Below are positions 1 to 64,000 of a DNA stretch of 64,000 nucleotides, piece after piece. Below the pieces are notes generated by a model. The model saw only the letters and a list, made by a program, of their open reading frames with translations. It was not told the origin of the DNA and did no database searches. How positions within the stretch are numbered: position 1 is the stretch's first letter; every line of letters begins with the position of its first letter. Position numbers and translations under genes: made by a program. This DNA comes from Panopea generosa (lineage: Eukaryota; Mollusca; Bivalvia; Adapedonta; Hiatellidae), in assembly GCA_029582155.1 (NCBI GenBank), contig CM055909.1, forward strand, positions 21,845,347 through 21,909,346. Direction: 5' to 3'.

Positions 1-150
1 TACTGGTGGAGGAAGACCTCAGGTTATATATGGCATATCCAGTTTTACTGGTGGAGGAGGGAGACATCAGGTTATATATGGCATATCCAGTTTTACTGGT
101 GGAGGAGGGAGACCTCAGGTTATATATGGCATATCCAGTTTTACTGGTGG
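1..150. repeat. Tandem triplication of the S1 SINE tail, 45-48 bp period
   Basis: The motif TACTGGTGGAGGA starts at 1, 46, 94 and 142, giving periods of 45, 48 and 48 bp. Each unit carries CTCAGGTTATATATGGCATATCCAG. Other S1 copies in the window carry this tail once, so it has multiplied here. Confidence 0.85.
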
Positions 151-310
151 ATGAAAACCTCAGACTGAGGCTGAGTTGAACCACCATTCATCCACAAGTA
201 ACAAACAAACTTTCTCATATAAAGTTTTTGGAGCGAGCACGACGCAAACCTACGACATTAGCGGTGAGTGATCTTGAAAAAGCGTCTTAGACCACTTGGC
301 CAGAGAAGAC
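1..310 (-). mobile_element. SINE S1 (tRNA-Leu-like head) with amplified tail
   Basis: Read on the minus strand, the head begins near 310 with GGCCAAGTGGTCTAAGACGC and a CTCACCGCTAATGTCG...GGTTTG B-box region, which is the shape of tRNA-Leu (GGCCGAGTGGTCTAAGGCGC). The body contains the S1 domain with GAGAAAGTTTG and TTACTTG. The element ends in the ACTGGATATGCCATATATAACCTG tail, interrupted here only by variation between tail copies. The family name is mine; other copies lie at 12.4, 12.7, 24.6, 30.7, 43.5 and 43.8 kb. The left edge may continue outside the window. Confidence 0.75.
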
Positions 311-685
311 CCCTTATTTGTCTTTTACATCTTTCACCAACTCTTTCACTTCTTTCACTTTCTTTCTTTACAGTTCTTCGAAGACACTAATACAATAACT
401 TGAAATTAATTTTAAACAAACAATTCAAATTTTAGAGTCATTAATGATGACATTATGAGGTTTAAAAAACAGGTTGGACAGGCAATAATTTCTGTTTTTT
501 TTCTATAATACAATTAATTGCTGTAAAAAGCTTGATTACAATGATCAGAAATTGGATGAATTCAAAGGACTATCACTATTAATCCAATTTTGTAAACGCT
601 GATTGATATGTATTGACAATTGAAAGTGAGCAATTTTAATTCACACAATTTTTCATTGTGCGTCATCACTTTTATTTTATGTATT
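311..685. other. No gene seen; AT-rich intergenic/intronic DNA
   Basis: A short CTTTCACTTCTTTCACTTTCTTTC pyrimidine run lies near 337-370. I recognise nothing else here. Confidence 0.5.
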
Positions 686-888
686 AGGTAATAATAATTT
701 ATTGCTAGATTGTCATCATGGCCGCCCCCTAATTTTCATGCCATCCCAACCCTTTTATTTTTATAGATAAAAACATACAAAACAAAAATTAAAAAAAAAA
801 TTAAAAAAAAAAAATCCTGCCCCCTCCCCCTTTTTATGAAAATTTTCGACGATAATCTAGCAATTAATTTATAATGGTCTTACCAACA
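686..888. mobile_element. MITE with GCTAGATT-type inverted ends (copy 1)
   Basis: The left end reads TTTATTGCTAGATTGTCATC and the right end is its near inverse, GATAATCTAGCAATTAATTT. The interior is AT-rich with C-rich patches. A better preserved relative lies at 20258-20498, where the ends extend to GGCCAT/ATGGCC. This copy's left end has lost the outer GGCCAT bases. Confidence 0.65.
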
Positions 889-1269
889 AAATATGTTAAA
901 GATTAGACACAAAATAGAAGCACTACCTGAACATAGTGATTATAACAGAAATCCAAATAAAGTTGGTTAATTAACTCAAGTGCCACAGTAAGCTATGGGT
1001 GACAAAGATTTTTTAAAAATAAAAATAAAATTTATTAGGAATGTAAATCTGTTATTTAGCATATGAGGTGTGCTGTGGTCAAGATCGTAAAAACAACACA
1101 AATGCTATCATGCTGCAAATAAAAAAACTCAATACAATTGAAGGCCTACATGACATTGTATATTGATCACATTTTGAAAATTTAAGGGCCAAAACTCTGT
1201 CAGTATTAAACAAATCTGGCATCTGTTTCACCAACATTTTTTTAAGCTTTACCTGAATACTTAACAATA

Positions 1270-1375
1270 GTTGTCAAAGACAACAAAGCTCGCCTCTGGG
1301 TGTCTAAGACCAAAAAGGGCCATAACTGTGCCAAAATGCAATCCAGAGTTATGGTACCCTTTTCAATATATTATT
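1270..1375 (+). mobile_element. Partial AAGAG-TGTC dispersed element
   Basis: It shares GACAACAAAGCTCGCC, GGGTGTCTAAG and AAAAGGGCCATAACTGTGCC with the fuller copies at 23951 and 44378. Only the 5' third is present, and it breaks off just before the hAT-type element starting at 1440. Confidence 0.6.
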
Positions 1376-1439
1376 ATGGCATGTTTAAATAGATATCTTT
1401 TTAGCAATACAGGGTCACCGAGTTCGTATATGTATATAT

Positions 1440-2112
1440 CAGGGTGCGACATTAACCCATGTCCGACAGACAAAGTCTAGTATATACTTGGTCCGGTCGT
1501 GTTCTACTGGAGTGTATGTAGCCCGACCGGTCGTGTTAAATTAAAATTAAGAAATCAGTTAAAAAGCACTAAATCCTGAGCTGATAATGTTTATCATTGA
1601 ATCAATTAAAATGCATCTGCCGGCGAGCATGTAATATCATTGATTATCGATAATTTGTAGCATTACACGAAAACACATAACGTAGAATTACTAAGCGGTC
1701 AAAACTAAGCGGCATTACTCTAACCTCTTCTAATGAAGCAATATATTAAGTGGCGTAACACTTCCAGGTATGATCGGCTTCAGTTATTTCCATTCTATAT
1801 TTTACAACATTCGAAGACCAATTTATGATTTATTGATATAAACGATGCACAACACCTTTCAACATGTCTTTATTCAATTTTGGCCTCACCAGAGGAAAAG
1901 ATTGAGATGATAATGACAAAAATACTAAAGGCATAACTGAAACAAAGAAAACTTATGAGAAAACTCTGATTGTGACCAACTTTCAGTACTATGTCCGTAG
2001 TCATAGTTACAATATTGGTCTGGTCTAGTTGAAGTTTGGTCAGGTCTAGTAGTTTTACTGAGTTACTAGCACGGTGGTCTAGTGGAAAAAAAAGAGTTAA
2101 TGTCGAACCCTG
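1440..2112. mobile_element. Non-autonomous hAT-type element, 673 bp
   Basis: The ends are CAGGGTGCGACATTAAC on the left and GTTAATGTCGAACCCTG on the right, an imperfect 17-bp TIR matching the hAT end rule YARNG (CAGGG). The flanks are TA-repeat DNA, so an 8-bp target duplication cannot be defined cleanly. The interior repeats CCGGTCGTGTT twice (near 1493 and 1525) and GGTCTAGT-like motifs near the right end. No transposase is visible. Confidence 0.65.
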
Positions 2113-3384
2113 TATATATATATTATAATATGTTTGACGCATATTCCCAGAATGAATGAATACTTTAACTTTAACTTGTATATAATATGTAGCAGTGACT
2201 CAAGTGCTTCAACAGTGAGTATGAAATACTGATAGACCTGATCAGTATGCCACAAGCTCACTCAGTTAGTAAACATTTTTTTCTATTCTTTAGGGCACTC
2301 TCTTCAATTTTGGGGAGAGGGGCCAAGTCCCTCTGGTGGGGGAATCTCTGTGTCTTATTTGCATCACATTGTATTATGCAGAAAAAATGATGATACATGT
2401 ATAAACACATTGAAAAGAAGTGACCGCGCACCCAGATGCAGGTTTCCTTACTTTCTTTAACTATAAAATTCCCACTGGACAGTATTTAAAAATGTCAATA
2501 AAATCAGCAGGAAAAATTGTATTCCAGGCCAGGAGGAATGGGGAATTTCGGTCACAAAATCAGCCAAACAAGGACCCTGTTCTTTAACACTCACTCCTTA
2601 TGATAATGAAACACGATGGAAGAATCTATAACAGCAATTCAGTAGAGGAAGAAAATGAATGTTTTATTACATGTTATTACACTCTTGCGTCATTTCTCCT
2701 GTTATTACACGTAATATTGAAATAAGCTCTATGTATATTAAGAATGGTATGAAGAATTTGGCATGACAACAAATCTGAGTGCACAAAATGATTGAATGCA
2801 GCATGCATATTCCTGCGTGCGTTTTGTCTGTTTGTAAACATAATAAATTATATAAGCTGCCAGGATAACGTGACATCAATAAACATGACCCATTTTCATG
2901 TATTTATATTTATTTATGTATTTATTTCTATAATTCAGTGCTTTTGGCTGACTATTTGTAAACGCAATGTATAAATCACCGTATATACAAACCACTTTTT
3001 ATGTATGGGATATTTTGTTCTTTTTCTATTAAAACAGCCAGCAAATGTACTAGCCGTGTTATTATAGATAGTTTAAACTTATCTATTTTACTTGTGATTG
3101 TAAAACAAGTTCTCACAACTTTTATTTTTCTAAAACATGAAAAAAAACACACTCCAAAACATTGATTTACTGCCTCCAAAATTGACACTAACTTAATAGC
3201 ACCATATGGTAAAATCCAATGTTATCCACTATTCAAATAATATAATTAAAATAATATATTTTCTGTAGAAAATAATCTGTTATTTATATATAAAAATACT
3301 ATACATGTTGTTAATTGAAATTGTATTAGCATATTGTAATATCTCATATATTGGAGAATAAAAATAAAAAATTATGAAAAAAAA
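2113..3384. other. No gene seen; AT-rich single-copy-looking DNA
   Basis: Only short spurious open frames and a TATTTATATTTATTTATG simple-sequence patch near 2902 are visible. Confidence 0.5.
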
Positions 3385-3540
3385 GTTCTGACAACTTAGA
3401 CAAGTCACGCTTGAAATCTTTCTGGGCAGACACCTGTACCAAGCATATACGGAAAAAGTGTCTTGCCGAAGGACATTACACAGCTGTGGCAGTGGATCAA
3501 ACCCACAACCTCAATCATGGGTTCATAATAAATCATTTTT
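3385..3540 (-). mobile_element. SINE S2
   Basis: On the minus strand this has the S2 landmarks: a degraded tRNA-like head (ATGATTGAGGTTGTGGGTTTGATCC), then GTCCTTCGGCAAGACACTTTTTCC and a CAGAAAGATTTCAAGCGTGA tail. An open frame running through it on the plus strand is an accident of this repeat. Confidence 0.7.
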
Positions 3541-3769
3541 ACATAAGTGATGGACATTGCCAATTATCCCTTAAATATTTTATGGAGATTATAAAGGAAG
3601 TATATCAGGATTTTTCTAAAAATTTAAAATTGACTACAAACATTTTTTTTCCAATTGATCATCCCTATTTAATTATACTCACTGACCCTGTATTGCCATA
3701 TTGATATCTATTTAAACATGGAAAAATAATATATATATATTGAATAGGGATTTAAAGTTGATTTCCCGT

Positions 3770-3998
3770 TTAACCCTTTACTTCATATAGACGCCTTTGG
3801 ACACCTCTTATAAAGATGCCTTTCGACACCTCTAATATAGAAGGCTTTTGAATTATTTTGTGAATTATGTTTATAGTTACTGACAGAGTGGAAAACAGTG
3901 CAGGAAGTGTTCAGATTGCTCGTTACGAGCAATCTGAACTCTTCCTGCACTGTTTTCAAAGGCCTTCTGTGATTGGTATCTATTGAGTAAAGGGTTAA
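3770..3998 (-). mobile_element. piggyBac-type MITE, copy A
   Basis: TTAA at 3770-3773 is followed by CCCTTTACTTCATA, and the far end reads GAGTAAAGGG then TTAA (3995-3998). TTAA targets and CCCTTT ends are typical of the piggyBac superfamily. Five copies occur in the window; this one is inverted relative to those at 27.7, 29.3 and 31.4 kb. Inside are two degenerate GGACACCTCT-type subrepeats and a long hairpin. Confidence 0.85.
3891..3957. repeat. 67-nt internal hairpin of the piggyBac-type MITE
   Basis: There are two 32-nt arms (starting GAAAACAGTGCAGGAAG) around a TTA loop, with a single mismatch between arms. The same hairpin is intact in the copies at 29355-29421 and 46858-46924. Confidence 0.9.
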
Positions 3999-5424
3999 AA
4001 TATTTTTACCTTAAAAAACAGGCTATTATTTTATTACTTATTTTTTATTTGTAAAGTTGTTGTAACCATGGCTTGTATATAACCTTTGTTTATATTTCAG
4101 TTGCCTATTCTATTTATTTGATATTCATGTAAATAAAAAGTATATAAATTAAGAATATATTTAGTTTATCTCTTATATCACCCTCAAAAATATACAATGT
4201 TCACGCACTGTGCAAATAGACAATTAGCCTACAAACAAATAACAACGCACAACATACGTTTGCATACAAGAAAATGATGCATGTAAACAGTAGAATTTAC
4301 CATGATTTAAGATAAATCCACAGCACACATCAATATAAACAAAGTTTATATCATGTGTTAATATAACAACAGCATGTTATATTGAATAAAAAAAAATAGA
4401 GGTATTTATATGTACAACATGTATATTTTCAACGATTTATGAAGTGGGTGGAGTAACGGTAAAAAATTGAACAAACATAGACTCCTGATAAATCGATCTT
4501 CAGATATTTCGAATTATTTTTACAGTCCGTCGAAACTCGAAATAACGAGTTTCAACTGTACTTGCAGAAGAATGGACAGGAGTTCTGAGGTAGTCCTCCA
4601 AATATCCAATGGGGAACCATAATTAAAGAATTATGTGTAAATGTATGTGGTGAAAATGACTTTTAAATGCCACTCTCTCCCTATGGTATCAGACGATGTA
4701 TTTATGAACATTATTTTTTATTTTTTTCTGCTCAATATACACTCAGTAACCATGAATTGTTTATAACAGGAAAACAACATTCCTGTAGGAGGTTAACAGG
4801 TATTTGAATCAATGATAATAATCAAGTCAAGAACTGCTATATATTTAAGTTGGGCTGGCAACGCCAACCCCGCCTCCCCCTGCGCTTGAACAGACTGTCT
4901 TACATTCCCTTTGAAAGATAGCCGACTTTTACACGACAGTGCCTGAATAAGGGCTGCTTGCCAGAATTCAACCACTACCCTTATCCCCTTAACAATGATT
5001 TCCCAGGACTCTAATTTTTCATTTTTGTCACTTTTTCATTAAATGAGCCTTAAAAATCTCAAAACTGCCTATAAAGTCTCACCATATGGGAGGACAAATG
5101 ACCGCCAAAGTGAGAGGGAAACCACTGCCTAAGCCAGAGGTAAATATCCCAGGAATTGAACCAGGGGCCCCTAAGTCTTGATGCAAGTACTCTAAGCGCC
5201 AGACGACAAAATCTCCATCACTTTACAAAATCATAAAGTATATTCACAGTCTGCAGGTATCATTTGGAGTGCAGAAAATAACTGGCATATAACAAAACAG
5301 AAAACAATTATTTAAATCTTGCACAAGATAATTAGCCTGTAAATAAATACCTGGAATATGTCTCACAGCCTGGTGTGCATTGTTTTACAATTATCTTGGC
5401 AGAATTGCAATATCATGGTATACA
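3999..5424. other. No gene seen; possible tRNA-like fragment at 5110-5230
   Basis: The region is mostly AT-rich unique sequence. At 5110-5230 the minus strand has a weak tRNA-like B box (GGTTCAATTCC) preceded by GGGGCCCCTGG, perhaps an old SINE head; the remainder of any SINE is not recognisable. Confidence 0.35.
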
Positions 5425-7000
5425 GATTAAAGGGGCACAATGCAATTTTGAAAAAAAAAATTATTTATTCATATATTCAGTATTCAGGTCCAGCATCAGA
5501 GTTTAAGGAGCACAATGTAATTTTTTTAAACCAATTTTTATTTATCCATATAATAAAATTATGTAGTACTAAGTTTAAATGAACACATGGTATGTCTGAC
5601 ATAGATATTTACTTATCCATATATTAAGTGTTTAGGTTGAGCATCAATTTTAAAGGGACACACAGCAATTTTGACATTGATGTTTATTTTTTAATGTATT
5701 GAGGTCAAAGGACACATTGAAATGTATTTATATTTTTATGAACACATGGCAATTTTGAAATATATTTTTATTCATCAATATATTTATTATTCAAGTTTAG
5801 CATCATGGTTAAAGGGGACACAATGCAATTTTGAAACCAATTCTTTTTAACCATATATTAAGTAAGGATGGCAACGAATGGCAATATTGATATTCGAATA
5901 TTCGGTCATTCTTTCGAACGAATATTCGAATATATTCGGTCAAGATCTTAATAATAAATAATCATCAACTTTCTATCCCGAACGTTTTTACTCGGCATAT
6001 TTGTTACTTTCTCTTTCAGCGGAAACGGTGCTGATGTATAAATACTAAAAAGCAAACAATTGGAATATCATCGTCGTCAAGATTCAACATGACGTGGAAC
6101 TTGATGATGCATAATTAATAATAATAAATTAATAAATGCTATGTTATATTAGCTTAACTAAGTTAAATATTCGTATGTTTGTATAGTTTTTAAGTAATTA
6201 ACTATTTATAAATGAAATTGAAAAACAAACATAAAAAAAAAAAATATATATATATATAAGTAAATTCGTCTACTACTTGACGCGTTTATTATTCACAAGT
6301 ACATATACGGCCTTCAAATCAAAGAAGTGTGCTCTTCAATTAGGTATAAAATTGGTAAATAAACAAACTTGCTCTCACTTTTTCAAAACAGGGTGATTTA
6401 CAACAGACCGTAAAGGCAGATCGATGATTAAAATTGCCTAAGGCAAACAATTAAAGGATTACCGACCAGGACTCCTTATCACCTTGACAATGTCCAATTG
6501 ACACCCGTCTTAGGAGGAAATCAATAATTACCGTGTCTTAACCTGGTTGATATAACACCTTTCAAAACAATTTGTGGCAAAAATATTGAAATTGAAAATA
6601 AATAAAGAAAACAATTTGAATTTACTATATTTTTTTGTTGTTGCGAATATTCGAATATCAATATGACATTCGAATATTCGGACGTATGACCGAATATTCG
6701 AATATCCGAATATTCGTTGACATCCTTAATATTAAGTATTTTTAACCATATATTAAGTATTCAAGTTTAGCATCAAGGTTAAAGGGACACAACACAATTT
6801 TTTTTAATCCATATATTAATATGTAGTACTAAGTTTAAATGGACATTATTTATTCATCAATATATTTAGTATTTAGCTTGGAGACACACAGCAATTTTGA
6901 ATTCATCTCTAAAGGACACACAGCAGTTTTATTGAAATTAATTTTTACATAATGTTCACATTTTAAATCATACCTTTGGGGATACTGATATCCATGAATT
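5425..7000. repeat. Diverged tandem array, interrupted by a hAT element
   Basis: Repeats of the form 'AAAGGGACACAATGCAATTTTGA ... TTTATTCATATATTAAGTATTCAGGTTTAGCATCA' recur at roughly 90-bp intervals on both sides of the insertion at 5863-6728, for example near 5428, 5505, 5655, 5811, 6776 and 6900. The units are diverged and of unequal length. The insertion split what was one array. Confidence 0.7.
5863..6728. mobile_element. hAT-superfamily non-autonomous element, 866 bp, CGAATATTCG-rich ends
   Basis: The 8-bp sequence ATATTAAG occurs at 5855-5862 and again at 6729-6736, a perfect target duplication. The element begins TAAGGATGGCAACGAAT and ends ATTCGTTGACATCCTTA. The outer bases TAAGG fit the hAT rule YARNG. 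About 80 bp at each end are filled with CGAATATTCG palindromes (near 5894 and 5929 on the left; 6646, 6670, 6690 and 6706 on the right). The interior has no transposase. Confidence 0.9.
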
Positions 7001-7007
7001 ATTAATT

Positions 7008-7142
7008 TGAAAATTCATTTTTTTTTTTTAAAAAAAATTAAATAAATCTAGTGGTGTCATGGTTATTTTGAAAATTTCATCATTTTTTTTTTTTAAAAAT
7101 ATTAAATAAATCTAGTGGTGTCATGGTTATTTTGAAAATTGG
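7008..7142 (+). repeat. 64-bp direct duplication
   Basis: The block ending ATTAAATAAATCTAGTGGTG followed by TCATGGTTATTTTGAAAAT occurs twice, 64 bp apart, each preceded by a T/A homopolymer run. Confidence 0.85.
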
Positions 7143-8221
7143 AGGAAAAATATCTAAACAAATACATACACTGTATTTCCTCGATTTTTTGTCTCTATGA
7201 TATCCATTACAATTTACACAAGAGAAAACACTGTACCCATTTTGTCATTGGTATTAGATAACCAAAAATATATAAACTGATTCAGCAGCTTTTCATGGAC
7301 ACTTGAACAGCAACACTGACAGAGGGACATTCTGGGATACACTAAATGCTGCCCCAAAATGTTCTTCGGATGGTGGGGCATAAAAATAAACATTTAACGC
7401 TTGGCATTTTTTTCGAAAGAGCCGACAATTTGGACAAATATGGCCAAAGTGAGTTTTTACTTCATGTCTATTTTCGATCAAGTTTGAAATTTTGACTCCT
7501 TAATAAAATATTACATTGATCATTTTAAAACTGAAAGAAGCAATTTATTTCTTGATTATGTCTTTCTTTTATTTTATTGTCTCCCCACTCGCCCGTAGAA
7601 AACCAAATAAAGACTTTTGTTCTAGGAGGTATTAACACTAAATAATTTATGACAGAATTTCCCTGGAAAAGTCTAAAAACAAAGTGATATACGGTGACAG
7701 TAACCATGGAGATCAGGTTTGAATTAGACTGGTTTTACGTAATTTACACATGTTAGTGTATATGGAACAGCAATAAAAACGTAACAGCGAACCATCCTAA
7801 AAACTCCAATTTAACCCGATGACCTACCTATCCTGATCGCAGCAATCAACATCAAATCCCAAAAGAATGAAGAATTTTTTTTTTTCAATCTACTTAGATT
7901 AGGGTTGGTTTGACACGACTGTGTCACAATGCTCTTTTATATCTACGTTGGCATGGCAGACATCTAGGGATTACCGTGGCGACTATCTGTCCAGCTTCAT
8001 TTCTGTTACCATCGTCAAGGATGATTCTTTAACCTGCTTCTTTAACCCACGATTTGACATAATATAATAAAAATCTTTCATGGGAATAAGACCCAGATAA
8101 GCCGAATTTCAACTGGAGGTTTCATTGTTTATCTGAACCGAGACTCTACCCGGGGAATTAAGACAACCAACTAAAACCCTCATACCAAAGTAGGACATTG
8201 AGGTGTAAAACTATGTAATTA
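7143..8221. other. No gene seen
   Basis: Unique-looking DNA with moderate GC. The short open frames here have no recognisable protein features. Confidence 0.5.
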
Positions 8222-8520
8222 TTGATTGATTAAATATTTAGCATCATTCATTATGCCATCGAGAGCTAACAGACGATCAGTTATCATAACAACCTTTTCC
8301 TGAGATCCTGTAATGTGAACCAGTACTCCAACACACCTATCTCCGTAAGTTACTAATAACTTCCATCATAAATCAGGGGTGAGACACGAATGATAATGAG
8401 ACGCAATGTCGTATATCGATCATAACAGAGACTGTGATCGGGTGTGGATTGAAACTCACGATCCCTGGATTGAAAGCCAGACAGGCTACTGACTGAGCTA
8501 ACTGTCGACCATCATGAGAG
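8222..8520 (-). mobile_element. SINE S4, near full length
   Basis: On the minus strand the head near 8510 reads GTTAGCTCAGTCAGTAGCC, then CTGGCTTTCAATCCAGGGATCG and GAGTTTCAATCC, a clear A box, anticodon-like stem (CTGG/CCAG) and B box. The body has CATTGCGTCTCATTATCATTC and the end has CGTCTGTTAGC. The 3' end is an ATTGATTGATT-type simple repeat at the left. Confidence 0.8.
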
Positions 8521-8949
8521 CTACTAAAGGTACCACTACATCACGACTACATTAATGTTTATACAAACCTCACTTACATGCACTTGTCCAGTCTGATCAG
8601 CGTAAATACTGGGTGGGTGGGGTAATACCTCGGGCCATATGTCCGGCCTACAGTAACTGTAGTTAGTGTTTGTATTAGAAAAGCGCTTACAAGGACACAT
8701 GCTCTAAAATGATAATGGAAAAAGCAGCAAATGAAAATGATTTAAATATATAAATACACATATATGCACACTACAATAAAAATAAAAATAAATTGCAAGC
8801 CAAATCAAAGATACATATAGTATATATATTCAAAAGCATAAAAAATATATATGTTATAATTCTAACTTCCATACAAACAATTAAACAAATTCATGACCCC
8901 TGGAGTACAATACAAGACCAGTATAACAAAACCACACCTGCATTAGAAG

Positions 8950-10170
8950 TAATATTTATTAGAGGTCATCTCTATTAAGAAACCTTGAAGTCCCCTCTAT
9001 TAGAAGAGCTGGAAGTCACCTCTATTAAGAGACTTAATGGTCACCTCTATTAAAAACCTTGATGTCCACTCTATCAGGAGAACTGGAAGTCACCTCTATT
9101 AAGAGACTAAATGGTCATCTCTATTAAAACCCTTGATGTCCCCTCTATTAGGAGAACTGGAAGTCACCTCTATTAAGAGACTTAATGGTCACCTCTATTA
9201 AAAACCTTGACGTCCCCTCTATCAGGAGAACTGGAAGTCACCTCTATTAAGAGACTTAATGGTCACCTCTATTAAAAACCTTGACGTCCACTCTATCAGG
9301 AGAACTGGAAGTCACCTCTATTAAGAGACTTAATGGTCATCTCTATTAAAAACCTTGATGTCCCCTCTATTAGGAGAACTGGAAGTCACCTCTATTAAGA
9401 GACTTAATGGTCACCTCTGTTAAAAACCTTGACGTCCCCTCTATCAGGAGAACTGGAAGTCACCTCTATAAAGAGACTTAATGGTCATCTCTATTAAAAA
9501 CCTTGACGTCCCTTCTATTAGGAGAACTGGAAGTCAGTTCTATTAAGAGACATAATGGTCACCTCTATTAAAAACCTTGATGTCCCCATTTATCAGGAGA
9601 ACTGGAAGTCACCTCTATTAAGAGACTTAATGGTCATCTCTATTAAAAACCTTGATGTCCCCTCTATCAGGAGAACTGGAAGTCACTTCTATTAAGAGAC
9701 TTAATGGTCACCTCAATTAAAAACCTTGAAGTCCCCTCTATCAGAAGAACTGGAAGTCACCTCTATTAAGAGACTTAATGGTCACCTCTTTTAAGAGACC
9801 TTGAAGTCCCCTCTATCAGGAGAACTGGAAGTCAATCTATTAAGAGACTTAATGGTCACCTCTATTAAGAGACCTTGAAGTCCCCTCTATCAGGAAAACT
9901 GGAAGTCTCCTCTATTAAGAGACTTAATGGTCACCTCTATTAAGACCTTGAAGTCCCCTCTGTCAGGAGAACTGGAAGTCAACCTCTATTAAGAGACTTA
10001 ATGGTCACCTGTATTAAGAGACCTGGTAGTCCCTCCTTTAAAGAGAACTAGACATCTCCTTTTTTTAAAGAGACCAAGAAGCCAAATAGTTTTATTTACA
10101 TTCATTAAAGTCATCTGTCTTCATTAGGAGATCTAAAAATGACTTCAATTAAGAGAACAGAAGTCATAAG
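8950..10170. repeat. Higher-order satellite: 74-bp unit made of three ~25-bp monomers
   Basis: The 74-bp unit recurs about 14 times (for example CTTAATGGTC at 9181 and 9255). Each unit contains three related monomers: GAACTGGAAGTCACCTCTAT, GACTTAATGGTCACCTCTAT and ACCTTGATGTCCCCTCTAT, each followed by TAAGA/TAAAA/CAGGA. Both edges (8950-8990 and 10020-10170) hold degenerate monomers, as expected for an array that grew from the middle. Confidence 0.92.
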
Positions 10171-10721
10171 TGAGTTACATTTACAATGTCCGTGTTCAGG
10201 GTTTTGGAGAACATCAGCATGTTTATATTGAGCACAACCTTTAAGTCAACTTTATTATTGCCCTTAGACAAAAAATTATCTTGATATTGTTTTATCTTAC
10301 CAATCAAAGCTTTAGTTATATTTAAATAAGTGGTGACAATGCCCAGATTTTAATTTTCTATATAGATCTAAAGAATATACCTGTAAATCTAAAGATAATT
10401 AAGAATGTTAGTTACAAACACACATGCAAATATCCTAAACTTATAAATGGTATATACACATGAAACACCCAGTTGCAAATATGCTTCATGACAAATTTTC
10501 AGGATGTATAAAACCAACTCGATTTTTCACAAGCTTATTATTTAGACACAGATCTATTCAGGACCAAATAACAAGTCATAATTCCAGAAACCAAAGTAAA
10601 CAGACCTTTACCAGGTCCCTACCAACCCAAATTTCTAACAAACTCCTGCTACCATTATTGAAACCTGTGAAACAGTTTTTTTTCTGAAAGTAACAAGTAA
10701 AGTATAAATCACAACGCTTAC
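10171..10721. other. No gene seen; intron side of the MRL exon
   Basis: AT-rich unique sequence between the satellite and the splice donor at 10721. Confidence 0.5.
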
Positions 10722-11164
10722 ATCACAGAGCATTGAATGTGGTAAACCTGCACTACCATCCCCCATGCCTGCTGTCTCTGCCGAGGATGACACCGTTACC
10801 ATGGAAGTGAACGACTCAGATGATGGCAAAGATGCCGATTCCGAGAACGCTGAATCGGTTTCGGCTATATCCAACATGGCGTCAGAATATCCTCCCAAGT
10901 CACCGGGATAATGTGTGTGAAAATAATCCAGATCGGCCATTGGTCGTTTATGTCTAAATCCTAAACTACGTGTAATTTCTGACGCTAGGGCGTCCAGTTC
11001 TGATTGAGCAAGGTCATTTCCGCTGTCGCGATGTTCATCTTTCATTAGTCCAGGAGACAGGCAATGGCCATGATGAGGCGAGAATTCTGCTTGTGCGGTA
11101 CCCAGTTGAGTTTCCAGGTCGCTAAGTTCACCCAATATGGCGTCCAGGTTTACATCCTGGTTAT
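10722..11164 (-). CDS. Internal coding exon of an MRL-family (RIAM/lamellipodin-like) adaptor gene
   Basis: The exon is bounded by an acceptor (CTATATTTCAACAG before 11164) and a donor (GAT|GTAAGC at 10721). It carries 2 nt of a split codon plus 147 open codons. It opens with NQDVNLDAILGELSDLETQL, which matches the VDLDALMADL...EQEL helix of vertebrate lamellipodin and RIAM, the second talin-binding helix of RIAM. After this come a His/Pro-rich stretch and an acidic/Ser linker (DTDSAFSESASLPSSESFTS) resembling the Ser-rich spacer before the RA domain. MRL proteins link Ras/Rap GTPases and PIP2 to talin, Ena/VASP and actin at the leading edge. The open frame read past the donor is intronic. 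The RA and PH exons should lie left of the window. Sequence judged by eye: MRL is likely, orthologue not proven. Confidence 0.8.
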
Positions 11165-12427
11165 CTGTTGAAATATAGTAAGAACAATTTAATCCTTTGA
11201 ATTTTGCAATCGCTCTCTACAACTACCCTTTTTCTTGGTAATTCAAATACCTCAGCTATTGAACGGAAACCAATTATCTACCAAAAAATTAAGCAGAAAA
11301 TGGGCCATAACTACTACAAATTTTGACCAGCATTGATAAATATCGAACTTGAGCTATATTTTATAATTTAGAGGTACACATGAAATATTAATTTCATTAT
11401 GAAACTAGACTCCTTCTGTAGTAACTAATTGGAAACCAATTGTCAGGTGCACAAACGAATGGGCAAACAACCAATTATTACAGCAAGCAATGATTTTATA
11501 TAGGGTAAGTGTTGCAAAAGCAGCAACAATTTAGATATTTTGCAATAACTTTCCTACAATAATAAATTCCACCAGTCAATATGTACACTAGTACATGATC
11601 AGAAGCTTCCGTCTGTGATTTTTATGTGGTTTTTTTTATATACAAAATGGTCAAATATATTTGGGCCTCAAATATGCCATTTGGGCCAGTGACTTTTTTA
11701 CTGGGCGGCCAACACATAATTTCAGGCCACTTTCAATATGAAATAAGATCTTGCTTGAAATAAAAATAAATTATAGAAAAATACTGATTCAAATATAAAC
11801 AAATGAAAAATTACCTCACAATAAATCTTCAAAGAGAAAAACAAAATAATTTCCAAATTTTTGTTATATTAAATTAATATATGACCTTACACAAACCATA
11901 TATAGTCAGATAAAGTCACCTCTGACCTATCAATGGCATAATAAGGAGGCACACAAAATTATCTCCACCTTTGTCTCAACTAATCTCCATTGCAAAACAA
12001 TGTACAAATATTAAACAATATCCCACTAAAGTACCAGCTTCAGGCACAATGACACAAACACAATCCTGTAACCTCATCATTAACACGTTCAGACCTATTC
12101 TAAAGTGATACAGGAAATGCCACATGTGAAACCTATTTTTGTTATTATATCTTACTTCTAGTGTTTCCTTCTGACACAATTAAAAACAGGAGTTTGCTTT
12201 GGTAGTTTATTAAACATGGAATTAACAACTTGCATTTTAAAATAAAAGTTTTTTGATGTTTGTTTAATAAACTGAGTAAAGCGCCACAATTTTTAACTCT
12301 TAAATTTAGGTAGTTATTATGTGTTTATTTTTTTTAAAAATTATTTATTTTATTAAAATTTTAATAGTTAGTTTTTTTTGTTGTCTTTTTTTAAATGTGA
12401 TTTAACACCATTTTCTCCACATTTCAG
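11165..12427. other. Intronic; nothing recognised
   Basis: AT-rich sequence with no repeat family that I can match elsewhere in the window. Confidence 0.5.
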
Positions 12428-12630
12428 GCTATATGTGGCATATCCAGTTTTATTGGTGGAGGAAGACCTCAGAATAAATCTCAGTACTAAACCACTGTCC
12501 TTCCATTAGTAACTAGCAAACTTTCTCACATAAAGCTTTTTTGGAGTGAGTGGGACTCTAACCTGTGACCTTACCGGTGAGTGGTTAGGTGATCTTGAGA
12601 CGACTCCTTGGACCACTGGGCCACAGAGGA
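12428..12630 (-). mobile_element. SINE S1
   Basis: Minus-strand tRNA-Leu-like head (GGCCCAGTGGTCCAAGGAGTC) at the right, S1 core with GAGAAAGTTTGC, and the ACTGGATATGCCACATATAG tail at the left. Confidence 0.8.
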
Positions 12631-12744
12631 ATCCAGTAGAATTTAAATAATTTCCCTCATTACAATTAAATTACAGGCATTTAAAAATAATGTCATATTT
12701 CATTGTTTACAAAATTTGGTTATCGGTTTGAATTGAGTGAGGGT

Positions 12745-12985
12745 CCTTTTGTCCTTTTTGGCTGAGTGGTCTTTAAAAAATAATTTACCTCTCATCTCTG
12801 AGCTCCTCCTATGTTTGAGTCAAACTCCAAAAAATTTATGTGAGAGTGTTTGCCAGTTACCTGCAGAAGGAAGGTGGTTCTACTCAGATTCATTCTGAGG
12901 TTTTCTTCCATCAATAAAACTGGATATGCCATTATATAACCTGTCATGTGTTAAAAATGTTGTTAAACCCCCATTTGAACTGAGT
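12745..12985 (+). mobile_element. SINE S1
   Basis: Degraded head TTGGCTGAGTGGTCTTTAA, core GTGAGAGTGTTTGCCAGTTA, then ACTGGATATGCCATTATATA and the terminal TGTTAAAAATGTTGTTAAAC. It sits 120 bp from an S1 copy of opposite orientation. Confidence 0.78.
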
Positions 12986-13805
12986 GCTAAGCCATTTTAA
13001 CTCCTTTTTGTTTTTAAAAAACAATTTTTTAGTGTTTTACACTATCTTCGTTACATTACATGGCACCCGTTATGAAATTTTTTGTCCAAGCACGGCACGA
13101 ACCCAGGAAATTGGCAGTGAAATGCAATACTGAGATGGGATTTAGATTATTTTAAGAAATACAAGTCATGCAATAAGTTTATTTGTTGACTGAATACTCA
13201 TAAAATGATGGTTCTGTGAAACTGAACATTCAAGAAAAAAAAGTCTGAAAACAGCCACCATAATTCTTTCAATATTACTAGCATAAATTCCTACATATCC
13301 TTCACATTCCCACATATTTATGTGTTTGCACAAACCAACCCACAACCTTCAGAAGTGGTAAATTAATGGCAATAATGTAATTATTGTGTCTCTGGAATTA
13401 AGAAGACTATAAGTTTTGAAAAAGTCTAAATATACCTTAATTACTATTATATTCATGAATAAATTATGAAAATCACTAAATTGAGATAATAAAGTTTTGT
13501 TTACTAATTATCAGCAAATTTAATGACATCTGACTGAATAAAACCTGTTTTATATATATTGGTTGTTCATAAATTATTATCTCAACATATATCATACACT
13601 GTGAATGTGCATCCAAAATTATGCAAAAAATCGGAAATTTCGTTGTTGTGATTATCTCCCTTTATGAAATAAATACATATTGATTTCACTGTATCATCAT
13701 GATCCAACGTGTTTCTAAATTTGTCCTTTATAAAGCATGTGAGTAGTCATGAATCCTTAATTGGATCCTACTCATATAACGCTACCAGTTCATGTATTTA
13801 AATTG
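12986..13805. other. Intronic; nothing recognised
   Basis: AT-rich unique-looking sequence. Confidence 0.45.
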
Positions 13806-13975
13806 TCTGTCCAGTCCAGATGTGTTGCATGTAAAACCATAGTATATAAGTCATGGTTGACATCAAATTGATTAGTTTGGTAGATGCCTTGATATTGTGT
13901 CTATAGTTTGCATTGTAGCTAGGCCAGCATGCAGTAGTTGGGTCTGTACATTTATTTGTTATTCACAAATAATTA
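13806..13975 (+). repeat. Dispersed repeat R1, copy 1
   Basis: It shares TCCAGATGTGTTGCATGTAA, TATATAAGTCAT, GTCTGTACATTTAT and an intervening backbone with 26350-26510. No tRNA-like head or inverted ends are visible, so the class is unknown. Confidence 0.7.
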
Positions 13976-14744
13976 TAAATATAATATAAATGTATTATAT
14001 AATTTACCAATTATGTAAGCAAAATAATCAACTACAAAAGTTATTTAATTTACTAAGAATTAATTTATATCTATAAATTGAAAAGTCTTTTTAAGTTATA
14101 AATAATTATATTTACATTTAAGATATTCCATAAACTTTTCAAATTTCTCCATTTTCCAAAACTTAACTTTACGTGCCACATTAATCAAACCTCTGTCACT
14201 AATTATCTTCGATAAATCCGTCAAATAGTGTCAGAATACTGTCTAATTACAATAACCCAAATTTCACATTTACAGATTTGGTATTAACTATTGTACCTTA
14301 CTAGCTATAATGATACTTGTCTATTGTTGTTGTAGATCTTTTGAAGTTCTTCCCCACAACTGCTTATATGAACAAAATTTTCAATCTCAATGTCTACCAG
14401 TATACATATTTAAAAATTATGTGGTACACTTATTATCAAAATTTTGCTATTGAAAGGAAACTATTTCAGAACAAACAAACAAATGGAAGTTCATACGATT
14501 CAGTATTTGCGTTGCTTTCGTATGACCTACTGATAGTTATGTGTGTTTAAAAAAATGAATTATAACAATATAAAGACGTAAATTGTAGCACCTATAATTA
14601 AACACAGTTTTGTGAGCCCAAATAAATGAATGAACAAACGGACGAACTGGGTAACACTGTACCCTGCCCCTACAATCTCATTTCAATCTCAGATAATAAT
14701 AGTCTTTAATTAGAAAGGGACACACATTTAGCTATGAACTCTTC
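13976..14744. other. Intronic; nothing recognised
   Basis: Very AT-rich; an open frame at 14317-14550 has no protein-like features. Confidence 0.45.
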
Positions 14745-14885
14745 TCATTAACAGAGATGGGGTGTGCTCGAGTACTGGCTAACTTTCCAAGATCCCAGGA
14801 AACAAAAGGTTAGGTTAACTGATAGTCTGTTAGCCCTCGATGGCATAAAAATGATGCTAAATATTCAATCAATTCTTCTAATTTA
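14745..14885 (+). mobile_element. SINE S4, 3' half
   Basis: Starts at AGAGATGGGGTGTGCTCGAG and carries AGTACTGG, AGATCCCAGGAAACA, CTGTTAGCCCTCGATGGCAT and ATTCAATCAATTC. The tRNA-like head is missing (5' truncation). Confidence 0.75.
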
Positions 14886-15524
14886 TAGTTTAAAGTGTCT
14901 CTACTTTTTCAAAAGGAATAACTTCAAAATCATTTTTAACATTATAAAAAAAAGTTAGAAATATAAACAATATTTTTTTTGATCAACCTTGCCATATGTA
15001 CCTTTAAAATGGAATGAGAATAATATAAATGACAGCTAATAATTGCTTAACAGAGAGAAGAGTTTTTAAATAACACCAAATTTTGTCAACACTAACTTTT
15101 GAAAGACCTTCAAAAAAAAATTGAAATAATTATATCGTAACACGATAAGAAAATACTCCAATAGTTACCAAATAGGAGTATAGCAAAAACAGAGATTTAA
15201 ACCACAAAATTTCTAACCAACAAATAATCATATCCATTTGACATCATTATACTCAATTAGTGACAAGTATAATGTCCTATATATCATTTTTATAAGTGTA
15301 TATAATTACACAGAAATGCGTTTACAAACTCATCCTTTATGACCTTCTTTATTTAAGTTTTAAAATACGCCTTTTATCTTGTCTTGTTTTGTGGTAATAA
15401 AATTGTTATTTATTTAACTGACTGCCATCAAACATTGACAAGGGTTAGTACTAAATTAATTTTGCTTTATTGACTTAACAAAACACTTAATAAAGTGTTG
15501 TACAATGGCTTTAATGCTTAGAGT
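14886..15524. other. Intronic; nothing recognised
   Basis: AT-rich sequence without matching repeats. Confidence 0.45.
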
Positions 15525-15700
15525 GTTTGAGGGACTACCTTAACTTGACCAGTCTGTAGAACCGGTAGAACAAGTATATACAGATTAAGTGTCTTGCCTA
15601 AGGACACTACACAAAGCTGTGGCGGAGGATCAAACCAACGACCCCTGATTCTGGGTCCAATGCTCTACCACTGGACCATGTGCTCAAACTCAAACGTTTA
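15525..15700 (-). mobile_element. SINE S2
   Basis: The minus-strand head has GGTCCAGTGGTAGAGCATTG and a GGTTTGATCC B box. The body has CTTAGGCAAGACACTTAATC. It is a good example of the S2 A box (TGGTCCAGTGGTAGAGC). Confidence 0.78.
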
Positions 15701-16059
15701 GACTGTAAGGGGTAGAGAAATGTGCCCGAGTTATGTGCTTTGTACAGCAATTCACTTCTGGACATTTTTAACGAATATTTAATCTATTAATTAATCAAAT
15801 ACAGAATATATGTTTGATTATGTTTTGACTGACAGGTTGGATCTATAAATAGACAAGTTCTACTAACCACTGAGAAATGAGTATCTGAAACTCTCCATTG
15901 CCATCTTTGGTGTAACAATCGTCTTCTGCCGTCGTCTCACAGTGCTAGTGTCCCCAGGTTCCAATCCCTGCAATTAGACAAAGTAACTGAGAGTTTATTA
16001 ATTAAATAAATATAACCACAACTTGTAGCCCTCAGCCAGAACTCCTACTTCCTATGAAT

Positions 16060-16333
16060 TTCAAATTCAGGGCATACGTTTGACTGTTTTGGGACAAAAT
16101 TCAGCCTAAATCTCCCAGTGCCCTGGAATATTTTTTTCTCCTAATTTTACTAAAAATTCTTTTTAATTACTCTCAAAGGAGAATTTTTTTCTGACTTTCT
16201 GGTTACAGAAACTAAGGAAACCTGCAGTAGTTTAGGTTAACTGTCCTTTATTTTCAACATGTTATACATGTAAACTGAGATATGGATTACCGATACAACG
16301 CAACACAAAAATTTCCCCCTCCTATGGCCCTGA
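16060..16333 (+). mobile_element. Internal part of a hAT-type family (relative of 62302-63030)
   Basis: Shared blocks with 62400-62660 are CCCTGGAATAT, CTCCTAATTTTACTAAAAAT, TTTTAATTACTCTCA, TTTCTGGTTA-AGAAACTAA and GTCC-TT-TTTTCAAC-TGTTATA. The relative at 62.3 kb still has a hAT-like left end; this copy has lost its ends. Confidence 0.6.
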
Positions 16334-16740
16334 CCCCTTTCTTTCTGCTCAAAGTAAAGAGAGGGCCCTAGTCCCTTTCCCCAAAAGTAAAGGGAGGGCC
16401 CTAGCCCCTTTCCCTAAAAGTAAAGAGAGGACCCTAGCCCCTTTCCCCAAAAGTAAAGAGAGGGCCCTAGCCCCTTTCCCCAAAAGTAAAGAGAGGGCCC
16501 TAGCCCCTTTCCCCAAAAGTAAAGAGAGGGCCCTAGCCCCTTTCCCCAAAAGTAAAGAGAGGGCCCTAGTCCCTTTCCCCAAAGTAAAGAGAGGGCTCTA
16601 GCCCCTTTCCCCAAAAGTAAAGAGAGGACCCTAGTCCCTTTCCCCAAAAGTAAAGGGAGGGCCCTAGCCCCTTTCTCCAAAATGAATAGCGGGTCCTAGT
16701 CCCTTTCTCCAAAATAAAGGGACTTGCCCATTTCCTCCAA
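16334..16740. repeat. 33-bp minisatellite, about 12 units
   Basis: The unit is built from CCCTAGCCCCTTTCCCCAAA plus AGTAAAGAGAGGG. CTTTCCC recurs every 33 bp (for example 16441 and 16474). Because 33 is divisible by 3, long false open frames with an 11-residue repeat (GKGARALSLLL and shifted versions) appear on the minus strand; I do not treat them as genes. The minus strand is G-rich (GGGGAAAGGGGCTAGGG). Confidence 0.92.
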
Positions 16741-17194
16741 AGTGAATTTTTACAAATCTTAAAACCTTGGACCCACATTTATTTCATCTAAGCATTAAGC
16801 AGTCTTTTTTGCTTGAATTATACATTTAGTTTTTAACTTTTAAAATAAATAAGAAAGTATATTGAATTAATGTAAATAAATTTTTGAACTACTCCATCAA
16901 TAAAATTATTTGAGGCCCTTCAGCATACACATTTCTAAGTACATCATCTTTTAAAGTGAATAAAAAGTGGGCTTGTCATGCCTCAGATCTGCACAACAGC
17001 TGAATGCTGATCAATAGTTTGATTATATTACATATTCTGGCTTCAAACTGCAGGTACCACAGATAACTGTACGATGGTTCCTACGATCCATCTGCAGCTT
17101 AAAAAGTTCTTCTCCAGCACAGGTATATAATTATGTTTTAATAACTTTATAAACAAACAAAAATTAATACAAGTATGAACAAACACACATTTTA
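16741..17194. other. Intronic; nothing recognised
   Basis: AT-rich; leads directly into the 34-bp satellite. Confidence 0.45.
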
Positions 17195-18235
17195 CAGATC
17201 AACTCAGATGATACAAACACACATTTTACAGATCAACTCAGATGATGCAAACACACATTTTACAGATCAACTCAGATGATACAAACACACATTTTACAAA
17301 TCATTAAACTTAGATGATACAAACACACATTTTACAGATCAACTCAGATGATACAAACACTCATTTTACAGAACAACTTATATGATACAAACACACATTT
17401 TACAGATCAACTCAGATGATACAAACACTCATTTTACAGAACAACTTAGATGATACAAACACACATTTTACAGATCAACTGTGATGATACAAACACTCAT
17501 TTTACAGATCAACTCAGATGATACAAACACACATTTTACAGATCAACTCAGATGATACAAACGTATATTTTACAGATCAACTCAGATGATACAAACACTC
17601 ATTTTACAGATCAACTCAGATGATGCAAACACACATTTTACAGATCAACTCAGGTGATACAAACACACATTTTACAGATCAACTCAGATGATACAAACAC
17701 ACATTTTACAGATCAACTCAGATGATACAAACATATATTTTACAGATCAACTCAGATGATACAAACACTCATTTTACAGATCAACTCAGATGATGCAAAC
17801 ACACATTTTACAGATCAACTCAGATGATACAAACACACATTTTACAGATCAACTCAGATGATGCAAACACACATTTTACAGATCAACTCAGATGATGCAA
17901 ACACTCATTTTACAGACCAACTTAGATGATACAAACACACATTTTACAGATCAACTCAGATGATACAAACACTCATTTTACAGATCAACTCAGATGATAC
18001 AAACACACATTTTACAGATCAACTCAGATGATACAAACACACATTTTACAGATCAACTCAGATGATGCAAACACCCATTTTACAAATCAACTCAGGTGAT
18101 ACAAAAATTCACATTTTACAGATCATTAAACTTTGATGATACAAACACTCATTTTACAGATCATTTTAGATGATACAAACACTCATTTTATGGACCAACA
18201 TAGATGATACAAACAGATATGTTACAGATAAACTT
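17195..18235. repeat. 34-bp satellite, about 30 units
   Basis: Unit ACACACATTTTACAGATCAA plus CTCAGATGATACAA, period 34 bp (ACATTTTACA at 17221 and 17255). Variants ACTCATTTT, TATATTTT and GATGCAA recur in the same order: the variant block at about 17561 is repeated at about 17731, 170 bp (5 units) apart. Units decay towards both ends. Confidence 0.92.
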
Positions 18236-19095
18236 AAACTCCGTCTGATTTAAGACAAATACTTTTTGCTTAGCTCAGATGATGATACTAATTCACGTTT
18301 GCAGAGTTACTTTTTCTGAACAGTTTTTGACATCAATCATTAAAGAGTGGCACCATTTAATGTCCCAGAAATATGAAATATTACCGCGGCGCATTGATTT
18401 TTGCAGCAAAGACATCAAATTTCGCCCGAAGAGTGAATCAATAACATTTTCTCAAATCTATTTGTCTATACGGACAATTACAAATATTGCACTGTAAATA
18501 AAACTGGGTAAACAGCAAAATCAGGCGTATTGATCCCCACTATTGTTAATTCCGGGGGAATGAAAAATAATATAACTCCTTACTTTTTATTGGGTGAAAC
18601 AGAATGCTAAAGATAGTGATAACTCATTGATTAATGGTCCCGGTCCGAGATTAATTAGGGCGATACTTCCAATGGTGCCAGAGTAATTAATATCAGATTT
18701 TTTAATAAATCTCAGAGATTGTAATCATCATTATGGCTTGCTAGGGGAAAATGAAAATATCTGGTTGATATCATACACAAAAAAAAACATAATGGCATCA
18801 AATTGAGCATGCAATTTCGTCATTAAGCTCCACTAAAAAGAACAAAACAAATCAATTCATTTTCATTCACAATAGCAACCTCTTTCAATTTTTTTCATAT
18901 ATAACATCTAGATCAATATTGTAATTTTCAACTAATGTGGAAGAAAAAAATCAACTGCAAACTCAAAACTTATACGACAACAAAAAAATATGAGGGCTCA
19001 TGCAAATATTCTTGATCCACTTCATGGACTCCCTTGGGTCCAATGAAGGCCTAATTAACTCAAAGAAACATTTACATATACTTGGAATTACTTTA
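18236..19095. other. Unique-looking block with homeodomain-like TAAT sites; possible intronic enhancer
   Basis: There is no repeat or open reading frame of note. Compared with the neighbours it has more CpG (ACCGCGGCGCATTG near 18383) and clustered TAATTA/ATTAAT cores (18628-18700). This is only a compositional impression; the function is inferred and unproven. Confidence 0.3.
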
Positions 19096-19099
19096 TAAA

Positions 19100-20235
19100 C
19101 TAGACCTATCACTGAAGGTGATGAATACCCCCGAACGCCGCCATGACAGAAAATGGTTAACCATTGTATGAAGTTTTATTAAATTATATCCAATATTTTT
19201 AAAGTTATGCTCCAGACAAAAAAAATTCTTAATAAAAAAGAATGTTATGGATTGAGTTTTTTGTATTGTTAATTTTTTTATGGTTTTGTTAAAATTAAAA
19301 ATGGTCTTTTTAATTATTGTGCAGTGTACAAGCTTTCATGGCAATCAATAAATGTTATACTTTTTCGAGTTATGTTGAGGGACAACAATTTTATGGATAA
19401 GAAACAAACAAGAGCACTAGGAATACAATATCAAACCTGCTTTACTCCATGTATTCATCAACTTGGTTCCTTCATGAACTTTATTAAACTGTTATCACTG
19501 ATGGCTTTAAAAGTACTTTAAAAGTACTGCACCAGACAAGGGAAATATATCAAAGGGCAATAACTCTGTAATTAGCAAGAATAGAGTTATGTTTCTTGTA
19601 CACTGTACATCCTGTCATTATATTCTACCATTGTATGAAGTTTGATGAAATTCCATCCAGTACTTTAAAAGTAATGCTCCGGACAAGGGAAATATATCAA
19701 AGGGCAATAACTCTGTAATTAGCAAGAATAAAGTTATGTTTCTTGTACACTGCACTTCCTGTCAATATATTCTACCATTGTATGAAGTTTGATGAAATTC
19801 CATCCAGTACTTTAAAAGTAATGCTCCGGACAAGGGAAATATATCAAAGGGCAATAACTCTGTAATTAGCAAGAACAGAGTTATGTTTCCTGTACACTGC
19901 ACTTCCTCTCATTATATTCTACCATTGTATGAAGCTTGATGAAATTCCATCTGGTACTTTTCAAGTTATGCTCCGGACAAGAAAAAATATTAAAGGGCAA
20001 TAACTCTGTAATTAGCAAGAATAGAGTTATGTTTCTTGTACACTGCACTTCCTCTCATTATATTCTACCATTGTATGACGTTTGATGAAATTCCATCCAG
20101 TACTTTTCAAGTGATGCTCCGGACAAGGAAAATTGCAACGGACAGACCGACCAACAGACCGACAGACCGACAGATAGACCTCAGGGTGACTCCAATATAT
20201 CCCCTCAAAACTTCGTTTGTCGGGGGTATAATGAT
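19100..20235 (+). mobile_element. Pearl-like (Helitron-derived) element 1
   Basis: It has the pearl layout: a left part beginning near GGTGATGAATACCCCCGAAC; core repeats of about 147 bp (GACAAG at 19535, 19682, 19829, 19976 and 20122); a microsatellite of ACAGACCGACC type (20137-20180); then a tail with hairpin TATATCCCC ... GGGGGTATA (20196-20229). Elements of this layout are known in bivalves as non-autonomous Helitron derivatives. The first two core units (19150-19450) are more diverged than the last four. Open frames here come from the repeat. Confidence 0.75.
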
Positions 20236-20257
20236 ATTTTGTACAAGATCAGTTTAA

Positions 20258-20498
20258 GGCCATTATAAATTAATTGCTAGATTATCATCTTAATTGTTCT
20301 TAAAAATGGGAAGGGCATGAGGATTTTATTTTTTAGATTTTATTTTCATTTTTAAAATTTTTGATGTTTTTTTTTTAATAAAAACAATAAAAAAAAATTT
20401 TTTATTATCTTTTTTTTTAAGAAAACAAAAAAGATTGGTGCAGCATGAAAACTATGGGGCGGGCACGGATGATAATCTAGCAATTATTTATGATGGCC
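20258..20498. mobile_element. MITE with GGCCAT...GCTAGATT inverted ends (copy 2)
   Basis: The left end GGCCATTATAAATTAATTGC runs on into TAGATTATCATC and is mirrored by GATAATCTAGCAATTATTTA then TGATGGCC. TIRs are about 32 bp. The interior is T/A homopolymer-rich. It lies 23 bp after the pearl-like element. Confidence 0.8.
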
Positions 20499-22240
20499 TA
20501 AATACTGTATTTTAAACAGAATTTACTAACAATCAACTTAGTGGCAAATCAATGACATAAGTTTAGGGTAGGTGGGTAATTATATTCACCATTGCCATAA
20601 TCTTTTTAAGAAAACCTCCAAACTTAACTACATTATAATTATGAGACAAAATTAGAAAATCTATTCAACAAACTATTAATTTCACTCCACATCCGTAACT
20701 CTTTTCGAATGATTGCTGTGAATAATCTATATGCAACACTTTTGATCATTAATGATATTACATGGGTGTATTAATCCACTTAAATGTACAGTATCTCACA
20801 GTTACTGATCTATTTTACTATTTTAAGGCTGCTCTAGTAGGTACCATCCTTAACAGTTCAGTATTGATTCTGTCTACAGGCTTAACGTTCTTCTGAAGCA
20901 GACACAAAATTACCAGTTTCATCAATTCACCCTTGTTTTATAACCTCCTTATTTCAGACTGTGGAAAGAAAAAAAATCACGTAATAATGCGTTTTTCTGA
21001 TCATGATTACATAAAAATGTCCTTACGTTCCCTGTAAATACAGAATCTCCGTGATCCAGATCGCTGAAAGCTTTTATTAGATTCCGATTGCTAATGTGTC
21101 TATCTTTTGTTCCATATAAATCTTCCAATAGCATTTAAGATTATTTCAAGCCTCTTTCCAGAGTTTTATGCAAGACATATTAGCGAATGTAACTTCGAAA
21201 ATTTAAAACAAGCTTATGTCAACTCGTTAAAGTTGCTTCATTGTATTTTAACTATGAAATTGGGTGTTGCTTTTCCTTCGTCTTCTGTTTGTTAAGTCAG
21301 AATGATGTCTGCTTGAATCACTGAATGTAAGCACAATCAATGTGTCAAAACTACAAGATCAATTCTAACCAAAACGTGTTTAGTTTGAAGCTGAGAAAAA
21401 AAGTAATTCTCAATAGTGATAATATTTTTATAGATTGATATCATATTTTTAAAATCAATATGTGAATAAAAATACACTTTTTTTTTAAATATTTTAAATC
21501 ACACAATTGAATACAAGCTGATTGTACAATGAGTAATTGGTTACTTTAGTGTATCCACTTTACAATATCACCCAAGTTCTTTCTTCTTAGACCGCATAGT
21601 TGTATCTGAGTTACCTCCCTTGAAAACCCTACACATTTTCAGTGTGTATTTTTAGTTCCCATGCTGTTTGCACTCTGTATTCGCCATAAATAACAGTTCT
21701 GATCAAGTAATAAACACATAATGTCCTCATTAGATATAATAATTTTCTACCATTTTATCATCCATGCTATCCAACTTGCATGCTGCAAAAGCACGGTAGA
21801 TGTGGCAACTTCATTATAAGAAATACAGTGTTCATGTTCTACAGTATAAGTTATTGAATTTCTGCACCAAGCGTTTTGCGTCAAATGCACATTAATAAAG
21901 CAGCGCATCTTTTTTACGCCATGTTAGTTTGGGAATCATCCAAGACATGTGAGCACACAACTTGTTCTGTCAGAAGACAATTCGAATTCTCATGTTTTCA
22001 TAAAGTTGTTTTTTTAGAACAGTTACTTTTATTTAATGAATTAATATAGTCAACTCAATATCATGTGTGAAAATAGGAAAGCCCACTTAGGTCATGACCT
22101 CTCATCATACATGAATAGTTAAACCCTAGAATTCTGCAGTATCCACTCAGCCCAAGGGAGTCCTATACAATTCCATGTGCATGTCACTTATAATTTTATA
22201 ATCTGTCAGTTCTGATAAATTTTCAAAGGATTTTTTTCAA
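20499..22240. other. Intronic; no gene supported
   Basis: The minus-strand open frame at 20949-21134 has a GGGAAC|GTAAGG donor-like site, but the protein is not recognisable and the codon content is unremarkable. I see no repeats shared with other parts of the window. Confidence 0.4.
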
Positions 22241-22476
22241 GGCCATCCGTAAAAAATATGTTTGCTGTGCCCTAACCCAGTATTTTCATATGGGCAGGTA
22301 GAAAGCTAATTCTTTGGGGGCCAAATTTTGATTTTGTATGGTCGTTTTAAAGAAAAAAAGACATTAATCATGAAAAAAATTTAAACGCTTTCAAAATCAA
22401 TAAAAAGAGTTGGGTAGCTGTATTTTGAGTGAGTTGGTAGGAGCATGGCAATTAATATATTTTTTTAAGGATGGCC
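22241..22476 (+). mobile_element. GGCCATCC-ended MITE (copy 1)
   Basis: Starts GGCCATCCGTAAAAAATATG and ends TTTTTTTAAGGATGGCC. The interior has TTTGCTGTGCCCTAACCCAG and GGGTAGCTGTATTTTGAGT. The same element lies inverted at 61890-62148 and 48500-48672. Confidence 0.8.
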
Positions 22477-23439
22477 AAGTATCTTATTTTGTTTATAAGT
22501 ATATTTAAATTTTAATCCTTTGAGGTGTTTGAAACAGAACTGTCATATATTATGGTCACTCTTCAAAGTGTTTAAATATTACTCTATAATTATATAGGCA
22601 GGAAAATGGCTTAATTGACAGAACATTCAGGCGACTCAATCCAGCGGTCATTTGCTCTACCCACAGCTCAGCCTGATGACGTTCAAAAAATATCAGTTCC
22701 ACCAAAGAAATGTCCTTACTTGAAGGGAAATAATCATATAAGTTCTGAGATTATTTTGCAATTAAGTGAAAATAAATTAATATTAACAAAATACATCGAG
22801 ATATTTAGATATTTCAACCATTCAGAATGGACCCAGGTAAAAAATTCACTAACCATGGAAAATGAAATTGAAGGCCGGCTGTGCAGCACTCCCAAATTTA
22901 ACAGAATTAAATAATTGAATAACCCCTTGCAGCATTCTGAAGGTGCTTACTACCAAGTCATACAGTAAATATACATGAAGGCACATTATAAGCACCTTGA
23001 TGAGGGGTCTCAATGAACATTCCAGGAAAAGGCAACTGGGCAGACATTTTCTTTCAGAACTTAACATGTTAAAACTACAAAGGAAATATGTGAGAAATTT
23101 ACTGTAGCTCATCTTTTCGTAATGTAGCACCAGACCAATTTACTGAAGGTGGAGTCTCCAGAGTCAGTAATAATGATAGTATAGAACCTTATCTCTATCC
23201 AATTTCAGATAACTCTCATTTTAACTTCCACTTATTCATAACAGAAGTGTGCCAGCCCTTGTTCCTCAGATAAAGTTTTCATTTTCCGAGCAAGTAACCG
23301 GAGTGAGCGTGGAACATGTGTCTAATAGAGACAGCACAGTCACTTAATTTGATAACTCAACCTTAGAAATCCTATTTTTTTATGTAGATAACAATATTAC
23401 TAACTAACAATCCAGCTTTATACAGAATCTAGAATATTT
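22477..23439. other. Intronic; an imperfect hairpin near 22922-23008
   Basis: CCCCTTGCAG ... AAGGTGCTTA is followed about 50 bp later by TAAGCACCTTGATGAGGGG, an interrupted inverted repeat. The open frames at 22615-22914 (plus) and 22849-23130 (minus) are not recognisable as protein. Confidence 0.4.
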
Positions 23440-23496
23440 TACTTTATCTGTCTCAGAAAGAAGAAAACAGAATATGTGTTAAAAATGGTTGGAGTA

Positions 23497-23674
23497 CAGT
23501 CAAACCTGTCTTCAGCAGCCAGTCACGGGAAGGAGCAATAGTGTCCTTTTAAGACAGGTTGTTGCTCAACACAGGTGAACATACTCAGACAGCATAGAAA
23601 TGGGAAGTAGCAAATGTGGCTGCTTAAGACAAGAGGGTGCTTAATAGAGGTGACTGCTTACACAGGTTTGAAGG
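23497..23674. mobile_element. Tc1/mariner-type MITE in a TA target
   Basis: TA at 23495-23496, then CAGTCAAACCTGTCTTC ... CACAGGTTTGAAGG, then TA at 23675-23676. The duplicated neighbour at about 23885 reads GGAGTACTTTTTCATTTG, the empty site, confirming the TA target duplication. Related copies are at 34505-34689 and 32249-32338. Confidence 0.85.
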
Positions 23675-23950
23675 TAGTTTTTAATTTGATTAAAAAAACA
23701 TATAATAGGCACACCCACATCACCCATAAACAACTGTATAGGAAAAAGTACCAGTCAGTACAAAAACAAATATACACAAGCCGTCCAGCCAGCAGAACTT
23801 TTTTAGACAGCCCATATTCATAAGGATAGGTAAAAACATAACCAACTATCTGTCTGAAAGAAGAAAATAGAAAGTGTTAAAACGATTGGAGTACTTTTTC
23901 ATTTGATTGAACAAAATCATTCAATATGCGTCCCCACACATCACCCATAA

Positions 23951-24329
23951 ACAAGAGCTGTCAGAAGACAACAAAGCTCGCTGATGGGATAAAACTCAAC
24001 GCCCATGCAAAGATTGAGATTGGAGTCAAACACCAAAACTAAACACAAAAGTTAAACCTGGGTGTCTACAGACAAAATATTAAGTCCAAAAAGGCCATTA
24101 CTCTGCCAAAATGCAACCCTGAGTTATGGTTCTTGTCTCTGTGTGTTCCATTGATCATAGAGTGAACACACATGCGAAGTTTCATTCAAATCCGATGAGT
24201 GGTTGCATAGATTTCTTAAACTTAAATGCAAAAGTTTAACCTGGGTGTCTACAGACAACGATAACGCCCACAACGATACCGGGGTCATGGCAATAGCTCT
24301 CCTTGAACTTCCTCCCAGCGAGCTAAAAA
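23951..24329 (+). mobile_element. AAGAG-TGTC dispersed element, fullest copy
   Basis: Begins ACAAGAGCTGTCAGAAGACA and ends CAGCGAGCTAAAAA. Near the start AGCTCGCTG (23975-23983) is inverted at the end as CAGCGAGCT (24316-24324). The interior has two AACCTGGGTGTCTACAGACA blocks. The ending resembles Helitron-type CTAA ends, but the class is not established. Other copies: 1270, 30092 and 44378. Confidence 0.7.
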
Positions 24330-24628
24330 GTAGCAGCCAGTATAAAAAAAGACATAATTATACACAAGCTGTCCAGCCAGTAAATCTTTTTTAGACAGCC
24401 CCTATTCATGAAGGTACAACAGCCTGAGCAAAAAAGATAAAGTTGATACCAAAAAACGATTGCATATATAAATCACTACATATTCATGGTTTTACCCTAT
24501 TTGTAAATCAAATCACAATCATAATATAATATTTATTCAATCAATCAAATACAGAATTAAATGAAATTACAATATATTAATTTAATGTTTGCTAATGACA
24601 TTTACTTCAGCTGTAGGCTACAACAAAT

Positions 24629-24855
24629 GGTCCTCCGTGGCCGAGTTGTCTAAGACGCCATCTCAAAATCATACCTCTCACCGCTGAAGTCTTAGGTTCG
24701 AGTTCCACTCAGTCCAAAAACTTTATGCAAGAAATTTTACCAGTCACTTACATAAGGATGATGATTCTATTCAGAAGACTCATTCGGAGGTCTTTCTCCA
24801 CCAATAAAACATTAATACAACATGTTGAAAATGGAGTTTAACCCCATACAAAAAT
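24629..24855 (+). mobile_element. SINE S1
   Basis: The head CCGTGGCCGAGTTGTCTAAG then ACGCCATCTCAAAATC and GGTTCGAGTTCC is the clearest tRNA-Leu-like A and B box pair in the window. The element ends with the GTTGAAAATGGAGTTTAACC terminus. Confidence 0.85.
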
Positions 24856-25867
24856 AAAGAAAAAAGATTACAACCAAGACAAAAAGAACACCGTCACTGC
24901 TCAGAAAAATCCTTCCACATAATAGTCTTAACACTCCTTACAGAAACAGTCCAATAAAACTTGAGTTACCTGTCAGGACAGCATCTATCACAATCCCTGA
25001 GAGAATATACAAACTTCCAGTGTTCACTAATACAGCCAGTCATTCATGTAGCCTTTGATCAGTTCCTAATTCCATTATAGACACTGACAAACACTAAACC
25101 TGTCGTCGCTATACCAGACTCTTCGTATTTTAACATTTTTTCTTAATTTTAGTTTTTAACAACTTTGGAAAAAGCACTAAAATATGGGGTGCACTGTGAA
25201 TATTGCGAAGTTTATCAGATTTTTTACACTTGTCTCTGGAAATACAGCAGTAACAGAATAATTGGCAACACATTATACAGTAATTTGCATTGATTACATC
25301 AAATTTCGTTTCATCAAAATAGGCGACTTAAAACGCAAATTTCATTATCTCTCACAGGCATTTTCAGATACTTGAATATTATCGCCATTATGTAAAATCT
25401 GTAACAAATTTTAATCCATTTTTGAATGTGTTTATAAATTTATTTTTTAAAATTCATCAAAATTAAATAAGCTACAAATTTAATACAATTAATTGTAAAT
25501 GAAATGCATCACTAGAAAAGTATAACCATTAAAATATCAGTAATGGATATCTGAATAGAGAATTGCACAAATCATGAAATGAAATCGTTGATATCAATTC
25601 CAAGTCATTACATTTCCTGCATGGTCACTTAAAGCCGAACATTGTTTAAATTAATAGCCAGTTGAAATAAGATCTTTTTGCTGCTTGGGCCTACAAATGT
25701 TGTTTTATTTCTTTTTTTATTAATGGTTATTGATTACATTTGTCATAGCAGCACATTTCAGTTCTCAGTGATTAGAAAGTGAATAGGGCTATGGGCCATA
25801 GTCCCATTTTTAATAAAAAATGTCCCATTCATATTTGGAAAATTTTAATGTGATAATTAAGAAATTT
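24856..25867. other. Intronic; nothing recognised
   Basis: AT-rich unique-looking DNA. Confidence 0.45.
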
Positions 25868-26060
25868 GGAGGGCTGCATCGTCCAGAGCATCGAAACCAT
25901 GATTGCAGGGTTACAGGTCCGATCCTCCACCAAGGCTATGTGTGGTGTCCTTCAGCAAGATGCTTTTTCCACATATGATTAGTACCGGTTCTACCCAGAA
26001 AGACTTCGAGCGTGATTTGCCTTAGATGCAAGAACTTATTTCACAGGTTTACCATATAAT
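25868..26060 (+). mobile_element. SINE S2
   Basis: Contains GGTCCGATCCTCCACCAAGG (B box), TGTGTGGTGTCCTTCAGCAA, GGTTCTACCCAGAAAGACTT and CGTGATTTGCC in S2 order. The A box is degraded. Confidence 0.78.
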
Positions 26061-26349
26061 CTATATTTTGAGTAAACACTTCCAATTATTCTACAGAAAT
26101 AAAATATAGTTATCCAAGAATGCATCTTGACCCATTATTTAAGTTGTCAAAGAAAAATATTTTTTTCTGATACAGTAAATGTTTAGCATCAATAAAAAGT
26201 AGTTCTTACTCTTTGAAGGTGCGGTTCTCAAGCTAAGCATTTTACATCACCACACACGAAATTATGGACAGAACTTTATAAAACTGGAAACTTTAAATAT
26301 GTATAATATATGCAAATATATATAATATAATATATATGTAAACTGCCCT

Positions 26350-26510
26350 AACAGTCCAGATGTGTTGCATGTAAAACAATTGTAATTTTATATAAGTCAT
26401 AGATGAAACCAGTTGACGCTATGGTCTTGTGTCCTTGACTTGCATTGTAACTAGGCATGCTCATCATAGTCTGGTCTGTACATTTATGTTCACAAATATA
26501 TATTCAAACT
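26350..26510 (+). repeat. Dispersed repeat R1, copy 2
   Basis: Matches 13806-13975 through TCCAGATGTGTTGCATGTAA, TATATAAGTCAT, TTGCATTGTAACTAGGC and TCTGTACATTTATGTTCACA. Confidence 0.7.
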
Positions 26511-26869
26511 AATTTTTTATTGCGTTTAACATCAATAGTGACAAAGAAAATAAAATGTTGTTTTGTTTTTTTTTCCCAAGCAAAGTGTGATTCTCATACA
26601 TGTGTGGAAATAATTGGTCACATCAAGGTGTGATTCTCACTTATGCATTAATTATCACAAGAGGTGGGGGTCAATAATGTACTACTAATTGTTTGGATGG
26701 ACACTAATCAATTATTGGATAATGTAGCAATTAAGAATATCATTGAATATGTCATGACCTCATAGATCATTACAGGCAGTCTGGGGATATAGCTCACATG
26801 AAAAGAAAATAAAGAGGGAGAGCAAGGGGTCAAACATAATTGATAAAAACTTATTTATATATTTTGATT

Positions 26870-27050
26870 GTGGAACAAGTTATTACAACATCGACAAATT
26901 ACACTCAAAGTCTTCCTGGATGGAATCAGTACTTCAGCATACTATGTGGATAAAGTGTCTTGCTCAAAGACACCACACATAACCTGGGGTATCAAACCCA
27001 TGGCCTTCCATTCATGGGTCCAATGCTCTAGATAGTTACCAGGCCATGCA
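26870..27050 (-). mobile_element. SINE S2
   Basis: Minus-strand S2 with GAGCATTGGACCCATGAATG, GGTTTGATACC, GTGTCTTTGAGCAAGACACT and the AGGAAGACTTTGAGTGTAAT end. Confidence 0.75.
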
Positions 27051-27686
27051 ATCCACATAATTTATATAACATCGATGTATTATTATAGCATCCAGTATTA
27101 TTAGTGAAAGTAAACTTCAGAATGAAACAGAAATCTTGAAGCATTACACCACTATTTCACATATTTTTTTTGTGAAAATCTCAAAATTACAAAACCAAGA
27201 AACTTCTTTAAACTTTTCTTTATAATAATACTTAACACTTAAGTTACACGAAATCAAGTCTTTAACATTAATTTTAAAAAATCTTTTTTATAAATAACCC
27301 TTCAACAGTGAAACTTAAAGCATTATAAATTATAGTGATAAATACCTTCATGATCTGATGAAGATATTTTATTCCCCAGCAGGACTAGATCATACAATAT
27401 CTTCCAAATTGATGGGACTACCAGAGAATACACCTGGTGTTGGGGAAGATGATGAGGAAATAATTGGCTGGGTTACTCTTGTCAGAACCTGGCCAGTTTT
27501 ATTTATTGGAGACTTATGTTTGTAAACACAGACATTGGGTTAATCATAAGCAATGGCAGCTTGCAATTTGCATTAATAGAATTTACAAACTTCAGAAGGG
27601 CATGCACTTAGGCATGTAAGGACATTGCATGATTACACAAATACTCAAGTCAGTAGATTGTACTTATTGCATGTATACAAAATCAC

Positions 27687-28001
27687 TTAACCCTTTACTT
27701 CATAGATACAAGTTTTCCCACACCAATCACAGAAGGTCTTTGAAAACAGTGCAGGAAGAGCAGTCTGAACACTTCCTGCACTGTTTTCCACTCCTTCAGT
27801 TAAAATAAACATAATTCATCCAATAATTCAAAAGCCATCTATATTAGGTGTCCAAAGGCGTATATATTAAGTGTCCAAAGGCGTCTATATTAGAGGTGTT
27901 CAAAGGCATATATATTAGGTGTCCAAAGGCGTCTATATTAGACGTGTCCAAAGGCGTCTTCATTATGTGTCCAAAGGCGTCTATATGAAGTAAAGGGTTT
28001 A
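27687..28001 (+). mobile_element. piggyBac-type MITE, copy B (expanded subrepeat)
   Basis: TTAA (27687-27690) then CCCTTTACTTCATAGATAC; right end ATGAAGTAAAGGG then TTTA (a one-base change from TTAA). The central hairpin has lost its tip (27742-27788). The right part carries about six copies of TATTAGGTGTCCAAAGGCGT (27838-27985), against one or two in other copies. Confidence 0.85.
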
Positions 28002-28054
28002 CCTATCAACTCTTTACTGGGATCCTGGAATGTCAAACACAGTTATCAAGCACA

Positions 28055-28245
28055 CCTACTTCTGCAAGCACCAAACCCATGATCAGAGGGTCTTGGGTTC
28101 GTTTCTCTGCAATGGCTATGTGTGACCTTGAGCAAGCCAGTTTTTCTGCATAAATTATGCTTAGTACTGGTTTTACCCAGGAAGACTTCCAGTGTGATTT
28201 GTCCACGTCGTAAGAAATTGTTTCACAATCAAAGTAAAATAAACA
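28055..28245 (+). mobile_element. SINE S2
   Basis: Contains CCCATGATCAGAGGGTCTTG, GGTTCGTTTCTCTGC, TTGAGCAAGCCAGTTTTTCT, GGTTTTACCCAGGAAGACTT and CCAGTGTGATTTGTCC. Confidence 0.78.
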
Positions 28246-28324
28246 AGTTTAAACTATTACAACACGGTTAATTTATTTGCTGACCATTAAATAAACAGAA
28301 AAAGTAACATACAACTTTCCCATT

Positions 28325-28500
28325 TGAATCAACGGTGGAAGACAAATGACACTTAAATGCAATGCCATAATTATTAACCATCATGGAGACATTGGCTGAC
28401 ACAGATTCAAACTCATGACCCTTGGATTGAAAGTAAAATGGGCTATTGATTGAGCCAAATGTGACCCGGATGGAAGAGGGTTGCTGAAATTTACTCTCCA
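28325..28500 (-). mobile_element. SINE S4, head half
   Basis: On the minus strand: GGCTCAATCAATAGCCC, ACTTTCAATCCAAGGGTCAT, GAGTTTGAATC and CAATGTCTCCATGATGG. The 3' half is absent. Confidence 0.65.
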
Positions 28501-28514
28501 CAACTTTAACCACA

Positions 28515-28822
28515 TGTGACCGAGGTGTGGTCTAGTGGTAGAGCGTCCGCCTCGCATGCGGAAGGTTGTGGGTTCAATCCCTGGCCAGGTCATACCAAAG
28601 ACTTTAAAATGGTACTAGAAGCTCCCTCGCTTGACGCTCAGCATTAAGAGGAGAGTTCTAGGTCTGGTCGGCCCGGTGTCAGTATAATGTGACTGGGTGG
28701 GGTATAATACCATGTGTCTGCAGCATGATACTCCAGTGTGTCAGCGCTCAGAATACTGTCTCAAGTAGACACCATCGCGATATGACTGAAAAATTGTTGA
28801 AAGCGACGCTAAACACCATACA
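28515..28822 (+). mobile_element. SINE S3, full length, tRNA-Ala(CGC)-like head
   Basis: The head has an A box (TGTGGTCTAGTGGTAGAGCG), a perfect 5-bp anticodon stem TCCGC/GCGGA around loop CTCGCAT (anticodon CGC at 28553-28555), and a B box (GGGTTCAATCCC). GACC and GGTC can pair as a partial acceptor stem. It runs on without a tRNA end into the S3 body (TAGAAGCTCCCTCGC) and tail (TTGAAAGCGACGCTAAACAC). It is therefore a SINE and not a tRNA gene. Confidence 0.85.
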
Positions 28823-29299
28823 ACTAACCAACCAAATTAACCACACGTCTGGTCTATTGCCACTATGTCCATTATCTCATCTCCAGAAGGCAGAATCTAT
28901 ATCTATGTACAGTTAAAGTGTCTGGCCAATGACAGATCAAACCATCAATTCTTGTGCAACTCCATCAAAGGAAATCTTTTTATTTCTAGTTTAGGGTTTT
29001 TGCAATTTCCTGAAGGTAAATGAAACAGATACATAGAGGAAATGAGACAATAGAACTGTTCTCAAAGTGTTCTATAAACAACCGGTCTATTCAAGTTACA
29101 CTAAATACAGTGTTAAAAAATATACGCTTAAGTTATCCTATATATAGGAGAGTCCGCGATTTTAAGTCACTGGAGGGATGTTAAACAAATTATGTATATT
29201 TTTCACAATTTTGACATTCTGACTATATCATATCATTTTAGAAAAGTAAATATATACCTGGAGGGACCATTTACCCCTGCACCATCTCCTCTCTCGTGT

Positions 29300-29526
29300 T
29301 TAACCCTTTACTCCATAGATACATGTTTTCCCGCACCAATCACAGAAGGCCTTTGAAAACAGTGCAGGAAGAGTTCAGATTGTTTGTTACGAGCAATCTG
29401 AACACTTCCTGCACTGTTTTCCACCCTGTTAATGAACATATTCCACCCAATAATTCAAAATTAGTGTCGTCCAAAGGCTTCTATATTAGAGGTGTCCAAA
29501 GGAGACTTTATGAAGTAAAGGGTTAA
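29300..29526 (+). mobile_element. piggyBac-type MITE, copy C (best preserved)
   Basis: Perfect TTAA on both sides (29300-29303 and 29523-29526), CCCTTTACTCCATAGATAC at the left and TATGAAGTAAAGGG at the right. The 67-nt hairpin lies at 29355-29421. The plus-strand open frame across it is not a gene. Confidence 0.9.
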
Positions 29527-29804
29527 GAAAAATAAACTTACTTCTGTCTTTGGATGTTGGTCTGAAATCCAAATCTAATAAATGTTACAATTACAAGCAG
29601 TTTACACATCTCCATACAAAAATGGTCGTAAACGTAAAGTAAGTATTGTTATAATATTTTATATATTACTCCAAATGAAACCAAACTTAATTGAAAAATT
29701 CAGAAAATGATAAATTTTCAGAAAATACAATCGTAAAATCATGTGGATGACTATGAAAAATATTATGTATATCTATTACTTTATGTTTACCACTCACTTA
29801 TGCA

Positions 29805-30000
29805 GAGGGCGTGGTCCAGTGGTAGAGCACTGAACCCATGATCAGAGGGTGGTGGGTTCGATCTTCCACCACGGCTATGTGTGGTGTCCTTGAGCAAGAC
29901 ACTTTTCCGCATGTGCTTAGTACTGGTTCTAACCAGGACAATTTCAAGCATGATTTGCCCAAGTTGTAATAACTTGTTTCACTTTAAGTAAAATAAATAA
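29805..30000 (+). mobile_element. SINE S2, near full length
   Basis: Head GGGCGTGGTCCAGTGGTAGA then GCACTG and GTGGGTTCGATCTTCC. Body TGTGTGGTGTCCTTGAGCAA, then GCTTAGTACTGGTTCTAACC and the CAAGTTGTAATAACTTG tail. Best reference copy for S2. Confidence 0.85.
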
Positions 30001-30091
30001 ATTTAAACTAAACTCACTTGAGTTGCTTTAAGTTCATTTGTTTGCTCTTCAGAAAATTAAGACAGATCGCATCAAAACAATTACTGTAACA

Positions 30092-30230
30092 AGAGATGTC
30101 AGAAGGACAACAAAGCTCACCGAATTGGGATAAAACTCTCCTCTCATGCAAAGATTGAGCTTGGAGGCAAACGCCAACTAAATGCAAAAATTTAACCTGG
30201 GTGTCTACAGACGATGCCAAGCTAAAAATT
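30092..30230 (+). mobile_element. AAGAG-TGTC element, internally deleted
   Basis: Starts CAAGAGATGTCAGAAGGACA and ends soon after AACCTGGGTGTCTACAGACG. The middle, including the GGGCCATAACT block of the 23951 copy, is missing. Confidence 0.65.
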
Positions 30231-30694
30231 GTTTGTACCTGCACCTAATTTATATATTGTGGAACACCAAATGCGTCATCCATTCTGAACTATGTTCTAT
30301 ACCGTTTGCTGCCTGGTTCCCTGATTTTATCATGTAATGGGTGCTGCATTATTAGGTAGGGCCAGTGTCAAGGAAAATAAATTAGATAAAGAAAACAAAC
30401 ATTTAACCGAACTTAACACATGCAACCTTGAACTAAGTCAATTATAAAGTGAAATGGTAGCAAATATTGTAAAACTGAGCACATTTACTGTCTAATTATT
30501 ACGCCCCAAAAGACAGCTAGGATTTAATCTTTTTGCTTTCTTTAAGATAAATTGCCTGCTGACTTTCTGAATGTCTTATATTGCTAGGAAAATCAAAATC
30601 ACTTAAACAATAGCTGACACCATTTTTCATTGGTAGAATATTTCATAGTGGTCACATGACTGTACTTAAATTTGTTACTTTCAATGCATGATAG

Positions 30695-30865
30695 GTTACA
30701 TCCTGGCACATCCAGTTTTATTGGTGGAGCAGGACCTCAGATGGGACACAATCCTTCTGCAAGTAACTGACAAACTTTCTCAACTAAAGATTTCAGAATG
30801 AGCTGGCTTCGAAAACAATACCTCCCCAGTGAGTGCTTCTTAGACCACTCAGCCATGAGGGACTG
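30695..30865 (-). mobile_element. SINE S1, degraded
   Basis: Minus-strand head GGCTGAGTGGTCTAAGAAGC at the right and the ACTGGATGTGCCAGGATGTA tail at the left, with GAGAAAGTTTGTCAGTTACT in the core. Confidence 0.75.
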
Positions 30866-31084
30866 ATCCATATTTATTACTAACAGTATTAACAGAAATG
30901 TATTTCATCTGTTCGTTTATTGTATATGACAGGCTCAAAAGACTCAGAGATTAAATCTGTATAAGCTGTATGTGTTTGGATTATCCATATTAATATGACA
31001 TGAGAGCAATATTCAAACAAAGATTAGTTGCATTATCTAAGTAATTCTAGAGTCCCATGCAGTAAGTGGTGATGCCAATTTAAG

Positions 31085-31380
31085 CCAGACTTGCACTTTT
31101 GGGAATGGGGTCAGGGCTTTTGGAAAATAAGCGTTATTTTCAAAGAAACTGGAAAATTAAATAGGATAGGTTTCTTCAATATACGAAACAATATAATTAT
31201 ATGTAATGTATTTTGAATGTATGAACAATCTGATGTTTTTCTAGAAGACTACATTAAAAATTAATAATGTTAAAAATCCCCAAACTTTTTCCCACATTTT
31301 CTTTGCATTTTGAAAATGGGAATTTTGTTGTTTTGGATTGGGGAAAAAAATATACTATTTGCCATTGAGAATGGGGCCAA
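31085..31380 (+). mobile_element. hAT-type MITE, truncated copy
   Basis: Aligns along its length with 35803-36133 (TTGCACTTTTGGGAATGGGG; AGAAGACTACATTAAAA; ATGGGAATTTTGTTGTTTTG; ACTATTTGCCATTGAGAATG). The outer CAGGG and CCCTG ends are lost. Confidence 0.7.
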
Positions 31381-31442
31381 ACATATACAAAGTTTTACAA
31401 ACCCAACTTATATACTTTTTGAGTAATCTTTCCAGACAGATG

Positions 31443-31630
31443 GACTTTACTCCACAGATAGCATTTTTCCCGCACCAATCACAGAAGGCCTTTGAAAACG
31501 TTACAAGCAATCTGAACTCTTCCTGCACTGTTTTCCACTCTTGTCAGTTAATATAAACATAATTCACCCAATAATTCAAAAGCCTTATATATTAGGTGTT
31601 CAAAGGCGTCTATATGAAGTAAAGGGATAA
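31443..31630 (+). mobile_element. piggyBac-type MITE, copy D (decayed, one hairpin arm lost)
   Basis: Left end reduced to GACTTTACTCCACAGATA without TTAA; right end ATGAAGTAAAGGG then ATAA. One hairpin arm is deleted: GAAAACGTTACAAGCAATCT joins the lead-in directly to the second arm. Confidence 0.8.
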
Positions 31631-31859
31631 CAAACCAAAGCAGTCCTTCAGTAATTAGCAAAATTAATCAAGTTTCAGTATAAATAAATGTGCAGGCAAC
31701 ATCTGGATTACTGTAAATCAAAAACAAAACACATGGCCCCAACTTAATTATAACAGTAACTAGCATTTCCTGGACCAATTTGTGAAAGCATGATGTACAA
31801 AACACTTGATTAATACCAGTTTCCATTAATACTGATAAGGTGTTTTAATTATAGACCAA

Positions 31860-32125
31860 GTCATCGTTAGTTCGAATCCCTGCCTGGCCAGTCTCCGTGA
31901 TGATTGATATTAGACATTGCTTTTCATAATCATTTTATTTTGTTGCTAACCACTGATTCAAGTGGAAAATTATCAGTTACTTGCAGAGATGGGTGTGCTT
32001 GAGTATTCCGACAGTTAACCTTCCAGGATCCCAGGAAAGAGTGATAAGATTAACTAATCGTGTGTTAGCCCTTGATGGCATAAAAATGACAATAAGTATT
32101 CAATTAATCAATTAATCATTTCAAT
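31860..32125 (+). mobile_element. SINE S4
   Basis: B box GTTCGAATCCCTGCC, then CAGTCTCCGTGATGATTGAT, CAGTTACTTGCAGAGATGGG, AGGATCCCAGGAAAGA, GTGTGTTAGCCCTTGATGGC and ATTCAATTAATCAATTAATC. The A box is degraded. Confidence 0.8.
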
Positions 32126-32248
32126 AAGACTTTACAAAATGAGAGCCACACAATGGAAACATTTAACAAATTATAAGTTTCCTGCAGTTAAATCTTGATG
32201 ATAAATCCAAAACCATAAGATTATAAACGTTAGTGTTTATAATCTAAA

Positions 32249-32338
32249 ATCTTACTTGTCTTAAGCAGCAAGTCAAGTTTAAGGTGCAAAAGTGACCATT
32301 TAAGACAGGTCCCAGTATGCATATTCCTAGGTTTGTAT
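32249..32338 (+). mobile_element. Tc1/mariner-type MITE fragment
   Basis: CTTGTCTTAAGCAGCAAGTC ... TTTAAGACAGGTCCCAG matches the 23497 and 34505 copies; the outer ends are missing or short. Confidence 0.55.
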
Positions 32339-32394
32339 AATTTATTTATTATTATTTAAAATTTAAGTAAAACAAACTTTAACCAGTATTTCTA

Positions 32395-32555
32395 AGTTAA
32401 TCATATTTAAAAAAATATTAATTAAACAAATATTTCTAAGTAAAACATAATTATTTTAAAAAAAATATATAAATAAAAAAAAAATAATAATAAAAAAAAA
32501 TAAATAAATAAATAAAAAAAACAAAAAATTGTTTTTGAAATAAAAAAAAAAGTAC
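32395..32555. repeat. A-rich low-complexity tract
   Basis: Runs of AAAAAAAATAATAATAAAA and AAATAAATAAATAAA; simple sequence. Confidence 0.8.
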
Positions 32556-34504
32556 TCAGCATCTGGATTAAATTATGTGATGCAGGGTGTTAGTTGTAAC
32601 TATGATCCAAGTATGAGTGTCCTAGCATAGCTATGTTGAGGCATAGTGTAAAAACGAAAACTTAACGTTGGAGCTAAATATAAATGTTCGACGGAAAAGC
32701 AACACCTTAATCTCGTCTCTCCTTCATCGCGGCGAGACAAAAAACCATAGAATGTCTGAATACTAGGAGGTTTACAAAAGTTTCTATGTTTTTTACCACT
32801 TTGTACAATATCATGTTTATTTTCTCTCAAAACCTTGGAAATTGGTGTCGCATAAGATATAAACCTCTGAGTAATTGGACATTCTGTGACCAAATAACAT
32901 TAAAATATTTCATGTATGCATTTAATTATACCTTTAGTAAAATGTAATATTCTGAATATATTTGCCAATTTGATCTTGTATTGGAGCTGATGGTCAACAA
33001 AGTCTCAACAAAGTCTCTCCTCGTCACCAAATCCTTTAAACATAACACTGATTATTAGCCCAACTGACACAACCGCATGTAACGTCTGTAATGCACAGTC
33101 AGATCCGAAAAGTCACAATATTTCCCTGTTTTCTAAATATCTGACTAAAAACTTTCTTTCTTTTACATTTACTGTCTTCTCCTGTCAGTCAAACTACAAT
33201 GTACAGTCAATTTTCTTTTCACACGGCTGTTATAATTATAAGGTCCAAATCCTGGATAAAAACAAACGCTTTAAAACACACGGAATTACAAACACACTTG
33301 TCCTAGTCTCGGAGGTTAATACGTAGTTTCTCAGTTCATTTCTTTGAATTTTTTCACAAAATAGTATGTCAAACTAACAATATCATTCATCCCCCAACCA
33401 ATGTTGCAAATCACATTAAATCCTGGTCACAAAAAAGCTTTATGCAAAACTCCAATATCCGAAATTCTCTTTATGTCTGGTGTAATGTTATAATTGTATC
33501 AACATTCTTCTTATGAAACTGAAACATTAGGCCGCATCTTCATGCGAAAACTAACTGTATAAGTAAAACAGTTTCCCCAGGATATTCCCCCTGAGGATTG
33601 ATTTCTACTCCGACTTGATCCCAAATCTATATTTCGGTGACAAGCAATTTGTGCTCCGTAATATAACAAATGGCAATCACTAAACGAACACTGACACAGT
33701 TTTCTTTCCCATCGCACAAACAGAAACTTTTTTTTTTTACCAGCAAAAATGGAAGCTCCCACAAAGACACGTGAGACACAGGGAGCACAGCGGTAGATTT
33801 TTAAAATTGACAATAAAATAAAGCTCCTGTCTGTATTAAGGTGTTTTTTTTAATTTTCTGAGGGATCAAGGCATCCATCTTCAGAAGAAAAAAAAAAGAA
33901 TTTTATAAGTGTTTGATGAGCACCCCCAGTTTATATAATAAAACATGACTGCACCCCAGGCTCCTGCTGTCTCATCCAAATAAATATACTTCAATATTTA
34001 ACTACAAACTTAAATCTAAGAAAAGCAGCCAGGTGAGCATGACTTCAGACTGGTTCCGGTAAAACTGTATACTGGTTCATTGATACTGAATTACATAATA
34101 AAGAAATTACCAGTCCAAATTGAGTAAAGTTTTAAGTATTAAGTATCATGGTGAACCTGATCTGCTTTGCAATTTTAAATCTTGATTTAGTTTTCACATT
34201 TACCATCATTTCAGCGGAAATATCATTTAGTTTGTGTATGATATTAAATATCAATTTTAAAACTTCTAAATTCTAAAATAAATTTGGAATTAAAAGTTGT
34301 GCAATCCCTGAACTTCATATCCCAAATTGGAAAAGGTGTTTTAAACTCTGGTAGATGAATAAATGCGAGTTTCCTGTTATCTATGACAAATTGAATACAT
34401 GTACGTGCACGTGTTTCAATTTTATCAGTTGTTATTAGTATGATAAACTAGATTTCTTATATTAATATGACTGATATACAGGGTCATAATATTGTGTTAA
34501 ATAA
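32556..34504. other. Intronic; nothing recognised
   Basis: Longest unique-looking stretch in the intron. Minus-strand open frames at 32600-32893 and 33511-33813 (97 and 100 residues) show no domain, signal peptide or splice framing that I can support. Confidence 0.4.
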
Positions 34505-34689
34505 AATAAAACCTGTCTTAAGCAGCCAGTAAAGCGACGGAGCAAAAGTGGCCTTTTAACTGAAGACAGGTTGTTATTTAATGCAGGTTAATTCATTTTA
34601 AAAGCATAAAAATTGGGAAATAACAAATATGGCTTCTTAAGGCAAGTGGCTGCTTAATAGAAGTGACCAACCTTATACAGATACGACTG
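34505..34689. mobile_element. Tc1/mariner-type MITE, second copy
   Basis: AAACCTGTCTTAAGCAGCCA at the left; ATACAGATACGACTG then TA (34690-34691) at the right. The interior repeats GACAGGTTGTTATTTAATGC and TGGCTGCTTAATAGAAGTGA. Confidence 0.7.
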
Positions 34690-34809
34690 TACTGCAAAGT
34701 ATGTTTTCCTCTCTGGCAAAAGTAGTCAATTTGCACACAATCAAGACCCAGAACGGACAAGCAATCTAACAGGATCTACATGATTTACCTCCTCAGTGAG
34801 TGTGAAAAT

Positions 34810-35045
34810 TAGCATCATTTTTATGCCATGATAACCAATTAACCTAATTAATCTTACCTAGGTTAACCAGTTCTTGAGAACACCCATCTCAACAAGTAAC
34901 TGATAACTTTCCCACTGTGAATCAATGGTGAGAGACGAATGACAATGAGATGTATATTATTTATCACAAAGACAATGGTCAGACAGCAATTCAAACTCAC
35001 AACCCCCCAGATTGATGTTCAGACACTCTACCAACTGGTCCTGGA
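34810..35045 (-). mobile_element. SINE S4
   Basis: Minus-strand copy with GAGTTTGAATTGC, CATTGTCTTTGTGATAAATA, GGGAAAGTTATCAGTTACTT and GAACTGGTTAACC. The head is weak. Confidence 0.72.
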
Positions 35046-35802
35046 TCTCCCAACAAGTAAATTCTTATTAAATACCCCCTGAAATTGAAGATGCAGATCT
35101 AAAGAAAGAGAATCTAAAGAGGTATTATTATTATTATTAACATTCAGCAACACAAGTGTAAGAGGTGGATCTTGACTACAGTATCTGCATGGATTATGAT
35201 GTCAAGATGCTCAATATTTATCCAGTAACCACAATATCCTTTTCTCATGTGGTCAACATTGTCATTATCACAAATAAACTGACCACATCCGGACTCTGTC
35301 AGATCTTCTGCAAGTGACTTGACCGGTCATCGATATGCTCACACGTTCCTCTTCCTGGATACTAATGGAGAAATATCCATCAGCTAATGGAGCGAACAGA
35401 GATTAATTGAAAAGGGACACAATGATAAAAACCAGTTACTGTCTATACAAGTTGTACACAAGTTTGTGTTTTCATTAGATCATACACTTTGATAAATAGA
35501 TGACTGGACATAAATAATAAATATTGCTTTATGTTAATAGCACTTTTAGAGGAAGGGATCTTTAATCGATTTCTGTTCCCTAAACACTGAAAAGAATAAT
35601 TATCCATCCAAATCATGTGAATGCCACATAAATACGATAAGAATTCTTGTCATGGAAATGGATTGGACATCTGACTACTGTTCACTACTAAGTCAAAAAA
35701 TTCTCCACAACAAAAATGGAGGGACTTGGTAATCATAATCTTTAACCATTAATCAGTTCCAATGAGTGAGTGATGGATGCATATTTTACAAATCTAATAT
35801 AA

Positions 35803-36133
35803 CAGGGTTCTAGCTCGCACTTTTTGGAATGGGGTTGGGGCCGTTACTTTGCCCGTTTTGTTTTTTAAAGAAATTGGGAAAATTACAAAGAACATGTTTC
35901 TTCAATATATGTGACAATATAATATTATGTGTATGTATTTCAAATGTATATAAAAGGTGATGTTCTTGTAGAAGACTACATTAAAATCTTAATATCAAAA
36001 AATCTCAAAAATTTTCGCCAAAATATTTCTGTTTTCGAAATTGGGAATTTTGTCACTTTGGACTGGGAAAAAAATAGATAGTATTTGTCATTTGGAATGG
36101 AGCAGAATAACAGCCCCCCAAAAAATGGCAAAC
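35803..36133 (+). mobile_element. hAT-type MITE, 331 bp
   Basis: Left end CAGGGTTCTAGCTCGC and right end AAGAGCCCTG form a short TIR with CAGGG (YARNG). No clean 8-bp target duplication is seen (TAATATAA against TATAATTA). Relatives at 31085 and 62302. Confidence 0.65.
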
Positions 36134-36164
36134 AAGAGCCCTGTATAATTAAATATTATATCAT

Positions 36165-36330
36165 CAAAGGCTGGGCCAGTTTAGCTCAATCAGTAACAGC
36201 ACTCTGAATACCAGTCCAGGAGTCATGAGGTTAAATCCCCACCCAGCTGCAGTCTCCCTGTTGACAAGGTGTCTCCCACTACATGAGATCCTGAATCTGC
36301 CACTGTTACTCAAAAACTCTGTACAGACCC
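36165..36330 (+). mobile_element. tRNA-like SINE head (S4-like or separate family)
   Basis: GTTTAGCTCAATCAGTAACA is A-box-like and GAGGTTAAATCCCCACCC is B-box-like, followed by CAGTCTCCCTGTTGACAAGG. Similar in plan to S4, but the body diverges after 36250. Confidence 0.5.
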
Positions 36331-36499
36331 CAATGATATACACCCTGATTCCACCCTTACACAAAACACCAAACTGTAAATATACATAACCAATGACTTT
36401 TGTAGACTTTGATTGACAGGATAATCTATTCCAACAGAAACATGGCTACACAGCTGAAGTATACATCAAAACTGTCAAATACATCAGAATATTCATCAG

Positions 36500-36503
36500 T
36501 GAT
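36500..36503. other. Left TGAT target-site duplication of the 4.8-kb element
   Basis: TGAT directly precedes GGGCCCTTCTC; the same four bases follow the right end at 41341-41344. Confidence 0.85.
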
Positions 36504-36676
36504 GGGCCCTTCTCAGCTATTAGGAAATTATCTCTCAAATTTTAGATATGGATAAAACCACTTAATTTCAGTTCATGACACTTATAGATATATCATAAAT
36601 GCTTAAACTGATAATAAAAAGATAGCGTAGGGCTTATTTAACAACTTTTTATTGTTTTCAGTAAAGACACCACAAA

Positions 36677-36690
36677 GTGACGCCCATTAT
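36677..36690 (+). repeat. Subterminal GTGACGCCCATTAT motif
   Basis: First of five near-identical motifs; followed by CTTGACAAAT. Possible transposase-binding site (inference from position and repetition). Confidence 0.6.
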
Positions 36691-36845
36691 CTTGACAAAT
36701 CTAATTTTCATTTTAAACAGTTTTTTCCTGCCAAAATCACTATTAAGTAACTGTTAAGTAATTCATTTATCCGGTTTTCATACACTGGAAACAACTACCA
36801 TTAAGAAAAAGTTCCTTTTTTTTTTCTGTTGTACAGTTAAAAATA

Positions 36846-36860
36846 GTGACGCCTATTACT
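36846..36860 (+). repeat. Subterminal GTGACGCCTATTACT motif
   Basis: Second motif, same orientation as the first. Confidence 0.65.
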
Positions 36861-37054
36861 TTTATTCCTGGCTGCATTTCTTTTTTTCCTTTAAGCAGAT
36901 CCTCTTTCCCATAGAAAATCCTGTTATGGACAAGTCAATCAGATTTCTTCAAATGTCTTTCATATTATATTTTAGAGTTAAAGTGACATTTAATAATTAT
37001 ATAGACACTTTTATGTACGGACATTACTGTTGACATTTTGACAACCAAAAAAAA

Positions 37055-37069
37055 GTGACGCCTATTACT
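37055..37069 (+). repeat. Subterminal GTGACGCCTATTACT motif
   Basis: Third motif; a shortened relative ACGGACATTACTGTTGACA lies just upstream at 37018. Confidence 0.65.
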
Positions 37070-37442
37070 CCAATATCATTTGTAATAAATAATATTATTT
37101 GAATACCCCTGAAGTGGTGTATCAAGTGGTAAAGAAATTAACTTTACCTGTGACTCCATATGCATTTAAGTGGACTATTCTCAAATTTTACTCATCTAAT
37201 TAAACACACAATTAAGGTGAAAATTTTTTATTGATTTTTATTGAAACATGTACATACATCCAATATGAATGATTTGCACTTGGGTAAAACACAATAAAGG
37301 ACACAAACGCTATAATCAATTCAAATAGTTATTATAAGTTGATAATAATTAAAGATATAGCTGCAAGATATAAATGGAACCTTAAGATGGCATTATTTTT
37401 TGTTTTTAACATCTGTTTGTCATAAACATTTGAATATTTTAA

Positions 37443-37998
37443 ACCCTTGTATATACGCATGATACTATCACACGCGACACTACGTCACAAATCACTTTAT
37501 CATAGTCAATATTGTGTTTGTTAAGTTCAGTTATTAAAAGCGTAAATTTATTTTTAATTCTATATGGTTGATTCGTTGCTAACATGCAATAAATTAGCTT
37601 GTGGGTTCCAGTTCATTAATACGCCAAGGGGAACAAAGGGGATGTTCTTAAAAACTTTCAAACTGCAGACGGTTATTTGAATTTTTAACTGCATCCCCTA
37701 CAGTTCACCATACTATGTTTCTCTCTGAAATGAAGTGATCATATATTACCAACCGAGGCGTTCCAAAATTAGTCCTCGTTTTCTGTTCAATGTATTTATC
37801 GAAAAGAGACGAACATTAATTTGTAAACAAAACCCGTTCATAATTATGTACTAGCTAATAATATGCTTTATATTTATTTTTCCATTTGCAAAGTCTCAGT
37901 AATCAAATAAACATGTATTCTATTATTGTGAAGATTAAAACTGACTTGCATTAAAACTAAAAACAACTGTTTAGGAAGTTTAATGAGTCTTTAAATAA
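37443..37998 (+). repeat. Dispersed repeat R3, copy inside the 4.8-kb element
   Basis: Matches, in reverse, 47160-47670. Shared pieces: ATGATACT-TC, GTCAATATTG, ATGCAATAAATTAGCTTGTG, GGTTCCAGTTCATTAATAC, GACGAACATTAATTTGTAAA and GAAGTTTAATGAG-CTTTAA. It ends just before the stop of the decayed gene's last possible exon. Class unknown. Confidence 0.75.
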
Positions 37999-38007
37999 TT
38001 ATGGACA

Positions 38008-38196
38008 CTACAAAAAGAAAATGATAATAAGATCTTGAGCCAATCTGTAACAAGGCTGGTTGATCAAGACGGTGCACAATATCAAAATTGGAGACAAAAA
38101 GAAGTTTTTGTTCCAACATCCAGCCTGCCCTTGACTGTAAAACTGGACCCATATCCCATGGGTGTCAGCTAGTTCATCATTAGGTGGTGAGACAAA
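38008..38196 (-). pseudogene. Possible further exon of the element's gene
   Basis: A TATATTTTTCAG acceptor is followed by 62 open codons (FVSPPNDELADTHGIWVQFY...) ending at TAG (38010-38008). Its phase does not match the donor at 38488, so either an exon is missing or the frame is already lost. The protein is not recognised. Confidence 0.35.
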
Positions 38197-38488
38197 CTGA
38201 AAAATATATAACAAATTGTTTAGAAATTATAAATTTATAAATTATTTACAATAAATTTAACTCTTTTTACAATAGAGTATCAGTACAGAACTTATTAATG
38301 TTTTTGCAAAGAAATTTTGTTTTATTTACCATCATGGTGAGTATCATTTCAATACATTCAGACACTAAACAACCTAGCAACATGGATTTTTTACATGGTT
38401 GACTGCAGTAGTACTACTTAAATGAACCAGTAAGTAAGTTCTATTGAAAGCTTGCTTTGATGAAATACATTGGTGTATAGATACTGAC

Positions 38489-40616
38489 CTCAGGTCAGCT
38501 TGATGATCAGTTAACTGTGATAGTACAGTAGTGGGTGGGTCATCAGTCACAGCTGGAGACATGTTCATCAAGATTGAATCTTCATTCGCTGGTCTATTAG
38601 ACGGGTCAGTCGAGAGTGGGTCAATCTCTGTGAGACTAGACAGGTTAGTTGAGAGTTTGGTGTGATGAACGGACGCGAAGTTAACAAATTATGCTTTTCC
38701 GTTCTTTGGTGCCAAGCAATCTTCTTTCTCAGCCTTTCTTTTTCTTTGAAAACAGGATCATTCTTCCTTTGTTCTGGATACCTGATGACATCAAATGCAT
38801 GTTTTAAATATAAGACATACCTCTATTGTTATATATATCAGAAATTATATGTGTAAGTTGTTAATATGTGTATGTGAAAGCTTGATTCTTATAAAACAAC
38901 TAAAAAGTCTCCAAGCAAAAGCTATAATTTCATTTTATAAAGAACTCTATGTTTAATAGTATAGATCTTTATCTTGAGAAAAATTCAGACTTTTGTGACC
39001 AATGTTGACCCAGATCAGACTAGGTTTCTGCATAGCCTGATCCTCTATGCTGTTTACAAATATTGATTTAAAACTTTAATTAATAAAATCATTCACTGAT
39101 GAAATAGCAAACAATATTGACTACACTGTACGAAAGTTAAGGTTAATCTGGTTGTACGCAAGTCATAAATGTCTGACCGCGTCCTTTTTTCTCGCAAGAC
39201 TGCTCATATAATTATATAGTAGTGTACTAAATTAATTGATTTAATTATTTTACCTTTTTGGTCTTTCAGCAGGAGTTTATGTCAAGTTATTACTATTACT
39301 GCTAATAGGTTTTGGTTCCTTTGCTGTAGGTGCACAGAGATCATGGATATTCTGCAAAATAAATGTACCATTTAGCTTTTGTTGTACCTTTTACCGAATA
39401 ACTGGCATTTAAAATGGTACTTCAAAGTCCAACATAGAAATTACATGCAATTTTCATATATTTTTCATACTTATTGTGATAGAAGAAAAAACAGTGTAGG
39501 GCATGTGATGATTTCTTATTACTTTGATTAAAACTGGTCCTTCACCTATTTCAAAAGCCTTCTGCACTGGGGGTGGGGGTGGCAGCATTCTCCACAAGTT
39601 TGGGGTAGGGAGATATGTGTAAGCAGTATAGGGTTTAACATTTTTGACAAAACTCTTTTGTTTATATTCAAATTATTCTGTAACAGCATTGGATGTGTTG
39701 GACATAATGAACTATTTTTAAACCATGTCAAACATAATTTCCATCACGAAAACAGTACAAACATTGTTATTATTTATGCTAAGCCAATTTTAAATTGTAA
39801 AACTCTATTAACAATTAATATTCCAAGAAAAAACAATCACTTGAAAGATGACACTGATGCTTGCTTTAAAATTCTAATCACAAATTACATTTCTGTATTT
39901 GGAAAATTACTTTTGACAAGACAGTCTGGTCAAAATAACTGCCAAACTACTATTTGATAGTTAAGTGTTGACAGTTGGAAGTTAGTCTCTTGCTCCAAAA
40001 ATTATGAATAAAGTTTATATTTTCTTAATGTTTTTAAAGGCTACATAAAATTTTAACTGAAAAATACAAATAAAACGCCTCATGCATGTGATGGAAATTA
40101 TGATTGACATATATTTGATGACGGACATTATTCTTGACAAAATACTAACAGATTTAGTCTATCACGCATACATCGTCAAAGCATAATTTCCGAATAAAAA
40201 ATCAAAATATTTTCTCTTATATATTCTGCACACACTTTAAATGTAAGAGGCCAACAGCTACAGCCAAGTCATCATCATTAAAAGTCTTATTCAATCGAGT
40301 CAGCATCAAAAATGAAATAAATATGAATAAAGCATGAACGGCAATTACTTCTCAGATAAATGTCTGTCAATAAAAATGTCCGTACAGACAAGTTCTGTCA
40401 AACTGTAATTGCCGATCTCGACTTTTCTAAAATACTCCTGAAAGTAAGGAGAATACTCTCGTGTGTCCGTGTGTCATCTCTCTAATCCATGTACACTGCT
40501 ATCGTTACTTCGAATTATACACAAGTATTGTGTTGGGATGATAAAACAATGATTCAATTTTTCTGTGACGCCCATTACTTGGCTGAGCGGTTGACAGACA
40601 TCAAACTTACCTCCAT
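38489..40616 (-). pseudogene. Decayed spliced gene of the 4.8-kb element (three exons)
   Basis: Exon 1 ends ATGGAG|GTAAGT (ATG at 40616-40614). Exon 2 (39254-39351) follows TTTATTTTGCAG and ends AAAAAG|GTAAAA; it is open in phase with exon 1 except for one TAA after SSNSNNLT. Exon 3 (38489-38781) follows ATGTCATCAG and ends CTGAG|GTCAGT. Across the exon 2/3 join the frame reads AERPKRYPEQRKNDPVFKEK then ERLRKK, a basic coiled segment of a type common in uncharacterised transposon proteins of invertebrates. About 20 codons later the frame must shift to stay open (HHTKLSTNLSSLTEIDPLST...). One stop plus one frameshift mean it is dead. The function, probably element mobility, is inferred from location only. 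Confidence 0.55.
40565..40579 (+). repeat. GTGACGCCCATTACT motif, right half
   Basis: Fourth motif, just downstream (gene sense) of the exon 1 donor; same orientation as those at the left end. Confidence 0.6.
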
Positions 40617-41300
40617 ATTTTTGTTTTATGTAAAATCTGCACTGGTATCGATGACGTAGTACACATAAAACGGTCTCAGGCAAATTTTAACTCCCGATAA
40701 AAAAGTCCCCTAGATCGTTTTAGTGGATTCGTGACTCGGCATACGCCAATTACGGAATTGACGGACATTTCGATTCCCGAATAAAATTTGAATTTTACAG
40801 CTTTGTCATTGTTATATACAAAGTGTGTTATTTTAAAACCTACGATGGAAATATGTTTTCCAAACATGTGGATGTTCTTTGATCATCACAACATGATTAA
40901 TATATTTTTTTTAATGCCGGCAACTCTTCTTGTTTTGACGGATGCCGTAATAGGCGTATGCATCAATTTCTAACAAGTTTTTTTTATCAATTGTAACATA
41001 TTCATTTACTAGTTATAGTGAATAGTTACAAGTATTATTTCATTTAAATATTAGCAAATGACTTACTGTTGTCATATAGATTAAAAGGGGAAAATTTGGC
41101 CATGATTGAAGTCCCCTCATTTTCCAGCCAAAATGGATGACGGATATTCCTTGACATTTCAAGTTTCAAATACAAATTTGATCCATTTTCTGAGAATTGA
41201 GTCAAGATATTGTTTTTTCTATCTGAGGAATTAACAAACAACAAATTTAAAACATAGTTTTTTATTTATCTTATTTCTAATAGAAAATACAATTTAAAAA

Positions 41301-41314
41301 GTGACGGCCATTAC
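41301..41314 (+). repeat. GTGACGGCCATTAC motif adjoining the right TIR
   Basis: Fifth motif, 8 bp from the right TIR (41323-41340). Confidence 0.6.
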
Positions 41315-41340
41315 TATTTCCAAATAGCTGAGAAGGGCCC

Positions 41341-41344
41341 TGAT
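41341..41344. other. Right TGAT target-site duplication
   Basis: Immediately follows GGGCCC of the right TIR and equals 36500-36503. Confidence 0.85.
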
Positions 41345-41659
41345 AACCAATGATAAACTGCAATAACTCCCTATCTACCCCTGTTCTACATGGCCTCTGC
41401 ATCCACATCCAGATTATCTCCCAGATAATCCTATTATTGTCTCATGAAAAAATAGGATTTAGCATGAAAATATCTGCGGACATTGATATATTGGACATGA
41501 TTAGAACATGATCACTGGTTGATTAATATAATTGAACACAGATTAACATCATCTGAAGCCTCATTCATCTTCCATAATTAGTTTTTCATTCTCATTTAGT
41601 CTGGCAATGTCAAATAGCAATAAACTATAGGAATTATTGTAAACTTTTTTTTTAAACTC

Positions 41660-41850
41660 ATTTATTTTACATTGATTGTGAAACTTGTATTACAGCATAA
41701 AAAAAATCACCCTAAAATCTTCCTGAGAAAAACTAGTGCTAAGCATGTGCAGTTGAATTGTCTTGCTCATTAGCTCTTGCTCAACACACATAGCCATGGC
41801 AGGGGATCTAACCTCTGACCCCCAGATCTTGGATTTAAATGCATAAAGTT
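41660..41850 (-). mobile_element. SINE S2, degraded
   Basis: Minus strand: GGGGGTCAGAGGTTAGATCC, CCATGGCTATGTGTGTTGAG, GAGCAAGACAATTCAACTGC, then CAGGAAGATTTTAGGGTGAT and ACAAGTTTCACAATC. Confidence 0.7.
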
Positions 41851-41859
41851 GTTTTCTAA

Positions 41860-41950
41860 ATTAAGACTTTTGGACCAAGCTGGGCCCGAACCTTGAACCT
41901 CTGTGGTGAGAGGTGAGACACTCACTGAAGTCATCAGGTAAATGATGGTC
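41860..41950 (-). mobile_element. SINE S1 fragment
   Basis: Minus strand: TCTCACCTCTCACCACAGAG, GGTTCGGGCCCAGC and TTGGTCCAAAAGTCTT match the S1 B-box region only. Confidence 0.55.
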
Positions 41951-42303
41951 ACAATTATCATCTAGGAAAGTTTGTATCCATTTTTGTTTGTTTGGACAAA
42001 ACAGAATCACTGAATACAGAGACAGTAATAAGACACCCGGTCTGGTGACCGTCTATAGGAAATAAGTCCTACAGAGAAGTTTCTAATCAAACATTGTTAA
42101 ACATTAAACAAGTGCATTACGTTATCTTGACATCCAATCTTCTCGATAATGGAAGAAACACAACCTGATTGACAATGATTCAATGTTATGTTTTTTCTAT
42201 CTATCCACAAAATGATTCATTCCACGCTAGATGATAACTACCCAGTATATCAAGTTTCATCACTTACAACAAAGTCACCAGTTTTCTCTTTTAATTTGTG
42301 TTT

Positions 42304-42307
<4 letters not shown>

Positions 42308-42392
<85 letters not shown>
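42308..42392. repeat. Compound microsatellite (GA)n-(GACA)n
   Basis: About 42 bp of GA repeats passes directly into about 40 bp of ACAG/GACA repeats. It creates a false REREREDRQTDRQT open frame on the plus strand. Confidence 0.95.
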
Positions 42393-43550
42393 TGATGTAT
42401 ATACCGAAAAATTAAGTTACAAATTTGACAACTTCAAATGCTCAATCATATAGGTGCACATAAATTATAGCCTAGACACAAAAAGCAAAGAAGTTACATA
42501 TAATTCAGCACCTTGCTATGTTCTAGTCTGAGACCTACGTCCCGAAAATGGCATTATCATACCATAATTGAAAGGCAATTTGAAATTTTTCTTACCTTGG
42601 TCCACCATAGTAGCAAAATTATCCACAATCTGTCAAACGGTCTTTTATTTATAAAATTGTGCACAAAATGTTCTTCATAATAATTATAACATTCATTTAT
42701 TCTAAACATGCACAAAACTATACATCTCCAGAAATCCACGTCAGATGGTGCGTAGCCACACATGTACACACATAATAAATGAAATAAAATATTGATATTG
42801 CCATTTCATATAAATGCAAATTAGCAGAATTAGTAGGCCCAGGGATAACAATCTATGCTGAACAACACCAGATGGTGGAGAAACATTGCAGATTTACAAA
42901 CAAGCTGTAGTTTAGACTGATTTCATCTGAGATCCTCAGCCTAACCAGCTGAATGAATCAATAAGAAAATCACAAGACCATGCAGTAAACTTAAAGAAAA
43001 AGAGATTTTTGAAGATTCTTTGATGTTTTAATTGCTTCCTATCTCGAATTTATTCAAGTAAGTGATTAAAGTTGAAACTGAAGACAATGAACAGGAAATG
43101 CGAAAATTAAGAAATTACTGTATTTCTTGTCTCTTTTTATAAGCGGATAACAAAACACAGGAAACCAAACACAACCTAATTCCTATTTAAGTGACTCATT
43201 GAAGAACACACATTTTTTACACCCTGGCACCCAGCTATTAATCTAAGAAATATAAAAGACAAGACAAATAAATGAATAAATTGGAACCAGCCTGAATGTC
43301 TGAGAGAAATTCCTGTTACCATGGTTACAGCAGACTACAAATTTTATCAATAGAGTTTCAAGGTTAGGACATACAGAAGAAAGGGAAGTAAGACTGACTT
43401 TCCTTGAGGATAGAATTGTACTTCTAAAACCATTTATTTTGTATCGATGTTAAGCTTTGCTGTAAACACTTTTTCAAACACATCACAACAGCGTCTGCCT
43501 TATAAGCACTGCATTTAATTAATCTGAAGTATCATATCAAACAGACTATC
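42393..43550. other. Intronic; nothing recognised
   Basis: AT-rich unique-looking sequence. Confidence 0.45.
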
Positions 43551-43790
43551 ACCTTGGTTGTGTGGTATAAGACACCATCTCAAAATCACTTACCTCTCAC
43601 CATTGCGGTTGTGATTTTGAGCCCAGCTTGTCCCCACCACAAAAATAAATTAGGAGGAAATGTTTGCCAGTAACTTGCAGAAGGACATTAGTTCTATATA
43701 AAATCACTCTGTGGCCTTCCCGGACCAATAAACCTGATGTCATGTATATATTCTGTAACGTGCTAAAATAGCATTAGACTCAACTCTATC
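43551..43790 (+). mobile_element. SINE S1
   Basis: TGTGTGGTATAAGACACCAT, TCTCACCATTGCGGTTGTGA, GGAAATGTTTGCCAGTAACT and a CGGACCAATAAACCTGATG tail. In tandem with the next S1 copy. Confidence 0.78.
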
Positions 43791-43792
43791 AT

Positions 43793-44032
43793 GAGGGTCT
43801 TCTGCGGCCGGGTGGTCTAAGGCGCCGCCTCAAGATCACTTACTTCTCACTACTAAGGTTGTAGGTTTGAGAAATTTATGAGAGAAAGTTTCCAGTTTCT
43901 TGCTGAAGGACGGTGGCTCTACTCAGTCTGACTCAGTCTGAGGTCTTCCTCCACCAGTAAAACTGGATATGCTATATATAACCTGAAATGTGTTGAAAAT
44001 GGCGTTAAACTCCATTCAAAAAACAAATATAT
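43793..44032 (+). mobile_element. SINE S1, well preserved
   Basis: Head CTGCGGCCGGGTGGTCTAAG then GCGCCGCCTCAAGATC; core GAGAGAAAGTTTCCAGTTTC; tail ACTGGATATGCTATATATAA; terminal GTTGAAAATGGCGTTAAACT. ACTCAGTCTG is doubled within. Confidence 0.85.
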
Positions 44033-44149
44033 ATATCATGAGTATGGCATGTTTCTAACCGAATCATTCATATAATAGAACTTGTACAATATACAGATTA
44101 CACTGCATCACGAATTATGTGGTCACGTGTAAAAATAGTACTAGAAATT

Positions 44150-44300
44150 TCTATAAAAGCTTGTCCTCCCCTTTCCAACATTTTTAATTGAATGCTAAAA
44201 TCAAAGAAATATTAAAGTCAGTTTCTTAAATCTTACTCATCCTGACCAAATGTCCAGTTGTCATAGCGATCGGACAAGTGAAATTTTCAAGCCCTGAAGT
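44150..44300 (+). repeat. Dispersed repeat R2
   Basis: TATAAAAGCTTGTCCTCCCC, TTTTAATTGAATGCTAAAAT, AAAGTCAGTTTCTTAAATCT and TGACCAAATGTCCAGTTGTC. Also at 58005-58140 and twice inside the 42-bp satellite. Confidence 0.75.
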
Positions 44301-44377
44301 GACCAAAGGTTTGGACAAACAATCACTAAAAACAAAGATGACTAGTGATGTATTTACTGGTGTGACATTTCATGAAC

Positions 44378-44660
44378 AAGAGTTGTCAGAAGACCAACAA
44401 AGCTCCCCTCTAGGTGTCTAAGTCCAAAAAGGGCCATAACTGTGCCAAAATGCAATCCTGAGTTATGGTTCTTGTCTGTGTGTGTGTTCCATTGATGATG
44501 GTGAACACCCATGCAAAGTTTCATTAATATCCAATGAGTGGTTGCATAGATATCATAAAAGTTTAACCTGGGTGTCTAGAGACGATGCCGACGACGATGC
44601 TGGGGTCATGACAATAGCTTTCCTTGGACTAGTGATGTCACTAGCCTGTCTTCCTCAAAC
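44378..44660 (+). mobile_element. AAGAG-TGTC element
   Basis: ACAAGAGTTGTCAGAAGACC start, GGGCCATAACTGTGCCAAAA, ATGAGTGGTTGCATAGATAT, and GCTGGGGTCATGACAATAGC near the end. The terminal CAGCGAGCT seen in the 23951 copy is lost. Confidence 0.7.
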
Positions 44661-44754
44661 TGACAATTGAGCAATAGTCTACCCACACAGACACAGTGAC
44701 TTCCAACAAATCTCCGAAGCATATTAGAATTAGTGGTCTGCAACCTATTATGTC

Positions 44755-45000
44755 ATCCATGTTTTATGATGAATTTGTTTGAATATTAAACATCAATTTT
44801 CTGTCATCTAGGGCTAACATGATCAGCTGACTTAACCACTCTTTGTTGGGATCCTAGAACGATTACTGGTAATCGAGCCTACCCATCTTCGCAAGAAACT
44901 GATAATATTCCCACTTGAATCAGTGGCGAGAGAATAATGATATAAAGATACAATATGTTGCATACTCAATCACCACGAAATCTGTGGTCGGGAAAATTTA
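44755..45000 (-). mobile_element. SINE S4
   Basis: Minus strand: TGATTCAAGTGGGAATATTA, TCTTGCGAAGATGGGTAGGC, AGGATCCCAACAAAGAG and CATGTTAGCCCTAGATGAC. Followed (45005-45070) by what looks like an S1 B-box fragment. Confidence 0.7.
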
Positions 45001-45070
45001 TGGTAGACATTATCACATTAAGTGTTTGGACAGAGTTGGGCTTGAACCCATGACCTCAATGTTAACTTGA

Positions 45071-45684
45071 GAGGTCATTAATGATCCCTAGAAACTAGAA
45101 AACGTTACTGGGAAGAACCTGACAAAGTATACATCAAGGGGAATAATTCTGTCAATAACAAAAGGAGAGTAATGGAATCTTGACAGTGCATGTCACAGGA
45201 TTTCAAAAATGAACACCCTCCTGGGGCTTAAAATAATGGCTTTTACTGGCAGGTCTTGGACCTCAGGGTTCTCCAAAGGAAGGAATGCAAGCGCTTGGGT
45301 AATGAGCCCGTAAATGCCTCTAACACATTTTTAAGTGTACCTTCCAGCAAAATTTTTGAAAGAACCGCAAGAAATTCAGAAAGGTCGAAACTATACTGAT
45401 AAAATTTGCATTATGTCTTTCATTTTTGATAGGTACCATTTGCCAGAGGGTTTTGAAATGACATACAAAACTAGTACAACCATAGGTATTGATAAAACTT
45501 TCACACCAAGGATTTTTATTTTCAACTTTTGAAAGGTCAGGTGGATCTGGCTCAAGTAAAATTACAAGGGTCCGGACCTTTGCACTATATTAAACGCCTG
45601 TCTGAGCATCTCATTGAAAATTCTATGTGACATTAATGACTGCTTGACTTTCCAACCACCACATGAATTTATATATCTTCCAAC
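45071..45684. other. Intronic side of the MRL first coding exon; no gene seen
   Basis: AT-rich unique sequence downstream (gene sense) of the donor at 45684. The frame read through the donor runs to a stop near 45562; I treat that as intron. Confidence 0.45.
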
Positions 45685-45811
45685 CTTTGCATAGTTTTCC
45701 AACTCCCCGAGCCACTGGCTGAGTTGTGACTCAGAATCTGGATCGTCCACGTCACTGTCAGGCTCGATGTCTTGACCACTCCCATACCGGTGATCATCCT
45801 CATACTCCATC
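45685..45811 (-). CDS. First coding exon of the MRL-family (RIAM/lamellipodin-like) gene
   Basis: An acceptor (GATCTGTTTCAG) lies one base upstream of ATG (45810-45808), so an untranslated exon should lie further right. The 42 codons read MEYEDDHRYG, then an acidic run (DIEPDSDVDDPDSESQ), then LSQWLGELENYAK. This matches the layout of lamellipodin: Met-Glu start, acidic run of about 30 residues, then WLGEL (LLGEM in RIAM). That helix is the first talin-binding site of RIAM. The exon ends AAG|GTTGGA at 45685; the donor is weak but keeps G at +5. It ends in phase 0, whereas the exon at 11164 begins with two bases of a codon, so a small exon is missing in between. High GC and codon-like composition stand out from the intron. 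Confidence 0.8.
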
Positions 45812-45835
45812 CTGAAACAGATCATCATCCTTTCT

Positions 45836-46620
45836 ATTACAAATAGATTTTCTTATTCTTTATCATGCATATGGAGTAAAGCAAACAGATTTTCTTATTC
45901 TCCATTATGTTTATGGAGTAAAGCAAACAAATTTTCTTATTCTTTATTATGCATATGGAGTAAAGCAAACAGATTTTCTTATTCTCCATTATGTTTATGG
46001 AGTAAAGCAAACAGATTTTCTTATTCTTTATTAAGCATACGGAGTAAAGCAAACAGATTTTATGTAAACATCCAGTAAAACAAACAGATTTTTTTTCTCT
46101 TTATCACAGCAGAACAAACAGATTTTCTTTCTCTTTATTATGCATCAGGGGTTGTAATTTCTTATAAAAGCTATTCATCCTCCCTTTGAAACAGTTTTTA
46201 TTGTATGCTTAAAATCAAACAAATATTAAGGTCAGTTTCTTAAATCTTACTTTATTATGTTTACGGAGCAGAACAAACAGATTTTCTTTCTCTTTATTAT
46301 GCATCAGGGGTTGTAATTTCTTATAAAAGCTATTCATCCTCCCTTTGAAACAGTTTTTATTGTATGCTTAAAATCAAACAAATATTAAGGTCAGTTTCTT
46401 AAATCTTACTTTATTATGTTTACGGAGTAAAACAAACAGATTTTCTTTCTCTTCATTATGTATATATATGGAGTAGAGCAAACAGATTTTCTTTCTCTTC
46501 ATCACAGTAAAGCAAACAGATTTTCTTTCTTTTTATTACAATAAATCAAACAAATGTTTTTTCTCTTTATTATACAATATATGTAGTAAATCAAACAGAT
46601 TTATATATGAAGCTGGACGT
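45836..46620. repeat. 42-bp satellite with embedded R2 copies
   Basis: GAGTAAAGCAAACAGATTTT recurs every 42 bp (45874, 45916, 45958), alternating ATTATGTTTA and TTATGCATA variants, i.e. an 84-bp higher-order unit. From 46109 a 159-bp block containing a truncated R2 (TATAAAAGCTATTCATCCTC ... TTTCTTAAATCTTAC) occurs twice in tandem (46109 and 46268). Minus-strand ICLLYSI-type open frames follow from 42 being divisible by 3. It begins only 25 bp upstream of the MRL exon's acceptor. Confidence 0.88.
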
Positions 46621-46750
46621 CTATTGGAACCTGGTGTTATGTATCTGCCTATTAACTGATTAGTAACTGTGTTGCTTAGTCGATTAGCGATTTCCGTGTA
46701 CCGCTTCTGCACTAGTGTGCACTGAACCCCAACTTGGGTTTGGAAGACAT

Positions 46751-46979
46751 TTAACCCTTTGCTCCATTAGCATTTTCTTGGTCTCTTCCAAATTAAAAGC
46801 ATTAATTCACCACGTATCAGCAATAGGTGAATTATGTTTATATTAACTGACAGAGTGGAAAACAGTGCATGAAGAGTTCAGATTGCTCGTGACGAGCAAT
46901 CTGAATTCATCCTGCACTGTTTTCAAAGGCCTTCTGTGATTGGTGCGGGAAAACACATATCTTTGGAGTAAAGGGTTAA
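46751..46979 (-). mobile_element. piggyBac-type MITE, copy E
   Basis: TTAA (46751-46754) then CCCTTTGCTCCATTAG; right end TTGGAGTAAAGGG then TTAA (46976-46979). Hairpin 46858-46924 intact with a few changes. Same orientation as copy A. Confidence 0.88.
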
Positions 46980-47159
46980 ACAGCTAATTCAAACTTGAGT
47001 TGCAGTGTAGTCAATAGTAGGTTGAATGCTAACCCCAGACCGGTCGGGTCCAATGTATTCCCTGGCTAGAACTGAGTCTCTCATTACAATACCTTGTGTA
47101 GCCTGGGTTTTACCCAGGAAACAGACTCAAGTGCTAAAATAAGTTAAGTATAACAAAAA

Positions 47160-47670
47160 TAAATCTTAAAGGCTCATTAAACTTCTGAAACGGTCGTTTA
47201 TATTTTTAATTTAAGTCAGTTTTACTCTTCCAGATGATAGAATACATGTTTATTTGATCACCGAGAGACTTCGCAAACGAAAAAAATAAATAATAAGCAC
47301 AGTCATTATTAGTACAGAACTTAGAATGCGTTTTGTTTACAAATTAATGTTCGTCCTTTCTGATTAACACATTCGAAAGAAAACAGTGAGTTACTAAGTT
47401 TGTTAGGAAACGCGTTGGTCGGTAATAAAAATTAAATAACCACTTGCAGTTAGACATCCCCTTTATTCCCCACAGTGTATTAATGAACTGGAACCCACAA
47501 GCTTATTTATTGCATGTAAGCGACAAATCGTTCATATAAAATTAAAAATAAGATTACTTTTTAAATAACTGTACTAATCAAACCACCCTTGGTAGCCTCT
47601 CAATATTGACTGGGATATGTAATAGCTGCGACAGTATCACATGTATCTGCAAGGGAGGATTCTGAGCAAG
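47160..47670 (-). repeat. Dispersed repeat R3, second copy (inverted)
   Basis: Reverse complement of 37443-37998. An isolated AGTTTAATGAGGCTTTA at 48125 looks like one more R3 end. Confidence 0.75.
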
Positions 47671-48144
47671 TGTTACTAGACCAAACTAGTATTTCGTACA
47701 CATTAATTTTTCAGTGTGTATAGATAATTTGGATTCAGTTTTATTGCAGACATCAATAGATTCAAAACAAAAAAAGAAAACCCAATAACGATACATAATA
47801 TTAGTGAAGCCATAACTTTTCCAATCTTGTTAATGAACCCCTTATTTAACGGTCTTATTCCACATACTACCACTGCAGTATTCATTTGTGTATTTCCGAA
47901 CACTGCCGGGGTTCAGTCCGAAAGCAACCAAGTCATTACGGAATTACGAAAATGTAAACAAAAATTAAAGCCTCAGTCCCCACGTCTAAGAAACACATTT
48001 GATGAAACTATTTGTTATGTTGTTTTTTTAAAAACAGTTACTAAGGGGTCTACAGGAATGGTTTCAGCAATACTATAAACACATTTTATTACAATCATTT
48101 TTGTTATTATCAAAAAAGTGTGAAGTTTAATGAGGCTTTATGGT
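47671..48144. other. 5' flank or upstream intron; no gene supported
   Basis: The minus-strand frame at 47703-47903 encodes a hydrophobic stretch (MASLILCIVIGFSFFVLNLL), but it has no splice framing and no recognisable family. Confidence 0.4.
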
Positions 48145-48433
48145 ATGGTGTTTAGCGTCGCTTTCAACAATTTTTCAGTCATATCGCGACGGTGTCTACT
48201 TGAGACAGTATTCTAAGCGCTGTCACACTGGAGTATCATGCCGCAGACACATGGTATGATACCCCACCAAGTCACATTATACTGACACCACGCCGACCAG
48301 ACCTAGAACTCTCCTCTAAATGCTGAGCGTGAAGTGAGGAAGCTTCTAGTACCATTTTTAAAGTCTTTGGTATGACCCGGCCGGGGATTGAACCCACAAC
48401 CTTCCGCTCTACCACTAAACCACGCCGCGGTCA
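48145..48433 (-). mobile_element. SINE S3 with anticodon-arm deletion
   Basis: Minus strand: GACCGCGGCGTGGTTTAGTG, GTAGAGCGGAAGGTTGTGGG, TTCAATCCCCGGCCGGGTCA, then the S3 body and TTGAAAGCGACGCTAAACAC tail. Relative to 28515 it lacks the 15 nt of the anticodon arm. The plus-strand open frame starting here is artefactual. Confidence 0.85.
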
Positions 48434-48499
48434 ATAAGGTCAAGAGGATGACAACAGATTTCTTTAGGTATTTTGACAACCTTAAATTCATTATCATAA

Positions 48500-48672
48500 G
48501 GCCATCCTTACTCACTCAAAATGGCAGCTACCCAAACGTTTTTACTGACTTTCAAAAGCGTTTAAATTTTTTTGATGATTTAAATGACTTTGCAAAATCA
48601 AAATCTGGCAGCAAAAAAATAGCAACCTACCTACGTACCTGCATGAAAAATATTAGAATGCTGAGGATGGCC
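48500..48672 (-). mobile_element. GGCCATCC-ended MITE (copy 2)
   Basis: GGCCATCCTTACTC at the left, GAGGATGGCC at the right; interior AATGGCAGCTACCCAAACGT and TTTGCAAAATCAAAATCTGG match the inverse of 22241-22476. It supplies most of a 130-codon plus-strand open frame that I do not call as a gene. Confidence 0.78.
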
Positions 48673-48829
48673 CAAGATAAGGATAGGTCCCTCTCCCCTC
48701 ATGATACAATCTTCTCCCCAGTATCCAGTACAGCGCCTGACAATGGCCGTCTTGTTAACAATCACAGCTCAATTGATTAATTAATGGCCTTGAAATTAAG
48801 TCAATATGCAAATAATTACCCAGGTAAAA

Positions 48830-49190
48830 CATTTAGTCCGCACAGCGTTTATTTCAGTAAATAAAGCCAATATTAGAACATTATGTCAATCAAGTCTACC
48901 GGTACAGCACTGAGGTATGCTTATATCATCATATCCAATAACCACAGCAGAACACTCAAAACGTGCCAACGCAGTCTTTGAAATGTCTTTGGAAGCAAAT
49001 GTAATCCAATTGCTCTTAGCATGGATAAAAGCATTTGTGTGATAAAAATCCGACATCCAAGTATAAATGTTTTCCCGAGCGAAGTAGATACAGCCGCAGT
49101 CTCACGGATCAATATAGGAACAAACTAGCAGAGATACGGGATAGCGAGCGTGTGGGTGAAAAAAATATATAAAGAGAATGGCAGCTATGA
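48830..49190. other. CpG-richer unique block, candidate promoter or 5' exon region
   Basis: CpG is frequent (GTCCGCACAGCG, AACGTGCCAACGCAG, CCCGAGCGAAG, GATAGCGAGCGTG) in contrast to the neighbours, and TATATAAA occurs at 49166 on the plus strand. It lies about 3 kb upstream of the MRL coding start. Any promoter role is inference. Confidence 0.25.
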
Positions 49191-50514
49191 TAGGGCTAGT
49201 ACTGGTACATGTTTTATTGATATTGCAGAATAAATGCTACGATTAACGTTTAATATCAGTATGAAGTTGCAGATCCAAACTCTTGATCAGTTTATTTATA
49301 CGGGGTAAGGCATGCCTGTGGTTTTTTATGGGAGGGTGGGGATGGGCTTCATCGTGTGTTCAGGGGGAAAACAATGCAATTTCCATTGGCATTCAACAAG
49401 TAGCAAAAGAATATCATAGCATAAATTATGTAATATTTAACTATTAAAGACAAATGATTATATACTTAGTTTGTAAAAAAACATCTTTATTGACAACACA
49501 CAGGAACTGGAACAAGGGAGATAGTGCATCTCTGGAGAAACAAAAAGGTAAGAGTGGTCCATCCTGGTACTATATTTTTTAGGAATTTATTCTTACTGAG
49601 TTAGACCCCTGGGAGCCGAGGTGAAGGACACGTACCCTGCATATACATTGCATGGTAAAAGCCCTGCTAAAAGCTTTTTCTTATAATATTTTGATGTTGT
49701 TAATATGGAGAGATGGCCTTTTTTAAGTAGATGGAATTTGTTGAAGGGGTTGTTGAAAAAGTATGCTTTGTGGGAAGCAGTTGCTGCTGGGAATTAATTA
49801 TCATAATTATAAAATTTCATAAATAATTTGAAAATTATGAAAATTGCCATGTCAGATGAAAGACTATTTCATATATATGTGACAATGTAATATACCATGA
49901 TTCCTTTTATTATTCAGAGAGTGGCACCTGGCATTGCAACAAAACATCAAGCCTTGAATCACAGCTTCACCCCATTCTTCACAGAAACATCAGGTCAAAT
50001 AGTTTTAACATTCATCCCTCTGTGTATCGATTTTTAAAGAATTTTTAATAATAGCACAAGAAACGAGGCTTGGAGGCCAGACAGATCATTAAATTTACGA
50101 TCAAACTGCTAATGAACACAGCAGCCTTTAGATCACATATTCTGCATTTTTGAAGTAAAAAAAAGACATTTTGGTCCATGTCAAGTTTGCACCCTGTTTG
50201 TTACTCAGTCATGTAAGTTGCTATAGCAACTTGATATTTCAACATGGATGAAATAATGGTAATTATCTTGACGGAATGCCGGTGTTTGTTTTATGGTTTG
50301 GACCTGTCTCTTCAATAGCGGAAAATGGAGAATAATCAAAACTATGAAAATCTTAAGTGTACACATGTATTTTTGAAAAAGTTTACTGGTTATCATCCCT
50401 GTTTTAAATTTTTAATCTGATGTTAAAACTCCATTAAAAAAAAAGAAGATAATTTTGAAATGAATTTTTCTTACATTTTAAGATAAAACATGTTTTTGAG
50501 AGAGGAATGGGGAA
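49191..50514. other. No gene seen
   Basis: AT-rich unique-looking sequence. Confidence 0.45.
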
Positions 50515-50615
50515 CTTACTGAAGACAGTAACTCTGCAAGCTTAATAACTACTGGCTCTATCCAGAAACACTTCTAGTGTGATTTGTTTATAAAATTGTT
50601 TCAATTGATGTAATG
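50515..50615 (+). mobile_element. SINE S2, 3' end only
   Basis: CTACTGGCTCTATCCAGAAA, CTTCTAGTGTGATTTG and AAATTGTTTCAATTGATGTA match the S2 3' half. Confidence 0.6.
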
Positions 50616-50974
50616 GCCGTTTAAAACTTAAAAGAACCTGGAAACAGTACCCACAGGTCTTTGTGTTTACCGTACCATCTAATGCCTAAAATAATAATAT
50701 GCTCAGTAATTGGGCTAATAATTGACAACCATCATTAACCAATTTGTGATCATGAGCAGCAATTAATTAGTCATTGCATGTATTTAAAACAGTAATAACA
50801 TGCAGTAATATCAATATATGTATGCTAGAAACAGCACCAGCAACTTTTAGTCTAGGTTGATGTTCACCTCAGTTATACCAAACAATGTAAACCCAGATCA
50901 CGATTTCAGTCAGTCTCAGTCAATTTTCTTTAAAGTTTTTGTCATAACACCATTAAATTTTGGAATGAATCTGA

Positions 50975-51080
50975 ATAAGTCACCTGGCAAACTTTCTCAC
51001 AAAGATTTTGGAGTGAAAGGGAATCAAACCTACAACCTTAATGGTGAGACAGTGCCTTAGACCACCCAGTTACAAAACAA
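50975..51080 (-). mobile_element. SINE S1, head half
   Basis: Minus strand: GGTGGTCTAAGGCACTGTCT, CACCATTAAGGTTGTAGG, GAGAAAGTTTGCCAGG. Confidence 0.68.
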
Positions 51081-51867
51081 ACCAGACCAAGATATGCCTA
51101 TATATATATACATGTGTAACAGTGTAAACCAGTTTTGCAATTTGTTTTGCTCTCAGTCCATGAATTCTTTAATAATTAACACGAAACTTAATGGATAATG
51201 CATTTACAAATAAGGATGTAAGATTTCTGCAATAGACATTTAGAATAGTTTTGATATTATCAATCAAATCCATTAATAAGTTGAATTCTTTACAAAAAAA
51301 GAATAAATAAATTAATGTTATAAGGTTTATCAGGTGTATCAAAACACCTACTTTTTTCCACATAGAAAGAGTACATAAGCCAATAGAAGAGAGCAACAGA
51401 ACACTATCTGAGCCACAGGTACCTGTTTTCCCTGGATACATTAAATTAAACTATTAAATCTAACAAAACAAAAACGTTTTTCAAAAGAAACAAACACTAT
51501 TCCATTCATTCAAGGCATCTGGTCTGAAGCATGTTGCTGGTCCTTCGTAAACCAAGCAGGTGTTGCACAGGTGTTCAATTTCTACGCTCATTCACGGCCA
51601 TGTACAATGCGTTGATAAAATCTCCAGACACAATTCTGGCTATCAATTTTCACCATGATAAGAGTGATTTTGGAAATTTATTTATTTTTAATCATTAATC
51701 TACAAATACGTTTTCATTACAAAGGTAGGAAACAGATTTTATATTGAGAAGTGTTTCTTTCTCCGTTCAACGTTCAACAAAGCATTTCCAGGGGCAAACC
51801 AAGATAATGCCCAGTATTTCCTTTCATATTAATCCACTTTTTACATTTTCTTAAATTGAAACTGTAT
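51081..51867. other. No gene seen
   Basis: AT-rich; short TATATATATACATG simple repeat near 51103. Confidence 0.45.
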
Positions 51868-52240
51868 AATAAGATACCCCACCCTGGAAGTGACATTATA
51901 TTGACACTGTATCAACTAGACCTAGAATTCTAAGCAAGAAAGCTTCTACGCCATTTTCCATGTCTTTGGTACGACCCAGCAAGAAAAGCGAACAACAATC
52001 TTCTGCAAATGGCTACCACCAGACAAATACTGCAGTGTTTTTTTTGTTTTGATAGATAAATATAATACCCCAACATGGAAGTCAAATTATACGGACACTA
52101 TACTGACTAGACCTAGAACTATCTTCTAAGCGAAAAATCTTCTAGTGCCATTTTTCAAGTCTTTGATATGACCCAGCAAGGATTCTAACCCATGACCATC
52201 TGCATATGAGACAGATTTGTTACCACCAGACCAATGATAC
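51868..52240 (-). mobile_element. Two S3 SINE copies in tandem
   Basis: Both 51868-52010 and 52060-52240 read, on the minus strand, from a degraded tRNA-like head (GGTCTGGTGGTA) through GGTCATATCAAAGACTTGAA-type body to CTAGGTCTAGTTGATACAGT and GGGGTATCTTA. The S3 3' tail (AAAGCGACGCTAAACA) is missing in both. Confidence 0.72.
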
Positions 52241-52985
52241 GGCATTTTTATATGGTTTTTATTTTAAGTGATATGACCAAGGATTTTCACTTTTAAAACC
52301 ATTGGTGCCATATAAGACACCTTTAATGCTAAATCTAAGAACGTTATAAAACATGAACACAAATAATCGAAATCCTGCCAAAAACAAAACTAAAAAAAAA
52401 TGAAGCAGCAACATCAATATTTACGTACTTGTATCTATTTATATTATATCATCTATCTTTATATATTATCTAGTACCATGCATATATGTATATATAAATT
52501 ACAGGCAGCGTGCGCCTCCGTTTATTACACAGTAAATGGCTGCTTGTAAATTGCCGGTGAAATTGGCAGCAGTTTTAATCAAGATAGCAGATCTACATAC
52601 AGGCCCAGTTGTATAGGTTTTTAATCAAATTACCCAAAGCTACTAATCTAATTTACTCTGTTCCAAACAGTAGGTGTGTAGCAGTTTCCATTTGTTTAAT
52701 TAAGTATTAACAAGAATGAGTTTCAGTAGCTCTGTATTAGTGCAATGTTACTGTATTGAGTTTTTTTCTCAGATAATTAAGCCCTCGTAAGTAAGTACAG
52801 GTGGATAATTACTGTACCACATGTCAAAAACATAAAATTGAGGAATTGGGGCACATGTGGCGTCTTTTTTTTTTTTATTGTTTTTATTTTAAGTTTTAAG
52901 GAAATGAATAACCTGTCTCATGTTTGATTGAATATTTAGTCATTTTTATGCAAATTTGATGGCTAGCAGATGTTCAGTGAACCTA
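52241..52985. other. No gene seen
   Basis: AT-rich; T-run at 52867-52878. Confidence 0.45.
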
Positions 52986-52989
52986 ACCT

Positions 52990-53310
52990 TACCCTAACCA
53001 TAGGAAGTTGTGGCCCAGTGGTATACCATCGGACCCAGGATTGTTGGTTCGATCATCCGCCATGGTTGTGTGTAGTATTCTTAACCAAGACCCCTGGATT
53101 GATAGCCAGATGTGCTACCTACTCAGTTAACTGGGACCAGCTTTACAGGACTGGCTTACTGGGACTAAATGGGCAGAGACATGGTACGATATCCCACCCA
53201 GTCACATTATACCGAAACCCTAAAACTATCCTGTAGTAGCTGAGTGCCAAGCCAGGAAACTTCTGGTAGTCCATTTTTCGAATCTTTGGTATGATCTGGC
53301 TTAAACATTC
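52990..53310. mobile_element. Composite of three SINE pieces (S2, S4, S3)
   Basis: S2 head (+) GTTGTGGCCCAGTGGTATAC to CTTAACCAAGA at 52990-53089; S4 head (-) CCCCTGGATTGATAGCCAGA to CTCAGTTAACTGGGA at 53090-53134; S3 body (-) GGTACGATATCCCACCCAGT to TTTGGTATGATCTGG at 53160-53310. Each is truncated at the junction. Confidence 0.7.
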
Positions 53311-54439
53311 ATAATGAAGTGTCAGATAGTTACCCATTCCTTGTTGTAGACATTGATTAATGATGCATGAAACCGAATAAATGAGACTCCCATGTGTCCC
53401 TTTAAGATAACTGTTTAAAAACTAGAAATGTGTCTGTCGACATGAATGCCCTCACTATTGATCAGAAATGAAATTTAAGTCAAAAAGGGGTCATAACTCA
53501 TATTTTACACACATTGTCACAAACACCGAACTTGGCCTGTATATAATTATTAATTACATATATATTTCTTTAGAAATTATTGACCAGAAACCAATTCTCA
53601 GACGCACAAACACACTGACAGACTGACAGGGTTAACATTTAATGCCTCTCATCCAGTGGCCTTAACATGACAACAGGCAAAACCCTTAAACTCCTTTTAA
53701 ACATGTCACCTATTTGTTGCTCATCATCTCCAATTTCCATTTCTACACGCAGTGAGCTCAAACCATAATGTGCCATGCATGAATAAACAGCTCGAAATCA
53801 AACTTTCCAATAAAGACCCTATCTGGTCTTTCTAGTTTTCCCCTGACACGGAGCCCTCAGCCAAGTGAGTCACGTTGCAAAAATCATTATGGATCATCGT
53901 TAGGACATTTTTCTGTTGAAGGAGGCGATGCCAAGTAAATCCTGGAAGTTACTGAAGCAATTTCACTGGTTGTTTTGCGCCATCAATAATAAATACACCA
54001 AATATCTTGTAGAGTTTGCAAACAAGTCCGTAATGGCAAATAATACAGAACTGAGTTTTGTGTGAGTCACTGGGTAATTTACTTGATCGGATGTCATGAT
54101 AACTGCTATAACACCGGCCCTTTGAGAAAAAATTAGGACTGTTTTTTACCGATGAAGTATTTATGATTTTGATAACAAGGGCTCCAAATGAGCATTTAAT
54201 AGCTCGCCTGTTTATCAACAGTAAACTTTGGAATGAATCATTGTTTGTATTCTATTACAAACAGAACAATTAGTAAATCAAGCAGAGTGAAAATTGATCT
54301 AGACAGATTATGATATAGTTATACATAATTGATCTCTAACAGTAATCTAAACACACACCTTTCCCTAAAGATGAAAAGCTGTTTTGACAAGGTTTTTTTT
54401 ACCTGAAAGGCAGGTGGGGGCGAGCCAAAAATGTAAGGA
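53311..54439. other. No gene seen
   Basis: Unique-looking sequence; a CACACTGACAGACTGACAGG run near 53610 may be a microsatellite remnant of a pearl-like element. Confidence 0.4.
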
Positions 54440-54600
54440 AAACAAGTTTTTATGTTCAGGTAACCATAAGCATATAATTATACAGATAAAATGTCTTGCT
54501 CAAAAATACAATACTAATGGCCATGAACAGGGAAAATATTCACAACCCTCAGATTCTTATTCTGGGTCAAATGCTCTACCATAAGGCCACGCCCTCCACA
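54440..54600 (-). mobile_element. SINE S2, degraded
   Basis: Minus-strand head GGAGGGCGTGGCCTTATGGT then AGAGCATTTGACCCAG; GAGGGTTGTGAATATT; TTTGAGCAAGACATTTTATC. Confidence 0.7.
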
Positions 54601-54739
54601 AAAGGGCATTCAAGAAAGGTCCTTTACCTGCATTCATTAGGCACTCTTTATAATGATGGGAAGGAGATTTTTAACTTTTCAGGAGGTTTTGTTTTTTTAT
54701 CTACTTAAATCAATAATCTTAGTACTGTCACAATGGACT

Positions 54740-55100
54740 TTAAAAATATATGACACCTTGAGACACATATTACATGATATTTAACCTAGTTATATTATAC
54801 TGACACCAGGCCAACCTGTCCTAGAACTGTCATACCACCGATACATACGGCATGATACCCAATCCAATTCCATTATACTGACACCAGTCCAACCTGTCCT
54901 AGAACTTTCATACCACCGATACATACAGCATGATCAATACCCAACCTAATTTCATTATAGTGACACCAACCAATTCCATTACACTGACACCAGGTCAACC
55001 TGTCCTAGAAACGTCAAGTCGCAAGAAGCTTCCAGCACAGTTTTTAAACATTTAATATGACCCTGTATACGCCCACAAGCTCCCTCACACCTGTGAGAAG
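54740..55100 (-). mobile_element. Rearranged S3-derived repeats
   Basis: ATTATACTGACACCAG-CCAACC-TGTCCTAGAA recurs three to four times (54795, 54873, 54980) with CATACCACCGATACATAC-GCATGAT between. On the minus strand these are S3 middle sections (GGTCTGG..GGTGTCAGTATAAT) amplified in tandem, ending in a degraded head near 55090. Confidence 0.65.
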
Positions 55101-55436
55101 GACACTGTACCACTGCAAATCCATGAATTCAGACTCAGATGACCCCAAACGTATAGCCAGAAGAGGTGCACGCTTCCAACTATGCAGTACCATTCCCAAC
55201 CCGTACAACTGACATGACGTGTCCTGTCAATCAATCAATTTGATAATCTAATTAGGGATGGATATTGTTTCCACATCCGCCATTTTCCTTAGGCAAGCAA
55301 ACAGTCTCTAAGTGACCAACACTACAGTGTATCACCTTGTATTTCCTTGGACAAACAACGCCATGTGGCCAGTGGGTGGAGCAATAGTTTGATAGTTCCC
55401 CTAACGTCCGGTTAATTGTATATACCCCACTTTCCT

Positions 55437-55461
55437 CCCCCCCCCCCCCCCCCCCCCCCCC
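55437..55461. repeat. Poly-C run of about 25 bases
   Basis: Uninterrupted C run followed by A-run; exact length is likely uncertain in assembly. Confidence 0.9.
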
Positions 55462-57609
55462 AAAAAACACTCAAAAAACTCAAATCACCAAATATATATT
55501 TATTAAAACTGAAATGATTCACAGTCATAAATTCACCCCCCTCTCCCTGTTCAATAGACCAAGTATATCATATTTATTTCTAATCATTTGTATAGAAGAG
55601 CTTAGAGCTCGAAAGTCCCAGTAGGAAAGCCACAGATAATTTCCCAATTAATAAATAATTAAATTTTTGTTTATGATTAATTCTTTGTGACTCAGACACA
55701 GACTAATTTGTTCTCATTTAATCATTTAAAATACAATTAATAAATCAACATTAAGTTTTTGTTTGAAATATTCCAACCTAGTGTGAGTACTGCGGTTACA
55801 GTAATTCTATGATAAGCCATGCATTTCATACAATATAATTGTGTTGTGTTATTAGATGATATATTTTTATTTTATTATAACGTTTGTTTGGCAGAAACAA
55901 ACTTTTACATTCGATAAATAAAAACAATGAAATAAGCCTAAATGGGGCTTTGATCTTAATGGCATAACACAAATGCATTTTAGTATAAATAAACATGTCT
56001 AATAAAGGAGACATTTCATGCCAAGTTAAATGATCCAAAACAATGGGCACAGCCATAAATCATACTTTATCCTGTAATATGATATTTCGTATCTCCCTCT
56101 GGTAGTTTTAATAATAATAATAATGGAAAATGCTAGATGGACCTCTATAACATAAAAACAAATCTATCTTTTTCCAAAAAAACTTTTAAAAGATGAAACA
56201 ACACAAAAGTTTTCTTTATTTCATAAAAAAAAATAAGAATTATAGCCTTTGAACTTGGTTTTATACATATTACCTTTTATATCATATTCCTATTTTATTC
56301 TTTGTTCAAATATAATAGATCTCTTATTTTCTTCATGTAACCTTAAACTATCCCCTAATGTTAAATGCCTCTGTTTAAAGTGTAGTTTTTTAAATCAACA
56401 AATCCATTCAACTGTCTTGTTTACCACGTTTAGATAACTAAATAACTAAATCTAAGTTTAAACAAACATGTAAGCAATGGGTAAGTAAGGATTCACCACA
56501 AAATCCTCACCTCACCTCACCTCACCTCCATGTTGAAAATCCTAGATCCGCCAATGTAAGATTTTTTTCCTTCTAATAATATAACCATTATAATTTACAA
56601 AAAGTTTTATTAATCCGCCATTTGCAAAATATTGAATAAAACATTTAAAATACAATGTATTTACATTGAAATAATTATTTAAATAAAAAACAAGAAATAT
56701 AACTACTAAAACAGCAAGTACAATGTCATGACGTTGCTATAGTAACATATTTATTGATATATGTCGAAGATCTATGTTTTATTTCACATTAAAATGCATG
56801 TGCGATTAAGGTGAATATATGGTCCTTTGTGTTTAAATTTTACAGAGAGTGCTGCCATCTATATTAGACATATCAAGATAACATGTCAGCGTGTCACACA
56901 GTAAACCAATATTGATGCTGCCATTAATAGCACAGCTTCAAACAAAAGTACAGCAAACTGAACAAAATGGTACCCACTTCGAACATGTAGATTGTATCCG
57001 AAATAACTGTCCACTCTTTAAATATCCATTTCAAATCGAAATATTTTCGACACAGAAACAGACATGTTTTTATAATTGACACACTCCTCCGAGTTATGAA
57101 TGCACTAAAACATCACAGATGCATGTAACGGAGTACACACACTCACTCACAGGAGAGAAAACTGTATGTTTCCTTCTAATAGCAGTCAGAGAGATGGACT
57201 GGTGAATGGAAATCAATGATTCTATTCGCTGCTCAGGCATATTGATCTTATATAGTCACAAATTGCATAATGCTGTCCATTTACGCTAGTATTTACAATA
57301 CTGAATTGTATTACCCTCCATAGGACATTACCATGTTGAGTGAAAATGCCGTATCTGCCCATCGTAAGCTATACAGATTTGGTCCAGTTCTGCGCCGAGT
57401 ATGTAATTGTAGATTTATGCGATAATAGCGATATTGTATGGTGCAAAACGGGAGTGAACCGAATCTATTGTGTAAGGTTTAAACCAAGCTAACAGTTACA
57501 ATTATTGAATTTGTTTAATTGAATATTAAATGAACATTTTAATCACACCAGACAGGTTGTGTATTGTGTTTTTAACCAGGAAGACTGTTCAAGGTTAACG
57601 GCAGGGTAA
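55462..57609. other. No gene seen
   Basis: Long AT-rich unique-looking stretch; ATAATAATAATAATGG at 56112 and a CTCAC repeat at 56504-56526 are simple sequence. Confidence 0.45.
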
Positions 57610-57860
57610 TTTGATTGATTGATTGATTGAATATTAAGCGTCATTTTTATGCTATCTAAGGCTAACAGACGATCAGTTAACATAACCACTGTTTCCTGGG
57701 ATTAACCAGTACTCAAGCACACCCCATCTCCGCAAGTAACTGGTAACTTTCCCACTTGAATCACCGGTGAGAAATGAATGATAATGAGACACAATGTCGT
57801 ATATCAACCATCACGGAGACTGTTGCCGGGCGGGGATTCGATCTAACGACCCCTGGATTG
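57610..57860 (-). mobile_element. SINE S4, reference copy
   Basis: Minus strand: AATCCAGGGGTCGTTAGATC, GAATCCCCGCCCGGCAACAG, TCTCATTATCATTCATTTCT, GGGAAAGTTACCAGTTACTT, GCGGAGATGGGGTGTGCTTG, CTGATCGTCTGTTAGCC, ending in an (AATC)n tail. Only the outermost head is lacking. Confidence 0.85.
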
Positions 57861-58004
57861 GGGTAATTTGAATGTTTTGAAAACAAAATACATAAAAAAG
57901 GTCAGGTTAATGATATAAAAGAAGCAGTGTCAACTGATATTGAATAAATGATGGAAATGAATGTCCTTAATTTTGAGATATTAAGACTGAAGGCATGCCA
58001 TTTC

Positions 58005-58140
58005 TGATAAAAGCTACTTCCCTCCCTTTCCAATATTTTTAACTGAATGCTTAAAATCGAAGAAATATTAAGGTCAGTTTCTTAAATCTTACTGGTTCTG
58101 ACCAAATATTCAGTCATCCTGGCGAGCAGTCGAGTGTTGT
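58005..58140 (+). repeat. Dispersed repeat R2, longest copy
   Basis: TGATAAAAGCTACTTCCCTC, TTTTAACTGAATGCTTAAAA, AAGGTCAGTTTCTTAAATCT and TGACCAAATATTCAGTCATC, matching 44150-44300. Confidence 0.75.
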
Positions 58141-58154
58141 TTTTTTTTCAGCTC

Positions 58155-58300
58155 CGAGACTGGGTGAAGTATCACACCATGTGTCTGCAGCATGATGCTC
58201 CAGTGAAGCACTGCTTAGTAGACTGTTTCAGGTAGAGAAAGTTGTGATATAAATGAAAATCTACTGAAAATGATGCTTGAACAATACAATACAAATATAC
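58155..58300 (+). mobile_element. SINE S3, 3' tail only
   Basis: GACTGGGTGAAGTATCACAC, CATGTGTCTGCAGCATGATG, CTCCAGTG and CTGAAAATGATGCTTGAACA align with 28690-28822; the head is truncated. It starts right after R2. Confidence 0.75.
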
Positions 58301-59003
58301 AGGTCAAATGCACATAAATGCATTAATGGCATCCAAGTTTCATGGTGGAGGAAAAGATTCAGGCCGTTACATTTACAAAATGTGTGTTCCATTGAAGCTA
58401 ACCTACTCACTCAATTTGCAGGTACCCTTACCTTTTATCAACTTTAAAAGCATCACTGTCATTTTTTCATGAATTTTGTCTAATTTTGTTCAAATTGATA
58501 ACAAAACAATTCAAAATCTGGCCAAAAAAAAACCCCAAAGAAATGACTACCCACACAAAAAATACATTGGACCGATCTTGGCTCAAACTAGCATTGTCAA
58601 TGTTGAGAGATAAGTGATCTTTAAAGACAACCCCTCTGACCACCCTGTTGAGAAAGACCCTCTTTAATGTTGGAATATCATTATATATCACAATTCATTT
58701 ATTCCCCCAGGAATCCGTTCCTTTGACAACAAGTTGTGACAATATGCCATCAACATGTGCAGAATGTAATAAAAGGACAACTGTCCAATACTGGTCAAGT
58801 TATTCCAATGCATCAGTCAGTCAATGGAATCTTGACCTTGTACAGGGGTCAGCCAATATAGTGGTATTAATGAACTGATCGGTCAGTCTGCATATAATGA
58901 CCACTTATGACTACAGTACTGAATTATTGATATTTATTAAAGAACAAGGCCCATTACAAGGAGCAGACAAAGATCCAAGACCAAGTTTGGGGTATTTTAC
59001 CCC
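58301..59003. other. No gene seen
   Basis: Unique-looking sequence; the open frame at 58648-58878 has no recognisable features. Confidence 0.4.
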
Positions 59004-59781
59004 GGTGTCGTATAGTATTTTGACTCCCGTTGTAATATGACCCCGATGTCACTTTACCGCTATAGTAAAATGACCCCCCACCTCCACCTGATTTACCACC
59101 ATTGGTGATAATAATGTGATAATAACTAAACATAAAAAGATGGGGGGTGGGGTCACTTTTACAATGGCCATGGTAAAGTGACCCTCCCTCCCCCAAATTA
59201 ATTTTCTTTAAAAATTTACAAATGCTAGAACAAATTATGGTCACATAACACAATTATAATGTGATAGCAACTAAACATGTAGAGATAAGGGTGGGGGTGG
59301 GGGGTCACTATTCAACAGTCATAGTAAAGTGACCCCCCCTCCCCCCCCCCCTCCCCCACCGCACTAATTATTCTTTAATGATTATAATGATGTGGATAAA
59401 TATCAAATAATTTCATTTTCCCAGTAAAGTGATATAGGTATAATCAAACATCAAACTGCTATAGGGCATACCTAGACATCCAGACAATAGAATGGTCTTG
59501 TTTTACACATGTGAATGTTTTCTTTGTGTAATTTTTTTTTTCTTGGTGCTTTTTTTAAAACTATTTACCGTATCAAGAGATGTATCCATAAACAATAATT
59601 AGTCCTTAAACTAAGATGAAATTAACTTTATTGGTGATAAATCAGGGGAGGTCAATTAACTATAGGAGGGGAGGTGATTCATTTAACTATAGCGGTAAAA
59701 TGACTCCGGGGGTTGTTTTACTAAATAGTAATTTGACCCAAGGGTCATTTCACAGAGAGGTCAAAATACTATACAACATCC
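59004..59781. mobile_element. 0.78-kb foldback/TIR element rich in GTAAAATGACCCC
   Basis: The left end GGTGTCGTATAGTATTTTGA is inverted at the right end (TCAAAATACTATACAACATC). Inside, GCTATAGTAAAATGACCC and its inverse TATAGCGGTAAAATGAC form a second inverted layer, and TAGTAAAGTGACCCCCC repeats in the left half with C-rich runs. No coding capacity. Superfamily unknown. Confidence 0.7.
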
Positions 59782-59809
59782 GCATAGGTTCTGCTTAGTT
59801 TGCTAGTTT

Positions 59810-60075
59810 GAGGGTCATTTTTAAGCCATCAACAGCTTACAGAGGATCAGTTAACTTCATCACTGGGATCCTGGATGGTTAACCAGTACTCAAGCACATT
59901 TATCTCTGGAAGTAACTTATTACTTTACCACCAGAATCAGAGATGAAAGAGAAAGGAGATTGAGACACAATGTTGTATATCAATTGTTATAGAGACAGTG
60001 GCCAAGTGGGGATTAGAACCCAGGACCCTTTTATTGATAGTCGGGTGTGTTACCAAGCTAACAGGGCACGGCTTA
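59810..60075 (-). mobile_element. SINE S4
   Basis: Minus-strand head GCCCTGTTAGCTTGGTAACA, CCGACTATCAATAAAAGGGT, GGTTCTAATCCCCACTTGGC; body ATTGTGTCTCAATCTCCTTT, GGTAAAGTAATAAGTTACTT; end CTGATCCTCTGTAAGCTGTT. Confidence 0.8.
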
Positions 60076-60260
60076 ATCTAACACTTTACCTTTAAACAAA
60101 TAGGATAAATTAAACTACCAATTGTCTAAACACATAAAATAAAATGTATTACCAATTTTCTATTTTTAAATATATAGAATAAAATAAACTACCAATACAT
60201 ATTCTATCTTTAAACATATAAAGTAAAATAAACTACCAATATTCTACCTTTAAACATATA

Positions 60261-61250
60261 GTTCTCTACAAGAAAATATCAGTGGAACCGATGGATGCTC
60301 CCCAAGTAGCGCGGACAATAATTTGGTCACAGACTCAATGAAAGGGCCATTACTCCGTGAAAAATCATTGAACCGGAACACATAGACAATATGCCCATCT
60401 GCACTTGGTAATGATGCATCCTAGCAAGTTTCACAAAATTCCAACATGGGGTTGTAAAGAAATAGCGCGGACAATCATTTGGTCACAGACAGAATGAAAG
60501 GGCCGTAACTCCGTGAAAAATCATCAAACCGGAACACAAAGACAATAAGCGCATCTGCACTTGGTAATGATGCATCATAGCATGTTTCACAAAATTCCAA
60601 CATGGGGTTGTAAAGAAATAGCGTGGACAAGAATTTGGTCACAGACTCAATGAAAGGGCCATAACTCTGTGAAAAATCACTGAACCGGAACACATAGACA
60701 ATATGCGCATCTGCACTTGGTAATGATGCATCCTAGCAACCCAATGTTGGAATTTTGTGAAACTTGCGCGCGGAAAAGAATTGGGTCACAAACAGAAACA
60801 AAGGGCCATAACTCTGTGAAAAATCATCGAACCACAACACAAAGACAGTATGCGCATCTGCACTTGGTAATGATGCATCCTAGCAAGTTTCATAAATTTC
60901 CAACCAGAGGTTGTAGAGAAATAGTCCAGACAAGAACTTGGGGACTGACGGAAGGATGTTCCTACAGATGGGTATTTAAGTGTTTAAGGTTTAGGGTTAG
61001 TAATTTATATGGACGGTTGAAAAGCAGTTGAAAAATAATAATGTGGCTGTTTCTAGACACTTAAAAACAGCTTTTATGTGGCTTTTTTATTTAATGTGGC
61101 TAAAATTTAGCCACACAAGTAATAAGCTTGGCGCAAAGAAGCCACTTAAATACCCATCCGTAGGAACAGACGGACACACAAACGCACGGATGCATGCACA
61201 GACACATGGACGAAGCGGCAACTATATGCTTCCCCCCTTTGGGGGAGCAT
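60261..61250 (+). mobile_element. Pearl-like (Helitron-derived) element 2
   Basis: Core repeats of about 156 bp (GCGCGGACAA-type starts at 60309, 60465 and 60621, then 60768), a GACGGACACACAAACGCACG microsatellite (61168-61212) and a terminal hairpin ATGCTTCCCCC...GGGGGAGCAT (61226-61250). The last core unit is interrupted by a MITE (60957-61168). Edges are set by the surrounding 40-bp minisatellite. The core sequence differs from element 1, so it is another subfamily. Confidence 0.78.
60957..61168. mobile_element. 212-bp MITE inserted in the pearl-like element
   Basis: Starts TGTTCCTACAGATGGGTATT and ends AATACCCATCCGTAGGAACA, a 26-bp TIR (continuing TAAGTG/CACTTA) with one mismatch. A GACGGA motif occurs on both sides (60947 and 61168), partly because the target is a microsatellite. 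Interior TTAATGTGGCTAAAATTTAG; family unknown. Confidence 0.85.
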
Positions 61251-61544
61251 AATAAACTTAACCATCAATATTCTACCTTTAAACATATACAGTAAAATAA
61301 ACTACCAATATTCTACCTTTAAACATATTTATAAATAAAGTAAACTACCAATTTTCTACCTTTAAACAAATAGAGTAAAATAAACTACAAATATTCTACC
61401 TTTAAACATATAGAATAAAATAAAGTACCAATATTTTAACAAAGTTTATATATAATAAAATGATTATTTTGAACAGATTTCTTTAAAATATGTATGAATC
61501 ATAGAAAATAATTATTATTTGAAGCCTGACCCTGTAACATGTTT

Positions 61545-61775
61545 GATTCGTCAGTTACATGTTTGATTCCAGCATTGTGAGTTCGGATCCACGCCCAGAC
61601 ACATTCTCTGTAATGAATGGTCATGAACTTCTTCCCACAACCATGAATTCCCCATCGCTGAATATGTGGTCCCTGAGGAAGTAGTTAGTGACTTGCAGAG
61701 ATCTGCTGACTAGTACTGGTCAACCACCAAGTGAATCCATGAATGATGATTAGGGGTGCCAACTGCCGTTATATA
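61545..61775 (+). mobile_element. SINE S4, divergent
   Basis: GTGAGTTCGGATCCACGCCC (B box), ACATTCTCTGTAATGAATGG, GTTAGTGACTTGCAGAGATC, TAGTACTGGTCAACC. The 3' end departs from other copies. Confidence 0.55.
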
Positions 61776-61889
61776 ACTGTTATACTTAAATAAATGTGCA
61801 AAACCCAGTAGAAATAAACAAGCTAATGAGTCAAAGTTGTGGGGCCCACAGTAAGCTAATTGCTCCTACTTGGAATTTAATCTAAATAA

Positions 61890-62148
61890 GGCCATCTTTA
61901 AACAAATAAATTGTTTACCATGCTCCTACCTCCTACCTACTAACTCAAAACTGCAGCTACCCAAACTTTTTTTATTGAGTTTCAAAGTGTTTTTTTTTCA
62001 TGATTTTTGTTCATTTTTCTTTAAAATGACTAGGCAAAATCAAAATTTAGGTGGGGGGCGCGGGGTGGGGAGGGGGGCATTAGCTTACTACCTTCCCACA
62101 TGAAAAATACTGGGTCGGAGCACAGCAAACATATTTTTAACGATGGCC
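61890..62148 (-). mobile_element. GGCCATCC-ended MITE (copy 3)
   Basis: GGCCATCTTTAAACAAATAA at the left, TTTTTAACGATGGCC at the right; reverse complement of 22241-22476 through its length, with an expanded G-run near 62052-62080. Confidence 0.82.
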
Positions 62149-62301
62149 TGATATATATATAAACTAAAGAGAGGTTAAAAACATAAAATTGGAAGAATCT
62201 AAATGTCAATATTTCATTAAAAAAAATAAGGGTTTTAATGTTATTTCTATTTTTTTATTTATAATTTCTAAACCTGTCTTTTTTCCATGTTAACATGTTA
62301 C

Positions 62302-63030
62302 ACAGAGTTCTAGATACGATTTTCTTTTATATGTGTTTTCATTTGCCTTCAATATAATATGCAGGCCAAAATGAACATGTGATTTTTGCCAATTTGTGGA
62401 ATTCACCCTTCCCTGGAATATACTTTCCCCTCCATTGCCCTCCCCCCCACCTCCCTCTCTTAATTTTACTGAAAATTCTCCCCTGAAAAGAACAATATCA
62501 TCTTTTTTAATTACTCTCAGGGTCGGGGGATTTTCTGGTTAAAGAAACTAAAGTAACCCGTAACTGGTTAGGCTGACTGTCCATTCTTTTCAACTTGTTA
62601 TATACATATAATGAATCTTTCTGCATGACCACAGATATGACGTGATGTACAAACTATGTGAAAATTCCCCCCTCTAAGAGGTCCCAGGCCTCATTCACCC
62701 AAAGCGAAGGGCGGGCACTCAGTGTTTTTTTTCGCCATTTTGGGAAGATAACCCATACGCTTGGAATTGGGAATTTTAGCAGCATTTTCATTAATATATG
62801 TATTGGGAAAACTTTTGCATTAAATATATTTCTTCAACTTCATAAAAAAGTGTACACTTGCTTCTCTGACCATTTAATTAAAGAATCAATGTCATACTCA
62901 ATTCAGAATAGGGAAAACTTTGTTTATTATATTAGGGAATTATGGCAAGTTTCAATTTGCAATTATTAAAGCTTTCACCACTCAGTCAAGAAAATAAAAG
63001 ATACTATTTGCCATTAGGAATATGACCCAA
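62302..63030 (+). mobile_element. Longer hAT-type element related to 16060 and 35803
   Basis: Left end CAGAGTTCTAGATACGATTT resembles CAGGGTTCTAGCTCGCACTT of 35803. The middle matches 16060-16333. GATACTATTTGCCATTAGGA near 63000 matches the 3' parts of 31085 and 35803. The right terminus is not clear. The segment ATTCACCCAAAGCGAAGGGC (62694) corresponds to the sequence amplified as a 33-bp minisatellite at 16334. Confidence 0.6.
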
Positions 63031-63097
63031 TAAGGCTATAATAATGGCCGAAAAAACCCACTGGCCTTACATAATCATCAAACCATTTATTGTATTG

Positions 63098-63102
63098 CCC
63101 CC

Positions 63103-63134
<32 letters not shown>
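63098..63134. repeat. Poly-C then (CA)n
   Basis: About 22 C followed by CACACACACACACAC. Confidence 0.92.
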
Positions 63135-63136
<2 letters not shown>

Positions 63137-63504
63137 TCCACTGACACCACTGTCATAACATTATGGCCACTATTCCTGCTCCATTATTATCTCATTCCAT
63201 TGATCTTGTATGTCACCCACTACGGTCAAGCTTAAGGTCACCTTCTCTGTTCTGTTGACCAGTATGACCTACAACAGTCAGACTGACTCATGCCAGTTAC
63301 AACATGTAATATGTGTCCATTCCTGGGAATACAGACACTTCAAGCAACTGCAGAATATTGGAATGACCAATACTTAACTATTGTCTGCTGACCATATGTC
63401 ATTGTCCGCTGGTCACATGACTCATAAATGAAGTTCCATGCAGTCATTTATAGAATAACGTGATTATACTTAGAAGGATTTTGAAGTTTCAATATGTAAC
63501 AAAG

Positions 63505-63720
63505 GTTAACCTAACCACTCTTTCCTGGGATCCTGGAATATTAACCAGTACTCAACTTCAACAGTCTCTGCAAGTAACTTATAACTTTCTCACATGAATC
63601 AGAGATGAATGACATAAGGAACATTGTCATGACCAATCAGCAAGGAGACTGGGTCTGGGCGGATTCGAACTCATGAACCCTGGATTGATAAACATGCTAC
63701 CAGCTGAGGTACCAAGCATG
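63505..63720 (-). mobile_element. SINE S4
   Basis: Minus strand: CCTCAGCTGGTAGCATGTTT, ATCAATCCAGGGTTCATGAG, TTCGAATCCGCCCAGACCC, GAGAAAGTTATAAGTTACTT, TTGAGTACTGGTTAATATTC, CAGGATCCCAGGAAAGAGTG. The far 3' end is missing. Confidence 0.82.
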
Positions 63721-63778
63721 GTTAGTATACATTGTAAAGGTAACTAGGAATTTAGATAAAATGTTGACTATATGAAGA

Positions 63779-63825
63779 AGTAGCAACAACAGCCACAGCA
63801 GTAACAGTAGTAGCATCAACAGCAG
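63779..63825. repeat. Degenerate CAR/TAG trinucleotide repeat
   Basis: GTAGCAACAACAGCCACAGC and AGTAACAGTAGTAGCATCAA: imperfect triplet repeat, not coding in context. Confidence 0.8.
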
Positions 63826-64000
63826 TTTTTATCTTCATTCACTATAAAATAGCTGGTAACTAGTGTCAGAGATGACCAATACAAGTGAGTCATGAATCAT
63901 GCTGCTAGTGGAGAGGGACCTGTTAATATATGGCAGTAGCAGCCAATTATGTGGCTGGCACATGCAAATTGATCCAATCAACCGGTATTAACTATGCACA

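Follow-up and report, generated by a model that had tools for sequence, protein, structure and literature searches.

A recently active, Sola-like DNA transposon family with a core-deleted form and probable full-length partners in Panopea generosa

The element, its ends and its gene stub

The window analysed here is a 64,000-nucleotide stretch of Panopea generosa DNA (GCA_029582155.1, contig CM055909.1, positions 21,845,347 to 21,909,346, forward strand) and contains a DNA transposon with the following features, given in window coordinates.

36504..41340, + strand: whole element, 4837 bp, from the subfamily with a 343-bp deletion; its non-autonomous family has a 5.18-kb form
36500..36503: left target-site duplication (TSD), TGAT, directly outside the element end
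41341..41344: right TSD, TGAT, directly outside the element end
36504..36528, + strand: left terminal inverted repeat (TIR), 25 bp
41316..41340, - strand: right TIR, 25 bp, 24/25 match
36677..36690, + strand: subterminal motif 1, GTGACGCCCATTAT, element position 174 (motif scan)
36846..36859, + strand: subterminal motif 2, GTGACGCCTATTAC (motif scan)
37055..37068, + strand: subterminal motif 3, GTGACGCCTATTAC (motif scan)
40565..40578, + strand: subterminal motif 4, GTGACGCCCATTAC, 775 from the right end, as in the long partner copies
41301..41314, + strand: subterminal motif 5, GTGACGGCCATTAC, 39 from the right end, as in the long partner copies
37424..37921, limits approximate: nested remains of a different interspersed repeat, absent from long partner C3 (one compared)
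39254..39351, - strand: transposase exon 1 remnant (...NNLT*TPAERPK), one in-frame TAA, donor AAG|GTAAAA
38695..38781, - strand: transposase exon 2 remnant (YPEQRKNDPVFKEKERLRKKIAWHQRTEK), truncated by a deletion near 38694
38374..38688, - strand: frame with homology to a 3' segment of a long copy (L029 2351-2671), by sequence comparison
37991..38226, - strand: probable further 3' exon remnant (...VSPPNDELADTHGIWVQFYS...), L029 1312-1569

The TIRs read GGGCCCTTCTCAGCTATT(A/T)GGAAAT and match over 24 of 25 bp, perfectly over the first 18, which extends the matching 18-bp ends that a preliminary description had reported for a DNA transposon. The perfect TGAT duplication and the five GTGACG-type motifs of that description were likewise recovered: GTGACGCCCATTAC, with at most one mismatch, occurs five times in the element, always on the + strand, and not once in the window's other 59,155 bases, and 20 roughly dinucleotide-preserving shuffles gave a mean of 0.0. 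These motifs are probable transposase-binding sites. The 343-bp deletion of the window copy sits at about 37443/37444, within the nested-repeat remains.

A minus-strand spliced gene of three exons had also been proposed, though with no coordinates for the exons. Exons 1 and 2 stand, with their one in-frame TAA, a GT/AG intron and a phase-2 junction, and the frames 38374-38688 and 37991-38226 are candidates for the third. The first of these frames now adjoins exon 2 through the loss of about 4.1-4.4 kb, which had contained the catalytic exon; the second is a single frame in the long copy L029 and is split over two frames in the window copy. Judged by comparison with the long copies, the spliced gene is a transposase stub: a pair of short exons from the N-terminal part survives together with pieces of the 3' part, and the catalytic exon was deleted. 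The suggestion that the gene was connected with mobility was right. The catalytic exon is open in two long copies, and no catalytic domain had been recognisable in the element because this exon is missing. The gene is indeed dead, and the exon 1 stop is present in all 21 copies inspected, but its death is due to core loss and not to one stop alone. What had looked like a complete element is complete at its ends and, internally, a 343-bp-deletion form lacking the catalytic exon. When 15 of the element's 45 frames of at least 40 codons were searched against Pfam, the best match was KH_GLD-3 at E 0.11, far below the cut-off, and Rfam returned nothing at gathering score in the window.

Copy number, target sites and recent spread

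The ends, which the preliminary description had proposed to look for elsewhere, are abundant in the host genome: the exact 18-bp end has 131 matches (66 forward, 65 reverse), with 0 for a reversed-pattern control, and 100 of the 131 places form at least 46 facing pairs. Of 20 copies fetched, 17 sit between exact 4-bp TSDs; adding the window copy brings this to 18 of 21, and adding three long copies to 21 of 24. The expectation that duplications would always be of 4 bp holds for most copies; the flanks of three of the 21 are unequal, and agreement over 5-8 bp was found in none of the 21. For this count, 28 loci were scanned and 20 counted; L001-L008 (3,400 bp each, below two-end length) were dropped and are places already covered by other loci or the window. 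The duplications are mostly AT-rich (TGAT, AGAG, ATAT, AAAT, ATAC and others), and none of the 18 exact ones is TTAA. TTAA does occur beside L010, one of the mismatched copies, but on a single side.

The common family form is 5.18 kb long, 343 bp longer than the window copy, and the 343-bp-deletion subfamily has spread in its own right. The window element is part of a recent transposition burst. Some copies at different sites lack a single substitution between them, and the family may therefore still be mobile.

Long copies and their predicted transposase

Two long copies, of 10,676 and 9,980 bp, have the same ends as the short elements, and their catalytic exon is open over 711 and 791 codons, respectively. 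Both retain the 18-bp end sequence unchanged and carry the five motifs at matching distances, with a difference of about 8% between long and short forms at the ends. On this sequence evidence, the long copies are probably the full-length partners carrying the enzyme that moves the short element. The transposase protein has 74 matches in the host genome, several with open frames; the counts that follow cover the minority of these loci that were fetched. Other transposase families in the genome share about 28-50% protein identity with it, and the point near L097:4453 at which homology ends shows no recognisable terminus.

The long-copy enzyme is probably a DDD transposase, with D401, D489 and D530 as the predicted catalytic residues. 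All 12 aligned proteins from the host genome have D401 and D489, and 11 of the 12 have D530. The rows of this alignment (A1) comprise two of the element family, six from L097-L101 and L103, and four shorter ones from L104-L107; L097/L098/L099 form one set of near-copies and L100/L101 another, and the alignment omits L102, which falls into six pieces and has three stops in the best stretch, and L095/L096, which duplicate L029/L031. A medium-confidence AlphaFold model places the three aspartates at RNase H catalytic positions, and its best VIA-align matches are retroviral integrase cores; prediction from a single sequence was uninformative (mean pLDDT 36). Foldseek gave no match for the model at E 0.001, and the absence of a transposase family from the structure-match list excludes no family. 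The protein carries the motifs MDFxENY, TDGCxxQYK and HGKGPxDG and a C-terminal SCxCxxC...C cluster, and its N-terminal basic modules are encoded by repeated phase-2 exons.

Library searches with the transposase exon found no match in Pfam (best among 12 members, E 0.014) or PHROG, nothing better than E 6 in NCBIfam and nothing better than E 0.43 among PDB sequences; Sola models may simply be missing from these sets. For relatives of the transposase, viral contigs gave none by protein and 32 stretches by alignment, none confirmed, prokaryote genomes gave 36 and 19 stretches, none confirmed, and phages gave none by tblastn. A degenerate DNA pattern hit 61 stretches in viral contigs, none of them a relative (best E 0.68).

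Superfamily placement, rival readings and mobilisation

The family is best called Sola-like, the best fit available and one made by description rather than by comparison with a Sola sequence: a DDD transposase and 4-bp duplications fit Sola, at which the preliminary description had hinted. Sola termini are of the GRG type, as are the element's first bases. The passages of PMC10741241 on Sola give a DDD transposase, 4-bp TSDs, sizes of 2-9 kb with some above 15 kb and TIRs of 11-1124 bp, and our family has a predicted DDD core, 4-bp TSDs, long copies of 9,980 and 10,676 bp and a 25-bp TIR, within these ranges. Sola1-3 are reported from bivalves in the relevant part of PMC10294476.

Ginger1 and Ginger2 share the 4-bp TSD, Ginger2 prefers AT-rich RTATAY targets, and both have TGTNR termini, according to the section of PMC2836005 concerned. 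Integrase cores are also the best VIA-align matches of our transposase. However, the element's ends are GGGCCC, and its third catalytic residue is predicted to be D, not E; Ginger was rejected on the ends (GGGCCCTTCT, not TGTNR). A Gypsy-type integrase domain had no Pfam match among the 12 members, and the fold resembles retroviral integrase cores in the medium-confidence model. Kolobok and piggyBac resemble the family in 4-bp TSDs and a DDD/E transposase; their TSDs are TTAA-specific, KolobokP excepted, in the part of PMC9587614 that covers them, and with TTAA in 0 of 18 exact TSDs we rejected piggyBac and Kolobok outside KolobokP.

KolobokP itself is described in the same part of PMC9587614 as bivalve-rich, with solo repeats flanked by 3-5 bp duplications that are not necessarily TTAA. 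Membership is nevertheless very improbable: in KolobokP the long terminal direct repeats measure about 450 or 660 bp, whereas no direct repeat in 36300-41500 exceeds 32 nt and none was seen at the long-copy ends (C3 versus C10 comparison), and in the first alignment row the C/DxxH of Kolobok (PMC9587614, same part) is absent by eye from the D489-D530 interval. A possible reading, clearly less probable than Sola, is that the transposase represents a separate, undescribed DDD superfamily also making 4-bp duplications. The distinctive motifs and C-terminal cluster would suit it, as would the failure of Pfam, NCBIfam, PHROGs and PDB sequences to yield a convincing match and a comparison that included no Sola reference; yet the published description of Sola (PMC10741241, as above) itself names a DDD transposase and 4-bp TSDs, Sola1-3 are reported from bivalves (PMC10294476, likewise), and a rare superfamily without library models would be unsurprising. 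More doubtful still is the proposal that the transposase founds a DDD group apart from Sola1-3, abundant here, very recently active and recognised through subterminal sites that are direct, not inverted.

It is unlikely that the short elements are moved by another family's transposase, with the two long copies as passengers or recent arrivals. The 74 protein matches, several with open frames, and the roughly 8% end difference point that way; against it, as far as the ends of this one family go, both long copies have the 18-bp end sequence exactly and the same-distance motif layout. That the inverted repeats and duplication arose by chance or recombination, with no transposon involved, is refuted for practical purposes: the flanks differ in three of 21 copies, but 131 exact ends stand against 0 in the control and 18 of 21 TSDs are exact.

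We thus regard the element as, very probably, a non-autonomous, Sola-like cut-and-paste transposon derived by core deletion from an ancestor of about 10 kb with a DDD transposase, and presumably moved in trans by full-length partners, since its catalytic exon is deleted and is kept in long copies with the same ends. This ancestor would have encoded its DDD transposase in a minus-strand gene of several exons; a loss of ~4.1-4.4 kb then took the catalytic exon but spared the TIRs, the first exons and the array of subterminal motifs. The partner transposase would bind the ends and direct GTGACG motifs in trans, excise the element and insert it at YATATR-like sites by a cut staggered by 4 bp. Internal-deletion derivatives of the Ac/Ds type are shorter than their autonomous partner, keep its ends and lose the transposase core. 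The short element likewise keeps partner ends without the core; it differs in belonging to another superfamily and in being large (5.2 kb) and uniform, not miniature.

Our data describe a matched autonomous/non-autonomous pair from an element that was active very recently and has a transposase unrecognised by the Pfam, NCBIfam and PHROG libraries as searched. Because movement may be ongoing, the role of the direct motifs, the 4-bp stagger and the DDD core are directly testable. A 5.2-kb repeat that looks gene-bearing can be a passenger, its gene stub a mere leftover.

Ends, copies and target sites of the element

The element at 36504-41340 of the window is 4837 bp long, bounded by terminal inverted repeats (TIRs) of 25 bp with one mismatch and abutted on either side by TGAT, in agreement with the matching ends and perfect duplication reported in the preliminary description. 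The five GTGACG motifs reported near its ends are likewise real: a search allowing up to one mismatch finds five inside the element and none across the rest of the window (59,155 bases), and 20 shuffles that roughly preserve dinucleotides contain 0.0 on average. Near the left end there are three, at element positions 174, 343 and 552; the other two are near the right end, at distances of 775 and 39. Since all five have the same orientation, they are direct and not inverted repeats.

The element is a multi-copy transposon. The search for further copies with an element end, as had been proposed, covered the same genome (1.474 Gb, 39 contigs): the left 400 bp returned 86 candidates, and each of the 40 scored was 99-100% identical over the full query. 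Genome-wide, there are 66 forward and 65 reverse occurrences of the exact 18-bp end (0 for the reversed-pattern control). Among the matches listed, which hold 100 18-bp ends, 92 ends form 46 facing pairs; 40 of these measure 4,742 to 5,185 bp, and the remaining six 3,045, 5,249, 5,357, 7,376, 9,980 and 10,676 bp. The 7,376-bp pair (L033, C1:72536975-72544350) is a copy of the short form (the 5.18-kb non-autonomous family with its 4.84-kb derivative), 91-94% identical, that is split by ~2.7 kb of other DNA, and ~21 bp of element sequence is duplicated where the copy is broken. It is probably an older member carrying a nested insertion.

Both ends were present in all 20 copies fetched for reading target-site duplications (TSDs), and an exact 4-bp TSD in 17 of them (18 of 21 counting the window copy); in none of the 21 do the flanks agree over 5 to 8 bp. 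Three longer facing pairs (C1, C3 and C10) likewise have exact TSDs. The expectation that TSDs are always 4 bp is therefore borne out in 21 of 24 copies but not in L009, L010 and L019, whose unequal flanks could reflect later mutation or recombination. ATAT is the commonest target among the 21 exact sites, and the target is preceded by a pyrimidine in 13 and followed by a purine in 17.

Recent spread of the short form

The spread of the short form is a recent burst. The 21 copies diverge from their majority sequence by 0.27-0.56%, with a mean pairwise divergence of 0.6% and a minimum of zero (gaps not counted). A 343-bp deletion and an 8-bp insertion are common to the window copy, L009, L010, L012, L018, L021 and L022, within which group the mean falls to 0.34%. 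As the copies with this deletion occupy different sites, the shortened form was itself mobilized.

A different interspersed repeat (copies 73-81% identical) lies at window 47244-47957 and 37424-37921 and at 726-1240 of the fetched locus L015. In the window, one copy (~37424-37921) is nested within the short form and the other follows ~10 kb downstream. The window also holds long minisatellite arrays at 8964-10033, 16351-16719, 17175-18234 and 19512-20133, with units of 74, 33, 34 and 147 bp, respectively; the 33-bp array overlaps a 121-codon open frame repeating KERALAPFPKS.

Long partner copies and the dead gene

Two of the longer pairs, C3 (10,676 bp; L029+L030) and C10 (9,980 bp; L031+L032), have the same ends as the short form and an ATAT TSD each, with differing flanks. 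Over shared segments the two have 99.5% identity to each other; their terminal parts are ~92% identical to the short form. Of the five GTGACG motifs, four are present in them with no more than one mismatch and all five when two are allowed, at distances from the ends that match the short form to within one base. The ~4.1-4.4 kb lost from the short form contains, in C3 and C10, an open exon of 711 and 791 codons, respectively, the latter with extra repeats near the C-terminal end; this is the predicted transposase catalytic exon. Because the ends are ~8% apart, sequence comparison indicates that C3 and C10 are relatives of the short form and not its parents; the absence of the nested repeat (window ~37424-37921) from C3 points the same way.

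Upstream exon junctions of the long copies are in phase 2 (AG|G), and the same junction survives among the gene remnants of the window copy:

39351-39254, minus strand: remnant exon 1, ...NNLT*TPAERPK, donor AAG|GTAAAA
from 38781, minus strand: remnant exon 2, YPEQRKNDPVFKEKERLRKKIAW..., diverging from the long copy near 38694
38374-38688, minus strand: next frame, brought onto exon 2 by deletion
37991-38226, minus strand: further 3' frame, VSPPNDELADTHGIWVQFYS..., a single frame in the long copy (L029 1312-1569), split between two in the window

Of the three-exon frame in the preliminary description, exons 1 and 2 stand with their phase-2 junction, but the frame that follows, a candidate for the third exon, was attached by the deletion. 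Its one in-frame stop is seen in exon 1 and is common to all 21 copies, including the window copy. The longest stop-to-stop frame overlapping the element (141 codons) lies on the strand opposite the gene, and a Pfam search of 15 of the 45 listed element frames gave no convincing match.

A second frame of 193 codons in L029 and L031 (3214-3792, minus strand) contains an acidic MQND-type unit repeated in tandem and may be an additional exon or encode a protein of its own; its only Pfam match, to Fibrinogen_BP, a repetitive family, is sub-threshold at 26 of 50 bits.

A genome search with the transposase protein gave at least 74 matching stretches, with more than one stretch coming from the same copy in some cases; the number is a lower bound since 63 of 1,794 candidates were scored. 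Among the matches listed, two reach at least 98%, a broken relative on C7 is represented by pieces of 68-73% identity, and no other long match exceeds 44%. Most of the stretches are at 28-50% identity, several without stop codons. A different family (C7, C20) carries a PDQQPDVTDPD unit repeated in tandem 3' of the catalytic exon; the repeats continue the reading frame of that exon in L100 (1492-4716) and occupy a frame of their own in L101 (3722-4660).

Affiliation and proposed mobilization

The preliminary description left the superfamily uncertain, with a hint of Sola. Sola elements are described in PMC10741241 as having a DDD transposase, 4-bp TSDs, TIRs of 11-1124 bp and lengths that range from 2 kb to more than 15 kb, and Sola1, Sola2 and Sola3 are reported from bivalves in PMC10294476. 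Our element, with its predicted DDD transposase, fits this description; as the comparison covered these described traits, we call the family Sola-like, a bolder and less likely alternative being a separate group outside Sola. According to PMC4455052, Repbase assigns non-autonomous elements to one superfamily if their TSDs are equally long and their first 11 bases match, and by such a standard the short and long forms belong together.

Ginger was rejected because its TGTNR ends, as given in PMC2836005, are not matched by the element, and Kolobok and piggyBac on the TTAA duplications ascribed to them in PMC9587614. The same paper attributes variable duplications to the KolobokP lineage together with long terminal direct repeats; such direct repeats are seen neither in the element nor at the ends of C3 and C10, which makes membership of that lineage highly improbable.

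For the Sola-like family, the likeliest reading is that the short form is mobilized in trans by the transposase of full-length copies. These copies would supply the enzyme, which would recognize the inverted ends together with the direct GTGACG motifs, excise the element and insert it with a 4-bp stagger at YATATR-like sites. Because the short form, at 5.18 kb as well as in its 4.84-kb derivative, retains these signals, it would be mobile without a gene of its own.
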